DNA of 64,000 nucleotides. Origin: Flavobacterium sp. N1994. Its GTDB lineage: Bacteria > Bacteroidota > Bacteroidia > Flavobacteriales > Flavobacteriaceae. The notes under the pieces were generated by a model. The model did no database searches and had not been told where the DNA came from. It saw only the letters and a program-made list of their open reading frames with translations. The stretch spans positions 1,426,001 through 1,490,000 of the forward strand of contig NZ_CP109999.1 of assembly GCF_025947145.1 (NCBI RefSeq), given 5' to 3'. Positions 1-64,000 of this stretch are shown one piece after another. A program made the position numbers and the translations under genes. Position 1 is the stretch's first letter. Each line of letters opens with the position of its first letter.

Positions 1-2102
1 CATTACCCGATGTTTCTGCTTGTGAAACCTATTCTTTACCTGCTTTAACAAATGGTGATTATTTTACTGGTGTAGACGGAACTGGCACACCAATGTTTGC
101 TGGAAATGTTATTCTAAATACTCAAACTCTTTATATTTTTAAAAGATTAAATGCTACTTGTTCAAGCCAAACTAGTTTTACTGTAACAATAAATCCTTTA
201 CCAACTATAGATTCACGTTCTGACATTGATATTTGTGACCAATACGTTTTAACACCATTAACAGTAGGAGATTACTATACTGGTCCAGGTGGAACAGGTA
301 CATTGTTAGCCGCTAATACTGTTATTACATCATCTCAAAGAATTTATATTTATGCTCTATCAAACAGTACTCCACCATGTAGCGCTGAGAATAGTTTTCA
401 AATTAATATTTTTAGTACAACTGCTGATACTTCACAAAACATAACCGCTTGTGATAGTTATACCTTACCTCAATTAACTGCTGGTAATAAATATTATACA
501 CAAACCGGAGGTCCGAATGGTCTTGGAATGGAGATAGCAGCAGGAGCAACAATTACTTTAAGTCAAACGATATATATATTCAAAGAATCTATTATCAGAA
601 CCTCTTTCTCTTGTGTTGATGAAAGTTCCTTTACAGTAATTATTAACCATACACCAACTATTGCCCCAATTGCAAATGTATCGTCTTGTAATTCATATAC
701 ATTACCATCACTAACAATTGGCAATTATTATACAGGCCCAAATGCGACTGGAACTTTATTAAATGCAGGTGATGTATTAACAACAAATCAAACGGTTTAT
801 GTTTATGCCAATACTGCGACTTCACCTGATTGTAGTAGTGAAAGAAGTTTTACTGTCTCTATATTTAATGTAGATAATTTACCAAACGTGACTATTTGTG
901 AAAGTTATACGCTACCAGCTTTAACTATAGGAAAATACTATACTGGTCCAAATGGCACAGGAATATTGTTAAATGCAGGAACAGTTGTTTCTACATCACA
1001 AACAATTTATGTATATGCTGTTTCTCCATTCCTTCCAAGATGTAGTGATGAAAGTTCGTTTACAGTTACTATAATTGATACACCATTTGCTCATTCAGTT
1101 CCTGCTAATCTGAGAACTGTTTGTGATCAGGATGGAACCAATGATGGGGTAACTCCATTTAACTTGAGTAGTTTATCTTCATCAGTTCTTGGTTCACAAA
1201 CAGGAAGTGAATTTCAAGTTACATATTACGAAAGTTTAGCCGATGCAACTACAGGAACAAATCCTGTAACTACTTCTTCCCTATCAGTAGTTTATGTTAG
1301 AGTTAAAAATACTTTGACAGCAAATTGTTATGACGTTAAACCAATAACTATTATAGTAAATAAATTACCTGTTCCAACTCCTATTGACGGAATAATTTGT
1401 ATTGATAGCGAAACAGGGACTCTATTAAACCCATACACTATGTATAGTGGTTTAACTTCAGCTGGACATACTTTTGTTTGGACAAATGACACTGGTGCTA
1501 CTGTTGGCACTGCAACTAATTACCAAGCCATTTTACCTGGAGTCTATACAGTAGTAGCAACCAATATTGCTACAGGTTGTCCTTCTGAACCAGTAGATGT
1601 AACCGTTTCTCCATCTGAGCCTGCAGTTGTGGCTTATGAAGTGAGTCAAGATTTTACAGATAGCCAAACAATAACTGTGACCGCTACGGGTCAAGGAAAT
1701 AATTTTGAGTATCAATTAGATAATGGTCCATTCCAAGACAGTAATGTTTTTGAAAATGTAAACTCTGGAATGCATACTGTAACTGTTAGAGACAAAAATG
1801 GTTGCGGAAGTACCACTATTCAAGCTCTAGTTGTGAACTATCCTAAATTCTTCACACCAAACGGAGATGGATATAATGACACTTGGAATATTAAAGATTT
1901 ATCAAGTCAACCAACAGCTAAAATTGAAATTTTTGACAGATATGGTAAATTACTTACTCAAATAAAACCAAGCAACAGTGGTTGGGACGGAACTTATAAT
2001 GGACACCAAATGCCTTCAGATGATTACTGGTTTAGTGTTAGTTATACCGACGAACACCAAGTTGCACAAGAATTTAGAGCCCATTTTGCTATGAAGCGAT
2101 AA
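1..2102 (+). CDS. T9SS type B secreted surface protein with tandem repeats (5' truncated)
   Basis: Open from the left edge (first full codon at base 3), so the N-terminus is outside the window. At least five repeats of about 70-75 residues follow one another to about base 1080, each with a Cys-x-x-Tyr-x-Leu-Pro core followed by GxYYTGPxGTG and a TQTIYVYA-like strand. A region resembling Ig/PKD-like domains follows. The last ~90 residues, from FFTPNGDGYNDTW on, are the gliding-motility-associated C-terminal (CHU_C / T9SS type B) sorting domain. Known for the family: export through SprA/PorV and attachment or release at the cell surface. Inference: adhesin or gliding-associated protein. The binding target cannot be read from sequence. 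A strong terminator follows. Confidence 0.9.
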   Translation, partial: LPDVSACETYSLPALTNGDYFTGVDGTGTPMFAGNVILNTQTLYIFKRLNATCSSQTSFTVTINPLPTIDSRSDIDICDQYVLTPLTVGDYYTGPGGTGTLLAANTVITSSQRIYIYALSNSTPPCSAENSFQINIFSTTADTSQNITACDSYTLPQLTAGNKYYTQTGGPNGLGMEIAAGATITLSQTIYIFKESIIRTSFSCVDESSFTVIINHTPTIAPIANVSSCNSYTLPSLTIGNYYTGPNATGTLLNAGDVLTTNQTVYVYANTATSPDCSSERSFTVSIFNVDNLPNVTICESYTLPALTIGKYYTGPNGTGILLNAGTVVSTSQTIYVYAVSPFLPRCSDESSFTVTIIDTPFAHSVPANLRTVCDQDGTNDGVTPFNLSSLSSSVLGSQTGSEFQVTYYESLADATTGTNPVTTSSLSVVYVRVKNTLTANCYDVKPITIIVNKLPVPTPIDGIICIDSETGTLLNPYTMYSGLTSAGHTFVWTNDTGATVGTATNYQAILPGVYTVVATNIATGCPSEPVDVTVSPSEPAVVAYEVSQDFTDSQTITVTATGQGNNFEYQLDNGPFQDSNVFENVNSGMHTVTVRDKNGCGSTTIQALVVNYPKFFTPNGDGYNDTWNIKDLSSQPTAKIEIFDRYGKLLTQIKPSNSGWDGTYNGHQMPSDDYWFSVSYTDEHQVAQEFRAHFAMKR

Positions 2103-2122
2103 CCTATATACCTACTATGTTT

Positions 2123-2153
2123 AAAAACTCCTGACAAAATCAGGAGTTTTTTT
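2123..2153 (+). terminator. Rho-independent terminator
   Basis: Perfect inverted repeat AAAACTCCTGA / TCAGGAGTTTT (arms 2124-2134 and 2140-2150, 5-nt loop) followed by a T run. It closes the upstream surface-protein gene. Confidence 0.9.
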
Positions 2154-2225
2154 ATGTTAAAATTTGTAACAAAATTATGGCATTTGTGTCTACTTTAGTA
2201 TTAAAAAAAATTACATCTCAAAATC

Positions 2226-4646
2226 ATGCGATTTAAAATATCCCTTCTTTTCTTTTTTTGCACATTATCTTTGCTTCAAGCACAAAATTCAACTTCATCG
2301 ACAGGTAACGTTGGTAGCATTTCGGGGAAAGTAATCGACAAAAACACGAAACAACCAATTCCATACGTAAACATTAGCATTAAACAAGCTAATAAAATAA
2401 TCACAGGAGGAATCACTCAAGACAACGGAAATTTCACAATCAAGAATTTAGCTTTAGAAACCTATACCGCTGAAATTTTATTTATTGGTTATAAAAAAGT
2501 TGTCCTAACGGTTTCACTTACTACAACTTCAAAAAGTATTAATCTAAATACCATGTCTCTTGAGGAAGAAGCGGTACAATTAGAAGGTGTAGAAATTGTC
2601 AAGGAAAAATCAACCTACGAACAAAAGATTGATAGGAAAATTATCAACGTTGGAAAAGACCTTATTTCTGCTGGCGCTACAGCTGGAGAAATCCTAAACA
2701 ATATTCCTTCGGTAAGTGTTGATGCTCAAACCAATGCCATCAGTTTAAGAGGAAACGAAAACGTTAGGGTTTTAATTGACGGAAAACCAACCAACATTGA
2801 TCCTGCTCAGTTATTAAAACAAATTCCATCTGCTTCAATCAAACAAATCGAACTGATTACCAATCCATCTGCCAAATACAATCCAGAAGGCATGAGCGGA
2901 ATTATAAATATTGTTTTGCATAAAAATGCCAATCAAGGTTTTAATGCAAGCATAAATAACGGCGTAACTTTTGCCAAAACACCAAAAGTAAATTCGTCAT
3001 TTGATATGAATTACAAAGTGGGAAAATTTAATTTTTATACCAATTATGGTTTCAATCATGGGTTACAAAAAAATCACGGTTTTGTAAATAGCCATCAACC
3101 CAACGCAGAGAAAACAGTGGCTTTTGATTTTGGAAATAAAAACACCTCACATCTATATAAAATTGGTGTCGATTATTATCTAGATGATAACAATACACTA
3201 TCCATTTACACCAATCAAAACATCTACTTATCTAGCGGAAATAGTATAACAAGTGTTAATTATCAAGACAATTTAATTTCTGATATAGCTCAGACTAATG
3301 AAAGTCGCAACGACAATCCATCCGGTACTTATAATTTAGATTTCAAACATAAATTTAAAAAAGAAGGTGAAAACATTGAATTGGAAGCCAATTACAATAG
3401 AAACAAAGGAACCGAAGATTCACATTTCACCACTATAGCTGGTGCTAATGTTTCGGATTACTACAATTACATTACGAATGTCAACAACAATACTAAAATC
3501 AACTTAGACTACACAAATCCGTTGCCAAAAGATGCCAAACTTGAAGTTGGTTTAGAAACACGTATTGAGACAACTAATAATAATTTCAACAAAGACTTTG
3601 TTTATAATTCTGATTTTAAATACGAAAGACAAATCCATTCTGCTTATGTAACTTATGGAAAACAATGGACAAAATGGGGATATCAACTTGGAGCCCGATT
3701 TGAAAACTACACTGCTGATGCCAACTTTCATGCAGTAGATGCCAATGATGAAAACGGAAACGGAAACACAACAGAAATCATTGCCAAAACATTCAACGAT
3801 AAAATAAACACCGTGTATCCAAGTGGTTATTTATCCTATAAACTTTCAGACAAGAATACGTTTAATTTCAACTATTCTAGACGCGTTGACAGACCAAGTA
3901 TTGGACAAGTGAATCCAATCCGTGAATGGAGTACACCAACCGTAACATCTATTGGAAATCCCTATTTAAAACCTCAATTCACCAATTCATTTGAATTGAA
4001 TTATACTCGTAAAACCAAAATAGGTTCGATATCGAGCGTTATTTTTTATAGAATGATTTCACAAGAAATAACTCGTTTAGTAGAAATTGACCCGAATGAT
4101 CCTAACAGAAATATTTTGTCGTATGACAATTTTAAAGATAACAATTCTTATGGAGCCGAAATTTCAGCAAATCTTGATTTTACCAAATGGTGGAGCGCCA
4201 ATATAGGAACTGATATTTATTTCAAAACGATTAGAGGGACCGTTTCAAATCAGTTTGTTGAAAAAGACGTTTCTATCTTCAACGGAAGAATTAACAATAC
4301 CTTTAAAGCTACTAAAAATCTTCGTTTCCAACTTTTTGGCATGTATCGCGGACAAGAACAAGGATTACAGTTTTTGAGAAAAAGCATGTATAAAACAGAC
4401 CTTGGAGCCAGCTATAATATTCTTAAAGGTCAAGGAACCATAAGTGCTAGAGCAAGTGACATCTTTAACACTATGAATTTTAGCTTTGACGGGACTTTAC
4501 CTTATAAACAAGAAGGTGCTTTTTATTGGGAAAGTCAAAGTGTATATTTAGGTTTTAGTTACCGTTTTGGTGGTGGCAAAAATGCAGCATTACAAAGAAA
4601 ACAAAGAGACAAAAACGAAACCCAAGGCGGTGGCGGAATGATGTAA
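2226..4646 (+). CDS. TonB-dependent receptor, outer-membrane beta-barrel family
   Basis: 806 residues. A signal peptide ends near LLQAQ. Residues ~30-115 form a carboxypeptidase-regulatory-like beta-sandwich (GKVIDKNTKQPIPYVNI), followed by a Plug-like domain (~130-230, with LRGNENVRVLIDGKPTNI) and a long beta-barrel of the OMP_b-brl_3 type. It ends in a Gly/Met-rich tail after a typical barrel strand (YLGFSYRFGGG). Family role: TonB-energised uptake or binding of large substrates at the outer membrane. No SusD partner or sugar enzyme is adjacent, so the substrate is unknown. The barrel type resembles receptors tied to peptides or siderophores as much as glycans. Monocistronic, with a terminator on each side. 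Confidence 0.9.
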   Translation: MRFKISLLFFFCTLSLLQAQNSTSSTGNVGSISGKVIDKNTKQPIPYVNISIKQANKIITGGITQDNGNFTIKNLALETYTAEILFIGYKKVVLTVSLTTTSKSINLNTMSLEEEAVQLEGVEIVKEKSTYEQKIDRKIINVGKDLISAGATAGEILNNIPSVSVDAQTNAISLRGNENVRVLIDGKPTNIDPAQLLKQIPSASIKQIELITNPSAKYNPEGMSGIINIVLHKNANQGFNASINNGVTFAKTPKVNSSFDMNYKVGKFNFYTNYGFNHGLQKNHGFVNSHQPNAEKTVAFDFGNKNTSHLYKIGVDYYLDDNNTLSIYTNQNIYLSSGNSITSVNYQDNLISDIAQTNESRNDNPSGTYNLDFKHKFKKEGENIELEANYNRNKGTEDSHFTTIAGANVSDYYNYITNVNNNTKINLDYTNPLPKDAKLEVGLETRIETTNNNFNKDFVYNSDFKYERQIHSAYVTYGKQWTKWGYQLGARFENYTADANFHAVDANDENGNGNTTEIIAKTFNDKINTVYPSGYLSYKLSDKNTFNFNYSRRVDRPSIGQVNPIREWSTPTVTSIGNPYLKPQFTNSFELNYTRKTKIGSISSVIFYRMISQEITRLVEIDPNDPNRNILSYDNFKDNNSYGAEISANLDFTKWWSANIGTDIYFKTIRGTVSNQFVEKDVSIFNGRINNTFKATKNLRFQLFGMYRGQEQGLQFLRKSMYKTDLGASYNILKGQGTISARASDIFNTMNFSFDGTLPYKQEGAFYWESQSVYLGFSYRFGGGKNAALQRKQRDKNETQGGGGMM

Positions 4647-4679
4647 GATTTTATATTTTATTTGAATTTAGTTGTAACG

Positions 4680-4716
4680 AAAAAGCCATCCGTGAAAACG
4701 AGATGGCTTTTTTTAT
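4680..4716 (+). terminator. Rho-independent terminator
   Basis: AAAAAGCCATC / GATGGCTTTTT hairpin (4680-4690 and 4702-4712) with a T-rich tail, just after the TonB receptor. Confidence 0.85.
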
Positions 4717-4763
4717 TTTTAAGTTCTAGGAGCACAACGATAGAATATTTAAGGACGCATCCT

Positions 4764-4805
4764 CCCGCTATCCGCGCTACATGGTAGCTAGCTCCTATCG
4801 GGGCT
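4764..4805 (-). repeat. Interspersed intergenic repeat, copy 1
   Basis: Contains CCCGCTATCCG (4764-4774) and CTATCGGGGCT (4795-4805). Read on the minus strand this is AGCCCCGATAG ... CGGATAGCGGG, the same two end motifs as the copy at 24473-24541 on the plus strand. The interiors differ. It lies in a gene-free stretch between convergent genes. Confidence 0.7.
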
Positions 4806-4849
4806 ATTAATAACATTTTGCTGCATCTAGTGTAGTTAATCTCTCAATC

Positions 4850-4877
4850 ATTCACAATTCACAATTCACAATTCACA
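4850..4877. repeat. Short tandem repeat, 7-bp unit x4
   Basis: Four perfect tandem copies of ATTCACA immediately upstream (on +) of the fabH-like stop codon. Similar ATTCACAATTTACAATTC-type stretches occur at 20005-20040. Confidence 0.8.
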
Positions 4878-4879
4878 AT

Positions 4880-5884
4880 TTACCATTTAATTATAGCGCT
4901 TGCCCAAGTAAATCCACTACCAAAAGCTGCTAAAACAACAGTATCTCCTTTCTTAATTTTTCCTTGTTCCCATGCTTCAGTTAATGCAATCGGAATAGAA
5001 GCTGCTGTAGTGTTACCATATTTTTGAATGTTATTGAAAACCTGATCATCCGTCAATCCGAATTTCTTCTGGATAAACTGTGAAATTCTCAAATTCGCCT
5101 GATGTGGTATCAACATATCAATATCGGAAACTTCCAAATTATTCGCTTTCAAACCTTCATTAATTACTTCGCTAAAACGAACAACAGCATGTTTAAAAAC
5201 AAATTGCCCATTCATATATGGAAAATAACTTTCGTCATCTGGATTGTTTTCTGCCAAAATATCAGTAACCCATCTTCCTCCCATTCCAGGTGCTAAAACC
5301 GCTAATTCTTTAGCATGCTCTCCTTCTGAATGTAAGTGTGTAGAAAGCACTCCACTTCCATCCTCACTTCTTGTCAAGACAACCGCTCCTGCCCCATCTC
5401 CAAAAATAACGGAAACACCACGACCACGAGTAGTCATATCTAATCCCAATGACTGCACTTCAGAAGCTACCACTAAAATGTTTTTATACATCCCCGTTTT
5501 GATAAACTGGTCAGCCACTGACAAAGCATATATAAAGCCCGAGCATTGATTACGAATATCCAAAGCTCCTACTGTTTTGAGCCCCATTTGTTTTTGTAGT
5601 TCAACTCCTGGTCCTGGAAAATAATAATCAGGTGAAATGGTAGCAAAAACAATAAAATCGATATCATCATTTGAAATCCCAGCACGTTCGATAGCAATTG
5701 TTGCCGCTTTTACACCCATAGATGTTGTGGTATCCTGCCCACGAACAATATGTCTTCTTTCTTGAATACCTGTTCTTTCTTGAATCCATTCGTCGTTGGT
5801 ATCCATTATTTTAGATAAGTCATCATTGGTCACAACATTATCTGGAACATAAAATCCTAAGCCTGATATTTTAGATTGGTACAT
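4880..5884 (-). CDS. 3-oxoacyl-ACP synthase III (FabH-like)
   Basis: 334 residues from the ATG at 5884; an upstream in-frame TTG would add 10 residues that do not fit the family. The thiolase fold carries the FabH triad: Cys114 (NQCSGF), His261 (IPHQANLRI) and Asn291 (YGNTTAAS). Family reaction: condensation of an acyl-CoA primer with malonyl-ACP to start fatty-acid synthesis. In Flavobacteria, which make branched-chain fatty acids, branched primers are likely (inference). No fab or plsX genes adjoin it, so it may be a second copy or belong to a secondary lipid pathway such as aryl polyenes or flexirubin. The gene faces the S9 peptidase divergently. Confidence 0.9.
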   Translation of the reverse strand: MYQSKISGLGFYVPDNVVTNDDLSKIMDTNDEWIQERTGIQERRHIVRGQDTTTSMGVKAATIAIERAGISNDDIDFIVFATISPDYYFPGPGVELQKQMGLKTVGALDIRNQCSGFIYALSVADQFIKTGMYKNILVVASEVQSLGLDMTTRGRGVSVIFGDGAGAVVLTRSEDGSGVLSTHLHSEGEHAKELAVLAPGMGGRWVTDILAENNPDDESYFPYMNGQFVFKHAVVRFSEVINEGLKANNLEVSDIDMLIPHQANLRISQFIQKKFGLTDDQVFNNIQKYGNTTAASIPIALTEAWEQGKIKKGDTVVLAAFGSGFTWASAIIKW

Positions 5885-6021
5885 AATTGTTTTTATTAAA
5901 TTATCAAAAAGCAAGAGACAAAATTAAACATTTTTAAATGGGAACGATTTTATTTTAGAATTTAATAAAATGTAACAACTCCTTTGTAAATTAGACCAAT
6001 CAAAAATCAAATATTAATCTT

Positions 6022-8436
6022 ATGAGAAACCGTATTTTACTCTTCCTTATTTTTTGCCTTTCAGCTACAATTGCTAAAGCTCAAGAAAACCTTACGTATC
6101 AAAAACCATCTGCTAGTATTTTGGCTTTAGCCGATTATGAAAGAGCTCCAAGTGTAAGTATGAATTCGAAAAAAGAATATATTCTTTTCTCCTATCGAAG
6201 CACTTATAAAACCCTTGATGATTTAAATCAGGAAGAATTACGCTTAGGCGGTTTAAGGATTAATCCGATTACTAACATTTCCAGTTCAGCGAATTATATT
6301 TCTAACTTAAAAATTAGAAAAGTAAATGATAAAGTGGAAACTCAAATTAGTGGTTTACCTGCTAACCCAAAAATCTCAAACATCAGTTGGTCTCCAAACG
6401 AAAACAAAATTGCATTTACAAATACGATTGCCACCGGAGTTGAATTATGGGTTATAGATGTGGTTTCGGCATCAGCTAAAAAAATCACTGAAGCTAATTT
6501 AAATGCCAATCTCGGAAGTCCATTCAACTGGATGAAAGACAGCGAAACTTTATTAATCAAAACGATTCCTAAAAATCGCCCTACCTTAATTGATAGTAAA
6601 AAAGATTTGCCAAAAGGACCAACCGTTTCTTCAAGTGATGGTTCAAAATCGCAAAACAGAACGTATCCCGATTTGCTAAAAAACAAAACGGATGAAACTA
6701 ATTTTGAAACCTTAATGACCTCAGAACTATATAAAGTAAACCTATCTAGTAAAATTGATTTTTTCAAAGGAAGTGATTTATATGCTGGCGAAAGTTTTTC
6801 TCCTGACGGCAATTTTTTAATGATAACAACTATCCTAAAACCGTTTTCTTATATCGTTCCATACAATAGATTCCCTTTAAAAACTATTGTTTATGATGTT
6901 ACTGGAAGAGAAATTAAGGTAGTAAATGAAGTACCTTTAAACGAGGTGATTCCAAAAGGGTTTTCATCGGTCAGAAAAGGAAAAAGAAACATGGGCTGGA
7001 GAGCTGATAAACCAGCAACCTTATCTTATGTAGTATCACTTGATGAAGGTGATCAAGCAAAAAAAGCTGATTTCAGAGATGAACTTTTCTCATGGGATGC
7101 TCCATTTACAAACGAACCAGTTTCTCTTGTAAAAACCCAACAACGTTTTGATGGCGTGCTTTGGGGTAATGACAACATTGCAATCGTTTCAGATGAATGG
7201 TATGATACTAGAAATACAAAAACCTACATAATCAATCCATCTAATCCTAGTCAAGCTCCAAAAATTATATCCGATAGAAATTCTCAAGATATTTATTCCG
7301 ATCCAGGCAATTTTGAAACCAAAAGAAACGAGTACAATCGCTATGTTTTGGCTATTGAAAACAATAATGCTTATTTGATTGGAGACGGATTTACAAAAGA
7401 AGGTCAGTTTCCGTTTATTGATGAATATAACTTGGGAACTTTAAAAACAAAACGTCTCTATACCTCATTATATAAAGACAAAAAAGAAAGTTTATTATCT
7501 ATTGAAGATTTTAAAAAAGGAGAAGTATTAGTCCAAATTCAATCAAAAAATGAATTTCCAAACTATTATTTCAGAAATCTAAAATCAAAAAAATTGACCC
7601 AACTTACTACCTTCAAAAACCCGTTTGAAAGCATCAAAAATGTTTATAAAGAAGTGATTAAATACAAACGTAAAGATGGTGTTGATCTTTCGGGAACATT
7701 ATATTTACCTGACGGATATGACAGAGTTAAAAAATCGGAGAAATTACCTTTACTGATTTGGGCTTATCCAGAAGAATTTAAAGATAAAAACTCCGCAGGT
7801 CAAAACAAACAAAATCCAAATGAGTTTACCTTTCCTTATTATGGTTCGTTTGTATATTGGGTAACCAAAGGCTATGCCGTACTTGATGATGCTTCGTTTC
7901 CAATTATTGGTGAAGGAACGACTGAACCAAACGACACATTCATGACACAATTAGTTGACGATGCTGCTGCCGCTATTGATGCCGTAGATAAATTGGGTTA
8001 CATCAATAGAAAAAAATGTGCTATTGGAGGCCATTCCTATGGTGCATTTATGACCGCTAATTTATTGACACATTCTAATCTTTTTGCCTGCGGAATTGCT
8101 AGAAGCGGGGCTTATAATAGAACTTTAACTCCATTTGGTTTCCAAAGCGAACAACGAAATTATTGGGATATCCCCACTATTTACAACGAAATGTCACCTT
8201 TCATGAATGCAGATAAAATGAAAACTCCATTGCTTCTTGTTCACGGAGATGCTGATAATAATCCAGGAACATTTACATTGCAATCAGAGCGTTATTTTCA
8301 GGCTTTGAAAAATTTGGGAGCACCCGTTCGATTAGTTTTATTACCAAAAGAGCAACATAGTTATGTGGCGAAAGAAAATATTCTCCATTTATTATGGGAA
8401 CAAGATCAGTTCTTAGAAAAGTATTTAAAAAACTAA
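6022..8436 (+). CDS. S9 family (prolyl-oligopeptidase-like) serine peptidase
   Basis: 804 residues. A signal peptide (ends near AKAQ) is followed by a WD40-like/beta-propeller region (~50-500) and an alpha/beta-hydrolase domain. Catalytic residues are visible: Ser672 in GGHSYGAF, Asp745 in HGDADNN and His779 in KEQHSY. The length and the Gly-His-Ser-Tyr-Gly context resemble the glutamyl-endopeptidase/acylaminoacyl-peptidase branch (S9D-like) more than classical prolyl oligopeptidase. Likely a periplasmic peptidase that trims short peptides. Monocistronic; the stop is followed at once by a terminator shared with the convergent ABC gene. Confidence 0.9.
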   Translation: MRNRILLFLIFCLSATIAKAQENLTYQKPSASILALADYERAPSVSMNSKKEYILFSYRSTYKTLDDLNQEELRLGGLRINPITNISSSANYISNLKIRKVNDKVETQISGLPANPKISNISWSPNENKIAFTNTIATGVELWVIDVVSASAKKITEANLNANLGSPFNWMKDSETLLIKTIPKNRPTLIDSKKDLPKGPTVSSSDGSKSQNRTYPDLLKNKTDETNFETLMTSELYKVNLSSKIDFFKGSDLYAGESFSPDGNFLMITTILKPFSYIVPYNRFPLKTIVYDVTGREIKVVNEVPLNEVIPKGFSSVRKGKRNMGWRADKPATLSYVVSLDEGDQAKKADFRDELFSWDAPFTNEPVSLVKTQQRFDGVLWGNDNIAIVSDEWYDTRNTKTYIINPSNPSQAPKIISDRNSQDIYSDPGNFETKRNEYNRYVLAIENNNAYLIGDGFTKEGQFPFIDEYNLGTLKTKRLYTSLYKDKKESLLSIEDFKKGEVLVQIQSKNEFPNYYFRNLKSKKLTQLTTFKNPFESIKNVYKEVIKYKRKDGVDLSGTLYLPDGYDRVKKSEKLPLLIWAYPEEFKDKNSAGQNKQNPNEFTFPYYGSFVYWVTKGYAVLDDASFPIIGEGTTEPNDTFMTQLVDDAAAAIDAVDKLGYINRKKCAIGGHSYGAFMTANLLTHSNLFACGIARSGAYNRTLTPFGFQSEQRNYWDIPTIYNEMSPFMNADKMKTPLLLVHGDADNNPGTFTLQSERYFQALKNLGAPVRLVLLPKEQHSYVAKENILHLLWEQDQFLEKYLKN

Positions 8437-8442
8437 AGTTAA

Positions 8443-8478
8443 AAGCCCTAAAGTCTACTGATTTTAGGGCTTCTTTTT
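8443..8478. terminator. Bidirectional terminator between convergent genes
   Basis: Hairpin AAGCCCTAAA / TTTAGGGCTT (8443-8452 and 8463-8472) with T runs on both strands. Its right arm includes the stop codon of the minus-strand ABC gene. Confidence 0.85.
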
Positions 8479-9387
8479 TAAATGAACTTGACTTCCGATT
8501 TCGATTTCATTGTCACTTGCAAAGAATAGTGATTGGCTTTTATGATTGGCTTCAATCAAATAGTGACTTCCTAGAAAATAAGAACTCACCACCTCAACTT
8601 TTATGTTTGATTTTGATACAATTTCTAATTGATGTGGATAAACGAATGCTGCTTTGCCATCAATTTCAATTTCGTTAGTATCCCCAAAAAGTGACGCAAT
8701 GTATTTAGTTTTGGGATGATTGTAAATTTCTTTTGGATTTCCTTCTTCTATGATTTGACCGTCTTTTAAAACCAAAACGGCATCGGCAAAAGACAACACA
8801 TCAGAACTATCATGGGTAGCAAAAATCGCAGTAATTTGTTTTTCTTTTAAATACCCAAAAAGTTTTCTGCGTAAACTATTTTTCCTGAAATTATCAATGT
8901 GACTAAAAGGCTCGTCAAGTAATAAAACTTCGGGTTCAAGAGCTAAGACTCTGGCTAAAGCTACTCTTTGCATTTGTCCGCCACTTAGATTTTTTGCTTT
9001 TATATTGGCATAATCTGTCATTTCAACAATATCTAAAAGCTCAGCAATTCGCTCCTTTTTCTTTTCAAAATAAATATTAGAAAGGTATTTCCCTACATTT
9101 TCGGCAACGGTGATAAAAGGCATTAAATCAAAGTCTTGAGCTAGATATTTCATAAAATCCATTCCTGGAATAAGATGAAACTTTGGCCCTAAAACTGGAT
9201 GGGTATTCCAAAATATTTCCCCTTTATCTAAATCATACAAGCCATATATAAGTTTTAACAACGTACTTTTACCACAACCGCTTTCGCCAATAAAAGCAAG
9301 GCTTCTCCCTTTTTCTAAAGTAAAAGAAATGGCATTTATTGTTGGTTTTTCTTTATAAGAAAATGATATATTTTTAACTTCTAGCAT
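8464..9387 (-). CDS. ABC transporter ATP-binding protein
   Basis: 307 residues. Walker A GESGCGKST (~35-43), signature LSGGQMQRV (~135), Walker B VLLLDEP and the H-loop FATHDSSD are all present. The last ~70 residues form a small extra domain resembling a TOBE-type regulatory domain, as in PotA/ModC-type import ATPases. No permease or binding-protein gene is next to it in the window, so the transported substrate cannot be inferred. Starts at ATG 9387. It is divergent from the surface-protein gene at 9568 across a 180-bp region carrying a palindrome. Confidence 0.88.
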   Translation of the reverse strand: MLEVKNISFSYKEKPTINAISFTLEKGRSLAFIGESGCGKSTLLKLIYGLYDLDKGEIFWNTHPVLGPKFHLIPGMDFMKYLAQDFDLMPFITVAENVGKYLSNIYFEKKKERIAELLDIVEMTDYANIKAKNLSGGQMQRVALARVLALEPEVLLLDEPFSHIDNFRKNSLRRKLFGYLKEKQITAIFATHDSSDVLSFADAVLVLKDGQIIEEGNPKEIYNHPKTKYIASLFGDTNEIEIDGKAAFVYPHQLEIVSKSNIKVEVVSSYFLGSHYLIEANHKSQSLFFASDNEIEIGSQVHLKKKP

Positions 9388-9479
9388 AAGGAAACTTGAT
9401 TTACAAAATTGAACATTCTATTATGAAATAAAAAATTTAATTAGCTTACTATTTAGTTTTCTTAAAGCTAATAGACTTT

Positions 9480-9500
9480 AACATTCAGATTTTGAATGTT
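9480..9500. promoter_or_regulatory. Intergenic palindrome, possible operator
   Basis: AACATTCA-gattt-TGAATGTT: perfect 8-bp arms around a 5-bp centre, in the region between the divergent ABC ATPase and YadA-head/C1q-like genes. It sits about 30 bp upstream of the -7-like TACTTTTG at 9529-9536. It could be an operator for a dimeric regulator; no regulator is assigned. Confidence 0.45.
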
Positions 9501-9528
9501 ATTTTTATGAATTTTGTTAAATTAAACA

Positions 9529-9536
9529 TACTTTTG
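9529..9536 (+). promoter_or_regulatory. Bacteroidetes -7 promoter element
   Basis: TACTTTTG matches TAnnTTTG, 32 bp upstream of the ATG at 9568. No clear -33 TTG at the N19 distance. Confidence 0.45.
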
Positions 9537-9567
9537 TATACCCAATATCAGTAAATATAGGAGATTG

Positions 9568-10983
9568 ATGAAATTGAAAATCTACATAACACTACTTTTA
9601 CTTTTAGTAGTAGGATTAACTCATGCGCAAGTAGGCATAGGAACAACTTCTCCTAACGCGTCATCAATGCTTGACATTACATCAACTAATAGTGGCCTTT
9701 TGATTCCAAGAGTGGCTTTAACTAGTGTCAGTGATGTAACCACTATTGCTTCTCCTGTAACTTCATTATTAGTTTATAATTCAGGCTTTTCGCCAAATGG
9801 TTATTATTATTGGAATGGTACGATTTGGGTTCAATTGGCAACTGTAAATAATACAAATTGGTCATTAACTGGGAACTCTGGAACAAGTGCAGCAACCAAT
9901 TTTTTAGGAACTACTGATGATGTAGATATTGTTTTCAAACGATTTAATACTAGAGCTGGATTTATTGGAAATCCTAATACGTCAACTGGAAATAAAAACA
10001 CCTCATTTGGTGCTAATTCATTAAATGCTGCAGGAACAGGGATAAGAAATACGGCTATTGGGACCAATGTCATGCCAAGTAATACCACTGGGCAACTTAA
10101 TGTTTCTATTGGAGATCAATCTATGTTTTCAAACCAAGGTGGAAGTACGAATACAGTAATTGGTGTGGGAGCTTTGTTTTCTAATACATCAGGAAGTGAA
10201 AATGTGGCTATAGGTAGACAAGCGCTTACAAGCGCTAATGCCAATGCCAATACTGCCCTAGGTTTTGCAACACTACGACAAAATGCTTCTGGAATAAATA
10301 ATGTTGCTATTGGTCATCAAGCTGCTTATAATGAAACAGGTAGTAATAAATTATATATTGAGATGTCAACTGGTGTAAATGGTGTTGATTCAAGTGTAGA
10401 TAATGCCCTTATTTATGGTGAGTTTGACAATAGAATCGTGAGAACCAATGGTACAATTCAAGTGGGAAATCCAGCGACAACAGGTTATGCTTTTCCAACT
10501 AATAGAGGGACATCTGGACAAGTGCTACAAACAAACGGAGCAGGAGTAACTTCATGGACTACAGCTAACAATACGCTTTCAGTAGTCCGAACCAATTTAA
10601 GTACTAACCAATCTCTTGGAACAAGTGGATGGCAAAAAGTATCTTTTAATACCGTAGTTTTTGATGCTAATTCTGAATTTAATACAGGAACAAATCGATT
10701 TGTTGCGGCAAAAACTGGCTACTACGAAATCAATGCAGGCTTTCACACCTTCAATCAAAGTGATAACAATTACTACGGAATTGCGGTTTATAAAAATGGT
10801 TCTGAATATCAAGAAACTTCAGCGCATCATTATGGAATCAATCTTATTTCAAGAACCATCAACTGTTTGATTAGCCTTACTGCTGGAGATTATATCGAAA
10901 TATATGCGCACAATACCTTTAGTGGTACCACCATTGATTCTTTTTCAGGGAAAACGTATTTTGAAGTAAAACAAATTCGATAA
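9568..10983 (+). CDS. Secreted surface protein with YadA-head-like repeats and C1q/TNF-like C-terminus
   Basis: 471 residues from the ATG at 9568 (the preceding TTG is less likely). Signal peptide, then the common flavobacterial start VGIGTTSPNASSMLDI...GLLIPR. Residues ~135-260 hold successive NTAIG / NVSIG / NTVIG / NVAIG repeats spaced about 23-24 residues apart, like the left-handed head repeats of trimeric autotransporters and phage tail fibres. Residues ~345-471 fit a C1q/TNF-like jelly roll (NRFVAAKTGYYEINAGF, then YGIAVYKNGSEY). Inference: a trimeric, fibre-like surface protein with a globular tip. No T9SS sorting domain or membrane anchor is seen, so the route to the surface is unclear. 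Confidence 0.75.
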   Translation: MKLKIYITLLLLLVVGLTHAQVGIGTTSPNASSMLDITSTNSGLLIPRVALTSVSDVTTIASPVTSLLVYNSGFSPNGYYYWNGTIWVQLATVNNTNWSLTGNSGTSAATNFLGTTDDVDIVFKRFNTRAGFIGNPNTSTGNKNTSFGANSLNAAGTGIRNTAIGTNVMPSNTTGQLNVSIGDQSMFSNQGGSTNTVIGVGALFSNTSGSENVAIGRQALTSANANANTALGFATLRQNASGINNVAIGHQAAYNETGSNKLYIEMSTGVNGVDSSVDNALIYGEFDNRIVRTNGTIQVGNPATTGYAFPTNRGTSGQVLQTNGAGVTSWTTANNTLSVVRTNLSTNQSLGTSGWQKVSFNTVVFDANSEFNTGTNRFVAAKTGYYEINAGFHTFNQSDNNYYGIAVYKNGSEYQETSAHHYGINLISRTINCLISLTAGDYIEIYAHNTFSGTTIDSFSGKTYFEVKQIR

Positions 10984-10987
10984 AAAA

Positions 10988-11027
10988 ATAAGAGCGACAA
11001 AACTAAAAAGTGTAATATCGCTCTTAT
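10988..11027 (-). terminator. Terminator, mainly for the minus-strand ABC1-kinase operon
   Basis: ATAAGAGCGA / TCGCTCTTAT (10988-10997 and 11018-11027). On the minus strand it is followed by a T7 run. The plus-strand copy has no T tract but may also stop the convergent gene. Confidence 0.8.
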
Positions 11028-11056
11028 CAACCTAACCAGTAACTAATCTTATTTCA

Positions 11057-12367
11057 TCAAGAAATATACTTTTCAAATGACTTAGTATCAATTCTTGCTT
11101 TCAAATCGTGTAGTAAATTATAGAGTCCAAAAAAGGTTCTGTTGATATATAAAAAGTGTTTAGAACCTCTATTCCCATTCATTTTTCTTAGTTGTGAATC
11201 TTTGGCAAACTCTTCTCCCATAGTAGCAATTTGTCCAAAGAAATCTTCATCAGAAAAATCAAAGAAATCCCCATGAAAGGGTTTAGTAAACAAACTTAAT
11301 AAGTCATGGAAAATTCTAGTAAAATAAACAATTTCTTCTTTAGAATCATCTGAACGTAAAATCTCTAATTCATATAATTTTTCAGTAAATAAATCTGGAT
11401 TACCAATAATATCTGGGTTTGCCAATTCAAAATAAGGAACATAAAAGGCTTCTGGCACTTGTTTAATACAACCAAAATCTATCGCAACCAAATTGTCGTC
11501 TTTATCAATCAAAAAATTTCCAGGATGAGGGTCAGCATGCACTTGCTTTAAATGATGCATCTGATACATATAAAAATCCCACATGGCTTGACCAATTTTA
11601 TCCCCTTTGATTCGATCTTCATTATGAGAGGTAAATTCAGATAAGTGCTCTCCCTCAATCCACTCCATTGTTAGAATTTTTTCAGAAGATAACTCAGGAT
11701 AGTATTTCGGAAAACGTAAATTAACAATAGATTGACACCAATCGGATACCTCTATACTTTGCTTTAACTCTAATACATAATCGGTTTCTTCCAATAATTT
11801 ATTTTCAACTTCTTGAAAATATTTTTCAGAATCTTTCCCTTTTAAGTTAAACATTCTCGTTGCAAATGGCTTTACCAAAGCTAAATCAGAACTGATACTC
11901 TCCGCCACTCCAGGATATTGGATTTTCACAGCAAAATTTTTCCCATTCTTAGTTGCTTTGTGTACCTGACCGATACTAGCAGCATTCATGGCATCTGGAG
12001 TGAACGAATCGTATATTTCTTCCGGGAATTTTCCCAAATATTTTTTAAATGTTTTTCTAACTAATGGTGCAGATAAAGGCGGAACCGAAAACTGAGAAAG
12101 CGAAAACTTATCCACATAAGCTTGTGGCATAATACTTTTGTCCATACTCAACATTTGAGCTACTTTTAAAGCACTTCCCTTTAAATTTTTTAATCCATCA
12201 TAAATATCCTCAGCATTATTTTCATTGAGCTTATCTCGGTTCAATGAAGGGTTGACCATCTTTTCCCCATAATAAGCGACATAGTTTCCTCCTACTTTAA
12301 AACCAGTTTTAACTAACTGACTGGCTCGTTCAATTTTTCCAGTTGGAATTTTATCTAATGTTTTCAT
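11057..12367 (-). CDS. ABC1/AarF (UbiB-like) atypical kinase family protein
   Basis: 436 residues from ATG 12367, one base downstream of the stop codon of the TetR-like gene, so translation is probably coupled. Family landmarks: KxGQ-like KVAQMLSMD near the N-terminus, AASIGQVH (the Ala-rich P-loop replacement), VKIQYPG with the conserved Lys, HADPHPGNFL (catalytic loop) and AIDFGCIKQ (metal-binding Asp). ABC1 proteins are atypical kinase/ATPase-fold proteins linked to isoprenoid-quinone and other lipid metabolism. No ubiquinone or menaquinone gene is adjacent. The partner TetR-like gene suggests regulation of a membrane-lipid process (inference). Confidence 0.9.
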   Translation of the reverse strand: MKTLDKIPTGKIERASQLVKTGFKVGGNYVAYYGEKMVNPSLNRDKLNENNAEDIYDGLKNLKGSALKVAQMLSMDKSIMPQAYVDKFSLSQFSVPPLSAPLVRKTFKKYLGKFPEEIYDSFTPDAMNAASIGQVHKATKNGKNFAVKIQYPGVAESISSDLALVKPFATRMFNLKGKDSEKYFQEVENKLLEETDYVLELKQSIEVSDWCQSIVNLRFPKYYPELSSEKILTMEWIEGEHLSEFTSHNEDRIKGDKIGQAMWDFYMYQMHHLKQVHADPHPGNFLIDKDDNLVAIDFGCIKQVPEAFYVPYFELANPDIIGNPDLFTEKLYELEILRSDDSKEEIVYFTRIFHDLLSLFTKPFHGDFFDFSDEDFFGQIATMGEEFAKDSQLRKMNGNRGSKHFLYINRTFFGLYNLLHDLKARIDTKSFEKYIS

Positions 12368-12368
12368 T

Positions 12369-13037
12369 TTATTTTTTTTCTTTCCAAAGGAATTTTCCCA
12401 AGTCAAATAAATTTTCTAATTGTTTTGTATCCAATAAACCTACTACAGTAGTCACCGATTTCTCAATCAAAACATCAGTCTTTTCAAAACTTTTTGAAGT
12501 GTCCTCTATCCAAAACTTCAATAAAAACAAAAACTGTATCCATGCTCCTTCAGAGAAAACAGGCTCACTCACTTTTAGTAACTTTTCATTTCCAGATGTG
12601 GAGCTTTCTCTGATAATTGCAACTATAAAATCTTTAAATCTATTTCTAAATTGTTTTAGCGATTTTAAATTTTTTAATCCTTGATTGTTTTCTTTAAGTG
12701 CAAACAAAACATAAGATCTATTTAATGTCAACACCTCAAAAAGAGTAAAATACAAGGTCAATAATTTGTCTTTGTCAGAGTATCCATTATAGGAGGTATC
12801 TTTTTCAATAGAAGTAATGGTATTTTCAAAAAATTTAACCCAAACTTCTTGTTTCAAGGAATCAAAAGACCCAAAGAAAGTATAGAAATCACTTTCTTCT
12901 ATTTCGTGTTTCGAACAAAAAACGAAGACATTCTTAGGTTCTTCATTATGAAGCAATGCATCATTCATATAAAGTGAAATGATTTTATCATCATCCATGA
13001 TTTCTTTCTTTGCGGAAGCTTTTTTTGTTGTTGCCAT
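12369..13037 (-). CDS. TetR/AcrR-like transcriptional regulator
   Basis: 222 residues from ATG 13037; an upstream in-frame start would add 7 residues. The N-terminal ~70 residues are TetR-HTH-like (FVFCSKHEIEESDFYTFFGS corresponds to the turn-recognition helix region), but the HTH is divergent and preceded by a Lys/Ala-rich stretch. The rest is an all-helical ligand/dimer domain. It is first in a two-gene unit with the ABC1 kinase (1-bp gap), an arrangement I believe recurs in Flavobacteria. Likely a cytoplasmic repressor controlling this pair, possibly sensing a lipid. Ligand unknown. Confidence 0.75.
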   Translation of the reverse strand: MATTKKASAKKEIMDDDKIISLYMNDALLHNEEPKNVFVFCSKHEIEESDFYTFFGSFDSLKQEVWVKFFENTITSIEKDTSYNGYSDKDKLLTLYFTLFEVLTLNRSYVLFALKENNQGLKNLKSLKQFRNRFKDFIVAIIRESSTSGNEKLLKVSEPVFSEGAWIQFLFLLKFWIEDTSKSFEKTDVLIEKSVTTVVGLLDTKQLENLFDLGKFLWKEKK

Positions 13038-13126
13038 GATTCTAATTTTAAACTGCATAAAGATACGAACTGTTTAACTATTTTAAATATTTATTAAACA
13101 AAATATTTTGTTAAAGTTTTAATGGC

Positions 13127-13159
13127 ATAAAAAAAAGCCACCTTTTTCAAGGCAGCTTT
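13127..13159 (-). terminator. Rho-independent terminator
   Basis: On the minus strand AAAGCTGCCTT / AAGGTGGCTTT pair over 11 bp with two G-U wobbles, followed by a T8 run. It ends the OmpA/lipocalin unit. Confidence 0.8.
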
Positions 13160-13181
13160 CAATAATATTTGCATTTTGAAT

Positions 13182-13877
13182 CTATTTCCCAGCTTGCTTT
13201 TGGGCATCTTGAACCATTTTCTCATTAGCTGTAATAGCAAACTCTACTCTTCTATTTTGACTTCTTCCTTCTGGAGTATCATTAGTAGCAATTGGATCTG
13301 CAATTCCTAAACCTGTAGTCGCAAATCGAACATTACTAATCCCTTTTCCAGCTAAATAACTTCTAACAGAAGCCGCTCTTTGATCTGATAATTTCAAATT
13401 ATATTCAGCAGAACCTGTGTTGTCAGTATAGCCATAAATTTGAATATTAGTATCTGGATATTGATTAAAAACTGGAATCAATTTATCCAAATTAGCTTTT
13501 GCACCTGCCGTTAAAGTGGATTTATTAGTATCAAATCGAACCGAATTTTCACCTAGTGTCAGTTTAATTCCTTCTCCTACTCTTTCTACTTGAGCACCTG
13601 GCAAAGCAGTTTGAATTTCACGTGCTTGCTTGTCCATTTTATTTCCAATTACACCTCCGGCAACACCACCGATAACTCCACCTAAAACTGCTCCAAGAGC
13701 ACCATTACCACCTTTGCCAATATTATTCCCTAAGATTCCACCTATAAGGGCTCCTCCAACGGCTCCAATGGCAGCGCCACGTTGTGTTTTATTAGTGTTT
13801 TTTACTGATTCACAACTTGTGAATAAATTCCCTAAAAGAAAAAGACTTGCTAAAGCAACTATTTTGATATTTTTCAT
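13182..13877 (-). CDS. OmpA-family lipoprotein with glycine-zipper region
   Basis: 231 residues. Signal peptide with lipobox LFTSC (Cys22), a glycine-zipper segment (~35-82, GAAIGAVGGALIGG...), then an OmpA C-terminal peptidoglycan-binding domain (IYGYTDNTGSAEYN, LSDQRAASV and RRVEFAI). The architecture resembles YiaD-like proteins. Likely an outer-membrane lipoprotein that tethers the membrane to peptidoglycan. It lies 12 bp downstream of the lipocalin-like gene and is probably co-transcribed with it. Confidence 0.92.
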   Translation of the reverse strand: MKNIKIVALASLFLLGNLFTSCESVKNTNKTQRGAAIGAVGGALIGGILGNNIGKGGNGALGAVLGGVIGGVAGGVIGNKMDKQAREIQTALPGAQVERVGEGIKLTLGENSVRFDTNKSTLTAGAKANLDKLIPVFNQYPDTNIQIYGYTDNTGSAEYNLKLSDQRAASVRSYLAGKGISNVRFATTGLGIADPIATNDTPEGRSQNRRVEFAITANEKMVQDAQKQAGK

Positions 13878-13889
13878 AATCTTATTTTT

Positions 13890-14360
13890 TTAATTTCTGT
13901 TAAATTGATAAACTACATCTGTCATTTTTTCTGCAACATTAATTTTGTCTATCAATTGAAATGAATTTTCTGTAATATTGGCAACTCTCAAAACATAACC
14001 AGTAGTAACCTTTTTGGCTTTTGTTTCATCTAAAATTTTCATGACAAACTCTCCATCTTTATTTATAAACCATGTTATAGGGGTGCTATAAGCAGTACAT
14101 TTGGAAGAAGTTAATGAAAAATTGCCTTTATTGTTGTTGGAAATAAGTTTCCAAGTACTACCAACAAAACATTTAGAATCTGCCAAATCAAATGAAGTTA
14201 CTTTTATTACATTAGACCCTGGATAAGTAACAGAACTTATCGTCCAGTCTCCTTTCAAATCAACCTGTGATTTTGAATCTAATTTAGTACTCGTAGCTGA
14301 AGTTGATTTACAAGAAAAAATCAAAAGCGAGACCAAGCTTACAAAAATAATTTTTTTCAT
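13890..14360 (-). CDS. Lipocalin-like lipoprotein
   Basis: 156 residues. Lipobox LIFSC (Cys17) after a short signal peptide. The mature part begins LKGDWTISSVTYPG and has strands compatible with a small lipocalin-like barrel, with a Cys pair (SKCFVG, SSKCTAY) that could form a disulphide. First gene of the unit with the OmpA lipoprotein. A -7 element (TATATTTG) lies 26 bp upstream on the minus strand. Ligand not predictable. Confidence 0.75.
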   Translation of the reverse strand: MKKIIFVSLVSLLIFSCKSTSATSTKLDSKSQVDLKGDWTISSVTYPGSNVIKVTSFDLADSKCFVGSTWKLISNNNKGNFSLTSSKCTAYSTPITWFINKDGEFVMKILDETKAKKVTTGYVLRVANITENSFQLIDKINVAEKMTDVVYQFNRN

Positions 14361-14385
14361 ACGTTTAAATTTATATTATCAATTG

Positions 14386-14393
14386 CAAATATA
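14386..14393 (-). promoter_or_regulatory. Bacteroidetes -7 promoter element (lipocalin/OmpA unit)
   Basis: CAAATATA on + reads TATATTTG on -, 26 bp upstream of the lipocalin-like ATG. No clear -33. Confidence 0.5.
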
Positions 14394-14535
14394 CGCTCAT
14401 TTTTAAAATGAAATTTACATAATCCTACTAAATTCTTGTAGAATTGTTACTACGTCAATTTGTCATAATTACTATAAGTGGTCTCACTTTTGAGTAGTAA
14501 ATAAGCAAATCGTTTAATCTTAAAAATAAAACAAT

Positions 14536-16437
14536 ATGACAACAGGAAAAATTAATGTATCAGTAGAAAACATCTTTCCACTAATCAAGAAGTTTTTATA
14601 CAGCGACCACGAAATTTTCTTGCGCGAATTAGTATCCAACGCTACGGATGCTACGCTTAAATTAAAACACTTAACCAGCATTGGCGAAGCCAAAGTAGAA
14701 TATGGCAACCCAATCATCGAAGTAAAAATCGATAAAGAAGGTAAAAAACTTCACCTCATTGATCAAGGTCTTGGCATGACAGCCGAAGAAGTAGAAAAGT
14801 ATATCAACCAAGTGGCTTTCTCTGGCGCTGAAGAGTTTTTAGAGAAGTATAAAGACTCTGCCAAAGATTCAGGTATCATCGGTCACTTCGGTCTTGGTTT
14901 CTATTCGGCCTTCATGGTTGCCGAAAAAGTAGAAATCATTACCAAATCCTATAAAGAGGAACCTGCCGCTCATTGGATTTGTGACGGAAGTCCAGAGTTC
15001 ACCTTAGAGCCACATGACAAAACCGACAGAGGTACCGAAATCATACTTCATATTGCCGAAGATTCTCTAGAATTTTTAGAAGAATACAAAATCCGTGAAC
15101 TGTTAACCAAATACAACAAGTTCATGCCAGTGCCCATTAAATTCGGAACACGCAAAGAAAAAATCGAACAGAAAAAAGGGGAAAGCGTTGCAGAAGAAAA
15201 TAAAGACAATATTTTCACTGAAGTGGAAGTCGATAACATCATCAACAACCCAAATCCAGCTTGGACAAAACAACCTGTTGATTTAACTGATGAAGATTAT
15301 AAAAACTTCTACCGCGAATTGTATCCAATGCAGTTTGAAGAACCTTTATTCAATATTCATTTAAATGTTGACTATCCTTTCAACCTGACTGGAATTTTAT
15401 ACTTCCCAAAAATGTCTGCCGATTTGCAATTGCAAAAAGATAAAATTCAACTATACCAAAACCAAGTATACGTTACCGATAACGTAGAAGGTATTGTACC
15501 TGAATTTTTAGGCATGCTAAAAGGAGTAATAGATTCTCCAGATATTCCACTTAACGTATCCCGTTCTTATCTTCAAGCCGACGGTAACGTAAAGAAAATT
15601 TCAAACTACATCACTCGTAAAGTAGCCGATAAAATGAAATCGCTATTCAACGAAAACCGCGAAGACTTCGAGAAAAAATGGAACGACATCAAAATCGTCC
15701 TAGAATATGGTATGCTTTCAGAACCTAAATTCTACGAAAAAGCTGGTGACTTCGTATTATACCCATCAGTTGATGATAAATATTACACTTTAGCCGAATT
15801 AAAAGAAGCCATCACTGCCAACCAAACCGACAAAAACGGAAAGTTAGTTGTACTTTATGCTTCCAACAAAGATGCACAACATGGCTATATCGAAATTGCT
15901 AAAGAAAAAGGGTATGAAGTATTACTATTAGATTCTCCTATAGTTTCACACTTAATCCAAAAACTAGAAGGGGATAACGAAAATCTAACTTTTGTTCGTG
16001 TAGATTCTGACCATATCGATAAATTAATCCAAAAAGAAGATACTCAAATTTCAAAACTGTCCGAAGAAGAGTCTTCTAAACTAAAAACCGTAGTAGAAGA
16101 AATTGTACCAAAAACAAACTACTCCGTACAATTAGAACCAATGGACAGCTCAGCAGCACCATTCATCATCACGCAACCTGAATTCATGCGTCGTATGAAA
16201 GAAATGAGTCAATCTGGTGGTGGCGGAATGTTCGGAATGGGCAACTTCCCTGAAATGTATAACTTAGTGGTGAATACCAACTCTGATTTGGCCACTACCA
16301 TTCTAAATACAGAAGATAAATCAGCCCAAGAAAGTTTAGTAAAACAAGCCTTAGACTTAGCCAAAATCTCTCAAGGATTACTAAAAGGCGAAGAACTAAC
16401 GGCATTCGTTAAACGTAGCTTTGAGTTGATTAAATAA
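14536..16437 (+). CDS. htpG: Molecular chaperone HtpG (Hsp90)
   Basis: 633 residues, normal for bacterial Hsp90. The N-terminal GHKL ATPase shows FLRELVSNATDAT, LIDQGLGMT and GHFGLGFYSAFMV; the middle domain has NVSRSYLQAD; the C-terminal dimerisation region contains a Gly-rich SGGGGMFGMGNF stretch. ATP-driven cytoplasmic chaperone. Monocistronic. The 175-bp upstream region shared with the lipocalin gene shows no CIRCE element. A near-match CACTTTTG (14485-14492) with a TTG 22 bp upstream could be the promoter. Confidence 0.97.
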   Translation: MTTGKINVSVENIFPLIKKFLYSDHEIFLRELVSNATDATLKLKHLTSIGEAKVEYGNPIIEVKIDKEGKKLHLIDQGLGMTAEEVEKYINQVAFSGAEEFLEKYKDSAKDSGIIGHFGLGFYSAFMVAEKVEIITKSYKEEPAAHWICDGSPEFTLEPHDKTDRGTEIILHIAEDSLEFLEEYKIRELLTKYNKFMPVPIKFGTRKEKIEQKKGESVAEENKDNIFTEVEVDNIINNPNPAWTKQPVDLTDEDYKNFYRELYPMQFEEPLFNIHLNVDYPFNLTGILYFPKMSADLQLQKDKIQLYQNQVYVTDNVEGIVPEFLGMLKGVIDSPDIPLNVSRSYLQADGNVKKISNYITRKVADKMKSLFNENREDFEKKWNDIKIVLEYGMLSEPKFYEKAGDFVLYPSVDDKYYTLAELKEAITANQTDKNGKLVVLYASNKDAQHGYIEIAKEKGYEVLLLDSPIVSHLIQKLEGDNENLTFVRVDSDHIDKLIQKEDTQISKLSEEESSKLKTVVEEIVPKTNYSVQLEPMDSSAAPFIITQPEFMRRMKEMSQSGGGGMFGMGNFPEMYNLVVNTNSDLATTILNTEDKSAQESLVKQALDLAKISQGLLKGEELTAFVKRSFELIK

Positions 16438-16443
16438 TTCATT

Positions 16444-16470
16444 TGTCACCCCGAGCGCAGTCGAGGGGTC
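16444..16470 (+). repeat. Interspersed REP-like repeat, copy 1
   Basis: TGTCACCCCGAGCGCAGTCG followed by AGGGG. Nearly identical to the copy at 16545-16570. It has an imperfect hairpin (CCCCGAGCGCAGTCGAGGGG). Confidence 0.8.
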
Positions 16471-16480
16471 TGCATAATAT

Positions 16481-16515
16481 AAAACCTGTGAGTTCCAACT
16501 TACAGGTTTTTTATT
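16481..16515 (+). terminator. Rho-independent terminator of htpG
   Basis: AAAACCTGTGAG / CTTACAGGTTTT, 12-bp stem with one G-U pair, T-rich tail. It lies between the two REP-like copies. Confidence 0.8.
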
Positions 16516-16544
16516 TAAATAAATTCCCGAACTTAGCAGTTCAT

Positions 16545-16570
16545 TGTCACCCTGAGCGCAGTCGAAGGGC
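16545..16570 (+). repeat. Interspersed REP-like repeat, copy 2
   Basis: TGTCACCCTGAGCGCAGTCG followed by AAGGGC, direct repeat of 16444-16470, 101 bp apart. It ends 23 bp before the DUF2721 start. Confidence 0.8.
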
Positions 16571-16593
16571 ATAACTCAAAACTCATAACTAAT

Positions 16594-16998
16594 ATGACCC
16601 TACACATAGAAACCCCAGCCCTTCTCTTCTCAGCAACATCATTAATATTGCTAGCCTACACCAATCGCTTCCTAACCATAGCCCAAATCGTTAGAAGCCT
16701 AAAAAAACACTACGACGAAGTCCATAGCAAAAGTATCCTCCTCCAAATCAAAAACCTCAACTTAAGACTATCGCTTATAAGATACATGCAACTTTTCGGG
16801 GTATTATGCCTATTCCTTTCCGTTTTTGCTATGTTCTGCCTATTTCTGGAACAACAAGTATTAGGTATATATCTTTTTGCAGCAAGTCTATTATGCCTAC
16901 TGACCTCTTTAGGAATCTCCTTTTGGGAAATCAGTATCTCAGTGACTGCCTTACGTTTGCATTTAAGTGATTTGATAGAAGACAAGAAAAGTAAATAA
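16594..16998 (+). CDS. DUF2721 family membrane protein
   Basis: 134 residues. N-terminal TPALLFSATSLILLAYTNRFL is the DUF2721 signature. Three hydrophobic segments are visible (~8-26, ~62-85, ~90-112) with a basic cytoplasmic loop (VRSLKKHYDEV) and a basic C-terminus. Inner-membrane protein of unknown function. Codon use is rich in C-ending and CTA codons, like the genes at 19235-21435. Preceded by a REP-like repeat rather than an obvious promoter. Confidence 0.85.
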   Translation: MTLHIETPALLFSATSLILLAYTNRFLTIAQIVRSLKKHYDEVHSKSILLQIKNLNLRLSLIRYMQLFGVLCLFLSVFAMFCLFLEQQVLGIYLFAASLLCLLTSLGISFWEISISVTALRLHLSDLIEDKKSK

Positions 16999-17049
16999 GA
17001 ATTTTTATATATTTACATTCGTAAGCTACTGTAAATTAAACTATTTACC

Positions 17050-19185
17050 ATGAAACTAAAATTACTTTCTTTCTTTTTATTTTGTTTTTCTATTGCAGTA
17101 GCAAAATCTACTGAAAATCCTCCGACGGGAGCTGCAATCGGATTAAAGATGAATGGATTAATGGGGCCTCCTAATTATGTTCAGTTTTATTTTTCTGTAA
17201 AAAATACTGGTACCGAAACGCTGACCAATGTATATATAACAGAAGCCCCGGGAACAACCCCTATTATGTATAATTTTACACCGATTGCCAGTTTGGCTCC
17301 AGGCGAAGTAGTTATGTTTAATGGATATAAATACGGTGCTTTGTGTTATGACATAAGCCAAACCATTGTCCATGCCACCACTTCAGATACCTCCGTAATT
17401 ACTGATTTATCATCCGACCCAACAAATTATGAAATTGTTAATGGCTATCCAGAATATGGTTCCTATTATAACGATATCCCAACCCAATCATTTTATTCTG
17501 TAAATGTCAGCGCTACAGAAAATGCAGTATACCAGGATTTAAATGGCAATAGTATAGTAGATGTTGGCGACTGCATTAATTATACCTATGAAGTAAACAG
17601 TATCGTTCCCTACACAATTATTGATGATAATGCAATTGTAAATCCTACTCAAGGACTAATCACAACCGGTATTCATTATCTTACCAATTCAGATATAAAT
17701 ATTGGCTACGTATATAACAACTCTTATGTAGTATATACAACCGAATGTTTTACAAATGATATGCCTTTTATAGATGATACTCCCTGCTATTCATGCCCAA
17801 ATCCAGGGTACAATATAGTTACCAAAATAACCGATCTGACACCGCATACAATTTCAGGTAAAGTCAAGCTAAACAATAATAATGACAATTGCGCAACTGG
17901 AGTTAATTTCCCTAACCGTAGGATAGCTGCAACCAACAATACTAATACATTTACTTCTTTCACAAATACATCTGGAGATTACTATATTATGGTGCCTAAC
18001 ATGAGCACTAATTATGATATCCTAGCGTCAATAGATTTAAATAGTCATTTTACTAGTAATCCTTCTTCTACAAATGTCTCAACATACAATTCTGTAAATC
18101 CAATAGATTATAACAATAATAATTTTTGCATAGGTTCAATAGGGAATTATACAAATCTTAGTGTGGGCATGTTCAAAACCAATGAAGCTATCCCTGGCAA
18201 CATTGCAAATTATAAAATCCATTTTACCAATAACGGAAGTACCAATCTAAGTGGGAGCATACAATTGACATTTGACAATGGAAAATTAACTTTATCCAAT
18301 GCCTACCCTGCTCAGAACAGTGCTACTGCCAATACCTTAACATGGAATTACACTAATCTTCTACCTTTCGAAAGCCGCTATATTGATTTGGCTTTTACTG
18401 TATCAACGACAGCCATTATGGGCTCCTCACTACCTTTTTCAGTAATTGCCAATCCTATTGCTGGTGATGACTATCCATCTGATAATACCTTTACGTGGAA
18501 TCAAACCGTAAGAAGCTCCTTCGACCCAAATGATAAAACCGTTATCGAAGGTAGATTTATCGATATCGGACAAACCAATGATTATTTAAATTATGTCACT
18601 CAATTCCAAAACACAGGAACCGCAAACGCAACAACCGTTGTAATAAAAGAGACCTTAGATTCAAAATTAGACTGGGATACCTTTGAACCCATAGCATCAA
18701 GCCACAACGCCAACATTCAAATCAGAAACGGAAACGAAGTTACCTATACTTTTTCCAACATCAATTTGCCATATGAATCAGCAAACGAACCAGCAAGTCA
18801 CGGTTGGATGGCCTACCGAATCAAACCTAAAGCAACAATAGCCCTGTGGGACATTATGTCTTCCAGCTCTGCCATTTACTTTGATTATAATCCTCCAATA
18901 TACACCAATACCGTAACAACACAGGTAACTGCTTTGGCTACAACCAACTTTATCAAAAATAACTTTTCAGTATATCCAAACCCAGCAACAAGCTTCATTA
19001 CCATAGAAGCCAAAACTAATGTTGATGCTAATTATGAAATCATAGATATCAACGGAAAATCACTGCTAAAAGGAACTATCCAAAGCTTGCAACCTATAAA
19101 TATTGCTACGCTACAATCCGGTTTTTATTTCGTAACCATCAAAACAGAACAGGAAAAAACTACCTATAAATTAATTAAAAACTAA
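17050..19185 (+). CDS. T9SS type A sorted secreted protein
   Basis: 711 residues. Signal peptide (~1-18), N-terminal beta-rich repeats resembling conserved-repeat/DUF11-like sandwiches, then at ~494-630 a domain starting SFDPNDKTVIEG and ending FDYNPPIYTNTV. This domain is common just before T9SS signals (DUF7619-like). The last ~75 residues, from FSVYPNPATSFITIE to YKLIKN, form the type A sorting domain that directs export and A-LPS attachment. No catalytic motif is visible; a structural or adhesive surface role is likely. Monocistronic, with a 51-bp gap after the DUF2721 gene. Confidence 0.9.
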   Translation: MKLKLLSFFLFCFSIAVAKSTENPPTGAAIGLKMNGLMGPPNYVQFYFSVKNTGTETLTNVYITEAPGTTPIMYNFTPIASLAPGEVVMFNGYKYGALCYDISQTIVHATTSDTSVITDLSSDPTNYEIVNGYPEYGSYYNDIPTQSFYSVNVSATENAVYQDLNGNSIVDVGDCINYTYEVNSIVPYTIIDDNAIVNPTQGLITTGIHYLTNSDINIGYVYNNSYVVYTTECFTNDMPFIDDTPCYSCPNPGYNIVTKITDLTPHTISGKVKLNNNNDNCATGVNFPNRRIAATNNTNTFTSFTNTSGDYYIMVPNMSTNYDILASIDLNSHFTSNPSSTNVSTYNSVNPIDYNNNNFCIGSIGNYTNLSVGMFKTNEAIPGNIANYKIHFTNNGSTNLSGSIQLTFDNGKLTLSNAYPAQNSATANTLTWNYTNLLPFESRYIDLAFTVSTTAIMGSSLPFSVIANPIAGDDYPSDNTFTWNQTVRSSFDPNDKTVIEGRFIDIGQTNDYLNYVTQFQNTGTANATTVVIKETLDSKLDWDTFEPIASSHNANIQIRNGNEVTYTFSNINLPYESANEPASHGWMAYRIKPKATIALWDIMSSSSAIYFDYNPPIYTNTVTTQVTALATTNFIKNNFSVYPNPATSFITIEAKTNVDANYEIIDINGKSLLKGTIQSLQPINIATLQSGFYFVTIKTEQEKTTYKLIKN

Positions 19186-19234
19186 AGCAAGAAACACTAA
19201 AGTCTAAAACCAAAGTGCCATTGCTACAACAATA

Positions 19235-19999
19235 ATGGAAATCAAAAAAGACCTAAAACTAGCCGTACTAATCGATGCCGATAACGTTCCTTACGCTAAC
19301 GTAAAAGAAATGTTCGAAGAAATTGCCAAATACGGAACCCCAACGTTCAAACGCATCTATGCCGATTGGACCAAACCTACCGTCTCTGGTTGGAAAAAAG
19401 TCCTGTTAGAAAATGCCATAACACCCATCCAACAATACAGTTATTCCGTCGGGAAAAACGCTAGCGATAGCGCCCTAATCATCGACGCGATGGATATTCT
19501 CTATACCGGAAAAGTAGACGGTTTCTGCATCGTTTCCAGCGATTCCGATTTTACTCGTTTAGCTACTCGCCTTCGGGAAGCCGGAATGAAAGTCATTGGC
19601 ATCGGCGAAAAGAAAACACTAACGCCATTCATCACCGCTTGCGATAAATTCATTTACATCGAAATCCTAAAGAAAAACGATGAGGAGCCTACAGTAGAAA
19701 CCAATAATCCAAAACAATCTAAAAATACTAAAGCCCCTGCCAGCAACCCTATCAGCAAAATCGATCCAAAAATCATCAAACTATTCGCCGATAGTATAGA
19801 CGACATCGAAGATGAAAACGGATGGGCGTTCTTAGGAGAGCTAGGCAACTTAATGCTAAAAAAGAAACCCGACTTCGATTCAAGAAATTACGGTTTCCCA
19901 AAATTACTAGCCTTAATCAAAAGCATCAACCGCTTCGAAATTGACGAACGCGATAGTGGCAAAAACAACATCAAACACATCTACGTCAGAAGAAAATAA
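19235..19999 (+). CDS. NYN-domain (PIN-like) ribonuclease with OST-HTH/LOTUS-like C-terminus
   Basis: 254 residues. Residues ~8-150 are a NYN/LabA-like PIN domain with the acidic residues expected for metal-dependent RNase activity (LIDADNVP, NASDSALIIDAMD and SSDSDFTRLA). A Pro/Asn/Lys-rich linker (~152-178) leads to a ~75-residue winged-helix OST-HTH (LOTUS)-like domain (GWAFLGELGNLMLKKKPDF to FPKLLALIKS). Predicted RNA-binding nuclease; target unknown. Codon use is unusually rich in C-ending codons. It precedes the YkgJ-like gene by 60 bp, which carries the ATTCACAATT short repeat. Confidence 0.85.
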   Translation: MEIKKDLKLAVLIDADNVPYANVKEMFEEIAKYGTPTFKRIYADWTKPTVSGWKKVLLENAITPIQQYSYSVGKNASDSALIIDAMDILYTGKVDGFCIVSSDSDFTRLATRLREAGMKVIGIGEKKTLTPFITACDKFIYIEILKKNDEEPTVETNNPKQSKNTKAPASNPISKIDPKIIKLFADSIDDIEDENGWAFLGELGNLMLKKKPDFDSRNYGFPKLLALIKSINRFEIDERDSGKNNIKHIYVRRK

Positions 20000-20004
20000 A
20001 AATA

Positions 20005-20040
20005 ATTCAAAATTCACAATTTACAATTCACAATTCAAAA
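20005..20040. repeat. Short ATTCACAA-type repeat cluster
   Basis: AATTCAAAATTCACAATTTA then CAATTCACAATTCAAAAT: irregular copies of the same 7-8-bp motif as 4850-4877, between two + strand genes. Confidence 0.6.
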
Positions 20041-20059
20041 TAGCCTACCTTACAAAAAA

Positions 20060-20668
20060 ATGGCTATCGAAACCAAGGTAAAATTAGTAGAACAACTATT
20101 TGACCGACTAGAAAAAGAAATCTCCCAGTTCCAATCCCAAACTGGGTTACATTGCATAGCAGGTTGCGGAAGATGTTGCACTACGCCTCACATTGATGCC
20201 TCTCCTCTAGAGTTCTTCCCTTGGGCTTTCCACCTCTATCTAAACGGTCAAGCCGAAAGAATGTTAGACGAATTAAACGATTCCAACCAATCCCTTTGCC
20301 ACATTTACCGACCCCTATCCATAGTAGACAGCGATAACGGAAGCTGCTCCAACTATAAATACCGAGGATTAATCTGTCGCCTTTTCGGATACGCTGCCAG
20401 CCGAGACCAATTCGGAAAACTACGCCTAGCCACCTGCAAAATCATAAAAGAAAACCAACCCGATAACTACCAAAATACCACCGAAGCCATCAGCAAAGGC
20501 CTCTACATTCCCATCTTCTCCGACTATTACATGCACCTCTCCCAAATCGATTTCAAATTAGCCAAAACTATGCTCCCCGTAAACGAAGCCCTAAAAAGAG
20601 CCATCGAAGAAGTCCTCCACTACTACGCCTACCACCCCTTCCCCACCGACCTCAAAACTCCAGCATAG
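20060..20668 (+). CDS. YkgJ-family Cys-cluster protein
   Basis: 202 residues. The family cluster is present: CIAGCGRCC near residue 32, then C in GSCSNYKYRGLICRLFG and a later Cys in ATCKI. YkgJ proteins have a conserved eight-Cys pattern thought to bind zinc or an iron-sulphur cluster; function is unknown. Cytoplasmic, no signal peptide. Codon use (CTA, CCC, TCC, ATC) is C-rich like its neighbours. It may be co-transcribed with the NYN gene. Confidence 0.85.
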   Translation: MAIETKVKLVEQLFDRLEKEISQFQSQTGLHCIAGCGRCCTTPHIDASPLEFFPWAFHLYLNGQAERMLDELNDSNQSLCHIYRPLSIVDSDNGSCSNYKYRGLICRLFGYAASRDQFGKLRLATCKIIKENQPDNYQNTTEAISKGLYIPIFSDYYMHLSQIDFKLAKTMLPVNEALKRAIEEVLHYYAYHPFPTDLKTPA

Positions 20669-20717
20669 TAAAGGTATTTTCATTTCCTTATTCACAAATA
20701 ACATCACACCTCACTCT

Positions 20718-20770
20718 TGTCATACTGAGCCTGCGAAGTATCTTCATTCGTAATTAATAATTCGTAATTA
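20718..20770 (+). repeat. REP-like repeat (TGAGCCTGCGAAG type), copy 1
   Basis: TGTCATACTGAGCCTGCGAA then GTATCTTCATTCG, followed by ATTCGTAATT-type short repeats. The same combination returns at 21481-21534. It directly abuts the 21-bp palindromic array. Confidence 0.75.
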
Positions 20771-21002
20771 TTTGGGGTTATCCCAAACTTCTTTGGGTTA
20801 ATACCAAACCTCCTTGGGGTAATCCAAAACCCCTATGGGTCAATCCAATATCTCCTTGGGTTAATACAATACCCCCATAGGTTAATCCCATGTCCTTTTG
20901 GGTTAATACCAAACCCCCATGGGCTAATCCCATATCCCTTTGAATTAATACCATACCCTGTTAGGTATATACTATATCCCATTGGGTTTATACCAAATGG
21001 CA
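20771..21002. repeat. Array of eleven 21-bp palindromic units
   Basis: Eleven consecutive units, ten of 21 bp and one (the second) of 22 bp. Each begins with an imperfect palindrome centred at unit position 8, for example TTTGGGgttatCCCAAA (unit 1), TTGGgttaataCCAA (unit 7), ATGGGctaatCCCAT (unit 8) and TTGGgtttataCCAA (unit 11). A C-rich linker completes the unit. Terminal bases of the arms switch together (T...A to A...T), keeping pairing; units 4, 5, 9 and 10 are weaker. Odd and even units tend to alternate, a ~42-bp super-period in the middle. Not a CRISPR array: there are no unique spacers. It fills most of the 400 bp between the YkgJ-like gene and the HTH gene. Confidence 0.85.
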
Positions 21003-21069
21003 CAAAATTTGATAACTATTTGACACAGAAGAACAAATAGTAAATTATGTTGAATCTAATACAAACCAT

Positions 21070-21435
21070 ATGAAAACAACCTCCCACTCCGCAAACCAAC
21101 TCCCACACATGGGTACCTTCATCAAAAACAGAATAGATGAACATAATATTAGATACTCCGAAATAGCAAGAAGAATGAATATCCATCAATCCACAATAAA
21201 TGGCTATTTTATTCAAGAAACCCTCCAAACCAGAACCCTCTGGAAGCTAAGCCACGCCCTAGGCTACAACCTCTTCACCGATTTAATTCAACAACTCCCT
21301 GAAGAACTCCAACAAACCAACAAAACCAGCTTCCAACAACAAATCCAAGAACAAATCCAAGAACAACAACAAGAAATCGAAGCCCTAAAAAAAGAACTCG
21401 CCATCTACAAAGAAATCCTAAACAAAAGGATATAA
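21070..21435 (+). CDS. Small HTH (XRE-like) DNA-binding protein with Gln/Glu-rich coiled coil
   Basis: 121 residues. Residues ~14-75 form a lambda-repressor-like HTH (IKNRIDEHNIRYSEIARRMN, then HQSTINGYF as recognition helix, then LWKLSHALGYNLF). Residues ~80-121 are a Gln/Glu-rich heptad-like helix (QIQEQIQEQQQEIEALKKEL), probably for dimerisation. Related short regulators are frequent in Bacteroidetes with unknown targets. The gene stands alone, 67 bp downstream of the 21-bp palindromic array. Start at ATG 21070; a second in-frame ATG 13 codons later would still keep the HTH. Confidence 0.8.
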   Translation: MKTTSHSANQLPHMGTFIKNRIDEHNIRYSEIARRMNIHQSTINGYFIQETLQTRTLWKLSHALGYNLFTDLIQQLPEELQQTNKTSFQQQIQEQIQEQQQEIEALKKELAIYKEILNKRI

Positions 21436-21438
21436 AAA

Positions 21439-21470
21439 AACCGCCTCAATGTAATCGAGGCGGTTATATA
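21439..21470 (+). terminator. Terminator-like hairpin after the HTH gene
   Basis: AACCGCCTC / GAGGCGGTT (21439-21447 and 21457-21465), followed by an AT-rich but not pure T tail. Confidence 0.6.
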
Positions 21471-21480
21471 TTTTCTTCAA

Positions 21481-21534
21481 ACTGAGCTTGCGAAGTAGCT
21501 CCATTCGTAATTGATAATTCGTAATTCGTAATTC
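21481..21534 (+). repeat. REP-like repeat (TGAGCTTGCGAAG type), copy 2
   Basis: ACTGAGCTTGCGAAGTAGCT then CCATTCG, followed by ATTCGTAATT repeats. Same composite as 20718-20770. The two copies bracket the array and the HTH gene. Confidence 0.75.
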
Positions 21535-21535
21535 T

Positions 21536-24388
21536 TTATTTACTCAAATACATCTTACGACGCGAATACAACTCATAAAACTGATCATCCTTCAAATCAT
21601 CAATAAACAAAATACTCTCCCCAGTAGATTTCATCTCAGGACCCAGCGCTTTATTTACATTCGGGAACTTACTAAAAGAAAACACCGGTTGCTTAATAGC
21701 ATACCCCTTCAACTGCGGATTAAAAGTAAAATCGGTTACTTTATTCACCCCAAGCATCACTTTAGTAGCATAATTCACATAAGGTTCCCCATAAGCTTTA
21801 GCAATAAAAGGCACCGTTCTCGAAGCTCTAGGATTCGCCTCAATGATATAAACAATATCATCTTTGATAGCAAACTGTATATTGATTAACCCCACCGTTC
21901 TCAAAGCCAAAGCTATCTTCTTCGTATGGTCCTTAATCTGTTGCATCACAAACTCCCCCAAGTTAAAAGGAGGCAAAGTAGCATTACTATCCCCCGAATG
22001 GACACCACAAGGCTCAATATGCTCCATGATGCCAATGATATACACATTTTCTCCATCACATATCGCATCTGCTTCTGCCTCAATAGCTCCATCCAAATAG
22101 TTATCCAATAACAATTTATTCCCTGGTATGTTTTTCAACAAATCAATCACATGCTCCTCCAACTCCTGCTTATTGATGACAATCTTCATCCCTTGTCCAC
22201 CCAAAACATAAGAAGGACGAACCAACAAAGGGAAATCCAAAATATCCGCAAGCGCCGAAGCCTGATCCGCATTCTCTGCTACACCAAACTTAGGAAAAGG
22301 AATCTTCAACTCTGATAACAACTCAGAAAAACGACCTCTATCTTCCGCTAAATCCAAAGCATCAAAAGAAGTTCCTAATATCTTAATCCCATAGCGATCC
22401 AATTTCTCAGCCAACTTCAAAGCCGTCTGTCCTCCCAATTGTACAATCACACCCTCAGGTTGCTCATGTCGAATAATATCATAAATATGTTCCCAAAAAA
22501 CAGGCTCAAAATATAACTTATCCGCAGTATCAAAATCAGTAGAAACCGTCTCGGGATTACAGTTAATCATAATAGTTTCATAGCCACACTCTTTCGCCGC
22601 CAAAACCCCATGAACACAAGAATAATCAAACTCAATCCCCTGCCCAATACGATTCGGCCCCGAACCTAGGACTACTACCTTCTTTTTATTGGTAACCACA
22701 CTTTCATTATGTACATAACGCTCTCCTGTAGCCGTTTCAATCTCAGCCTCAAACGTAGAGTAATAATATGGAGTTAACGCTTTAAACTCGGCCGCACAAG
22801 TATCTACTAGCTTATAAACCCGTTTAATGTTCATCTCATCCCGCAACTTATACACCTGACTTTCCAAACACTGCAACATATGGGCAATCTGTCTATCTCC
22901 ATAGCCTTTTTGTTTGGCTTCCAATAATAACTCTTTCGGTAAAGTATCTATTTTGTATTGTGAAATCTCTTTTTCTAAATGATACAACTCTTCATATTGT
23001 CGCAAAAACCACATATCAATCTTAGTAATCTCATGAATACGAGACAACGGAATCCCCATTGCAATCGCATCATAAATCACAAACACTCTATCCCAACTCG
23101 CAAACGTAAGTTTCTCAATAATTTGTTCATAGTTCTTATACCCTTTCCCATCAGCTCCTAAACCATTTCGCTTAATCTCTAAAGATTGAGTAGCTTTATG
23201 CAACGCTTCTTGAAAAGAACGCCCAATCCCCATAACTTCTCCAACCGATTTCATTTGAAGTCCCAAGGTTCTATCAGAACCCTCAAACTTATCAAAGTTC
23301 CAACGCGGAATCTTCACAATCACATAATCCAAAGTAGGTTCAAACAACGCCGAAGTCGATTTGGTAATCTGATTCTGCAATTCATCCAAGTGATAGCCTA
23401 AAGCCAATTTAGTAGCCACTTTAGCAATAGGATACCCAGTAGCTTTAGAAGCTAATGCAGAAGAACGAGACACACGCGGATTAATCTCAATAGCCACAAT
23501 ATCTTCTCTCTCATCCGGAGAAACCGCAAACTGCACATTACAACCTCCAGCAAAGTTCCCAATAGAACGCATCATCAAAATAGCATAATCCCGCATCCTC
23601 TGAAAAGTAGTATCCGACAACGTCATGGCGGGTGCCACCGTAATAGAATCTCCGGTATGAATTCCCATTGGATCCATATTCTCAATAGAACAAATAATCA
23701 CAACATTGTCATTCTGATCCCGAAGCAATTCTAATTCGTATTCCTTCCAACCTAACAAAGCCTTATCAATCAAAACCTCGTGAATTGGAGAAGCTTCTAA
23801 TCCTCTTGTAAGTAAATCATCAAAGTCTTCTTTTTTATGTACAAAAGCCGCTCCAGTTCCTCCCAAAGTAAACGAAGGCCGAATTACTAAAGGAAAACCA
23901 AACTCTTGAGCAATCTCTTTCCCTTTTAAAAAGGAAGTAGCTGTTTTAGCAGGAGCAGTAGGTACATCAATTCTTTGCAACAATTGTTTAAACTGCTCTC
24001 TGTCTTCTGTAATATTGATAGCATTAATATCAACCCCTATCAAACGCACATTAAAATCTTTCCAAATGCCTTTTTCATCTGCTTCCAAACAAAGATTCAA
24101 AGCCGTCTGTCCTCCCATCGTAGGCAACACAGCATCAATTTGAGGATGGTTTTTAAGAATTTGAATAATCGATTTAGTGGTTAAAGGCAATAAATAAACA
24201 TGATCCGCCATACTCGGGTCGGTCATAATAGTCGCTGGATTTGAATTAATCAAGATGACTTCAATCCCTTCTTCCCGTAAGGAACGTGCTGATTGTGACC
24301 CAGCATAATCAAATTCGCAAGCCTGTCCAATAACAATAGGACCAGAACCTATAATTAAAACCGATTTAATGGAATTGTCTTTTGGCAT
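21536..24388 (-). CDS. carB: Carbamoyl-phosphate synthase large subunit, lacking the MGS allosteric domain
   Basis: 950 residues. Two tandem ATP-grasp synthetase halves are complete: GSGPIVIGQACEFDYAGSQ, IRPSFTLGGTGAAF and EINPRVSRSSALASKATGYP in the first; GSGPNRIGQGIEFDYSCVH, VRPSYVLGGQGMKIV and EANPRASRTVPF in the second. An oligomerisation region lies between them. Compared with the ~1,070-residue enterobacterial enzyme, the C-terminal methylglyoxal-synthase-like domain is absent and the protein ends at RRKMYLSK. It makes carbamoyl phosphate from bicarbonate, ammonia and ATP for arginine and pyrimidines. carA is not adjacent. Start ATG 24388, consensus N-terminus. Confidence 0.96.
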   Translation of the reverse strand: MPKDNSIKSVLIIGSGPIVIGQACEFDYAGSQSARSLREEGIEVILINSNPATIMTDPSMADHVYLLPLTTKSIIQILKNHPQIDAVLPTMGGQTALNLCLEADEKGIWKDFNVRLIGVDINAINITEDREQFKQLLQRIDVPTAPAKTATSFLKGKEIAQEFGFPLVIRPSFTLGGTGAAFVHKKEDFDDLLTRGLEASPIHEVLIDKALLGWKEYELELLRDQNDNVVIICSIENMDPMGIHTGDSITVAPAMTLSDTTFQRMRDYAILMMRSIGNFAGGCNVQFAVSPDEREDIVAIEINPRVSRSSALASKATGYPIAKVATKLALGYHLDELQNQITKSTSALFEPTLDYVIVKIPRWNFDKFEGSDRTLGLQMKSVGEVMGIGRSFQEALHKATQSLEIKRNGLGADGKGYKNYEQIIEKLTFASWDRVFVIYDAIAMGIPLSRIHEITKIDMWFLRQYEELYHLEKEISQYKIDTLPKELLLEAKQKGYGDRQIAHMLQCLESQVYKLRDEMNIKRVYKLVDTCAAEFKALTPYYYSTFEAEIETATGERYVHNESVVTNKKKVVVLGSGPNRIGQGIEFDYSCVHGVLAAKECGYETIMINCNPETVSTDFDTADKLYFEPVFWEHIYDIIRHEQPEGVIVQLGGQTALKLAEKLDRYGIKILGTSFDALDLAEDRGRFSELLSELKIPFPKFGVAENADQASALADILDFPLLVRPSYVLGGQGMKIVINKQELEEHVIDLLKNIPGNKLLLDNYLDGAIEAEADAICDGENVYIIGIMEHIEPCGVHSGDSNATLPPFNLGEFVMQQIKDHTKKIALALRTVGLINIQFAIKDDIVYIIEANPRASRTVPFIAKAYGEPYVNYATKVMLGVNKVTDFTFNPQLKGYAIKQPVFSFSKFPNVNKALGPEMKSTGESILFIDDLKDDQFYELYSRRKMYLSK

Positions 24389-24472
24389 TGTAGTTAGATT
24401 TTTAGATTCTTAGAAAATTAGATTTCTTAGATTTTAGTTGTTTAGTTGTATGTTGTTTATGCTTTTGATTCT

Positions 24473-24541
24473 AGCCCCGATAGCAGTAGAAATCCTTTTT
24501 ATTTTTTCTTTAAAAATAAAAAGATTGGAACGGATAGCGGG
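24473..24541 (+). repeat. Interspersed intergenic repeat, copy 2
   Basis: AGCCCCGATAG (24473-24483) and CGGATAGCGGG (24531-24541) enclose a long A/T hairpin (TTTTTATTTTT / AAAAATAAAAA). End motifs match the minus-strand copy at 4764-4805. Confidence 0.75.
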
Positions 24542-24582
24542 AAATAGCTCCTGCAACTTATCAATATTTATAAACAGGTTAT

Positions 24583-24615
24583 AAAAAAAGCCGTTACTAC
24601 TAAAAGTAACGGCTT
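24583..24615 (-). terminator. Rho-independent terminator of rpmH
   Basis: On the minus strand AAGCCGTTACT / AGTAACGGCTT followed by a T7 run. Confidence 0.85.
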
Positions 24616-24637
24616 AATATTGATTAATTGCTAATCA

Positions 24638-24799
24638 TTATTTTTTGTGTCTTGGTTCTGAAGATACAGTCAATTTATGTCTTCCTTTTGCTCTACGACG
24701 TGCAAGGACTTTTCTTCCATTTGCAGAAGCCATTCTGTCCATAAATCCGTGTTTATTTCTTCTCTTTCTTTTCGATGGTTGAAACGTTCTTTTGCTCAT
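24638..24799 (-). CDS. rpmH: 50S ribosomal protein L34
   Basis: 53 residues, beginning [19 protein letters not shown] and continuing [19 protein letters not shown]: a textbook L34. Very basic, a component of the large subunit. Translated from ATG 24799 to TAA 24638. It has its own promoter (TTG-N19-TATATTTG) and terminator. rnpA, dnaA and other usual rpmH neighbours of many bacteria are not adjacent here. Confidence 0.97.
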
Positions 24800-24862
24800 T
24801 GCTTAGTATCTTTAAAATCTTGTATTAATTTCTATGGTATACGGCTCTTTCAAAACCGAGTG

Positions 24863-24892
24863 CAAATATACAAAGCTTTTTTTTTCTGGCAA
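24863..24892 (-). promoter_or_regulatory. Promoter of rpmH (TTG-N19-TAnnTTTG)
   Basis: Minus strand: TTG (24892-24890), 19-bp spacer, TATATTTG (24870-24863), 64 bp upstream of the rpmH ATG. Confidence 0.8.
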
Positions 24893-24926
24893 GTAGTTTT
24901 ATAAAAATATTTTCAAATCCTTTTAT

Positions 24927-24934
24927 TACCTTTG
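24927..24934 (+). promoter_or_regulatory. Bacteroidetes -7 promoter element
   Basis: TACCTTTG, exact TAnnTTTG match, 22 bp upstream of ATG 24957. The -33 region is T-rich without a clear TTG. Confidence 0.6.
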
Positions 24935-24956
24935 CGACCACAAAAAACACAAAATT

Positions 24957-25472
24957 ATGTTTCACAGATTTATTAAATTAATTATAGCTGCTTTACTAGT
25001 AGTAACAGCCGTTTGGCAATTCACAGAAGGAAATATAGGAAACGGAATCTTCCTAATTTTACTAACTGCCATTCCAATTTTCCTTTATTATAAAAACGAA
25101 TTTATCCTTATGGCCTTCTTAAAGTTAAGAAAACAGGATTTCGCAGGGGCTAAAGTGTGGTTAGATAAAATCAAAAACCCAGAAACTGCATTAGTAAGAA
25201 AACAACAAGGTTACTACAATTACCTTCACGGTTTAATGTTATCACAAACGAATCTTCATCAATCAGAAAAATTCTTCAAGAAAGCTATTGAATTAGGGTT
25301 AAGTATGGATATGGATTTGGCTGTAGCCAAATTAAACTTAGCTGGAATAGCCATGTCAAGAAGACGTAAAATGGAAGCCACTACTTTATTAAACGAAGCC
25401 AAAAAGCTAGACAAACAAAACATGCTAAAAGATCAGATCACGATGATGAAAGAGCAGATGAAGAAGATCTAA
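24957..25472 (+). CDS. Membrane-anchored TPR-like protein, function unknown
   Basis: 171 residues. Two N-terminal hydrophobic helices (~6-22 and ~29-56) with a very short loop, then a helical cytoplasmic part with TPR-like pairs (RKQQGYYNYLHGLMLSQTNL, then SEKFFKKAIELGL and DLAVAKLNLAGIAMSRR). The C-terminus is Lys/Met-rich. No catalytic motif. It could be a scaffold, as TPRs bind proteins. Monocistronic, with a -7 element directly upstream and a strong terminator after. Confidence 0.75.
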   Translation: MFHRFIKLIIAALLVVTAVWQFTEGNIGNGIFLILLTAIPIFLYYKNEFILMAFLKLRKQDFAGAKVWLDKIKNPETALVRKQQGYYNYLHGLMLSQTNLHQSEKFFKKAIELGLSMDMDLAVAKLNLAGIAMSRRRKMEATTLLNEAKKLDKQNMLKDQITMMKEQMKKI

Positions 25473-25489
25473 TCATAAATTACTTTATA

Positions 25490-25520
25490 AAAAAGTCCCA
25501 AATTATTGGGACTTTTTTAT
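25490..25520. terminator. Bidirectional terminator between convergent genes
   Basis: AAAAAGTCCCAA / TTGGGACTTTTT around a short loop (about 25490-25517), with T runs on both strands. Confidence 0.9.
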
Positions 25521-25521
25521 T

Positions 25522-26415
25522 TTAATATCCTTCCAAAGGAATTTTAATTTCGTATTTTTTCTTCGTTGGATTTGGTAGTCGTTTATCTCTTAACCAAGGG
25601 TTGTGAATTTTTAGGATTTTATAATTAATCCCTTGTGACTTGGCGAAATTGGTTAAATCAGTAATGGTACTATCCACTTCTACACTTTTAGTTGGGATTG
25701 GCGCATATAAATCCGTTGGGTATATAGTAAAACCATACTTTGCAGGTTGCTTCATGATTTCTTTCAAAGCCAAAATTCTAAAAACATAACGTGAAGTCTC
25801 TTCGGTTAAACCCAAATCATAGTAATTAGTTACTTTTTGCTCATCAATTTTTTTGCTCAAACCGTTCATTCCTCCATTATAAGAGGCAGCGGCCATAGTC
25901 CATGTTCCAAATTTTTCTTTAGCTGCTAAAAAATATTTACAAGCAGCCTCAGTCGATTTCTCTAAATGATAACGCTCATCCACAATATCATTCACTTCCA
26001 TGCCTTTTTCTTTGGCGGTATCAGGCATAAACTGCCAAACTCCTTTGGCTCCAGAGGAAGAAGTAGCATTAATCAAACCGCTTTCAATAACGGCTAAATA
26101 TTTAAAATCATCAGGTACACCATATTGTTTTAATATAGGTTCGATGATAGGAAAAGCTCTGTTGGCACGTTTTATAATTAGAGCCGTTGTAGCATCTAAA
26201 TTAGCATTAATAAGTAATTCTCTATCCAATCGTTCTTTAACATCTGTAATTTGCAATGGAGCACTTTCTCCAGCAAAATCGATACTTTCTGGAAAGAACA
26301 TCGCAGTTCCTTCGTGCATTAGTTTATCTTTATTATCCCCTGCAATTCCAAAAACTAGTAGTCCCGAAAGTATAACAACGGCAAGTGTAGATAATAGGGC
26401 TTTATTCGTTTTCAT
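25522..26415 (-). CDS. Lytic transglycosylase (SLT domain, MltD-like)
   Basis: 297 residues. N-terminal hydrophobic anchor or signal (~8-25), then a goose-lysozyme-like SLT domain at ~85-200 with the catalytic Glu in AVIESGL and the family motifs GAKGVWQFMPDTA and AAASYNGG. It cleaves peptidoglycan glycan strands to 1,6-anhydro products. The C-terminal part (IPTKSVEVDSTITDL to KIPLEGY) may be a degenerate LysM-type or substrate-positioning segment. It has a ~120-nt leader with a nested inverted repeat (26450-26503). Confidence 0.9.
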   Translation of the reverse strand: MKTNKALLSTLAVVILSGLLVFGIAGDNKDKLMHEGTAMFFPESIDFAGESAPLQITDVKERLDRELLINANLDATTALIIKRANRAFPIIEPILKQYGVPDDFKYLAVIESGLINATSSSGAKGVWQFMPDTAKEKGMEVNDIVDERYHLEKSTEAACKYFLAAKEKFGTWTMAAASYNGGMNGLSKKIDEQKVTNYYDLGLTEETSRYVFRILALKEIMKQPAKYGFTIYPTDLYAPIPTKSVEVDSTITDLTNFAKSQGINYKILKIHNPWLRDKRLPNPTKKKYEIKIPLEGY

Positions 26416-26449
26416 ATCTGTAGGATTTATTTTTTTGGTCAGATATGCA

Positions 26450-26503
26450 ATCGCCTTTTATTTGTTGGTGTTTGTTTTCAACAAACTCTTTTTTTGTGGC
26501 GAT
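26450..26503 (-). promoter_or_regulatory. Nested inverted repeat in the transglycosylase leader
   Basis: Minus strand: outer arms ATCGCC / GGCGAT (26503-26498 and 26455-26450) enclose a perfect inner hairpin GTTTGTT-gaa-AACAAAC (26486-26470). It lies 35-88 nt upstream of the ATG, downstream of a TATTTTTG -7-like element (26543-26536). It could be a structured 5' UTR. Confidence 0.4.
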
Positions 26504-26551
26504 GTCATAATTCATTTATTCGTACTGTAAAACTACAAAAATATGTAGCAA

Positions 26552-27217
26552 TTACTGTTCTTCTAACATAATTTTAGGTAAATTGTCATTGAGCCATCGG
26601 TACCTTGTTAAAATCATAATATGGGTTCCACCCTTAACATGTATAGCATTTTTGATATACTGAATTGGAAAAACCTCATCGGCATCTCCATGAATATGGA
26701 TAATCTCTGCATCAATTTTTGTTCTTTTCCAATTAATGATATTTTCGATGGCCCAGTCTAGATAGCTTTTGTCTCGAACCGATAGAAACTTTTCATATAA
26801 TTTCAGTCGTTGTTTTAGAATAGAAGAACCAAAAGTATATTTGGCTAAATGCTCCATGTTTTCAAATAACTGTGTTGGTATCAGTTTATAGGCTTTAGTC
26901 GTTTTAGCCAGTTTCATCTTTCTTGGTAATTCAACATTCGATTTTACACTTGATATGATAATAACTTTACTTGTATTCAAGAACGATTTCATTTCCTGAA
27001 CTAAAATCCCGCCAAAGGAAACTCCCACTAAAATAGCCTTATCGTGTTTGACTTTTTTAGCCATACGCAGTGCGTAATGTTCTAGTGTTTCTGCTTTTTC
27101 TGGTAAAACCCATTCGAGTAAATGCATTTCAAAAGTGTCTGTTGGGAGCTTGATTCTCTCAAAGATAGAAGAACTTGCTGCCATACCAGGCATAAAATAA
27201 ACGTGAATTTTAGTCAT
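26552..27217 (-). CDS. Alpha/beta hydrolase
   Basis: 221 residues. N-terminal VYFMPGMAASSSIFERI (oxyanion region), nucleophile elbow GVSFGGIL (Ser near residue 68), acid in HGDADEVFP and a candidate catalytic His in GGTHIMIL. No signal peptide. Probably a small cytoplasmic esterase or peptidase-like hydrolase; substrate unknown. It lies upstream of the transglycosylase on the same strand, separated by the ~135-bp structured leader, so probably a separate transcript. Confidence 0.85.
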   Translation of the reverse strand: MTKIHVYFMPGMAASSSIFERIKLPTDTFEMHLLEWVLPEKAETLEHYALRMAKKVKHDKAILVGVSFGGILVQEMKSFLNTSKVIIISSVKSNVELPRKMKLAKTTKAYKLIPTQLFENMEHLAKYTFGSSILKQRLKLYEKFLSVRDKSYLDWAIENIINWKRTKIDAEIIHIHGDADEVFPIQYIKNAIHVKGGTHIMILTRYRWLNDNLPKIMLEEQ

Positions 27218-27246
27218 TATTTAACTGTGAACTCGTTAATTATTAG

Positions 27247-27254
27247 TAAATTTG
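27247..27254 (+). promoter_or_regulatory. Bacteroidetes -7 promoter element
   Basis: TAAATTTG, exact match, 32 bp upstream of ATG 27287. A CTG at 27225-27227 sits at the N19 position of the -33. Confidence 0.55.
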
Positions 27255-27286
27255 CCTAAAAATAATCCTTTTTATTTTACTTGATT

Positions 27287-27598
27287 ATGAACACAACAGT
27301 TATTTCGGAAAAAATTGAAATCAAAGACAACACCTTTGCTCGTCAATTTGAAACTTTGGTAGATGGTAAATTGATTTCTGTAGAATATTCATTTCAAGAA
27401 AAGAAAATATTCCTAACAAGAATAAACACTTTCGATGGCTTTGAAGATGAAGAATTTATCACTGATTTATTAAAAAACATCATGGAGATTGCTTACGAAA
27501 GGAAGCTAAAAGTGGTTCCGATTTTACCAAAAATCGCACTGTTCTTCAGAAAAAACACTACTTATAGAGATTTACTTCCACCTGGAATTAAAATATAA
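27287..27598 (+). CDS. Small GNAT-like (YjdJ-type) N-acetyltransferase-domain protein
   Basis: 103 residues from ATG 27287; a TTG two codons earlier is possible. The pattern of a short antiparallel sheet (VDGKLISVEYSFQEKKIFLT), then EDEEFITDLLKNIMEIAYER and KVVPILPKIALFFRKN fits the single-domain GCN5-related family typified by YjdJ. The usual acetyl-CoA loop is replaced by ITDLLKNIM, so enzymatic activity is uncertain. Cytoplasmic, monocistronic with its own terminator. Confidence 0.65.
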   Translation: MNTTVISEKIEIKDNTFARQFETLVDGKLISVEYSFQEKKIFLTRINTFDGFEDEEFITDLLKNIMEIAYERKLKVVPILPKIALFFRKNTTYRDLLPPGIKI

Positions 27599-27612
27599 AG
27601 TATTAGTTACCG

Positions 27613-27646
27613 AAAAGGAGTTTCAAATGAAGCTCCTTTTTTTATG
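27613..27646 (+). terminator. Rho-independent terminator
   Basis: AAAAGGAGTTTC / GAAGCTCCTTTT (27613-27624 and 27629-27640) with one G-U pair and a T7 tail. It overlaps upstream start candidates of the next gene, supporting the later ATG at 27669. Confidence 0.85.
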
Positions 27647-27668
27647 GCTTTTTTTTTATATTTATCAA

Positions 27669-28010
27669 ATGAATAGAGAAGATTTTCGCGAAAGTATTAT
27701 TGCTCTTTTTGAGACTATAGATAAATATTACGGCAGTAAAACAGAAATAACCCAAGGATTATTTTCTGAATTAGATAATCTTGATGCCAATTTAACGGCT
27801 TGGAATTTATCCGAATTCGACTTAGTGCGTTCAGCTTACAGAACTAGCGGGGACAAATTCATGTTTGAAGGAAAAGGCGCCTATTACGAAATTTCAGCAG
27901 AGCGCATTATTGACTTTAAACAAACCGGAAGAAATAAGTTCGAATTTATTGAACAATATAGCGACACTGTTTTCAGAATTACCAAACTACGGTTTCATTA
28001 TAAATACTAA
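27669..28010 (+). CDS. Conserved hypothetical protein
   Basis: 113 residues from ATG 27669 (MNREDFRESIIALFETIDKY). Earlier in-frame starts fall inside the preceding terminator. Predicted cytoplasmic alpha/beta protein with charged N-terminal helices and a strand-rich C-terminal half (YYEISAERIIDFKQT, then RITKLRFHYKY). I do not recognise a family. Its stop codon overlaps the stop of the convergent mtaB gene by 4 bases (28007-28010), which confines its 3' end. Confidence 0.65.
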   Translation: MNREDFRESIIALFETIDKYYGSKTEITQGLFSELDNLDANLTAWNLSEFDLVRSAYRTSGDKFMFEGKGAYYEISAERIIDFKQTGRNKFEFIEQYSDTVFRITKLRFHYKY

Positions 28011-29335
28011 ACTTCAACATTCAAAAACTCCATTCGAACGGAACCGTCATCATCAATTTTAGTTAAATTGATTTCGTGTAATGTGTTTACTAATTCTGGA
28101 TTCCAAGGGGTTTTCACTTTTACGTAATTTTCAGTAAAGCCGTGAATATAGCCTTCTTTGTTTTCACTTTCAAAAAGTACCGTTCTATTCGCTCCTATTT
28201 GATTTTCATAAAAGGCACGACGTTTTTTTACTGATAAGCCACGAAGCATTTTACTTCTTTTATTTCTAACATTCATCGGGACAACATCTGGCATTTCAGC
28301 AGCTTCGGTATTATCTCTTTCAGAATAAGTAAAAACGTGTAGATAAGAAATATCCATTTCGTTTAAGAAGTTGTAAGTCTCTAGAAAATCTTCATCCGTC
28401 TCACCTGGAAAACCTACAATAATATCCACACCAATACAAGCATGTGGCATCACTTCACGAATTTTATTTACTCTATCTGTATACACTTCTCGCAAGTAAC
28501 GACGTTTCATTTTCTTTAAAATAGTGTTACTTCCACTTTGCAATGGGATATGAAAATGCGGCACAAAAGTTCTGCTTTGCGATACAAATTCTATAGTTTC
28601 GTTTTTCAAAAGATTAGGTTCTATAGAAGATATTCGGAGTCTTTCAATTCCTTCCACTTCGTCTAAGGCTTTAACCAAATCTAAGAAAGTATGTTCATGC
28701 TTCTTATTGCCAAACTCCCCTTTACCATAATCTCCAATGTTCACTCCAGTTAAAACAATTTCTTTGATGCCTTGTTTAGAGATATCGTAAGCATTTTTTA
28801 GCACATTATCTAAAGCATCACTTCTAGAAATTCCACGCGCTAACGGAATCGTACAATAAGTACATTTATAATCACATCCATCTTGAACTTTCAGAAAAGC
28901 TCGAGTTCTATCACCAATAGAATAACTCCCCACATAAAAATCAGCCTCCTCAATTTCGCAAGAATGCACTTCTCCCATATCATTTTTAGACAAGTCATTA
29001 AGATAATCGGTGATTTTGAATTTTTCTGTAGCGCCTAAAACTAAATCTACGCCATCAACTGCAGCTAACTCTTCAGGTTTTAATTGGGCATAACAACCTA
29101 CAGCTGCAACGAATGCTTTATCGTTGAGCTTCATGGCTTTTTTTACAATTTGCTTGAATTGCTTATCAGCATTTTCAGTAACCGAACAAGTATTGATCAC
29201 ATAAATATCGGCCACTTCTTCAAAATCAACACGATCAAAACCTTCGTCTTGAAAATTTCTCGCGATAGTAGACGTTTCGGAGAAATTCAATTTGCACCCT
29301 AAAGTATAAAAGGCGACTTTCTTTTTGTTTTCCAT
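28007..29335 (-). CDS. mtaB: tRNA t6A37 methylthiotransferase MtaB
   Basis: 442 residues from ATG 29335. UPF0004 N-terminal domain with three cluster Cys (LGCKLNFSE, NTCSVTENAD and AAVGCYAQ), the radical-SAM CxxxCxxC in DGCDYKCTYCTIPLARG, and a C-terminal TRAM-like domain (~375-440). TLGCKLN and overall features fit MtaB (YqeV type) rather than MiaB or RimO. It adds a methylthio group to t6A in tRNAs decoding ANN codons. Two 4Fe-4S clusters are expected. A TTG-N19-TATCTTTG promoter lies 44 bp upstream. Confidence 0.92.
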   Translation of the reverse strand: MENKKKVAFYTLGCKLNFSETSTIARNFQDEGFDRVDFEEVADIYVINTCSVTENADKQFKQIVKKAMKLNDKAFVAAVGCYAQLKPEELAAVDGVDLVLGATEKFKITDYLNDLSKNDMGEVHSCEIEEADFYVGSYSIGDRTRAFLKVQDGCDYKCTYCTIPLARGISRSDALDNVLKNAYDISKQGIKEIVLTGVNIGDYGKGEFGNKKHEHTFLDLVKALDEVEGIERLRISSIEPNLLKNETIEFVSQSRTFVPHFHIPLQSGSNTILKKMKRRYLREVYTDRVNKIREVMPHACIGVDIIVGFPGETDEDFLETYNFLNEMDISYLHVFTYSERDNTEAAEMPDVVPMNVRNKRSKMLRGLSVKKRRAFYENQIGANRTVLFESENKEGYIHGFTENYVKVKTPWNPELVNTLHEINLTKIDDDGSVRMEFLNVEV

Positions 29336-29378
29336 AGTATTGCTCAATTGATGAAATCGTTGTCAAAAATTGAGAGCG

Positions 29379-29408
29379 CAAAGATACAATAATGTGGTAG
29401 TCAGTCAA
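29379..29408 (-). promoter_or_regulatory. Promoter of mtaB (TTG-N19-TAnnTTTG)
   Basis: Minus strand: TTG (29408-29406), 19-bp spacer, TATCTTTG (29386-29379). Confidence 0.8.
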
Positions 29409-29464
29409 TATTCCATGTATTATTTTTTTAATTAGAATAGCTTTAGCTTTAAAATTTGTTCGGC

Positions 29465-29526
29465 ACAAGTCTAATACAAGTCTAATACAAGTCTAATGAA
29501 AAGCCTATTTTTATTAGACTCGTATT
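29465..29526. repeat. 11-bp tandem repeat x3 with an inverted copy
   Basis: ACAAGTCTAAT occurs three times in perfect tandem (29465-29497). ATTAGACTCGTATT at 29513-29526 is an inverted near-copy that could fold back onto it. It lies in the 284-bp gap between mtaB and the GlmU-like gene; nothing else is seen there except a terminator. Confidence 0.75.
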
Positions 29527-29587
29527 AAAATCATAACAGTAGTATATTAAAGGTATTTAGAACAAACTAAGGACATCTATTGATACA

Positions 29588-29613
29588 ATAAAAAAGCACC
29601 TTAAAGGTGCTTT
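29588..29613 (-). terminator. Rho-independent terminator
   Basis: AAAGCACCTT / AAGGTGCTTT (29593-29602 and 29604-29613). The minus-strand T6 tail ends the GlmU-like gene. Confidence 0.85.
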
Positions 29614-29619
29614 CTATTA

Positions 29620-30795
29620 TTATTCTTTTCTGTATTTTTTGGTTTCTTCAAAAACGTGCTCTAGGATTTTGGCATCCTGTTCTGAAAACTCAACCTGTCG
29701 CCTAGCCATTACAATTTTAGCGGTTTGGAATGCTTTTGAAGTCAAATAAGTGGTAAATCCTGAAGCGCCTCCCCAAGAGAAACTTGGCACAAAATTTCGT
29801 GGAAACCCTGAACCAAAAATATTGGCAGAAACACCAACAACAGTTCCAGTATTAAACATCGTATTGATACCGCATTTACTGTGGTCTCCCATCATTAAGC
29901 CACAGAATTGAAGACCAGTTTTAGCAAAGCCTTCTGTTTCATAGCTCCACAAGCGAACTTCTTCATAGTTGTTTTTTAGATTAGAATTATTACTATCGGC
30001 TCCAATATTGCACCATTCTCCCAAAACAGAGTTTCCTAAAAATCCGTCGTGACCTTTATTGGAATAGCCCATTAAAACGGAATTGCTCACTTCGCCACCT
30101 ATAACAGAATGTGGACCAACAGTTGTTGCACCATACACTTTAGTAGCTAACTTCACTCTGCCTGATTCGCACAAAGCAAAAGGGCCACGAATGACAGAAC
30201 CTTCCATGATTTCTGCATTTTTGCCAATATAAATTGGTCCTGTGGAAGCATTTAAAGTAACAAACTCAAGCTTTGCTCCTTCTTCTATAAATATATTTTC
30301 AGGGGAAATTACATTCACACTTTTAGGTATAGGGTGCGAGTTTCTTCCTTCGGTTATTAATTCAAAATCTTCTCGAAGTGCGGCGTCATTTTTGGCAAAA
30401 ATATCCCAAGTGTGTTCTACTTTCAGGCACTCTTCATTAAATTCAAGTATTTCATAACTGTCAAAATCAACTTCTTCTTGAGTATCGTTAGTGTAAAAAG
30501 CAATCACCTCATCGCCTTGAAAAATGGCTTGATTTTTCTCTAAACTGATTACCATTTCAGACAAGATATCATTGGGCAAAAAAGAAGCATTAATCATTAC
30601 ATTGTCTTCCATTTCCACCATAGGGAATTTTTCTGAAAGGTATTCTTCAGTCAAAGTCGTAGTGGTATATCCTAAATGTTTTTCCCATTTTTCACGAATA
30701 GTCAAAATTCCGATACGGATATCAGCAACGGGTCTTGTAAAAGTGAATGGTAAAAGGGCATTACGAACTGTTCCGTCAAAAAGTATGTAGTTCAT
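29620..30795 (-). CDS. GlmU-family-like sugar-phosphate nucleotidyltransferase / left-handed beta-helix protein
   Basis: 391 residues from ATG 30795 (MNYILFDGTVRNALLPFTFT). The Bacteroidetes GlmU-like family has a degenerate N-terminal nucleotidyltransferase-like half (~1-190) and a C-terminal left-handed beta-helix of hexapeptide repeats (from IYIGKNAEIMEGSVIRGPF on, including INTMFNTGTVVGVSANIFG). The usual pyrophosphorylase motif GxGTRM is missing at the start, so the N-terminal half may not catalyse uridylyl transfer. Probable role: UDP-sugar or cell-wall precursor metabolism (inference). A TAACTTTG -7 element lies 25 bp upstream. Confidence 0.8.
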   Translation of the reverse strand: MNYILFDGTVRNALLPFTFTRPVADIRIGILTIREKWEKHLGYTTTTLTEEYLSEKFPMVEMEDNVMINASFLPNDILSEMVISLEKNQAIFQGDEVIAFYTNDTQEEVDFDSYEILEFNEECLKVEHTWDIFAKNDAALREDFELITEGRNSHPIPKSVNVISPENIFIEEGAKLEFVTLNASTGPIYIGKNAEIMEGSVIRGPFALCESGRVKLATKVYGATTVGPHSVIGGEVSNSVLMGYSNKGHDGFLGNSVLGEWCNIGADSNNSNLKNNYEEVRLWSYETEGFAKTGLQFCGLMMGDHSKCGINTMFNTGTVVGVSANIFGSGFPRNFVPSFSWGGASGFTTYLTSKAFQTAKIVMARRQVEFSEQDAKILEHVFEETKKYRKE

Positions 30796-30819
30796 TTTGT
30801 TTGTTATGAGTTGTGAGTC

Positions 30820-30827
30820 CAAAGTTA
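30820..30827 (-). promoter_or_regulatory. Bacteroidetes -7 promoter element
   Basis: CAAAGTTA on + reads TAACTTTG on -, 25 bp upstream of ATG 30795. Confidence 0.5.
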
Positions 30828-30841
30828 CAAAAGTTTACGGC

Positions 30842-30873
30842 ATAAAAAAACCACTCACTTTCATGAATGGTTT
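30842..30873 (-). terminator. Rho-independent terminator of rpmE
   Basis: Minus strand AAACCATTCA / TGAGTGGTTT stem with a G-U pair followed by T7. Confidence 0.85.
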
Positions 30874-30898
30874 TAATAAAATTGAAACACTAATACAA

Positions 30899-31150
30899 TT
30901 ATTTTGCGTGTTTAGCGTATTTCGTTTTGAATTTATCAATACGTCCAGCAGTATCGATAAGTTTAGATTTACCTGTGTAAAAAGGGTGAGAAGTTCTAGA
31001 GATCTCCATTTTGTACACTGGATATTCAACTCCTTCGTGTGTGATAGTTTCTTTAGTTTCAACTGTTGATTTAGTGATAAATACATCGTCATTTGACATG
31101 TCTTTAAAAGCAACTAATCTGTAATTTTCTGGGTGAATTCCTTTTTTCAT
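30899..31150 (-). CDS. rpmE: 50S ribosomal protein L31, type B
   Basis: 83 residues beginning [15 protein letters not shown]. It has the family motif [11 protein letters not shown] and no Cys residues, so it is the zinc-independent type B (RpmE2/YtjA) form, usual in Bacteroidetes. Component of the large ribosomal subunit. Own promoter-like element upstream (31255-31283) and own terminator. Confidence 0.96.
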
Positions 31151-31254
31151 GATAAATCTTTTTATTGTTATGAAGTAGTTTGTTTTGAAGCTTTCTTTCT
31201 GAAAGGTGTAAACTAGCTACAGCTTTTATTAATTCTTTTTTTAATTAGAGTGTG

Positions 31255-31283
31255 CAAAAATACAACTTTTTTACAATAAACAA
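31255..31283 (-). promoter_or_regulatory. Promoter-like element upstream of rpmE
   Basis: Minus strand: TTG (31283-31281), 18-bp spacer, TATTTTTG (31262-31255). It leaves a ~105-nt leader. Confidence 0.6.
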
Positions 31284-31341
31284 AGCGATGTGTAACTTTT
31301 TTTAAATAAACCTAACATACTTATAGTAATAATGGAATTAC

Positions 31342-31349
31342 TATATTTG
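31342..31349 (+). promoter_or_regulatory. Bacteroidetes -7 promoter element
   Basis: TATATTTG, 23 bp upstream of ATG 31373 (first gene of the DUF4199-GT2-mutase-ABC series). No clear -33. Confidence 0.55.
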
Positions 31350-31372
31350 TTAATTATTTAAAACCTAAAACC

Positions 31373-31903
31373 ATGAATGAAATTATTAAGAAAAACGGCG
31401 TAACTTTTGGAATTATCTTAGGATTATTTTCAGTTTTATTCACAACAGCAATTTATGTTATCGATTTACACTTATTTACAAGTTGGTGGATTGGCATTGT
31501 ATCTATAGTAATAGCAATTACCATAGGTGTAGTTTTAGTTTCAAAAACTAAAAAACAAATGGGTGGTAACATTGCGTTCAAGGAAGCCTTTACTGTATAC
31601 TTTATTGCTGCAGCCATTGGTTCTTTAATATCAACGCTTTTCTATTACATTTTATTTAATTTCATAGACACACAAGCTAAAGAAACTATCAAAGAAATCA
31701 CTTTGAAGTATACTGCTGATATGATGGAGAAATTTGGAGCACCAGCAGCATCAGTAAACGAAACAATGCAGAAGTTAGCTCAAACGGACAACTATTCTCT
31801 TGGAAACTTAATGCTTGGCTTCGCTGTAGGCCTAGTAATTCAAGCTATCTTTGGTTTAATCCTAGCTGCTATTTTTAAAACAAGATCGAATCAAGGATTA
31901 TAA
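31373..31903 (+). CDS. DUF4199 family membrane protein
   Basis: 176 residues with four predicted membrane helices (~9-29, ~37-57, ~72-98 and ~146-170). The layout matches the Bacteroidetes DUF4199 family (ITIGVVLVSKTKKQMGGNIA, FKEAFTVYFIAAAIG). Inner membrane, function unknown. It ends 3 bp before the glycosyltransferase gene, so the two are almost certainly co-transcribed. In many Bacteroidetes DUF4199 precedes a GtrB-like glycosyltransferase (from memory). Confidence 0.88.
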   Translation: MNEIIKKNGVTFGIILGLFSVLFTTAIYVIDLHLFTSWWIGIVSIVIAITIGVVLVSKTKKQMGGNIAFKEAFTVYFIAAAIGSLISTLFYYILFNFIDTQAKETIKEITLKYTADMMEKFGAPAASVNETMQKLAQTDNYSLGNLMLGFAVGLVIQAIFGLILAAIFKTRSNQGL

Positions 31904-31906
31904 TAG

Positions 31907-32866
31907 ATGAATCTATCCATCATTATTCCGCTTCTCAACGAGCAGGAATCTTTACCCGAATTACATCAATGGATTGTCAAAATTATGACGACCCACAATT
32001 ACAGTTATGAAATTATCTTTATAGACGATGGAAGCACTGATGAATCGTGGCAAATCATTGAACAACTTTCCAAAGAAAATCCAAGCGTAAAAGGCATTCG
32101 CTTTCTTAGGAATTTTGGAAAATCACAAGCATTACATGCCGGTTTTGCCAAGGCCAAAGGAGATGTTATTATTACAATGGATGCCGATTTACAAGACAGC
32201 CCAGATGAAATTCCAGACTTATATAATATGGTAGTAAATCAGAATTTTGATTTAGTATCAGGCTGGAAAAAGAAGCGTTATGATTCGGTAGTTTCAAAAA
32301 ATTTACCTTCCAAATTATTCAATTGGGCTGCCCGAAAAACTTCTGGAGTGCAACTCAATGATTTCAATTGTGGATTGAAAGCCTACAAAAACATTGTAAT
32401 CAAAAACATCGAAGTTTCAGGTGAAATGCATCGCTATATTCCGGTATTAGCTAAGAATGCTGGCTTTGGTAAAATAGGAGAAAAAGTAGTGATTCACCAA
32501 GCTCGTAAATATGGCGAGTCAAAATTTGGCATGAGTCGTTTTATTAATGGATTTCTTGACTTAATCACCATTTGGTTTTTGTCCAAATATGGCAAAAGAC
32601 CTATGCATCTTTTTGGTGCGCTTGGTGTTGTTATGTTTATTATTGGATTCATATCGACTTTCTTAATTATTGGTATTAAGTTACTGAAACTATTTGCTTT
32701 CCATGAACCGACTACACTAGTGGCACAAAACCCTCTTTTTTATATTGCATTAACTGCGATGATAATTGGTTCTCAATTATTTTTAGCAGGGTTTTTAGGA
32801 GAAATCATCTTGAGAACCAAAAACAATGAAGAACGTTATAAAGTTTCTAACGAAGTCAATTTATAA
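31907..32866 (+). CDS. Family 2 glycosyltransferase, membrane-bound (GtrB/dolichol-phosphate-mannose-synthase-like)
   Basis: 319 residues. GT-A domain at ~1-230 with the nucleotide and metal-binding DDGSTDES and DADLQDSP motifs. Two C-terminal membrane helices (~238-262 and ~283-303) place it with GtrB/ArnC-type enzymes that move a sugar onto polyprenyl phosphate. Cytoplasmic face of the inner membrane. Follows DUF4199 by 3 bp and precedes the phosphohexomutase by 36 bp. Sugar unknown. Confidence 0.9.
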   Translation: MNLSIIIPLLNEQESLPELHQWIVKIMTTHNYSYEIIFIDDGSTDESWQIIEQLSKENPSVKGIRFLRNFGKSQALHAGFAKAKGDVIITMDADLQDSPDEIPDLYNMVVNQNFDLVSGWKKKRYDSVVSKNLPSKLFNWAARKTSGVQLNDFNCGLKAYKNIVIKNIEVSGEMHRYIPVLAKNAGFGKIGEKVVIHQARKYGESKFGMSRFINGFLDLITIWFLSKYGKRPMHLFGALGVVMFIIGFISTFLIIGIKLLKLFAFHEPTTLVAQNPLFYIALTAMIIGSQLFLAGFLGEIILRTKNNEERYKVSNEVNL

Positions 32867-32902
32867 TTCAAAATCTTAGTGAACTAAGTAAAACAAAAGA
32901 TT

Positions 32903-34630
32903 ATGCACATCGAACAAAATATAGTAGACAAAGTAAACGAATGGCTTACGCCAACTTTTGACCAAAAAACACAAGACGAAATCAAAGAAATGATGACTTC
33001 TTCTCCAAAAAATCTTGAAGAGAGTTTCTATAAGAATTTGGAGTTTGGAACAGGTGGAATGAGAGGAATAATGGGCGTTGGAACCAATCGTATCAACAAA
33101 TATACTCTAGGAAAAAACACTCAAGGACTATCTGATTATTTAAAAAAATCATTTCCAGGCGAACAACTTAAAGTAGCTATTGCTTTTGATTGTCGTCATA
33201 ACAGTAATACGTTAGCCAAAGTAGTAGCTGATGTTTTTTCGGCAAACGGAATCAAAGTATTTCTGTTTTCTGATATGCGTCCAACTCCAGAATTGTCCTT
33301 TACTGTAAGACATTTGAATTGTCATGCTGGAATTGTTTTAACCGCTTCTCACAACCCACCAGAATACAACGGATACAAAGTATATTGGCAAGACGGAGGA
33401 CAATTAGTACCGCCAAATGATGCCGAAATTGTTCAAGTAATTGAAAATTTAAAATACAACGAAATCAAATTTGATGCAGACGAAAGTTTAATTCAATATA
33501 TAGATACTGAAATTGATGAAGCTTTCGCCAAATCGACTATAGAAAATGCAAGTTTTAATACATCGGCACAAGCCAGACAAAGTCTAAAGATAGCTTACAC
33601 TTCATTACACGGAACATCTATCAAAATGGTTCCGAAAGTATTGGAAAAAGCAGGTTATACTGATGTAAATATTGTTCCGGAACAAGCTGAACCAAACGGT
33701 GATTTTCCTACTGTAATTTCTCCAAATCCAGAAGAACCTGAAGCACTGACCATGGCTTTAGCTTTGGCAGATAAAATCAATGCAGATATTGTTTTTGGAA
33801 CAGACCCAGATAGCGACCGTCTTGGTGTAGCTGTTAGAAACAATAAAGGCGAAATGCAGTTGTTAAACGGAAACCAAACGATGGTAGTAATGACGCACTA
33901 TCTTTTGGAACAATGGAAAAAAGCAGGAAAAATTAACGGCAAACAATTTATTGGTTCGACTATCGTTTCTACACCCATGATGTTAGAATTGGCATCTGAA
34001 TTTAATGTAGAATGTAAAGTAGGATTAACGGGTTTTAAATGGATTGCCAAATTCATTCGTGATTTCCCTGAATTGAAATTTATTGGCGGTGGCGAAGAAA
34101 GTTTTGGCTTTATGGTAGGCGATGCCGTTCGTGATAAAGATGCCGTTGGTGCCATTTTATTAATGTGTGAAATTGCAGCACAAGCCAAAGAAAAAAGAAG
34201 TTCAGTTTATAAAGAATTAGAGCAAATGTATGTTGACTTTGGTTTTTATAAAGAATCTCTAATTTCAATTACCAAAAAAGGAATTGAAGGCGCCAATCAA
34301 ATCAAGCAAATGATGGTTGATATGCGTGAAACTCCAGTTTCTGAAATCAATGGACAACGTGTGATTATGGTGGAAGATTATCAAAATTCAACTGCCAGAA
34401 ATCTGTTAAGTAATGAAACAGAAACTTTATCGGTTCCAAAATCGGATGTGTTGATTTATTATTTAGAAGATGGTTCGAAGATTTGTGCACGTCCAAGTGG
34501 AACAGAACCGAAAATAAAATTCTATTTCAGTGTCAATACTGCGATTGAAAGTTTAGAAGAAATTTCAGCTGCAGAAGTATTTTTAGACACTAAAATCAAG
34601 AATATAATTTCAGAAATGCAATTAAACTAA
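32903..34630 (+). CDS. Phospho-sugar mutase (phosphoglucomutase/phosphomannomutase family)
   Basis: 575 residues, all four family loops present: phosphoserine loop TASHNPPEYNGYK (Ser about residue 149), metal loop GTDPDSDRLG, sugar loop GGGEESFGF and phosphate loop RPSGTEPKIKFY. It interconverts hexose 1- and 6-phosphates, feeding sugar-nucleotide synthesis, in keeping with the glycosyltransferase upstream. The length matches the long PgcA-type form. Its stop codon overlaps the ATG of the next gene (TAATG). Confidence 0.95.
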   Translation: MHIEQNIVDKVNEWLTPTFDQKTQDEIKEMMTSSPKNLEESFYKNLEFGTGGMRGIMGVGTNRINKYTLGKNTQGLSDYLKKSFPGEQLKVAIAFDCRHNSNTLAKVVADVFSANGIKVFLFSDMRPTPELSFTVRHLNCHAGIVLTASHNPPEYNGYKVYWQDGGQLVPPNDAEIVQVIENLKYNEIKFDADESLIQYIDTEIDEAFAKSTIENASFNTSAQARQSLKIAYTSLHGTSIKMVPKVLEKAGYTDVNIVPEQAEPNGDFPTVISPNPEEPEALTMALALADKINADIVFGTDPDSDRLGVAVRNNKGEMQLLNGNQTMVVMTHYLLEQWKKAGKINGKQFIGSTIVSTPMMLELASEFNVECKVGLTGFKWIAKFIRDFPELKFIGGGEESFGFMVGDAVRDKDAVGAILLMCEIAAQAKEKRSSVYKELEQMYVDFGFYKESLISITKKGIEGANQIKQMMVDMRETPVSEINGQRVIMVEDYQNSTARNLLSNETETLSVPKSDVLIYYLEDGSKICARPSGTEPKIKFYFSVNTAIESLEEISAAEVFLDTKIKNIISEMQLN

Positions 34631-36459
34631 TGGATAGTAATCTCAAAAAATTAATTCCTTTTGCCTTAAAGTACAAGAACAATGTCATTTTAAACATTGT
34701 CTTCAATATACTTTATGCTTTCTTTTCCACCTTAGGAATGGTTTCTATCATTCCAACTTTAAAAGTACTTTTCAAAGAAACGGAACAAGTAACCGTTCAT
34801 CCAACGTATAAAAGTATTGGCTACATTGGTAAATATGGAGAAGATTTATTGAATTATTATATCACGAAATTATCAACAGAAAGAGGCGAAGAATACGCAC
34901 TATTGCTTGTAGTTTCGATAGTCATTGTGGTTTTTTTCTTGAAGAATATTTTCAATTTTTTGGCTTCTTATCACATCATGCATTTGCGGACTGGTGTTTT
35001 AAAAGATATGCGAGAAAAACTATATGAAAAAATTATTCACCTTCCCGTATCTTACTATTCTGAAACAAGAAGAGGCGATGTAATGTCGAGAATGCTTGGC
35101 GATATTACGGAGGTTCAAAATTCCTTTTTTCAAGTTTTAGAACTGGTAGTCCGCGAACCTTTGACCATTATTTTTTCAATTGCTGCCATGCTTGCCATTA
35201 GTTACAAACTAACACTATTCGTATTTATTTTTATTCCAATCTCTGGTTTAATTATTTCTAGAATTGGTAAAAATTTGAAAGCAAAATCTACTAAAGCGCA
35301 ACAAGAAACAGGCTACTTTATTTCGATTTTAGATGAAACTTTAGGTGGTTTGAAAGTAGTGAAAAGCTATAATGCCGAAAATCTTTTAATTGCAAAATTC
35401 AACGCATCTGTAAAAAAATTACAACAGTTAGCTAATAGTATTGGAAACAAAAGCAACTTGGCATCCCCAATGAGTGAATTCCTAGGAATACTAACTATTG
35501 CTGTTCTTTTATATTATGGAGGCTATATGGTTATAGTTGACAAATCATTGGCTAGCACTGCTTTTCTAGGCTATATCGCTTTAGCTTACACAATATTAAC
35601 TCCGGCTAAAAACATTTCAAAAGCTTCCTATCAAGTAAAAACGGGATTGGCAGCTGCGGAACGTGTCTTTACTTTGATGGAAGAAGAAAATACGATTACC
35701 TCTAAACCAAATGCTATTCATAAAGACACTTTTGAAACTGGAATTTCAATAGAAAATGTCAACTTTAAATATCATGAGGAAAATGTTTTAAAAGACTTTT
35801 CTCTTCAGGTTCCTAAAGGAAAAACAGTGGCATTGGTTGGACAATCTGGTAGTGGAAAAAGTACCATAGCTAATTTATTGACGCGTTTTTATGATGTTAA
35901 TGAGGGTAAAATCAGCATTGATAACATTGACATAAAAGATATGGATATTCATTCCTTACGTGGTTTGATGGGATTGGTAACTCAGGATTCTATTTTGTTT
36001 AATGATACTATTAAAGCTAATATCATTCTAGGTAAACAAGATGCTTCTGATGAAGAAATTATTGAAGCTTTAAAAATTGCTAATGCTTATGAATTTGTAA
36101 AAGAATTACCTGAAGGCATTTATACCAACATTGGAGACGGTGGAAACAAACTTTCAGGTGGACAAAAACAACGTTTATCTATCGCTCGTGCTGTTTTGAA
36201 AAACCCTCCTATTATGATTTTAGACGAAGCTACTTCGGCACTAGATACAGAAAGCGAAAGATTAGTTCAAATGGCTTTAGAAAATATGATGCAGAACAGG
36301 ACTTCTATCGTAATTGCCCACCGACTTTCAACGATACAAAATGCTGATATAATTGCGGTAATGCACAAAGGTAAAATTGTAGAGCAAGGAAATCACGAAC
36401 AACTATTGGCTCAAAACGGAACCTATTCTAAATTGGTTTCCATGCAGTCTTTTGATTAG
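34630..36459 (+). CDS. ABC exporter, fused permease/ATPase (MsbA-like)
   Basis: 609 residues. N-terminal type I exporter membrane domain (~1-340, six helices) and C-terminal nucleotide-binding domain with Walker A GQSGSGKST (~403), signature LSGGQKQR (~507), Walker B IMILDEATSALD and the H-loop AHRLST. MsbA-like exporters flip lipid A core or other lipids or peptides. Translation is coupled to the mutase (overlap at 34630). The stop abuts the convergent lipoprotein gene with no gap. Confidence 0.93.
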   Translation: MDSNLKKLIPFALKYKNNVILNIVFNILYAFFSTLGMVSIIPTLKVLFKETEQVTVHPTYKSIGYIGKYGEDLLNYYITKLSTERGEEYALLLVVSIVIVVFFLKNIFNFLASYHIMHLRTGVLKDMREKLYEKIIHLPVSYYSETRRGDVMSRMLGDITEVQNSFFQVLELVVREPLTIIFSIAAMLAISYKLTLFVFIFIPISGLIISRIGKNLKAKSTKAQQETGYFISILDETLGGLKVVKSYNAENLLIAKFNASVKKLQQLANSIGNKSNLASPMSEFLGILTIAVLLYYGGYMVIVDKSLASTAFLGYIALAYTILTPAKNISKASYQVKTGLAAAERVFTLMEEENTITSKPNAIHKDTFETGISIENVNFKYHEENVLKDFSLQVPKGKTVALVGQSGSGKSTIANLLTRFYDVNEGKISIDNIDIKDMDIHSLRGLMGLVTQDSILFNDTIKANIILGKQDASDEEIIEALKIANAYEFVKELPEGIYTNIGDGGNKLSGGQKQRLSIARAVLKNPPIMILDEATSALDTESERLVQMALENMMQNRTSIVIAHRLSTIQNADIIAVMHKGKIVEQGNHEQLLAQNGTYSKLVSMQSFD

Positions 36460-37173
36460 TTAAACCGGATTATAACTATTTACTTTCCAGTCTTTATCCA
36501 TAAGATTCATAAAATAATAATGAACCTTGTCTTGCTTGTCAAACTCCCCATTTTTATCAGTATCTTCAATAGTTCTGAAATAAAGGATTCCTTTAGAATC
36601 AATAACTTTCCAATCTATTAGTTCCTGTAAATCTGTAGAAAGTTTGGTGAATTTTTGTCCCGAAATGGTACTGATATATAAGGATTTTATATCATTGCTA
36701 TCTAATTTACCATCATTGTTTGTATCTATATCCGCCAAAGAATAGAGCAATAATTGCTGTTTACTTTTATCAGCAAATGTTTTTAAATAGGTTGCCGTCT
36801 CTATCAAAACATTTTTATCGGTTAAAGCATAAATAGTATCTTTTCCTATTTCCTGAAACTTTAAATTTTTCAAATAGCCAGTGATTTGATATTCGCCATA
36901 ATTGGAAACCGTAAAACCTTCTTCGGCATAGTTTGATGATTTGATGGCTTTTCCTTTTCCTATTAAATTGCCAATAGGATGAATTAAAATATTCGTTCCT
37001 TCCATAGTAATAGGCAAATCTGCTACTTCCGTTTGTGTGGTATCAACAGGAATTTCTGGTTTTGATTTAGAAGTTGCATCGTAAGTAACCTTTGGTTTTT
37101 CTGCTTCTTGTTTTTTACAACTAGCAAAAAGTACCACTAGAAATACTACTATATAGGGGAAGTTATTTTTCAT
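36460..37173 (-). CDS. Lipoprotein with EF-hand-like calcium loops
   Basis: 237 residues from ATG 37173. Lipobox LFASC (Cys near residue 19), a Lys/Pro/Thr-rich linker, then a beta-rich domain. Two loops fit the DxNxDGxxDxxD calcium-binding pattern: DTNNDGKLDSND and, weaker, DTDKNGEFDKQD. Membrane-anchored, probably outer membrane or periplasm. Last gene of the M23 peptidase / TonB receptor / lipoprotein series (37-bp gap). A Ca-dependent partner of the receptor is a guess. Confidence 0.75.
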   Translation of the reverse strand: MKNNFPYIVVFLVVLFASCKKQEAEKPKVTYDATSKSKPEIPVDTTQTEVADLPITMEGTNILIHPIGNLIGKGKAIKSSNYAEEGFTVSNYGEYQITGYLKNLKFQEIGKDTIYALTDKNVLIETATYLKTFADKSKQQLLLYSLADIDTNNDGKLDSNDIKSLYISTISGQKFTKLSTDLQELIDWKVIDSKGILYFRTIEDTDKNGEFDKQDKVHYYFMNLMDKDWKVNSYNPV

Positions 37174-37210
37174 TTTGATAAAGTTTTCACTCAAAATTAG
37201 TGATTTATTT

Positions 37211-39691
37211 CTACAATCTTGCCGTCAGTTTAATATTGAAAACTCGTGTAGTCATGTAATTTGGAATTCCGTATTGATTTTTGGTATAGACATCACGAAC
37301 CCAAGTATTAGTAATAGCATTTTGATTATTGAACAAATTGAAAATTTCAAAACCAACCGATAAATCTTGGAATTTTTTAAGCCAATGTCCATCAGGTCTT
37401 TCGTTATTTCTTTCGGTCAGCACATACGAAAATCCAACATCAGCTCGGCGATAATCTCTCAAACGACTTTGATAAGTATAGGAATCAGCATAAGAAGGTG
37501 AACCTCCAGGCAAACCTGTATTGTAAACCAAATTCAAATACAATTTCATATTCGGAATGTTAGGCATATAATCTTGAAATAAGATTCCAAATTTCAAACG
37601 TTGATCTGTTGGACGAGCTATATAGCCTTTGTCATTGATGTTTTCTTCGGTTTTCATATAGCCAAAACTCAACCATGATTCAGTTCCTGGAACAAATTCT
37701 CCGTTCAATCGTAAATCTAAACCATAGGCATAAGCAACCGCATCGTTATTAGCTCGGTACCGAATCCTAACATTTTCAAGAGTATAAGTATTTACGTCTG
37801 TCATCGTTTTATAATAAGCTTCAGAAACTAATTTGAACGGACGATTATTCATCTTGAAATTATAATCATTACTCAACACAAAATGTATCGATTGCTGTGC
37901 TTTTATATTGGGTTTTACCGTTCCTAATGAATCTCTTAACTCACGATAAAATGGCGGTTGATGATAATAACCAACCGATAATCGGAAGACCATATCTTTT
38001 TCCCAATCTGGCTTTAAAGTCAATTGCGCTCTCGGGCTAAAAACGGTTTGTTGTTTTGCCCCTGTAATTCCAGCGCCAGAAACTATCCAACTGTGAAAAC
38101 GAGAACCCGCGGTAATCCATAATTGATTATTGCCAATCATAGTTTTAGTACTCCATTGAGCATAACCTGAAAAACGATTAATATCAATAAAATTAGTAGC
38201 TCTCACATTTTGATAAGGCACTAATGGACCTGTATAAGGATTGTATGGTTGATCATTATTTGGCAAAGTTACAATGGGTGGATTAATTGAAAATCCAGCA
38301 GAATCGATTACTTCCCACTCTACTATTCGGTCTCGGATATTTTCGCGAGTGTATTTAAAACCCCAATCTATTTGATGTTTTTTGTTGTTGATTTGATGCG
38401 TTCCTTTAATTTCTGCATTGACAATTAACGCATCTAAATCGTTACGGGCATGATTTAATTGAGTTCCGATGCCTCTATTATACGTTACTTGCCCTAAGGT
38501 TTCCGAACCAATATTAGTATCCACTTCTCCTAAATAATAAGCGGCCAAAATATCAAAATACTCTTGCTCTTGTGTATGATAAATGGAACCTATTAATTTG
38601 AAAGTGTTGTTGTCATTCGCTGCAAAGGTAGTTTTAAGTGCTCCAAACAAAGTTTGATATTTATCTTTTTCCTGTCCATCATAGAAAACTTGTAAAGCAA
38701 TTGGTTCATCAATGGTTCCAAAATTGGTTTGTCTCGTTAAAGGTTGGTAATTGTATTTATTCTGAGAAACATTTCCTAAAAAACTAAATTGCCATTTTTT
38801 ATTGGGACTGAAATTCACATTGGTCTGAACATCAGCATAAGTGGGTCTATAATTGGTTTGTGTTTCCTGACTGTTTACCAAAAGTGAATTATCTCTATAT
38901 CGAATTCCGGTAATAGCGGACCATTTTTTGTTTTTAGAAACGCCTTCTCCTGTTATACTTCCGCCAAGAAAACTAGCTTCTGCAGCTATGCCATATTTAG
39001 TAGGTTTTCTGTAAGTAATATCTAAAACAGATGATAATTTATCACCGTATTTTGCCTGAAATCCCCCTGCAGAAAAATCTACATTTTGTACCATATCCGT
39101 ATTGGTAAAACTTAATCCTTCTTGTTGACCAGAACGAATTAAAAACGGACGATAGACTTCAATTTCGTTGACATAAACCAAGTTTTCATCATAATTCCCA
39201 CCACGAACATTGTAGCCTGAACTCAACTCATTATTGGCATTAACTCCAGCAAAAGTTTTTAAAACACTTTCCACACCAGGCATGGCACTTGGATTTTTAC
39301 GAATGGTTTCAGGTTCAACTGTTGTTATTCCTTGAACACGTTTTCTACTATTGGTTATCACGACTTCTCCCAACTGTTCCGCTTTATCGCTCATCATTGG
39401 GTGGAATTCGTGATTTTCGTTGGGTTTCAAATTAAAAGTAGCTGTTACTTTTTTAAGCGCAGTATGTGTAAAAACCAAAACTACATTTTGATTGGCTGGA
39501 ACAGTAATGCTGTAAAAACCATTACCATCTGTATTTACAGTTTTAGTTTGATAACTAACATTAACACCTTCGACAGGTTTGCTATTTTCATCAAGTACAA
39601 TTCCGGCCACTTTGGCGGTTTGATTTTGAGCAAAAGCGATGATACTTAGGGTAAAAAAAAGGAGCGTGAAAAGATATTTATTTGTTCTCAA
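37211..39691 (-). CDS. TonB-dependent receptor with carboxypeptidase-regulatory-like domain
   Basis: 826 residues. Signal peptide ending AFAQ, a CarboxypepD_reg-like domain (~25-110, GIVLDENSKPVEGVNVSY), a short LGEVVITNSR box resembling a TonB-contact region, a Plug domain (~118-230, YNVRGGNYDENLVYVNEIEV), and a ~590-residue barrel ending in a canonical strand (RVFNIKLTARL). Outer-membrane receptor for uptake or export energised by TonB. Separated from the upstream M23 gene by only 9 bp, so in one operon. Substrate unknown. Confidence 0.92.
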   Translation of the reverse strand: MRTNKYLFTLLFFTLSIIAFAQNQTAKVAGIVLDENSKPVEGVNVSYQTKTVNTDGNGFYSITVPANQNVVLVFTHTALKKVTATFNLKPNENHEFHPMMSDKAEQLGEVVITNSRKRVQGITTVEPETIRKNPSAMPGVESVLKTFAGVNANNELSSGYNVRGGNYDENLVYVNEIEVYRPFLIRSGQQEGLSFTNTDMVQNVDFSAGGFQAKYGDKLSSVLDITYRKPTKYGIAAEASFLGGSITGEGVSKNKKWSAITGIRYRDNSLLVNSQETQTNYRPTYADVQTNVNFSPNKKWQFSFLGNVSQNKYNYQPLTRQTNFGTIDEPIALQVFYDGQEKDKYQTLFGALKTTFAANDNNTFKLIGSIYHTQEQEYFDILAAYYLGEVDTNIGSETLGQVTYNRGIGTQLNHARNDLDALIVNAEIKGTHQINNKKHQIDWGFKYTRENIRDRIVEWEVIDSAGFSINPPIVTLPNNDQPYNPYTGPLVPYQNVRATNFIDINRFSGYAQWSTKTMIGNNQLWITAGSRFHSWIVSGAGITGAKQQTVFSPRAQLTLKPDWEKDMVFRLSVGYYHQPPFYRELRDSLGTVKPNIKAQQSIHFVLSNDYNFKMNNRPFKLVSEAYYKTMTDVNTYTLENVRIRYRANNDAVAYAYGLDLRLNGEFVPGTESWLSFGYMKTEENINDKGYIARPTDQRLKFGILFQDYMPNIPNMKLYLNLVYNTGLPGGSPSYADSYTYQSRLRDYRRADVGFSYVLTERNNERPDGHWLKKFQDLSVGFEIFNLFNNQNAITNTWVRDVYTKNQYGIPNYMTTRVFNIKLTARL

Positions 39692-39700
39692 ACTATATAA

Positions 39701-41398
39701 TTAAGGTTTTTGACTTCTAAAAAATTGTGTTTCAAAGATAGTAGAATTTCCAACATTATCAGTAATGACTATTTTTAAATCATTTTTCCCTTCATCAACA
39801 ATGCCATCATCAAAGTGATGAATGAGCTTTTTGGTTTTAGGTTCGTATTCTAGCAAAATCCATTTGCCATTCAAATAACCGTCATAGCTTTTAATGCCTG
39901 ATAGCTCATCGGATATGGTGAATTGCAATTCTTTCAGATTACTAATCCATTTGCCCCCAACTTTTTTATCCGATTTGATTTTGGGAGGCATACCATCTCT
40001 TACTATTTTATAACTACCCAAATATTTGGTGTAAGCAGTAAACGAATTTTTGTAGCGTTTAGTATTATAATAGTTAATTTTTTTGCCATCCATCAAACCA
40101 ATAAACATTTTCTCTCTGTCTTTTTGAGGCGTTATACTGTCTTCAAAAGTTACTGAAAAGTTAGTAAAAGCCGGAATTACATCTTCATGAATTTTGGCTA
40201 TTCCATTTTTAACTTCAAAATCCATATAAAAATCATCGACAAAAGTATTGGCCGGAAAAGTCACCGTTACATTTTCTAAAGAAAAAATATTTTCCTTTTG
40301 AGTTTTGACTAAATATTTAGAAGTTATAAGCTCCTCTTTCACATTTGAGGGCAAATTAGAATACTGAATTGGGATAAATATTTTTGCTGTATTTTCATTG
40401 AAGTCTGCAATTTCTATTCGATATGTTTGAGAAAAATTGGGTACAACAGTAATAGTTCCGTTATTAATTCCTGGTTTTACAATGCTTAATGCATAAGGAT
40501 TTTGCATAAATAAACGTTGTACTCTTTGTCCTTGCTTTTTATATTTTCCATAATCAATTAAAGCATTAACGTTTCTTGTTTCATCAAAAGCGAACGTGTC
40601 AAACTTGTACATAAAAGAAGATTTACCATTCAAAAAACTTTGCACTTTAAAAACCCCATTAGCATTCCAAGACACATCGTCAAAATCTAATGCGGTAATT
40701 CCAAAACCTATTTTACCAGAAGCCATTACTTTTTCTGCAATATAACTTCCATCTTCTTGCAATGATAAACTTAAATAAATAGGTTTGATGGTTTGATTCA
40801 CTATTGAATTTTTATCCAAAGGATATACCCACAAGCTATTAATTATTGGCCTTCTAGTGTCTGTAATAACCGAATCAAATCCAAAGTATAATGGATTAAT
40901 AATTTTTTCTGATTGGGTATCCCGAATTTCAAAATGCAAATGAGGTCCATCTGATCCTCCTGTATTTCCTGAAAAACCAATAATTTCACCTTGTTTAACA
41001 TTCAATTCATTTGGTGAAAGTTGAACATCAATCTCATAAGATTTTGCTTTGTACTGTAGTTTTTTAATTTGCTTTTCAACTTCACCATACCCCAATTTCA
41101 AATGCCCATAAACAGAGGTATAGCCATTCGGATGGGTAATGTATATAGCCTTTCCGTATCCAACTTCAGAAATTTTAATTCGAGAAACATAACCATCGGC
41201 AGCTGCATGAACTGGTAGACCTTCTTTTTGTTGTGTTTTAAAATCGAAACCCGAATGAATATGATTAGGGCGTAATTCTCCGAAATTCCCAGCCAATTGT
41301 AACGGAATCTCAAGTGGAGATTGAAAATAGTCTTTTGGGTACTGATTTTGTCCAAAAGTTAAAACAGAAACCAAAAAAATAAAACAATAATTTTTCAT
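39701..41398 (-). CDS. M23 family metallopeptidase (LytM-like)
   Basis: 565 residues. Signal peptide (~1-17), then a LytM domain at ~35-175 with zinc ligands in HIHSGFDF and GPHLHFEI, and Ig-like/beta-rich C-terminal domains (~185-565) ending in an Ig-like fold (ITDNVGNSTIFETQF). Likely a periplasmic or outer-membrane-associated endopeptidase cutting peptidoglycan cross-links, or a lysostaphin-like peptidase. First gene of the three-gene operon with the TonB receptor and lipoprotein. Confidence 0.92.
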   Translation of the reverse strand: MKNYCFIFLVSVLTFGQNQYPKDYFQSPLEIPLQLAGNFGELRPNHIHSGFDFKTQQKEGLPVHAAADGYVSRIKISEVGYGKAIYITHPNGYTSVYGHLKLGYGEVEKQIKKLQYKAKSYEIDVQLSPNELNVKQGEIIGFSGNTGGSDGPHLHFEIRDTQSEKIINPLYFGFDSVITDTRRPIINSLWVYPLDKNSIVNQTIKPIYLSLSLQEDGSYIAEKVMASGKIGFGITALDFDDVSWNANGVFKVQSFLNGKSSFMYKFDTFAFDETRNVNALIDYGKYKKQGQRVQRLFMQNPYALSIVKPGINNGTITVVPNFSQTYRIEIADFNENTAKIFIPIQYSNLPSNVKEELITSKYLVKTQKENIFSLENVTVTFPANTFVDDFYMDFEVKNGIAKIHEDVIPAFTNFSVTFEDSITPQKDREKMFIGLMDGKKINYYNTKRYKNSFTAYTKYLGSYKIVRDGMPPKIKSDKKVGGKWISNLKELQFTISDELSGIKSYDGYLNGKWILLEYEPKTKKLIHHFDDGIVDEGKNDLKIVITDNVGNSTIFETQFFRSQKP

Positions 41399-41527
41399 AA
41401 AGTGTTGTTTCTGCTAAGATAATTAAAAGTGAGTAAAAATTTACAATAAACAATTTCTTTGTAACTATTTCAAAAACAAAATATTACAAATTATGTCAAA
41501 AATCGAAATAAATAATTGACAAAAAAA

Positions 41528-41557
41528 TTGCGCAAACAAAATAGAATCCTAACTTTG
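41528..41557 (+). promoter_or_regulatory. Promoter of the coiled-coil/zapA unit (TTG-N19-TAnnTTTG)
   Basis: TTG 41528-41530, 19-bp spacer, TAACTTTG 41550-41557, 27 bp upstream of ATG 41585. Confidence 0.85.
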
Positions 41558-41584
41558 TGAAGTAAGTAATGAATAAAGTATTTC

Positions 41585-41875
41585 ATGAGTGAAATTGCAG
41601 AAATAATTGATTCTCTTGAAAATAGAATTGAAAAACTTTTTACTAAAATAAATAGTTTAGAGCGAGATTCTATTTCATTGAAAGCACAATTAAGTGATGC
41701 TGCAAGTGTGATTCAAAAGCAATCTGAAGAGATTAGCAAATTGAAATCAGAATGCGAATCACTCAAGATGACTAATTCATTATTAGGCGGTGAAGAAAAC
41801 AAACGAGATACCAAGCTTAAAATAAATTCATTAATCAGAGAGATAGATTACTGCATCGCGCAGTTATCAGACTAA
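41585..41875 (+). CDS. Small coiled-coil protein upstream of zapA
   Basis: 96 residues, almost wholly heptad-type coiled coil (ENRIEKLFTKINSLERDSIS, QKQSEEISKLKSECESLKM), no signal or membrane segment. The gene sits 4 bp upstream of zapA and shares its promoter, so a cell-division role similar to ZapB is plausible (inference). A structural search rather than sequence search would be needed to relate it to ZapB. Confidence 0.75.
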   Translation: MSEIAEIIDSLENRIEKLFTKINSLERDSISLKAQLSDAASVIQKQSEEISKLKSECESLKMTNSLLGGEENKRDTKLKINSLIREIDYCIAQLSD

Positions 41876-41879
41876 AAGC

Positions 41880-42173
41880 ATGGAGGATAAGCTTAAAATA
41901 AAATTATTAATCGCAGACAGAGTTTATCCGTTAACGGTGGATACGTCTCAAGAAGAAGGACTCCGAAGTGCTTCCAAAAAGATTGATGCTATGATTAAGC
42001 AATTCGAAGAAAACTATGCAGTTCGCGACAAACAAGATGTATTAGCCATGTGCGCTTTACAATTTGCCTCGCAGGTGGAACAAAAGCAAACAGAAAATGC
42101 TATTGATGGTCCAACTCTAGAAAGATTAAAAAAGATTAATAATTTATTATTCGATTATCTCGAAAAAAAATAA
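41880..42173 (+). CDS. zapA: Cell division protein ZapA
   Basis: 97 residues. N-terminal KIKLLIADRVYPLTV followed by a helix (EEGLRSASKKIDAMIKQFEE) and a long C-terminal coil: the ZapA fold. It stabilises FtsZ protofilaments at midcell. Co-transcribed with the coiled-coil gene. A 6S-like RNA and rny follow, recalling the zapA-ssrS neighbourhood of proteobacteria. Confidence 0.88.
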   Translation: MEDKLKIKLLIADRVYPLTVDTSQEEGLRSASKKIDAMIKQFEENYAVRDKQDVLAMCALQFASQVEQKQTENAIDGPTLERLKKINNLLFDYLEKK

Positions 42174-42199
42174 CGTTCTTACATTAGGATTACAATACC

Positions 42200-42361
42200 G
42201 CCTACATTAGATTTTAATTGGTAAACTCAACACTAACAAATTAAAATGAGTAAATCGTCGTTACTAAAGCATGCCACGTAATTAGTGGAAGCTTGACCAA
42301 CGAGTTAGCTCAAAACTTGTCCTTTCGAGTTTATGCATTCACCTAATGTAGGCTTTTTTTA
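42200..42361 (+). ncRNA. ssrS: 6S-like RNA (6S-Flavo type, ssrS)
   Basis: An 11-bp perfect closing stem GCCTACATTAG / CTAATGTAGGC (42200-42210 and 42343-42353) runs straight into a T8 run, so it also acts as the terminator. Inside is a second long-range stem GTAAACTC / GAGTTTAT (42221-42228 and 42327-42334), then small hairpins such as AGTAA-TTACT and CCAC-GTGG-like arms. A ~160-nt rod with a central open region between zapA and rny matches the known 6S-Flavo RNA in shape and neighbourhood. 6S RNA binds RNA polymerase by mimicking an open promoter. No ORF fits here. Confidence 0.75.
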
Positions 42362-42382
42362 TATATAAACACAAACAAAAAA

Positions 42383-43945
42383 ATGGGAACTACATTAATT
42401 ATAATTGCACTTATCGCAGGAATTGCAGGCGGTTTTGGAGTTGCAAAATTTCTTGAAAAAAGCAACATCTCCAATATGGTGAAAAATGCTAAAAAAGAAG
42501 CAGCATCCATCTTAAAAGACGCCAATCTTGAGGCCGAAAACATTAAAAAAGACAAGCTTCTTCAAGCTAAAGAAAAGTTTTTAGAATTAAAATCAGAACA
42601 CGAACAAGAGATTTTAAACAAAGACAAGCGGATTGCAGAAGTAGAAAAAAGAACTCGTGATAAAGAGTCTCAGGTTTCTAGTGAATTAGCAAAAGCTAAA
42701 AAAATCAATGATGATTACGAAGCAAAAACTAACGAGTACAATTCTAAAATTGAATTGCTAGATAAGAAGCAACAAGAGATTGAAAAATTACACAAAAGTC
42801 AAGTACAACAACTTGAAGTTATATCTGGTCTTTCAGCTGAAGATGCTAGAGAACAATTGGTAGAAAGCTTAAAAGCAGAAGCCAAAACAAAAGCGATGTC
42901 ACACATTCAAGACACCATTGAGGAAGCTAAATTAACCGCTCAACAAGAAGCTAAAAAAGTGATCATCAATACCATTCAACGTGTCGGAACGGAAGAAGCG
43001 GTTGAAAATTGCGTATCCGTTTTCAATATTGAATCAGATGATGTAAAAGGAAGAATCATTGGTCGTGAAGGAAGAAATATTCGTGCACTTGAAGCAGCAA
43101 CGGGAGTTGAAATAATTGTTGACGACACACCAGAAGCTATTATCCTTTCCTGTTTTGATCCTGTAAGAAGAGAAATTGCTCGTCTTTCTTTACATAAATT
43201 AGTAACTGACGGAAGAATTCACCCAGCTCGAATTGAAGAAGTTGTGGCAAAAACCACTAAACAAATTGATGATGAAATCATTGAAGTGGGTAAACGTACT
43301 GTAATCGATTTAGGAATTCATGGTTTACATCCAGAATTGATTAAAGTAGTGGGAAGAATGAAATACCGTTCTTCTTATGGTCAAAACTTATTGCAACACT
43401 CTCGTGAAGTATCAAAACTTTGTGGAATCATGGCAGCCGAACTGGGATTGAATGTTAAATTAGCCAAACGTGCTGGTTTACTTCACGATATTGGTAAAGT
43501 GCCTGATGCTGAAAGTGATTTACCACACGCATTATTAGGAATGCAATGGGCTGAAAAATTTGGTGAAAAAGAAGAAGTTTGTAACGCCATTGGAGCACAC
43601 CACGACGAGATTGAAATGAAATATTTAATCTCTCCTATTATTCAGGTTTGTGATGCTATTTCGGGTGCAAGACCTGGCGCAAGACGTCAAGTTCTTGATT
43701 CCTATATTCAAAGATTAAAAGATTTAGAAAATATTGCATTCGGATTTAACGGTGTTAAAAATGCTTACGCTATCCAAGCTGGACGTGAACTTCGGGTGAT
43801 TGTGGAAAGTGAAAAAGTAAGTGATGAAAATGCAGCAAGCCTTTCATTTGAAATTTCACAAAAAATTCAAACCGAAATGACTTATCCAGGTCAAGTAAAA
43901 ATCACGGTAATTAGAGAAACTAGAGCCGTAAATATTGCGAAGTAA
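42383..43945 (+). CDS. rny: Ribonuclease Y
   Basis: 520 residues. N-terminal membrane helix (~3-22), a long charged coiled coil (~30-200), a KH domain ([16 protein letters not shown], ~214-229) and an HD domain with [12 protein letters not shown] (metal-binding His-Asp) at ~365-376. Membrane-anchored endoribonuclease that initiates mRNA decay. Follows the 6S-like RNA terminator by 22 bp, so it may be transcribed partly by read-through. Its own promoter is not obvious. Confidence 0.96.
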
Positions 43946-43966
43946 ACTATAAAATACTCATATTTA

Positions 43967-44001
43967 AAAAAGGCTTGTTCAAAAGACAAGTCTTTTTTTA
44001 T
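43967..44001 (+). terminator. Rho-independent terminator of rny
   Basis: AAGGCTTGT / ACAAGTCTT with a G-U pair, T7 tail. The T run contains the stop codon of the convergent xerD gene. Confidence 0.8.
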
Positions 44002-44897
44002 GTCTTCCTAGGATGGAAAGTATTGATAATCTGTGTTAAATGCTTTCTGTCAAGATGAACATAGATTTCAGTGGTTGTTATAGATTCGTGTCCAAGCATT
44101 AATTGTATGGAGCGCAAATCGGCACCATTTTCTAATAAATGGGTAGCAAATGAATGTCTTAGAGTATGTGGACTAATATTTTTTTGTAAATTGATGTTTA
44201 CTGCCAAAGTTTTGATAATGGTAAAAACCATAGCCCGTGTAAGTTGCTTTCCTCTTCTATTTAAAAATAAGGTATCCTCAAAACCTTTACCAATTTCTAA
44301 ATGATTTCTAACGTTATTTTTATAGAATTCAATAAATTTCTGAGTTGATTTTGCGATGGGAACGAATCGTTGCTTATTGCCTTTTCCTGTTATTTTAATA
44401 AAACCTTCCTCAAAAAATAAATCGGATATTCTTAAGGAAATAATTTCAGACACACGAAGACCACAACCATAAAGTGTCTCAAGCATAGCTCGATTTCTTT
44501 CTCCTTCTGGGGTTGACAAATCTATCGCAGCGATTAGATTATCAATATCATTAACAGAAAGTGTATCTGGAAGTTTTCTGCCAATTTTTGGGGCTTCTAT
44601 TAACTCCATTGGATTATCAGAGCGGTAATCTTCAAATATCATGTAAGAGAAAAAACTCTTTAATCCAGATATGATCCTGGCTTGTGAACGCGCATTGACT
44701 TCTTTGGAAACAGCATAAATAAACTGCTGTATGGTTTCTTCATTAATTTTTTCAGGAGAAACCGAAATACTATTCTCTAGTAAATAGGAGCACAAACGCT
44801 CTAAGTCAAAAGTATAATTAGCTACGGTATTTTTTGACAAACCCCGTTCAATTTTAAGATAGGATTGAAAACTTTTGATATAATTGTTCCAGTTCAT
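43998..44897 (-). CDS. xerD: Tyrosine recombinase XerC/D family
   Basis: 299 residues from ATG 44897 (MNWNNYIKSFQSYLKIERGL); a longer upstream start would add an unlikely hydrophobic stretch. N-terminal SAM-like core-binding domain and C-terminal catalytic domain with Arg in YGCGLRVSE, Lys in GKGNKQRFVP, HTLRHSFATHLLENG (His-x-x-Arg), LGHESITTTEIYVH (His, nucleophile Tyr). Resolves chromosome dimers at dif. Length and motifs fit the housekeeping XerD rather than a mobile-element integrase. No dif-like site is recognised in the window. Confidence 0.9.
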   Translation of the reverse strand: MNWNNYIKSFQSYLKIERGLSKNTVANYTFDLERLCSYLLENSISVSPEKINEETIQQFIYAVSKEVNARSQARIISGLKSFFSYMIFEDYRSDNPMELIEAPKIGRKLPDTLSVNDIDNLIAAIDLSTPEGERNRAMLETLYGCGLRVSEIISLRISDLFFEEGFIKITGKGNKQRFVPIAKSTQKFIEFYKNNVRNHLEIGKGFEDTLFLNRRGKQLTRAMVFTIIKTLAVNINLQKNISPHTLRHSFATHLLENGADLRSIQLMLGHESITTTEIYVHLDRKHLTQIINTFHPRKT

Positions 44898-44924
44898 GGA
44901 GTAAAGTAACGAAATGATTAGCAA

Positions 44925-44956
44925 TAAAAAAACCACTCAATTGCTTAAGTGGTTTT
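44925..44956 (-). terminator. Rho-independent terminator (barrel gene 44978)
   Basis: AAAACCACTCAA / TTAAGTGGTTTT (44929-44940 and 44945-44956); the minus-strand T7 tail falls between the barrel gene and xerD. Confidence 0.85.
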
Positions 44957-44977
44957 CTATATTTAATTTGGTAGCGA

Positions 44978-45493
44978 TTAGAATTTATATCCAACTCCAA
45001 TCAAAAAGTGACTGACTTTTGCATCACCTGATAAACCAACTGAATATCTTGGTTCAACAAAGAAATTATCAGTAATATCATAAGAAGCTCCTAAATCAAG
45101 ATTAAATCTTGTTTTATCCGTATCATTAGATTCTAAACTATAATACAAAGAAGGACCAGCTAAAACATTAAATTTCTCAGCAATTTGATATTTTACCAAA
45201 ACTGGAATACTTAAAAAATTTGCTTTTACATCGACTCCATTAACTGATTTTGTAGCGGTATGATAATTAAGCCCAGGTTGTAATGTAAATTGATCTGCAA
45301 TACTAAATTCGGCAAAACCACCAACAAAAAACCCTGTTAATGACTCTGAGCCTCCACCATTGTATTTAACAGAAACTAAATCCAATCCACCTTTAACACC
45401 AAACTTCATACCATCACTTGAATCACCTTTTTTTTGTGCATTAGCAAAAGTTAATGCTAAAACAGCTGCCATTGTTAAAATAATTTTTTTCAT
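44978..45493 (-). CDS. Small outer-membrane beta-barrel protein (porin family), paralog A
   Basis: 171 residues. Signal peptide MKKIILTMAAVLALTFANA, then alternating strands (FGVKGGLDLVSVKYNG ... HFLIGVGYKF) typical of an 8-10-strand OmpX/OmpW-like barrel. The last residue is Phe, as expected for BAM recognition. Paralogous to the gene at 45619; leader peptides and 5' UTRs are nearly identical. Promoter TTG-N19-TACATTTG directly upstream. Confidence 0.88.
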   Translation of the reverse strand: MKKIILTMAAVLALTFANAQKKGDSSDGMKFGVKGGLDLVSVKYNGGGSESLTGFFVGGFAEFSIADQFTLQPGLNYHTATKSVNGVDVKANFLSIPVLVKYQIAEKFNVLAGPSLYYSLESNDTDKTRFNLDLGASYDITDNFFVEPRYSVGLSGDAKVSHFLIGVGYKF

Positions 45494-45520
45494 GTTTGTT
45501 TAATTTTAAAATTAGTTAAG

Positions 45521-45550
45521 CAAATGTAATATAATTTGTTAAATAACCAA
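45521..45550 (-). promoter_or_regulatory. Promoter of barrel gene A (TTG-N19-TAnnTTTG)
   Basis: Minus strand: TTG (45550-45548), 19-bp spacer, TACATTTG (45528-45521), 28 bp upstream of the ATG. Confidence 0.8.
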
Positions 45551-45570
45551 ATACGTCATTTATCGTATAT

Positions 45571-45598
45571 AAAAAAACCGCGCTGTTGGGCGCGGTTT
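45571..45598 (-). terminator. Rho-independent terminator (barrel gene B)
   Basis: AACCGCGC / GCGCGGTT hairpin with a minus-strand T7 tail, after the barrel gene at 45619. Confidence 0.9.
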
Positions 45599-45618
45599 AA
45601 TTTATGAATCAATTTAGA

Positions 45619-46194
45619 TTACAATTTGTAAAGTAAACCAAATTTGATAGATGACATGTCTAAATTTAATCCTAATTTAGTTGCAGCTTCACCACCATCA
45701 GCTTTAGCAGATGAATAGTTTAGACCACCCCATGTTGAAGTAAGAGCAAAACTATTAGATACGAAATAATTCAAACCTACTGGTACATTAAGACCAATTG
45801 TGTTAATTTTTACATTAGTTACATCATTTTTTTCAGTGTCATAACCTAATTCACCACCAATTGATAAAGAGAATTGACTTGCTGGTGTCCAGAAATATTT
45901 AACACCTGCATGTAAACCAAAACCTGTAGTTTTAGCTCCAGAAGCATCTTTTGATGACATGTACTCTAAATTTCCAACTAAAGCAACTTTGTCAGTTAAA
46001 AAATAACCAATACCAGGAGCAACTGTTAAACCATCTGTTTTAACTCCAGCAGCATCTTTGTCATTTGAAAAACTGAATGCACCTGTTAAGTAAACATCAC
46101 CTTTAGCAAATCCTACTGAACTTTCTTTTTTGTCTTGAGCGTTAGCAAACGATAAAGCGAATACTGCAGCTACTGTTAAAATAATTTTTTTCAT
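45619..46194 (-). CDS. Small outer-membrane beta-barrel protein (porin family), paralog B
   Basis: 191 residues. Signal peptide MKKIILTVAAVFALSFANA, then barrel strands with GVKYFWTPASQFSLSIGGEL and a final SSIKFGLLYKL. Same fold class and leader as its neighbour but divergent in the mature part. Each gene has its own promoter-like element and terminator, so the two could be regulated separately. Their order suggests tandem duplication. Confidence 0.88.
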   Translation of the reverse strand: MKKIILTVAAVFALSFANAQDKKESSVGFAKGDVYLTGAFSFSNDKDAAGVKTDGLTVAPGIGYFLTDKVALVGNLEYMSSKDASGAKTTGFGLHAGVKYFWTPASQFSLSIGGELGYDTEKNDVTNVKINTIGLNVPVGLNYFVSNSFALTSTWGGLNYSSAKADGGEAATKLGLNLDMSSIKFGLLYKL

Positions 46195-46221
46195 GTTTGT
46201 TTAATTTTAAAATTAATACGA

Positions 46222-46229
46222 CAAATTTA
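46222..46229 (-). promoter_or_regulatory. Bacteroidetes -7 promoter element (barrel gene B)
   Basis: CAAATTTA on + reads TAAATTTG on -, 28 bp upstream of the ATG at 46194, the same distance as in paralog A. Confidence 0.65.
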
Positions 46230-46488
46230 TAAGTAATAAACATCAAGCCACGCAAGGCTTGACTACAGTTATTAACATTTTTATTAACAATTTATTTTTG
46301 TAAGTATTTCGTTTTCATTATTTTACTGAGTAATTAACAAGGTTTTCTTGTTTTCATAAAAACTCAAAAAAGCAAAAACACCGCTAAAACGGTAGCTTTT
46401 TCCTCCTAATTTTAAAAAAATAGTACTCAAATACGCTTTCTTTATTGAGAAGATTATTTACTTTTACTAAAAAACATACCCACATACT

Positions 46489-46902
46489 ATGAAAATAATC
46501 ATCATAAATGGGCCAAATTTAAATCTATTGGGTACACGAGAACCCGATGTTTATGGGGCTATTACATTTGAAACCTTTTTTAAAGAACTTAAAAACAAGT
46601 ACCCATCAGTTGAACTGTACTACTTTCAAAGCAACATAGAAGGGGAAATGATTGATAAAATTCAGGAAGTTGGATTTTCGTTTGATGGTATTATTTTGAA
46701 TGCCGCAGCTTATACTCATACTTCTATTGGCATTGGTGATGCCGTAAAAGCTGTAACAACACCAGTGATTGAAGTTCATATTTCCAATACCTTTTCTAGA
46801 GAACCTTTTCGTCATCAATCCTATATTTCCCCAAATGCTAAAGGAATCGTCATTGGCTTTGGTTTGAAGAGTTATGAATTAGCGCTTCAGTCTTTTCTTT
46901 AA
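46489..46902 (+). CDS. aroQ: 3-dehydroquinate dehydratase, type II
   Basis: 137 residues. INGPNLNLLGTREPDVYG at the N-terminus carries the catalytic lid Tyr/Arg region; then SNIEGEMIDKIQE, ILNAAAYTHTS and EVHISNTFSREPFR (active-site His). Third step of the shikimate pathway. Stand-alone; a TACTTTTA near-match -7 (46450s) precedes it. In the ~295-bp gap before it I see only an AT-rich region with two short hairpins (CAAGCC/GGCTTG and ACCG/CGGT). Confidence 0.95.
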   Translation: MKIIIINGPNLNLLGTREPDVYGAITFETFFKELKNKYPSVELYYFQSNIEGEMIDKIQEVGFSFDGIILNAAAYTHTSIGIGDAVKAVTTPVIEVHISNTFSREPFRHQSYISPNAKGIVIGFGLKSYELALQSFL

Positions 46903-46905
46903 TTA

Positions 46906-47469
46906 CACAGAGATGCACTGAGGAAAAAAAAGAGATACACTGAGAATATGGAAATAAATGATTTAACTGAAAAAATAATTGGCTTAGCAATTGAAGTTCA
47001 TAGGCATCTTGGTCCAGGGATATTAGAATCTGCTTATAAAGAATGTTTATTCTATGAAATTAAAAAAAATGGAATTCATGTTGAATGTGAAAAAGCATTG
47101 CCATTGATTTACAAAGAAATAAAACTAGAACAAGGTTATAGAATTGATTTATTAATAGAAAACAAACTAGTTATTGAACTAAAAACTGTTGAAGCTTTTA
47201 CCGATGTTCACTTTGCACAAATTCTAACTTATATGAAACTAGGGAATTATTCAACTGGATTATTAATAAATTTCAATACTAAAATGCTAAAACAAGGAAT
47301 AAAAAGATTTAGAATATAACTCTGTGCATCTCTATGTAACTAAAAAAATAATTTCACAGAGATGCACTTAGAAAAAAAGAGATACACTGAGAAAATTAAA
47401 TAAACTATATATATCTCTGTGAATCTCCAAAAAGAAAAATAATTAAAACTCTGTGAATCTCTGTGTAAC
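46906..47469. repeat. Repeat-bounded cassette around the GxxExxY gene
   Basis: CACAGAGATGCACTGAGG...GAGATACACTGAGAA (46906-46946) precedes the gene; a near-identical direct copy lies after it (47355-47393). Inverted relatives CTCTGTGCATCTCTATGTAA (47320-47339) and CTCTGTGAATCTCTGTGTAA (47449-47468), and a partial one at ~47412-47427, follow as well. So one short sequence family occurs at least five times around a single small gene. Confidence 0.8.
46948..47319 (+). CDS. GxxExxY family protein (PD-(D/E)XK nuclease-like)
   Basis: 123 residues. Contains the name-giving GILESAY (G-x-x-E-x-x-Y), preceded by AIEVHRHLGPG, and a PD-(D/E)xK-like core: RIDLLIENKLVIELKTV (Asp, Glu-x-Lys). Members are small putative nucleases of unknown role, frequently found inside intergenic repeats. 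This copy is bounded on both sides by the CACAGAGATGCAC repeat family, and its ATG lies 2 bp after one copy. Catalytic residues look intact. Confidence 0.85.
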   Translation: MEINDLTEKIIGLAIEVHRHLGPGILESAYKECLFYEIKKNGIHVECEKALPLIYKEIKLEQGYRIDLLIENKLVIELKTVEAFTDVHFAQILTYMKLGNYSTGLLINFNTKMLKQGIKRFRI

Positions 47470-47479
47470 AAAAACATTT

Positions 47480-49954
47480 ATGAAAAAAATTACTTTTATC
47501 CTATTTCTATTGATTTCCCTTAGTTGCTATTCACAAATCAAAGGCCGTGTTACTGATGGAAAAGGAATTCCACTAGCCTTTGTCAACATCTTTGAAGAGA
47601 ATACCTATAATGGTACTACTACTAATGAGCAAGGAAAATTTGAATTGAACATTAGAGTCCCAGGAAAACATATTGTTATTTTTCAATACTTGGGTTACCA
47701 AACAGCCAAACGTATTATCGACCTAGATAAAGCATCTGAAACAATTGATGTCGTAATGCTAGAAGAAAACATCACTTTGAATGAAGTGGTAATCAATACT
47801 AAAGAAAATCCAGCTAATGAAATCATTCGGAATGCGATTAAAAACAAAAAAGACAACTCCGAAAAGACAGCTCGCTATAAATCCGATTTCTATTCACGAG
47901 GTATTATCCGTTTGAAAGACGCTCCGAAAACCATCATGGGACAAAAGTTTGATTTCTTTGATGAAATATTAGACTCTACCAGAAGTGGCATCATTTACCT
48001 TTCGGAGACGGTTTCTAAGATTACTTACCAGAAACCAGATAAGATGAAAGAAGTTATTATTGCTTCAAAAGTCAGCGGAAAAGACAATGGTTTTAGTTTT
48101 AACAATGCGGCTTCGGTTAATTTTGATTGTTACGAAAATTATCTTCCGTTTCAAATTAATGTGGTCTCTCCTATTGCCGACAATGCGTTCAATTATTACA
48201 AATACAAATTTGAAGGTTCCTTCTTTTCAGAAAACAAACAACAAATCAATAAAATAAAAGTAACGCCACGTCGCGATACAGAACCGGCTATGGAAGGCTA
48301 TATCTATATTGTAGATGATACTTTTGCCATTTACGCCACCGATTTATCTATCAAAGGGAGTCAAATGCAAACGCCAGTTATTGATCAGCTAACTTTAAAA
48401 CAAAGCTATAGTTACAATTCGGTAAATAAAATTTGGGTCAAAAACACACAAACACTCGACTTTATAGCAGGGATGATAGGCATCAAAGTGAATGGCCGAT
48501 TTACTTATGTCTATTCGAATTTTGAATTTGAAAAGGAGTTTGCCAAAAAAACATTCACTAATGAAATCCTATCTTTTCAGCAAAATGCCAATAAAAAAGA
48601 AGATGCTTTTTGGAATACCATCCGCCCTGTACCTTTGACTGAGGAAGAATCAAAGGACTATGTGAAGAAAGATATTTTACAAACCAAAAAGAAATCATTA
48701 AAATACCTCGACTCTATTGATGCCAAACACAACAAATTTAAAATCACAGATATCCTCACAGGCTATAGTTATAAAAACTCATTCAAAAAATGGTCTATAG
48801 ATTATGACAGTCCGCTTACCTCAATTGCTTTCAATACAGTACAAGGTTGGAAATTGAATGCTGGTTTATCGTATACCAAACGCAACGAAGAAAAAAGAAC
48901 CTTTACCCGAGTTGGTTCTCGCTTTGACTATGGCTTCTCAGAAAACAAGTTGCGAGCTACTGCCAATTTTACACACAAATTCAACAACATCAATAACAGC
49001 ATCGTTACTATAAACGGAGGAAGTGCTGTGGCGCAATTTAATGGCAACAATCCTATTTCAAATGCAGTGAATACGGTGAGTACCCTTTTCTTCAAAAATA
49101 ATTTTATGAAATTGTATGAAAAGAATTTTGTGACCACTTCTTTTACCAGGGAAATAGTTAATGGAATTTATGTAAATGCCAGTGCCGAATATGCCGAGCG
49201 CAAACCCTTATACAATACCACTAATCAATCGGTAATTAAGAGCAATGATTTGTATACTTCTAACAATCCGCTTGATCCTACTAACGAAACTACGGCTGCA
49301 ATTGTAAAAAACAATTTGGTTAAAACCAATGTGGCTTTTCGCTTTAATTTTGGGCAAAAATACTTATCCAGACCCGATGGAAAATACAACATACCAAATG
49401 AGGATTATCCATCCTTAACCTTAGGATATGAAAAAGCATTTGCCGCCACCGATAAAAATAACGAATACGATTTTGTAGCAGGAAAAATAGATTACGAACT
49501 GACATTGGGCAATAAAGGAACCTTGCAAATGGTTTTCAAAGGAGGTAAGTTTTTCAACGCCGATAATATTTCGTTTGTAGATTACCGTCATTTTAATGGT
49601 AACCTAACGCATATTGGTCAGGCTGATACTTATACTAATGTGTTTAATTTATTACCTTATTATGTAGCAAGTACTAATAAGAGTTATAGCGAAACCCATA
49701 TAGAGCATAATGACAAAGGGTATTTTATGAATAAGATTCCGTTGCTGAAGTACTTGCAATCGCAATTGGTGTTAGGATTTCATAACCTAGCTGTGCCAGA
49801 TAGAAAGCCTTATCAAGAATTCTCGGTGGGATTAGACAATCTAGGCTTTGGCAAATACCGTCTGCTTAGAATCGATTATGTTCGTGGGTATCAAAACGGG
49901 TATCAAGGTGATGGGGTGATTTTTGGATTGAAGTTTTTGAATGTGTTGGAGTAG
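47480..49954 (+). CDS. DUF5686 / carboxypeptidase-regulatory-like outer-membrane protein
   Basis: 824 residues from ATG 47480; the earlier in-frame start lies inside the CTCTGTG repeat and is rejected. Signal peptide ending CYSQ, a CarboxypepD_reg-like domain (~20-100, GRVTDGKGIPLAFVNIFEEN), then the DUF5686 region beginning EIIRNAIKNKKDN, with a beta-rich, probably barrel-forming C-terminal half (PYQEFSVGLDNLGFGKYRLL, VRGYQNGYQ). Outer membrane, function unknown; common in Bacteroidetes. Nothing downstream on this strand. Confidence 0.88.
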   Translation: MKKITFILFLLISLSCYSQIKGRVTDGKGIPLAFVNIFEENTYNGTTTNEQGKFELNIRVPGKHIVIFQYLGYQTAKRIIDLDKASETIDVVMLEENITLNEVVINTKENPANEIIRNAIKNKKDNSEKTARYKSDFYSRGIIRLKDAPKTIMGQKFDFFDEILDSTRSGIIYLSETVSKITYQKPDKMKEVIIASKVSGKDNGFSFNNAASVNFDCYENYLPFQINVVSPIADNAFNYYKYKFEGSFFSENKQQINKIKVTPRRDTEPAMEGYIYIVDDTFAIYATDLSIKGSQMQTPVIDQLTLKQSYSYNSVNKIWVKNTQTLDFIAGMIGIKVNGRFTYVYSNFEFEKEFAKKTFTNEILSFQQNANKKEDAFWNTIRPVPLTEEESKDYVKKDILQTKKKSLKYLDSIDAKHNKFKITDILTGYSYKNSFKKWSIDYDSPLTSIAFNTVQGWKLNAGLSYTKRNEEKRTFTRVGSRFDYGFSENKLRATANFTHKFNNINNSIVTINGGSAVAQFNGNNPISNAVNTVSTLFFKNNFMKLYEKNFVTTSFTREIVNGIYVNASAEYAERKPLYNTTNQSVIKSNDLYTSNNPLDPTNETTAAIVKNNLVKTNVAFRFNFGQKYLSRPDGKYNIPNEDYPSLTLGYEKAFAATDKNNEYDFVAGKIDYELTLGNKGTLQMVFKGGKFFNADNISFVDYRHFNGNLTHIGQADTYTNVFNLLPYYVASTNKSYSETHIEHNDKGYFMNKIPLLKYLQSQLVLGFHNLAVPDRKPYQEFSVGLDNLGFGKYRLLRIDYVRGYQNGYQGDGVIFGLKFLNVLE

Positions 49955-49978
49955 TTTTCAAAATAGTTAGAATAATCC

Positions 49979-50065
49979 GATTCCTCCTTTTTGTTATTGC
50001 GACGAAGGAGGAATCTTTGTTTATAGTTCAATTTGGTTTAGATTCTTCCTTCGTCAGAATGACAA
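49979..50065. repeat. REP-like inverted pair (GCGACGAAGGAGGAATC type)
   Basis: TTGTTATTGCGACGAAGGAG then GAATC (49991-50015) and, inverted, GATTCTTCCTTCGTCAGAAT then GACAA (50041-50065): 21 of 25 positions match on reverse complement. A partial third arm GATTCCTCC starts at 49979. It resembles mobile REP/BIME pairs. Confidence 0.75.
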
Positions 50066-50140
50066 ATAATAGATTAAAAAAGGACTATAACCCAAACCCC
50101 TCCAAAAACCAACTTTCTAGCATTTCCAAGCCCTCCCAGC

Positions 50141-50308
50141 CTGCGAAAGGTCTTCGGACTCTTGCGAAAGGTCTTCTGACTCCTGCTCAAAAGCTTCTGT
50201 GTCTTTCAAAAGAGCTGCTGGAGAGTGCAATTCCTTTTCGGTTGCTTTCGATAAGGTTTCTAAGGCTTACTTTAAGTCTTTATTACCCTTCGGATAAGCT
50301 TCTTAGGG
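50141..50308. repeat. Decayed array of eight 21-bp units
   Basis: Eight consecutive 21-bp units (50141, 50162, 50183, 50204, 50225, 50246, 50267, 50288). Units 1 and 2 differ at 2 positions (CTGCGAAAGGTCTTCGGACT and TTGCGAAAGGTCTTCTGACT); later ones drift but keep a centred A/G-to-C/T palindrome (CGAAaggtcTTCG, AAGCTT, AAGtCTT). It ends 15 bp before the stop of the convergent TauE/SafE gene. The frame across it is open on +, but I see no protein homology or promoter. It fills most of the ~370-bp gap after the DUF5686 gene. Confidence 0.65.
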
Positions 50309-50323
50309 CTGATTTTCATTTTA

Positions 50324-51091
50324 TTATTTAAAAAACACATCATAGCCAAAACGGATTAACGTTCCGATGACGACTATCAAAAAGAATATCCGAATAAAAC
50401 CGTTTCCTTTTTTGATAGCGAGTTTGGCACCAATAAATCCGCCAATAGCATTACAAATCGCCATCGGAATAGCAATAGCCCAAATGATTTTTCCTTTCAG
50501 AATAAATAAACATATCGAACCAAAGTTGGTCGCCAAATTCACCATTTTAGCATTCGCGGAAGCGTGAAGAAAATCGAAACCTAAAACTATTACAAAAGCC
50601 AACACAAAGAAACTTCCAGTGCCAGGTCCAATAAATCCGTCATAAAAACCAATTACTACACTGATGATTATCGCAAGGAAAATTTGGGTTCTAGGACTAT
50701 GTTCCTTAGCTTGATGGGCACCAAAGTCTTTTTTGATAAAAGTATAAATCGCGATTAAAGTCAACACCACTAAAAGCAAAGGCTTCATAAAATCGTTATG
50801 CACTTTGGTCAATAAAGTAGACCCTAAAAAAGCAGCGGCAAAAGCTCCAATTGCCATAATAGAAAGTAATACCCAATTCATTCCTACTTTCTTCAAGTAT
50901 TGTCTAGCGGCCAAAAGTGTTCCGCTAAAGGAGGGTATTTTCAAGGAACCAATTACAGTAGCCACAGCGAGATTGGGTAACAAAATCATGGCAACTGGCG
51001 TTTGTATTAATCCACCACCGCCCACAATAGCATCTACAAATCCGGCAAGGAAAGCAGCGGTACAAAGCAAAATGATGATGTAGGTTTCCAT
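50324..51091 (-). CDS. TauE/SafE family sulfite exporter-like permease
   Basis: 255 residues with seven to eight membrane helices. Typical TauE/SafE repeat motifs: FVDAIVGGGGLIQTPV in the first half and YDGFIGPGTGSFFVLAF in the second. Transports anions such as sulfite, sulfoacetate or related compounds; substrate unknown here. Inner membrane. It stands upstream of nothing on its strand; murA is 67 bp behind it with its own terminator between. Confidence 0.9.
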   Translation of the reverse strand: METYIIILLCTAAFLAGFVDAIVGGGGLIQTPVAMILLPNLAVATVIGSLKIPSFSGTLLAARQYLKKVGMNWVLLSIMAIGAFAAAFLGSTLLTKVHNDFMKPLLLVVLTLIAIYTFIKKDFGAHQAKEHSPRTQIFLAIIISVVIGFYDGFIGPGTGSFFVLAFVIVLGFDFLHASANAKMVNLATNFGSICLFILKGKIIWAIAIPMAICNAIGGFIGAKLAIKKGNGFIRIFFLIVVIGTLIRFGYDVFFK

Positions 51092-51104
51092 ATTGGTTTA
51101 AATG

Positions 51105-51128
51105 AAAAGAGGCACCATTAGCGCCTCT
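51105..51128 (-). terminator. Short terminator of murA
   Basis: AGAGGC / GCCTCT (51108-51113 and 51123-51128) with a short minus-strand T tail, between murA and the TauE gene. Confidence 0.6.
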
Positions 51129-51158
51129 GTTTTTCAGTATTCTATATTTTTTTTAAAA

Positions 51159-52469
51159 TTACATACGAACTATATTCGCTCCTAATGCACGAAGTCTTTC
51201 ATCAATTCTTTCGTACCCTCGGTCAATTTGTTCAATGTTTTGAATGGTGGATGTTCCTTTAGCAGAAAGCGCTGCAATCAATAAAGAGATTCCCGCACGA
51301 ATATCAGGTGAACTCATTACTGTTGCTTTTAATTGCGATTTAAAATCATGGCCCATTACTACGGCACGGTGTGGATCGCACAACATAATTTTGGCTCCCA
51401 TATCAATCAATTTATCTACGAAGAACAAACGGCTTTCAAACATTTTTTGGTGAATCAAGACATCGCCATTAGCTTGTGTAGCTACTACCAAAACGATACT
51501 TAGCAAGTCGGGCGTAAATCCTGGCCATGGCGCATCAGCTATGGTTAAGATAGAACCATCGATATCGGTTTTTACCGTGTATCCTTTAGTATGAGCTGGG
51601 ATATAAATATCATCTCCTTTTTTCTCTAAAGTGATGCCTAGTTTTCTGAATACATTTGGAATAACCCCTAGATTTTCCCAAGAAACATTTTTGATAGTAA
51701 TTTCACTTCGAGTCATCGCTGCCAATCCAATCCAAGAACCAATTTCAATCATATCCGGTAGAATTCTGTGCTCACATCCTCCTAGTTTTTCAACACCTTC
51801 AATCGTTAGCAAGTTTGACCCCACTCCAGTAATTTTGGCACCCATCGAGTTTAGCATTTTGCACAACTGTTGCAAATACGGTTCGCATGCCGCGTTATAA
51901 ACAGTGGTGATACCTTCTGCTAAAACAGCAGCCATAACAATGTTTGCCGTTCCTGTTACCGAAGCTTCATCCAATAACATGTGAGCTCCTTTTAATCTTC
52001 CTTTGGTTTCCACGCCATAAAAATGGTCTTCTCTCTCGTAACGGAATTTAGCTCCTAAGTTGATAAACCCTTCGAAGTGGGTATCCAAACGACGTCTTCC
52101 AATTTTATCACCTCCTGGTTTTGGAATATATCCTTTTCCGTAGCGCGCTAATAAAGGCCCAACAATCATGATAGATCCTCTTAAACTTCCACCTTCTTTT
52201 TTGAATGCTTCTGTTTCTAGATAGCCCACATTCACCTCATCCGCTTGAAAGGTGATAGAACCTGGTCCGTTTTTTTGGATTTTAACACCCAAATTTCCTA
52301 AAAGCGTGATTAATTTATTAACATCGATGATGTCTGGAATATTGTTGATCGTTACTTTTTCCGGAGTTAAAAGTACGGCACATAAGATTTGTAATGCTTC
52401 ATTTTTGGCTCCTTGTGGTGTTACATCACCTTTTAGTTGAATGCCACCTTCAATTTTAAAAGTTCCCAT
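51159..52469 (-). CDS. murA: UDP-N-acetylglucosamine 1-carboxyvinyltransferase, Asp at the catalytic Cys position
   Basis: 436 residues. Full EPSP-synthase-like fold with GAKNEALQILCAVLL (Lys22 region), LRGSIMIVGPLLARYG and DMIEIGSWIGLAA. The active-site loop reads PKPGGDKIGRRRLDTH: where E. coli MurA has Cys115, this protein has Asp121. Enzymes with Asp there remain active and are not alkylated by fosfomycin. First committed step of peptidoglycan synthesis, cytoplasmic. The DUF4290 gene lies 80 bp upstream on the same strand, so they may be co-transcribed with DUF493. Confidence 0.95.
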   Translation of the reverse strand: MGTFKIEGGIQLKGDVTPQGAKNEALQILCAVLLTPEKVTINNIPDIIDVNKLITLLGNLGVKIQKNGPGSITFQADEVNVGYLETEAFKKEGGSLRGSIMIVGPLLARYGKGYIPKPGGDKIGRRRLDTHFEGFINLGAKFRYEREDHFYGVETKGRLKGAHMLLDEASVTGTANIVMAAVLAEGITTVYNAACEPYLQQLCKMLNSMGAKITGVGSNLLTIEGVEKLGGCEHRILPDMIEIGSWIGLAAMTRSEITIKNVSWENLGVIPNVFRKLGITLEKKGDDIYIPAHTKGYTVKTDIDGSILTIADAPWPGFTPDLLSIVLVVATQANGDVLIHQKMFESRLFFVDKLIDMGAKIMLCDPHRAVVMGHDFKSQLKATVMSSPDIRAGISLLIAALSAKGTSTIQNIEQIDRGYERIDERLRALGANIVRM

Positions 52470-52549
52470 TTGTATTTGTTATAGGTTGTGTGTTATACGT
52501 TGTATGTTGCGATTAGCTTAACTTAGAAACCACAAATTACAACCTACAA

Positions 52550-53266
52550 CTATTTCTGATTATTGTTATTATTGTTTTTTATAAAAGGCTTCTTGCCCAT
52601 CTTGTTGCTTTTGATTTTAGCGTTGGATGGCGGCATGTTCTTATTGGACATTTTTTTATTGGTACGCATCAAATCATTGGTATTCAATAACTCTTCAGAG
52701 CTTTGCAATAAATTTAATTTACCTCCTGACAATTCGAAAAGATGTTCAAAAATAACGACATCGGTAACGGTGTCTTTGTTCCAACTCAAATAGGATTTCT
52801 TCATATGATTGGCAATGACTTTTACCAAAGCATTTTTCATTTCGCCTTCTTCCCAACTGTTGGCTACATCAATCATGTATTTGATATTGTTACCATAAAA
52901 ACGATACTTAGGATTTTTTTGAGGATAGCCTAACCGTTCCGGTTTTAAGTTGATAACATCTCTTGTTGGTATCGGATAAGGAGAATCAACATCTAATTTA
53001 AAATCAGACATGATGAAAATTTGATCCCACAACTTGTGTTGAAAATCGGGTACATCTCGCAAGTGCGGATTTAAACTTCCCATTACCTGAATGATATATT
53101 TGGCCGCTTTATTGCGTTCTTGTCTATCCTCAATAACCGTAGCCTGATCAATCAATTTTTGCAAATGACGACCATATTCTGGAATGATTAAATGCGGTCT
53201 TTCGGCATTGTATTCCAAATGGTGTACAACGTCATTCGCATTTTCTTTTATATATCTCTCAACCAT
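52550..53266 (-). CDS. DUF4290 family protein
   Basis: 238 residues. N-terminal half ENANDVVHHLEYNAERPHLI, PEYGRHLQKLIDQATVI fits the Bacteroidetes DUF4290 family; the C-terminus is Lys/Asn-rich and low-complexity (KKPFIKNNNNNNQK). No catalytic motif; cytoplasmic. Its ATG overlaps the stop of DUF493 (TAATG), and murA follows, a conserved order in Flavobacteria as I recall. Function unknown; the context hints at envelope synthesis. Confidence 0.85.
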   Translation of the reverse strand: MVERYIKENANDVVHHLEYNAERPHLIIPEYGRHLQKLIDQATVIEDRQERNKAAKYIIQVMGSLNPHLRDVPDFQHKLWDQIFIMSDFKLDVDSPYPIPTRDVINLKPERLGYPQKNPKYRFYGNNIKYMIDVANSWEEGEMKNALVKVIANHMKKSYLSWNKDTVTDVVIFEHLFELSGGKLNLLQSSEELLNTNDLMRTNKKMSNKNMPPSNAKIKSNKMGKKPFIKNNNNNNQK

Positions 53267-53550
53267 TATAATGAAATTATTCCTTCAATATTTGAAACTT
53301 CTATGTATTTCTCCACCACGCTTTCAGGACTTTGCATCAAAACGTTAACGGAAAGACTAGTGTATTTTCCTGTTTTGGATTGTGTAGTATGAATTACGGC
53401 CCCTAAATTATCAAAAGCATTTTCTACTTCTTCAATTTTTTTAGCATCGGTGGGAACAATAAATTTGTATAAGTATTCGCTGGGCCACGTTGAAGTATTA
53501 TTTAATTCTTCTCGTAATCTTATGTAAAATTCTTCTGTTTTCTTATCCAT
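53266..53550 (-). CDS. DUF493 (YbeD-like) family protein
   Basis: 94 residues from ATG 53550 (MDKKTEEFYIRLREELNN). Small ferredoxin-like alpha/beta fold with WPSEYLYKFIVPTD, and TGKYTSLSVNVLMQSPESV, matching DUF493/YbeD. A cytoplasmic regulatory-type fold in E. coli, function undefined. First gene of the DUF493-DUF4290-murA series; one-base overlap with the next gene indicates translational coupling. Confidence 0.82.
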   Translation of the reverse strand: MDKKTEEFYIRLREELNNTSTWPSEYLYKFIVPTDAKKIEEVENAFDNLGAVIHTTQSKTGKYTSLSVNVLMQSPESVVEKYIEVSNIEGIISL

Positions 53551-53682
53551 GAATTTCAAAATAAAAGCAAATATACAGTATTGGTTTTAGATTTTGGAAA
53601 TAGCAATATACGATTTAAAAAAAATAATTTTCATTCCGAAAAATAAATGCTAATTCGCTTTACATATTCTAATTAGTTTCAA

Positions 53683-53690
53683 TAAATTTG
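53683..53690 (+). promoter_or_regulatory. Bacteroidetes -7 promoter element
   Basis: TAAATTTG, exact match, 19 bp upstream of the TTG start codon at 53710. It leaves a very short leader and supports that start. Confidence 0.55.
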
Positions 53691-53709
53691 CCCCTTATTT
53701 CAAAAAATC

Positions 53710-54246
53710 TTGAAAAAAGAACTTATAGTCATAACAGGTGGTCCCGGAACAGGTAAAACCACTATCATCGATGCTCTCATCGAACAAGGCTATGCGTGCT
53801 TTCCCGAAATTTCTCGTCAAGTTACTATGGAAGCCAAAAAACAAGGTATCGAACAATTGTTTTTGGAAAAACCATTACTCTTTAGCGAATTATTATTAGA
53901 AGGCAGAAAAAAACAGCACCAACAAGCTCTTGCCGATCAAGCCGAAATTGTATTCATGGACAGAGGAATACCTGATGTTTTAGCGTATATGCATTACATT
54001 GGCGACAGTTATCCCGCTTTTTTTGATCAGGCTTGTAAAGAACATAATTACTCTAAAATATTTGTGTTACCCCCTTGGGAAGACATTTACGAAAGTGATG
54101 AAGAGCGCTATGAAAACTTTGAGCAAGCCAAACTCATCTTCGAGCATTTGTTAGAAACCTATCAAAACTATGGTTACGAACTCGTTGAAGTTCCAAGAGG
54201 AACTGTTGAAGAACGTATTCAGTTTATCTTGAACCAACTGGCATAA
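53710..54246 (+). CDS. AAA_28-type P-loop ATPase (NadR/nucleoside-kinase-like), TTG start
   Basis: 178 residues. Walker A ITGGPGTGKTT at residues 8-17 and an FMDRGIPDVLAYMHYIG motif resembling the Asp-Arg pair of kinases in the NadR/AAA_28 family. Small-molecule phosphotransfer is a plausible role. The only possible start is TTG 53710: the frame has a stop at 53683-53685 and no ATG before the P-loop, and KKELIVITGGPGTGKTT is the usual N-terminus. Cytoplasmic. recQ follows after 77 bp and also starts with TTG. Confidence 0.85.
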   Translation: MKKELIVITGGPGTGKTTIIDALIEQGYACFPEISRQVTMEAKKQGIEQLFLEKPLLFSELLLEGRKKQHQQALADQAEIVFMDRGIPDVLAYMHYIGDSYPAFFDQACKEHNYSKIFVLPPWEDIYESDEERYENFEQAKLIFEHLLETYQNYGYELVEVPRGTVEERIQFILNQLA

Positions 54247-54323
54247 TTACACCTTTTGTGTAATAGCAGACCATTTCTTTTTCATACTTTTATCCCAAAG
54301 CCAAAACATTTAGCATTCTTACA

Positions 54324-56216
54324 TTGAACAAAGCCATAGAAATACTCCAAAAGTATTGGAAACACGATGCTTTTCGTGAGCCACAGGAAGCTATAATTAC
54401 TTCGGTGATAGATGGCAAGGATACTTTTGCTTTGATGCCCACTGGTGGCGGAAAATCAATATGTTTTCAGGTGCCTGCTATGATGCAAGACGGAATTTGT
54501 TTGGTTATTTCTCCGCTAATAGCTTTGATGCGCGATCAAGTTCAAAACTTGCAAGGAAAAGGAATAAAAGCCATAGCCTTGACGGGTGGAATTCATCAAG
54601 ATGAGATTATTGATTTGTTGGACAATTGTCAGTTTGGCAACTATAAATTCCTCTATCTTTCCCCCGAACGTTTGCAAAACGATTGGATTTTGGAACGCAT
54701 TAAAAGCCTTCCTATCAACCTCATTGCCATTGATGAAGCACATTGTGTTTCGCAATGGGGACATGATTTCCGACCTGCTTATTTGAAGATTGCACAACTC
54801 AAAGAATTATTTCCCAAAGTACCTTTTTTGGCTTTGACCGCTTCGGCAACATCGCGGGTGAAAGAAGATATTATTACCCAATTAAAATTGGACAACCCAC
54901 AGGTTTTCTCTAAATCATTTTACCGAGAAAACATTGCTTATATGGTTTTTGAAACCGAAGACAAATTGCATCTTTTGCAACAAATATTGCACAAGAACAG
55001 TGAACCATCCATTATTTATGTAACCAATAGAAAATCATGCTCAGAAACTGTTTTTCAGTTGGAGAATATGGGATTCAAAGCTACTTTTTATCACGGAGGT
55101 CTGTCCTCAAAAGATAAAGAGAAACAGATGCAACTTTGGATGGAAGAAAAAGTGCAAGTGATGGTTGCTACCAATGCTTTCGGAATGGGCATAGATAAAG
55201 CGAATGTCAAAACAATAATCCATTTGCATTTACCTCAAAATCTGGAAAACTATTACCAAGAAACAGGTCGTGCTGGCAGAAATGGAGAAAAGGCTTTTGC
55301 GATTTTACTTAACAATCCTTCTGATATTTTCCATGCTGAGTCACAATTTATAAGCATTTTACCTGACAAACCTTTTTTAAATTTGGTATTTTCAAAACTG
55401 TGTTCGTTTTTACAAATCGCATACGGAGAAGGCATTGATGAACAGTTTGGTTTTAATCTCAATCAGTTTTGCAGCAAATATAATTTCCCAACATTAAAGA
55501 CATATAATGCATTACAGTTCTTGGACAGACAAGGAATCATTACTTTATCGCAAGAGTTTTCAGAGAAAATAAGTTTACAATTTACGATTCCGTCTAAAGA
55601 AGTCATTCGGTACATGAGTTTAAATCCGAATGACGAAGAAATTATGCTGACTATTTTGAGAACCTATCCCGGAATTTATGATATGCAAACCGCTTTCAAC
55701 CCGATATTAATTGCCAAAAAGGCTAATACAAACGAAGTTGCAGTAGTAACGCTTTTACAAAAACTAAAAGAAAAGCAAATTGTTGATTTGATTGCTAGAA
55801 ACAACGATGCGAAGATTACATTTAACGAAGTAAGGGAAGACGAGCGTACTATTAATAGAGTTTCAAAATATCTAGAAGCTCAAAATAAATTAAAAATTGA
55901 GCAATTGCAAGCGGTACTGCACTATAGCAAAGACGACAAGACATGTAAACAGAAATTGTTGATGCAGTATTTTGGTGAAACTATAAAGAAAGATTGTGGG
56001 GTTTGCTCCTATTGTATTTCAAAAAATAAAAAGAAAAGCAATCCAGATGATTTATCAGAAAAAATTATTGCATTGTTAAAAATTCAGGATTTCAATTCAA
56101 GGGATATTCAAAAACTAACCAAATTTCCGAAAGACGATGTTATCTTTGCCCTGCAAAACCTTTTGGAAAAGGATACCATTAGCATCAAATCAAATAATTT
56201 ATACTCTTTAAAATAA
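54324..56216 (+). CDS. recQ: ATP-dependent DNA helicase RecQ, TTG start
   Basis: 630 residues. Helicase motifs in order: REPQEAIITSVIDGKD (motif 0), MPTGGGKSICFQVPA (Walker A), IAIDEAHCVSQWGHDFRP (DEAH), TASATSRVKEDI, VATNAFGMGIDKANVKTIIH, YYQETGRAGRNG. A RecQ zinc-binding region with KDCGVCSYC follows. The C-terminal ~100 residues replace a clear HRDC domain with a shorter WHR-like tail. Role: homologous recombination and replication-fork repair. No ATG is available upstream; TTG 54324 fits the conserved N-terminus. 2 bp separate it from fmt. Confidence 0.93.
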   Translation: MNKAIEILQKYWKHDAFREPQEAIITSVIDGKDTFALMPTGGGKSICFQVPAMMQDGICLVISPLIALMRDQVQNLQGKGIKAIALTGGIHQDEIIDLLDNCQFGNYKFLYLSPERLQNDWILERIKSLPINLIAIDEAHCVSQWGHDFRPAYLKIAQLKELFPKVPFLALTASATSRVKEDIITQLKLDNPQVFSKSFYRENIAYMVFETEDKLHLLQQILHKNSEPSIIYVTNRKSCSETVFQLENMGFKATFYHGGLSSKDKEKQMQLWMEEKVQVMVATNAFGMGIDKANVKTIIHLHLPQNLENYYQETGRAGRNGEKAFAILLNNPSDIFHAESQFISILPDKPFLNLVFSKLCSFLQIAYGEGIDEQFGFNLNQFCSKYNFPTLKTYNALQFLDRQGIITLSQEFSEKISLQFTIPSKEVIRYMSLNPNDEEIMLTILRTYPGIYDMQTAFNPILIAKKANTNEVAVVTLLQKLKEKQIVDLIARNNDAKITFNEVREDERTINRVSKYLEAQNKLKIEQLQAVLHYSKDDKTCKQKLLMQYFGETIKKDCGVCSYCISKNKKKSNPDDLSEKIIALLKIQDFNSRDIQKLTKFPKDDVIFALQNLLEKDTISIKSNNLYSLK

Positions 56217-56218
56217 AA

Positions 56219-57166
56219 ATGGAAAAGTTACGCATTGTTTTTATGGGAACTCCTGAATTTGCTGTTGGCATTTTGGATACCATCATTAAAAATAAGTACG
56301 AGGTTGTTGGTGTCATAACCGCAGCAGATAAACCAGCGGGTCGTGGCCAAAAGATAAAATATTCAGCCGTAAAAGAATATGCTTTAGAGAACAACTTAAA
56401 ATTATTGCAACCTACCAATCTCAAAGACGAAGTTTTCTTATCAGAACTCCAAAGTTTAAACGCTAATCTTCAAGTTGTGGTTGCTTTTAGAATGTTGCCC
56501 GAAGTGGTTTGGAGAATGCCAAAACTTGGGACTTTTAATTTGCATGCTTCTTTGTTACCTAACTATCGAGGGGCGGCACCAATAAACTGGGCTATAATCA
56601 ATGGAGAAACTAAAACAGGGGTAACCACATTTTTTATTGATGATAAAATTGATACTGGCGCAATGATTTTGAATAAAGAAATCGCTATTACTGAAGAGGA
56701 AAATGCAGGAGTTTTGCATGATAAGTTAATGCGATTAGGAAGTGAAGCACTAGTAGAAACTTTATCTATTATAGAAAAAGGAAATGTTAAGACAACTATT
56801 CAAAAAGATACCGCAGAAATCAAAACTGCTTATAAACTAAACCGTGACAATTGTAAAATTGACTGGAGTAAGTCGGCCACTGAAATTCATAATTTAATTC
56901 GTGGACTATCACCTTATCCAACAGCTTGGTGTTTCTTTAAAGACAATGGTGAAGAATGGAATGTTAAAATATACGAAGCTAGGACTCACGTAGAAATTCA
57001 CAATTATAATATAGGACAAATTATTGCTTCCAAAAAAGAGATTAAGATTGCTGTAAAAGATGGTTTTATCCAAATCTTAAATCTTCAATTTCCAGCAAAG
57101 AAAAAAATGATGACAAATGAACTATTAAACGGTATCACTTTTTCTGAAAAAGCACAAGCAGAGTAA
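56219..57166 (+). CDS. fmt: Methionyl-tRNA formyltransferase
   Basis: 315 residues. Formyl-transferase domain with RIVFMGTPEFAVGIL and NLHASLLPNYRGAAPINWAI (catalytic Asn/His), a conserved Asp in FFIDDKIDTGAMI, and the C-terminal OB-like tRNA-binding domain (from ~200, SKSATEIHNLIRGLSPYPTA). It formylates Met-tRNAfMet with 10-formyl-THF. Starts 2 bp after recQ, so the two share a transcript. Confidence 0.95.
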   Translation: MEKLRIVFMGTPEFAVGILDTIIKNKYEVVGVITAADKPAGRGQKIKYSAVKEYALENNLKLLQPTNLKDEVFLSELQSLNANLQVVVAFRMLPEVVWRMPKLGTFNLHASLLPNYRGAAPINWAIINGETKTGVTTFFIDDKIDTGAMILNKEIAITEEENAGVLHDKLMRLGSEALVETLSIIEKGNVKTTIQKDTAEIKTAYKLNRDNCKIDWSKSATEIHNLIRGLSPYPTAWCFFKDNGEEWNVKIYEARTHVEIHNYNIGQIIASKKEIKIAVKDGFIQILNLQFPAKKKMMTNELLNGITFSEKAQAE

Positions 57167-57267
57167 GGCTTAAAGAGTATTTAGTCGACAAAATCATCAC
57201 TAAAACGATGGTTTATCAACAAATAAACCAAGTTATCAACAAAAATTTGAAAAAAATACGAAAACGC

Positions 57268-57297
57268 TTGTGCAGTAAGGAATTCCTATTAAATTTG
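57268..57297 (+). promoter_or_regulatory. Promoter of the HU gene (TTG-N19-TAnnTTTG)
   Basis: TTG 57268-57270, 19-bp spacer, TAAATTTG 57290-57297, 44 bp upstream of the HU ATG. Confidence 0.85.
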
Positions 57298-57341
57298 TTA
57301 TCATTAACAAAATGTTTAACCAACAATTAATAACTAACATT

Positions 57342-57614
57342 ATGAACAAATCAGAATTAATCGATGCAATTGCAGCTGACGCTGGAGTAACAAAAGCTGC
57401 GGCTAAATTAGCTTTAGAATCATTTTTAGGAAATGTAAGCCAAACTTTGAAAAAAGGTGGAAGAGTTTCTTTAGTAGGATTCGGATCTTGGTCAGTATCT
57501 AAAAGAGCTGCAAGAGATGGAAGAAACCCACAAACTGGTAAAACTATCAAAATTGCTGCTAAAAATGTAGTTAAATTCAAAGCTGGTGCAGAATTAGACG
57601 GAGCAGTAAACTAA
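57342..57614 (+). CDS. HU family DNA-binding protein
   Basis: 90 residues from ATG 57342 (MNKSELIDAIAADAGVTKAA); an upstream in-frame ATG would add ten untypical residues. The DNA-bending arm GFGSWSVSKRAARDGRNP and TGKTIKIAAKNVVKFKAG are canonical. Homodimeric nucleoid protein. Own N19 promoter and terminator. Confidence 0.96.
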   Translation: MNKSELIDAIAADAGVTKAAAKLALESFLGNVSQTLKKGGRVSLVGFGSWSVSKRAARDGRNPQTGKTIKIAAKNVVKFKAGAELDGAVN

Positions 57615-57640
57615 TAATATAGTTAATCTGATATACAAAG

Positions 57641-57667
57641 GCCATTCGCAATGCGAGTGGCTTTTTT
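57641..57667 (+). terminator. Rho-independent terminator of the HU gene
   Basis: GCCATTCG / CGAGTGGC hairpin with one G-U pair and a T6 tail. Confidence 0.85.
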
Positions 57668-57734
57668 GCTTTTTGTGGTTAATAATTTGGAAAATACTAT
57701 TTTTTTTCCCAACTTTATTAAAAATTAGCTAAAA

Positions 57735-58295
57735 ATGATTACAGAAAAACTAAAAAAAGGGCATTTGCTAATAGCCGAACCTTCTATAATAGGAGATTTA
57801 TCTTTTAATAGGTCTGTCGTTTTATTAGCTGATCATAATTCAGAAGGTTCTGTTGGTTTTATTCTAAATAAACCTCTTAAATATACGATTCAAGATTTAC
57901 TACCAGAAATTGAATCAAATTTTAAAATCTACAATGGTGGTCCTGTTGAACAAGACAATCTTTATTTTATTCACAATGTTCCTAATTTAATTCCAGATAG
58001 TATTGAAATCTCTAGCGGAATATATTGGGGAGGTGATTTCGAGTTGACCAAAGACTTAATCAATACTGGCATTCTTAAGAAAAAAAACATTCGCTTTTTT
58101 CTAGGTTATACTGGTTGGGACTCCAACCAATTAGAAAGTGAGATGCAAGCAAATTCCTGGATTTTAACCAAAAATATTTATGAAAATAAAATTCTCGGAA
58201 AAGCATCTACCCATTTTTGGAAAGAAAAAATTATAGAATTAGGAGGTGAATACCTAATTTGGTCCAATGCTCCAGAAAATCCAATCTTAAATTAA
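57735..58295 (+). CDS. YqgE/AlgH family protein
   Basis: 186 residues. Begins KKGHLLIAEPSIIGDLSFNRSV..., with GSVGFILNKPLKYTIQDLLP and the FFLGYTGWDSNQLESEM core of UPF0301. Cytoplasmic, function unknown; the P. aeruginosa AlgH homolog affects several regulons. Its stop overlaps that of the convergent aminotransferase locus (58292-58295). Confidence 0.9.
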   Translation: MITEKLKKGHLLIAEPSIIGDLSFNRSVVLLADHNSEGSVGFILNKPLKYTIQDLLPEIESNFKIYNGGPVEQDNLYFIHNVPNLIPDSIEISSGIYWGGDFELTKDLINTGILKKKNIRFFLGYTGWDSNQLESEMQANSWILTKNIYENKILGKASTHFWKEKIIELGGEYLIWSNAPENPILN

Positions 58296-59127
58296 TCCTC
58301 AATCAATTGATTTAGTCTCTCTAGCAATAGATTAGAAACCTTAACTCCAAATTCTTTTTTACGGTATTTTGTTATGGGTTGGATTCCAATAATAACGTTA
58401 GTAACAAATAATTCGTCTGCTTTTTGTAAATCAAATGGAGAAATCTCCATTTCAACCATATCAATAGTATCTATTTGTTTGGCTAAAGAAATTATTTGCT
58501 TTCTCATAATTCCATTCAGACAACCCTCTGATATTGGGGGGTAATTAAAGTGTTCCCCAATAACATAAACAAATTACCATTGGTGGCTTCAATCACATTT
58601 TTAACTTCATTAATAAGCAAGCAAGAATTCAACTGATTTTCTTTAGCAAAAATACTTGCTGTAACATGAGTAATCTTGTTAGCTGTTTTAAGAGTAGAAA
58701 GTAACTGTTTAGGTACTATAAAATCTTTATACAAATCAACTTCAAACTGACTTAGACCAAATTGATACTTTTTTTGATTCAACTCAATAGCCTGTATCAG
58801 AAAAGAAACTGAATTATCTGACGGCAAATAGTACCCTCCTTCATTTCTATATACATTAAATCGAACTCGGGCTGAGTTTTCAAAATTATTGCGTCTGACT
58901 AAATCTAAAATCTGTTCTTCTAAATATTCTAATGTGAAAGTCATTGGGATTTCCATTCTAATGATTCGCATGGAGGCCATTAATCTAAAATAGTGGTCTT
59001 CAAAAAATAGAATTCTATTATTTACCACCTTTAACGTTTCAAAAACGCCATCACCATATAAAAAAGAACGATTAGAAATCGACAAATGCAGATTTGTATC
59101 CTGAACTACTCCATTAAAATTAATCAT
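58292..59127 (-). pseudogene. Class IV aminotransferase / aminodeoxychorismate-lyase-like, single-base frameshift
   Basis: Two reading frames make one protein. The first (from ATG 59127) has LSISNRSFLYGDGVFETLKV and KTANKITHVTASIFAKEN (PLP-binding family IV) and runs to LGNTLITPQY, then stops at 58516. The second resumes in another frame with SEGCLNGIMRKQIISLAKQ and ends at 58292. The break is at a run of six G on + (58536-58541; six C on the coding strand). Seven C would restore ITPPISEGCLNGIM. Complete protein would be ~278 residues, normal for PabC/IlvE-type enzymes. Mutation, slippage, phase variation or a sequencing error could all explain it. Confidence 0.85.
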
Positions 59128-59152
59128 AAAAAAATCCCGTTTTAAAACGGGA
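59128..59152 (-). terminator. Rho-independent terminator
   Basis: Perfect TCCCGTTTT / AAAACGGGA (59135-59143 and 59144-59152) with minus-strand T7, between the START-like gene and the aminotransferase locus. Confidence 0.85.
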
Positions 59153-59178
59153 CAAATATAACTTATATAAAATGGATT

Positions 59179-59571
59179 CTAAATAGAACCTATAACATGT
59201 TTTAAATCGGAAATTTGATTTTCCCATAATAGTTTTGATTCATCAATTTCATCTTCATTTGCAAAGTCAACAACCATTAAAGAAACATCTTTAGTAATCT
59301 CGTCTTCTAAAATTTTTAATTCAAAATAGTATTCTGTATCTTTTTTGGAATCGTCTACCCATTTAAATTTTACTTTCTCACCTGTTTTTTTTGAGGCAAG
59401 ACGTGCGTTTTCTTCAACATCATCCCAAATAAAGGTAAAGAACTCTCCTCTAGAATTAACATTATCAGCAAACCATTCTTGCAATCCAGAAGGTGTAGAA
59501 ATGTATTGATAAAGTAATTGAGGTGAGGAATTTAAAGGAAATTCAAGCTCGTAGCGGATTTTACTTTCCAT
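59179..59571 (-). CDS. START-like domain protein (SRPBCC/AHSA1-like)
   Basis: 130 residues. Short helix-grip fold beginning RYELEFPLNSSPQLLYQYIS and STPSGLQEWFADNVN, with an acidic central part. Small hydrophobic-ligand-binding fold, typical single-copy Flavobacteriaceae family; ligand and role unknown. Cytoplasmic. Upstream is a ~145-bp AT-rich gap before the tRNA, with no operon partner. Confidence 0.85.
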   Translation of the reverse strand: MESKIRYELEFPLNSSPQLLYQYISTPSGLQEWFADNVNSRGEFFTFIWDDVEENARLASKKTGEKVKFKWVDDSKKDTEYYFELKILEDEITKDVSLMVVDFANEDEIDESKLLWENQISDLKHVIGSI

Positions 59572-59657
59572 AATCTGAATAAATTTTTTGGAAATATATA
59601 GAATATAATATCAATAAAAAAGCTTTTTAAAAAATAAAAAAAATAAGTGTTTTAGCT

Positions 59658-59687
59658 TTGGAACCATTGATATTAATTTTATATTTG
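59658..59687 (+). promoter_or_regulatory. Promoter of tRNA-Met (TTG-N19-TAnnTTTG)
   Basis: TTG 59658-59660, 19-bp spacer, TATATTTG 59680-59687, 28 bp upstream of the mature tRNA 5' end. Confidence 0.85.
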
Positions 59688-59715
59688 CACCCGCATTCAG
59701 GGAATGCTAAATAAT

Positions 59716-59789
59716 GGCGAGGTAGCTCAGTCGGTTAGAGCGCAGGATTCATAACCCTGAGGTCGGGAGTTCAAATCTCCCTCTCGCTA
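59716..59789 (+). tRNA. tRNA-Met (CAT), probably elongator
   Basis: 74-nt cloverleaf: acceptor GGCGAGG / TCTCGCT, D-arm GCTC...GAGC, anticodon loop TTCATAA with CAT at 59750-59752, T-arm GGGAGTTCAAATCTCCC, discriminator A. CCA is not encoded. The anticodon stem lacks the three G-C pairs of an initiator, so an elongator tRNA is favoured. A CAT anticodon modified to lysidine (Ile2) cannot be excluded by sequence alone. Confidence 0.95.
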
Positions 59790-59800
59790 CAAAAAAAATT

Positions 59801-59836
59801 AAAAGGTTTGGAACTTTCCAAACCTTTTTTTTTGCT
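59801..59836 (+). terminator. Rho-independent terminator of tRNA-Met
   Basis: AAAAGGTTTGGA / TCCAAACCTTTT (59801-59812 and 59817-59828) with a T tail. From here to 60086 the sequence is AT-rich with no recognisable element. Confidence 0.9.
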
Positions 59837-60086
59837 TTCCACTTCACCTCTTTTACATTTCAACACCATTTCATGAATAACTTAAAAAAGTAGTTGAATA
59901 ATTATATTAAAAAAATATTTTGTAAGTTTTTTACTTTTTAAAAACAATGAAATATGCATTTCGTCGATTTTTTTATGCTTTTTATCGATTATATTTAAAA
60001 AAAATATAGTTTTGAATCGTCAAATAAAAACAAAATGAAGTACAAAATGCTTCATTTAAATAATAAATCGTAATAACCCCAGAGTT

Positions 60087-63000
60087 ATGAAAAAATTATT
60101 ACTTAAATCAGAAAAGTACAGCCTATTAATCCTACTATTAATAGTTACCTCTATAAGTAGAGGTCAAAGTACACAAACGTATTCAACAAACGGTACATTC
60201 ACAGTCCCTGCAGGAGTTACAACCATTCAGGTTGAAGCCTATGGTGGTGGTGGTGGTGGTGGTTTCGGCCGTAGCGGTGGTAGTGGTGGTAGTACAAATG
60301 GCGGAGGCGGAGGCGGAGGCGGAGCTTATACTTTAATTAACTCTGTTACTGTGGTGCCAGGAACATCATATTCATTAACTATTGGAAATGGTGGAAGCGG
60401 AACAACAGGTGGTAATGGTGGTAATGGTACAACAACTACTGCAACCTTTGGAAGTACAACAATTAACGCTACTGGTGGTGCTGGTGGAAAAAGCTATTCA
60501 AATGGAGGAAATGGAGGAAATGGAGGAAGCGGAACAAGAAATGGTGGAACTGGAGGTTCAGGAACTACATCAGGATCCGGTGGTGGTGGTGGTTGCGGTG
60601 GTACAACAGCTAATGGCGGTAGTGGATCTGTTCCAAATGCTGGTGTTGCTGGTGGCGGACCAATTGCTGGTGCTGGTGGTGCTGGTACAACTTCAGGAAC
60701 TTCAGTAGGAACTTCAGGTAGTAACTACGGAGGCGGAGGCGGAGGCGGAACTAAAAATTCAAATGGAGGAAATGGTGCAGGTGGATATATGATCATCACT
60801 TATACTTGTCCAACCTACGCTTTAACATCAACAACTTCACCGAATATGTGTGGTGCTGCAGTATCTACAGTAACTCTAAATGGATCTGCTACTTCTTTAC
60901 CAGTAGGTACTTATACGGTGACTTATAACCTTTCAGGATCAACTGTTGCTTCAGGAAGTACAGCAGCAATGACAGTATCAACTGCTGGAACAGGAACTTT
61001 TACAACTTCATCTATAAATTTAGGAACAACAACAATTACAGTTACTAATTTAACGTCTTCATACTGCTCAAGTGCAATTTCAAGTAACAACACAGTATCT
61101 GTAGGTGTTTATTCAACTCCAACAGCTGTGGCAGGTTCTGCAATGAACACTTGTTCTACTTCAGGAGCAGTTAATATTACTGGAGGTTCTAGTGCCACTA
61201 ATCAAACTTTAGTAACTTGGACATCAAATGGAACTGGAACTATTACTAATCCAAATTCCTTAACAACTTGTACTTATACTCCTAGTGCGGCAGAAAATAC
61301 TGCTGGAAGTACTATTACACTAACATTAACAGCTTCAAATCCTGCTTGTTCAAATGCAACTTCAACGAAAACCCTAACCATAACTAAAGCATCAACAGCT
61401 GTTGCTGCTGGCCCTAATACAGTATGTCAATCGGCTACTCCATCTGCTATCACCTTAACTGGTGCTAGTGTTGGTGGTGGTGCAACTACTGGTGCTTGGT
61501 CTATTACCTCTGGTGGAGGAACTTTAAGCTCTACAGCTCAAACTGCGTCACCAGCTACTGTAACCTACACTCCAGCAGCCAATTTCTCTGGTACGGTTAC
61601 TCTTACTCTCACTTCTAATTTCGGAACTGGATGTACCGCTGCTACAGATGCAAGAACTATAACTGTTACTCCTATTGCAACGGCTGTTGCTGGTGGGCCA
61701 GATAATACATGCCAATCAGCTACTCCATCAGCTATTACCTTAACTGGTGCTAGTGTTGGTGGTGGTGCAACTACTGGAGCTTGGTCTATTACCTCTGGTG
61801 GAGGAACTTTAAGCTCTACGTCTCAAACTGCTTCTCCTGCTACCGTAACTTATACTCCAGCTGCTAATTTCTCTGGAACGGTTACTCTTACCCTTACTTC
61901 AAACGTTGGAACTGGATGTAGTACTCCTGCAACAGTTACTAGAACTATAACAGTTACGCCTATTGCAACAGCTGTTGCGGGTGGGCCAGATAATATATGT
62001 CAATCAGCTACTCCAACTGCTATTACCTTAACTGGTGCTAGTGTTGGTGGTGGTGCCACTACTGGAGCGTGGTCTATTACCTCTGGTGGAGGAACTTTAA
62101 GCTCTACAGCCCAAACTGCTTCTCCTGCTACTGTAACTTATACTCCAGCAGCTAATTTCTCTGGAACGGTTACTCTTACGCTTACTTCTAATTTCGGAAC
62201 TGGATGTAGTACTCCTGCAACTGTTACTAGAACCATTAATGTAGGTTTGGCTTCAACAGCTAATGCAGGTGGGCCTAATACAGTATGTCAATCAGCTACT
62301 CCAGCTGCTATTACCCTAACTGGTGCTAGTGTTGGTGGGGCCGCAACTACTGGGGCTTGGTCTATTACCTCTGGTGGAGGAACTTTAAGCTCTACGGCTC
62401 AAACTGCTTCTCCCGCTACTGTAACTTATACTCCCGCTGCTAATTTCTCTGGTACGGTTACTCTTACTCTTACCTCTAATTTCGGAACTGGATGTACTGC
62501 TGCTACAGCTACAAGAACTATAACTGTTACTCCTATTGCAACAGCTGTTGCTGGTGGGCCTGATAATATATGTCAATCAGCTACTCCAGCTGCTATTACC
62601 TTAACTGGTGCTAGTGTTGGTGGTGGTGCCACTACTGGAGCTTGGTCTATTACTTCTGGTGGAGGAACTTTAAGCTCTACGGCTCAAACTGCTTCTCCTG
62701 CTTCTGTAACTTATACTCCCGCTGCTAATTTCTCTGGAACTGTTACTCTTACGCTTACTTCTAATGTTGGAACGGGATGTAGTACTCCTGCAACAGTTAC
62801 TAGAACCATTAATGTAGGTTTGGCTTCAACTGCTAACGCAGGTGGGCCTGATACTGTATGTCAATCGGCTACCCCATTACCTATTGTCCTGACTGGAGCT
62901 AATGTTGGTGGGGCTGCAACTACTGGAGCTTGGTCAATTACCTCTGGAGGAGGAACTTTAAGCTCTACAGCTCAAACACTTTTACCAGCACTTGTAACTT

Positions 63001-64000
63001 ATACTCCAGCAGCTAATTTCTCTGGAACGGTTACTCTTACCCTTACTTCTAATTTCGGAACTGGATGTACCGCTGCTACAGCTACAAGAACTATAACTGT
63101 TACTCCTATTGCAACAGCTGTTGCTGGTGGCCCTAATACAGTATGTCAATCGGCTACTCCAGCTGCTATTACTTTAACTGGTGCTAGTGTTGGTGGTGGT
63201 GCCACTACTGGGGCTTGGTCTATTACCTCTGGTGGAGGAACTTTAAGCTCTACCGCTCAAATTGCTTCTCCTGCTACTGTAACTTATACTCCAGCCGCTA
63301 ATTTCACAGGAACTGTTACTCTTACCCTTACTTCTAATGTTGGAACGGGATGTAGTACTCCTGCAACTGTTACTAGAACTATCAATGTAACTTCGGCTTC
63401 AACTGCTAATGCAGGTGGACCTAATACAGTGTGTCAATCAGCTACTCCAACTGCTATTACCTTAACTGGTGCTAGTGTTGGTGGTGGTGCCACTACTGGA
63501 GCTTGGTCTATTACCTCTGGCGGAGGAACTTTAAGCTCTACAGCTCAAACTGCTTCTCCTGCTTCTGTAACTTATACTCCAGCAGCTAATTTCTCTGGAA
63601 CGGTTACTCTTACTCTTACTTCAAATTTTGGAACTTCATGTACCGCTGCTACAGCTACAAGAACTATAACTGTTACTCCTATAGCAACTGCTGTTGCTGG
63701 TGGTCCTAATACAGTATGTCAATCGGCTACTCCAGCTGCTATTACTTTAACTGGCGCTAGTATTGGTGGTGGTGCCACTACTGGAGCTTGGTCTATTACC
63801 TCTGGTGGAGGAACTTTAAGCTCTACGGCTCAAACTGCTTCTCCTGCTTCTGTAACTTATACTCCAGCAGCTAATTTCTCTGGAACAGCTACTCTTACTC
63901 TTACTTCTAATGTTGGAACGGGATGTAGTACTCCTGCAACTGTTACTAGAACTATCAATGTAACTTTGGCTTCAACAGCTAATGCAGGTGGCCCTAATAC
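60087..64000 (+). CDS. Giant repetitive secreted adhesin-like protein (3' end beyond the window)
   Basis: Open from ATG 60087 to the edge (about 1,304 codons), no stop. Signal peptide at ~1-27 (LLILLLIVTSISRGQ), then a glycine-rich domain (~28-240, FTVPAGVTTIQVEAYGG...), which fits the Gly_rich_2 type, and two Ig-like/PKD-like segments with paired Cys. From ~base 61381, near-identical 95/96-residue units repeat: CQSATPSAITLTGASVGG, AWSITSGGGTLSSTAQTAS, TYTPAANFSGTVTLTLTS. The C-terminus, likely a T9SS sorting domain, is not visible. Inference: SprB-like surface adhesin used in gliding or attachment. Confidence 0.9.
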   Translation, partial: MKKLLLKSEKYSLLILLLIVTSISRGQSTQTYSTNGTFTVPAGVTTIQVEAYGGGGGGGFGRSGGSGGSTNGGGGGGGGAYTLINSVTVVPGTSYSLTIGNGGSGTTGGNGGNGTTTTATFGSTTINATGGAGGKSYSNGGNGGNGGSGTRNGGTGGSGTTSGSGGGGGCGGTTANGGSGSVPNAGVAGGGPIAGAGGAGTTSGTSVGTSGSNYGGGGGGGTKNSNGGNGAGGYMIITYTCPTYALTSTTSPNMCGAAVSTVTLNGSATSLPVGTYTVTYNLSGSTVASGSTAAMTVSTAGTGTFTTSSINLGTTTITVTNLTSSYCSSAISSNNTVSVGVYSTPTAVAGSAMNTCSTSGAVNITGGSSATNQTLVTWTSNGTGTITNPNSLTTCTYTPSAAENTAGSTITLTLTASNPACSNATSTKTLTITKASTAVAAGPNTVCQSATPSAITLTGASVGGGATTGAWSITSGGGTLSSTAQTASPATVTYTPAANFSGTVTLTLTSNFGTGCTAATDARTITVTPIATAVAGGPDNTCQSATPSAITLTGASVGGGATTGAWSITSGGGTLSSTSQTASPATVTYTPAANFSGTVTLTLTSNVGTGCSTPATVTRTITVTPIATAVAGGPDNICQSATPTAITLTGASVGGGATTGAWSITSGGGTLSSTAQTASPATVTYTPAANFSGTVTLTLTSNFGTGCSTPATVTRTINVGLASTANAGGPNTVCQSATPAAITLTGASVGGAATTGAWSITSGGGTLSSTAQTASPATVTYTPAANFSGTVTLTLTSNFGTGCTAATATRTITVTPIATAVAGGPDNICQSATPAAITLTGASVGGGATTGAWSITSGGGTLSSTAQTASPASVTYTPAANFSGTVTLTLTSNVGTGCSTPATVTRTINVGLASTANAGGPDTVCQSATPLPIVLTGANVGGAATTGAWSITSGGGTLSSTAQTLLPALVTYTPAANFSGTVTLTLTSNFGTGCTAATATRTITVTPIATAVAGGPNTVCQSATPAAITLTGASVGGGATTGAWSITSGGGTLSSTAQIASPATVTYTPAANFTGTVTLTLTSNVGTGCSTPATVTRTINVTSASTANAGGPNTVCQSATPTAITLTGASVGGGATTGAWSITSGGGTLSSTAQTASPASVTYTPAANFSGTVTLTLTSNFGTSCTAATATRTITVTPIATAVAGGPNTVCQSATPAAITLTGASIGGGATTGAWSITSGGGTLSSTAQTASPASVTYTPAANFSGTATLTLTSNVGTGCSTPATVTRTINVTLASTANAGGPN
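61425..64000 (+). repeat. Tandem coding repeat, 285/288-bp units, at least nine copies
   Basis: The Cys codon of each CQSA start lies at 61425, 61710, 61998, 62286, 62571, 62859, 63144, 63432 and 63717, spacing 285, 288, 288, 285, 288, 285, 288 and 285. Units ending CTAATATRTITVTPIATAVA are 285 bp; those ending CSTPATVTRTINV are 288 bp. Synonymous changes are few, so units are recent or homogenised. Confidence 0.9.

Follow-up and report, generated by a model that had tools for sequence, protein, structure and literature searches.

Tandem arrays of 21- and 22-bp units upstream of an XRE-type HTH gene family in Flavobacterium: candidate multi-site operators

Phage and genomic-island XRE repressors, and SinR, act through few operators. 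Among R-M controller proteins, C.Csp231I is described, in the part of the study cited here, as an autoregulator whose two dimers need a spacer of the correct length, not of a given sequence (PMC4321490). StbA of plasmid R388 is a small DNA-binding protein whose targets are tandem repeats located around the promoter of its gene; as described in the cited part of that work, the repeats are 9 bp long, spaced by 2 and carried on the plasmid, where they function in its segregation and transfer (PMC3098194). Intergenic tandem repeats are also on record for the genus itself, as VNTRs of Flavobacterium psychrophilum, and the 12 units listed in the cited portion of that study are 4–9 bp in length, none of them 21 or 22 (PMC4501049). 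Here, a tandem array was characterized in a window of 64,000 nucleotides from Flavobacterium sp. N1994, together with the gene that follows it and the relatives of that gene. The original prediction for this DNA, made from its letters, knew no described element of this form, and our survey of open-licence papers agrees: nothing relevant and no description of such arrays was found there.

The array consists of 11 units of exactly 21 bp (Table 1). The original prediction had counted ten units of 21 bp and one of 22 bp; the tandem period was correct, but there is no 22-bp unit. Autocorrelation at period 21, calculated in a 210-bp window, is 0.686, compared with 0.358 ± 0.019 in 1,000 first-order Markov shuffles (maximum 0.424). 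Adjacent units are 68% identical and units at a two-unit distance are 74% identical, which is a 42-bp alternation. The units form imperfect palindromes on one common axis, at a fixed place in the unit as had been described, and both of the unit forms named beforehand, TTGG..CCAA and ATGG..CCAT, are present. Column permutations reach the palindromy of the array in 4/200 and 6/100 cases in two versions of the test. The palindrome excess of this array by itself is modest, and its orthologues and the protein family supply the strength. A search of the N1994 genome returned the array itself as the sole match at E ≤ 0.001 and no second copy, and the array of an HTH paralogue in the same genome likewise gave one match. 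REP/BIME dispersed palindromes were ruled out by this single copy. A CRISPR array was ruled out because the units abut at the 21-bp period with no unique spacers between them, as the first reading had also held.

Table 1. Coordinates of features at the array locus, in window positions.
Feature	Position	Strand	Description
Gene with CxxCxxCC-like domain	20060–20668		5′ of array; domain match 22.8 bits, just under cut-off 23
Array	20771–21001	+	Eleven 21-bp units; axis at unit position 9, positions 1–6 against 12–17
Unit 1	20771–20791	+	Most perfect palindrome, TTTGGG..CCCAAA
Unit 11	20981–21001	+	Final unit ahead of promoter region
Gap, array to HTH start codon	21002–21069	+	Contains TATTTG at 21017–21022
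XRE/Cro-type HTH gene, 121 aa	21070–21435	+	HTH helices within residues 14–74; C-terminal helix 88–120
Terminator-like hairpin	21441–21463	+	3′ of HTH gene; CCGCCTC..GAGGCGG, then T-rich; read from sequence
carB-like gene	21536–24388	opposite	Beyond HTH gene; named from sequence reading

The small HTH gene that had been reported downstream of the array was confirmed, and 68 bp separate its start from the array end. Its 121-aa product matches PF01381 (HTH_3) with 28.8 bits (cut-off 23, E 1.3e-6). An AlphaFold model built with 76 homologues has a pLDDT of 82.7 and contains helices at residues 14–24, 29–36, 40–48, 54–64, 68–74 and 78–81, followed by the long C-terminal helix, which is probably a dimerising coiled coil. 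Foldseek searches with the model returned mostly XRE-domain proteins. The first was C.Esp1396I and the best E value was 5e-3; the 50 matches listed include SinR and Stl, and none reaches E 0.001. The domain and fold tests agree, and the protein is, as predicted from its sequence and model, an XRE/Cro-type HTH regulator. Two genes upstream of the array, at 19235–19999 of the window, an NYN domain is fused to an OST-HTH/LOTUS domain. Other tandem repeats in the window include 7-bp repeats of the ATTCACA and ATTCGTA types at 4850–4880, 20004–20041 and 21503–21534, and a long repeat of period 288 with 8.9 copies at 61393–63955.

Family members were collected with a profile made from an alignment of 15 homologues, which was searched against two overlapping genome samples: among 345 from the phylum, 20 had a match at 1e-5, and among 398 from the genus, 50 had one. 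Removal of duplicates left 97 members that score clearly above generic HTH proteins. One gene with an in-frame TAA (L173) and two fragments (L340 and L346) were dropped before family counts were made. An array was called where the windowed autocorrelation, calculated over the upstream 500 bp with 29 periods tested, reached 0.55 or more. Array counts rest on the 93 members with at least 380 bp upstream; the remaining four had less. The cut-off is passed by 72 of the 93 members. Their arrays have period 21 in 34 cases and 22 in 35, and the three remaining have periods 14, 15 and 38. Leaving out the window itself, period-21 or -22 arrays are found upstream of 68/92 genes. Only these two periods recur among called arrays, the others occurring once each, in line with the two-turn helical phasing proposed at the outset. 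Clustering at 60% protein identity gives 40 clusters. Called arrays are found in 29 of them: 18 have only period 21, 9 have only period 22, and 2 have both. The 24 members without a called array include 13 that still score best at 21 or 22 and 11 that do not. Measured with conservative ends, called arrays have 5–19 units (median 9), and the median array end is 53 bp before the start codon. Values from longer spans (median 12 units, gap 25 bp, promoter box 17 bp inside the array, no open frame in 61/69) were replaced by those from conservative ends because the spans overshoot into the flanks. Between most members the letters of the arrays are largely different, and the period is 21 or 22.

Controls were scored in the same way. 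Arrays at any period are found downstream of 5/93 family genes and in 2.2% of 592 random 500-bp background windows, compared with 74% upstream of family genes. Weak generic HTH rows gave 2/33 arrays, with periods 14 and 32 and none at 21 or 22. Other PF01381 XRE genes of five genomes gave 1/27 (29 loci listed, 27 scored). The expected enrichment of arrays near this HTH family is therefore borne out, at 69/93 members versus 1/27 other XRE genes. The one positive XRE control is a short generic XRE gene in genome G030 with a 21-bp array (L267:1130–1300) that has CGCCA..TGGCG arms in several units; by itself the palindromy of this array is not significant (64/200 permutations as high).

The sigma-A −7 box of Flavobacterium is given as TAnnTTTG in the cited portion of its description (PMC9723704). 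Of the 69 called members, 29 have this box within the 110 bp that precede the start codon, compared with 4.8 ± 2.1 in mononucleotide shuffles. Its median place is 20 bp past the array end; 22 of the 29 boxes lie past the end, and 28 lie in the last 25 bp of the array or past it. Because the box is enriched just 3′ of the arrays, the arrays are placed directly 5′ of the promoter of the gene. The gap in the window lacks the full TAnnTTTG and contains a weaker −7-box-like hexamer (Table 1), which is also found in the corresponding gap of Flavobacterium phycosphaerae.

Searching the 398 genus genomes with the 121-aa protein gave matches at 1e-15 in seven genomes. Close relatives are encoded by F. 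silvisoli (G105, 73% identity), F. phycosphaerae (G156, 69%) and a third genome, G088 (57%); no further orthologue was found in 120 relatives of G156. All three orthologues adjoin a carB-like gene (in G088 read from sequence), and a 21-bp array lies immediately 5′ of each. Array arms are TTGGG..CCCAA in the window and F. phycosphaerae, TTAG..CTAA in F. silvisoli and ATTAG..CTAAT in G088. The G088 orthologue is the gene with an in-frame TAA, yet the period of its array is regular at 21 bp. In F. silvisoli, 42-bp direct repeats of the CACCCTGAGCCTGTCGAAGGGC type were observed between the HTH and carB-like genes (L171:1900–2400).

The four orthologous arrays were combined in a gap-free alignment of 40 units, which leaves out the last F. 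silvisoli unit and two out-of-register G088 units. Across column pairs 1–17 to 6–12, 68.4% of cells are paired, compared with 64.3 ± 1.6 in shuffles (8/500 as high), pair counts that duplication-related units can inflate. Pairing falls to 18–54% when partners are slid by 1–3 columns. Cells changed on both sides number 18, against 10.2 in shuffles (3/500 as high); both-side-changed pairs (331/500) and pair types (490/500) are not above shuffles. At column pair 4–14, the 38 distinct units of the four arrays have A-T in 17 cases, G-C in 8 and no pairing in 13.

Palindromy across the family was tested with centre, gap and 5-bp arms left free and with column permutation as the null. This test and the covariation test below use longer spans that overshoot into flanks, so that the 11 units of the window are counted as 14. 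The 82 upstream family arrays with autocorrelation ≥0.5 have a mean z of +0.99, with 19/82 at ≤5/100 (4.5 expected) and 63/82 not significantly palindromic singly. For 13 other 21/22-bp arrays the mean z is −0.03, with 2/13 at ≤5/100. An earlier version of the test (mean z 1.19, 14/82 at ≤2/200) was replaced by this gapped-arm test. Covariation within XRE arrays was calculated with the axis taken from column composition alone: 62.0% of cells are paired versus 60.2% with partners shuffled (z 4.5), and the effect is positive in 48/69 family arrays. A previous value of z 16.5 was discarded because its axis had been picked on that same statistic. Outside the family arrays, covariation has z 0.07 for the 13 other arrays and z −1.24 for six arrays of a 235-aa protein family described below, one array (L364, identical to L451) being counted in both sets. 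The covariation effect is small, yet it is limited to arrays whose neighbouring protein would be expected to act as a dimer. Arm changes in related arrays keep their pairing above chance both across the four species and within family arrays, as the original prediction had implied.

Correspondence between protein and array letters was compared across 64 members. Recognition-helix identity does not improve the prediction of array similarity (partial r −0.04, 374/500 permutations as high); the corresponding values are 0.15 for helix 5 and 0.20 for the coil, figures that come without a permutation test. This comparison is crude because base composition dominates the 5-mer cosine at low identity. 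Early in the recognition helix, H (in HQST) is found in the two species with TTGG arms and K in the two with TTAG arms; the match may be one event and is only a lead.

Based on these data, the array is read as a cooperative, probably autoregulatory multi-site operator of the adjacent XRE-type protein, an assignment that we consider reasonably likely. A protein dimer with an HTH head and a coiled-coil tail would sit on each 21-bp palindrome, one dimer per unit. With sites spaced at two helical turns, a row of about eleven dimers would form on one face of the DNA, where their tails could provide cooperativity. Autoregulation is proposed from the place of the array, directly 5′ of the promoter of the HTH gene itself; occupancy of the array would then set the level of the protein, with either sign. 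A filament across approximately 230 bp would act as a steep switch, and a one-face row of dimers would select for period 21 or 22 while the sequence stays free. In other members the protein and its site have drifted to other letters, and the two behave like a self-contained pair that keeps changing its code. The original prediction had suggested sites bound by the downstream HTH protein. Family enrichment and arm pairing support this part; arrays that lack the gene, a second protein family and the lack of correspondence between recognition-helix identity and array similarity speak against an account by the HTH protein only.

Thirteen further arrays of period 21, 22 or 42 were found, six in positions 1–400000 of the N1994 genome (G000:C1; L353–L372) and seven in positions 400001–800000 of F. 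phycosphaerae (G156:C1; L373–L392). They have mostly different units, are mostly not palindromic and mostly lie between ordinary genes. Scans of 200 kb each identified two arrays of period 42 in G010 and none in G135, G053 or G047, and none was found in 50 kb of E. coli. The unit CATTTAGCTATGGGG.. recurs at three distant places of the N1994 genome (G000:C1:281141, 394990 and 2887472). One orphan array of F. phycosphaerae (L163:4009–4197) has the letters and arms of the HTH-linked array of that genome. It is flanked by cystathionine-synthase-like and DinB-like genes (named by sequence reading), has no family member within 2.5 kb on either side and is not significantly palindromic by itself (28/200 permutations as high). 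This orphan might serve as a distant target or be a relic. Left out of all counts were 30 loci from a pattern search of genome contigs, which had one match each and a selection biased to period 21. A loose pattern matched at least 120 rows in viral contigs, and nothing from these was used.

Two of the array places in the N1994 genome, one of them near G000:C1 2887500, precede genes of a family of 235-aa helical proteins with no Pfam match. A search of 199 genus genomes gave 14 rows for this family, merged to 12 genes; its loci include L440, L441, L442, L444 and L446–L451. An array lies within 600 bp 5′ of ten of the 12 genes, and its period is 21 or 22 in nine cases and 20 in one; without the two seed genes, the count is 8/10. 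Two-turn arrays are therefore associated with two or more families of unrelated proteins. Together with the 21-bp arrays that lack an HTH gene, this family indicates that part of the cause of the arrays is not the HTH protein.

Tentatively, and with less confidence than for the operator, Flavobacteria might hold a general class of chromosomal solitary protein–iteron pairs. Unrelated small proteins would each stand behind their own array of about ten two-turn sites, with the sequence rewritten, the phasing fixed and a one-sided filament formed, and orphan arrays would be further targets or relics. The class would include XRE-coiled-coil proteins with palindromic iterons and 235-aa helical proteins with asymmetric iterons. 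If this is true, small regulators form a natural library in these genomes, each with a many-site target readable from the genome, and hence pairs of proteins and DNA specificities. Two questions would become testable: why two-turn spacing persists despite sequence turnover, and what scaling cooperativity follows over about ten phased operators. A second unrelated family with like arrays points to a rule of genome organization in Flavobacterium, for which the open-licence literature likewise yielded no description.

The strongest competing explanation is a clade-specific minisatellite, in which a process of the lineage makes or keeps two-turn intergenic repeats and the HTH protein tolerates its array or uses it secondarily. 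The density of arrays beside mostly ordinary neighbours (6 per 400 kb in N1994 and 7 per 400 kb in F. phycosphaerae), the one unit type at three places and the letters shared between the orphan and HTH-linked arrays of F. phycosphaerae are all consistent with it. We nevertheless consider it unlikely, given how rarely background windows contain arrays in comparison with the regions upstream of family genes. In addition, G135 encodes three family members though no such array was detected in 200 kb elsewhere in that genome, G053 and G047 gave the same result, and palindromy and compensatory change are seen set-wise in XRE arrays only. A novel type of selfish or structural repeat, named in the original prediction as the alternative to an operator array, may also be at work; arrays without HTH genes, one of them with the letters of an HTH-linked array, and the unrelated family are compatible with it.

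The array could also be a centromere-like or nucleoid-organising site, which the HTH protein coats to anchor, pair or partition DNA, with transcription control secondary. In the cited part of its description, the StbA–stbDR system has the same layout, a small DNA-binding protein gene with an upstream array and no constant third gene (PMC3098194), and the presence of several family rows in a single genome (7 in G117 and 6 in both G255 and G418) recalls incompatibility groups. The window array differs from the stbDRs in being palindromic, in its 21-bp period and in its chromosomal location, on a single 3.35-Mb contig. No match was found for two family proteins in 72,556 plasmid records or for one family protein in 50,697 phage records, and no motor-ATPase/NTPase gene is a common neighbour of the 97 family loci. 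Compared with plasmid partition and stabilisation systems, the upstream repeat array is shared, and plasmid location and a motor NTPase partner are absent. The promoter box just 3′ of the arrays points to transcription. A centromere-like role is accordingly judged improbable.

It is highly improbable that the array is a coding repeat for a heptapeptide or an RNA, that is, a transcribed string of hairpins. The original statement that no protein-coding frame runs through the array was incorrect: a forward-strand frame starting at 20771 crosses every unit without a stop and closes with a TAG at 21038–21040, with no ATG, GTG or TTG inside the array or ahead of it. The three orthologous arrays are likewise open in this register, which in F. 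phycosphaerae continues into the HTH frame to give a 245-aa open frame. Openness in all four arrays raises the odds of this explanation slightly, and some open frame is present in 14/69 called arrays. The open register is read as a by-product because the arms (TTnG..CnAA) exclude stops from four of the seven codons, the heptapeptides (FGLIPNP, FGRIQYP, IRVIINF, IRNKLIx) are not conserved, and the same-lettered orphan array of F. phycosphaerae has a stop. A coding repeat was rejected on these grounds, together with the missing start codon in the window and the absence of any open frame in 55/69 called arrays. Half of called arrays have period 22, and with both 21 and 22 as periods, neither a coding repeat nor an RNA hairpin string is expected. 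Units could fold into hairpins; the RNA fold of the window array does not exceed shuffles in stability (z −0.63, 48/200 fold as well), and the hairpin string was rejected. Rfam gave no match on the array and one match outside it at E 0.13, under its gathering score.

The sole neighbour common to more than five of the 97 family loci is a 165-aa protein that is all-helical in its model (pLDDT 78.3). This companion is encoded 5′ of the array in 37/87 assessable loci (35/97 by a cruder count), for example L007, L206 and L236–L241, and it accompanies 20/29 period-22 loci versus 6/34 period-21 loci. It has 346 relatives in protein databases, and those named by organism among the 120 matches listed are Flavobacterium or Flavobacteriales. 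No match of weight was found in Pfam, NCBIfam or PHROGs, the best match in a defence library had E 0.0064 (to a 611-position model), and the model had no structural match in the PDB. Profile comparison, with shallow alignments, detected no relationship between this companion and the 235-aa family. That another gene such as this companion, regulated by the HTH protein, is the main client of the array is the least probable of the explanations considered: called arrays do lie 3′ of the companion and ahead of the HTH gene for 27/38 companions (and 5′ of it for 0/37), but the companion is absent from the window, where its profile has no match, and from 50/87 loci, in which the arrays remain.

The operator assignment places the locus closest to the R-M controller proteins, with which it shares, by sequence, the XRE fold and palindromic sites 5′ of the protein's own gene. 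The controllers C.Esp1396I and C.Csp231I have two sites (OL and OR), compared with 11 in the window and 5–19 in called arrays, and the fixed two-turn period distinguishes the arrays described here. Controller genes adjoin restriction and methyltransferase genes; the array and HTH gene in the window are flanked by the CxxCxxCC-like and carB-like genes, and no restriction or methyltransferase genes are shared neighbours among the 97 family loci. SinR and the phage and island XRE repressors share the fold, but the 97 loci have no conserved neighbourhood of phage or island genes. The system in the window would work most like the R-M controller proteins, but it departs from them in site number and neighbouring genes. 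The pairing of an XRE protein with a phased repeat array, which is palindromic in the window, is real and conserved across the family, and it is read as a variant of autoregulated XRE operator systems.
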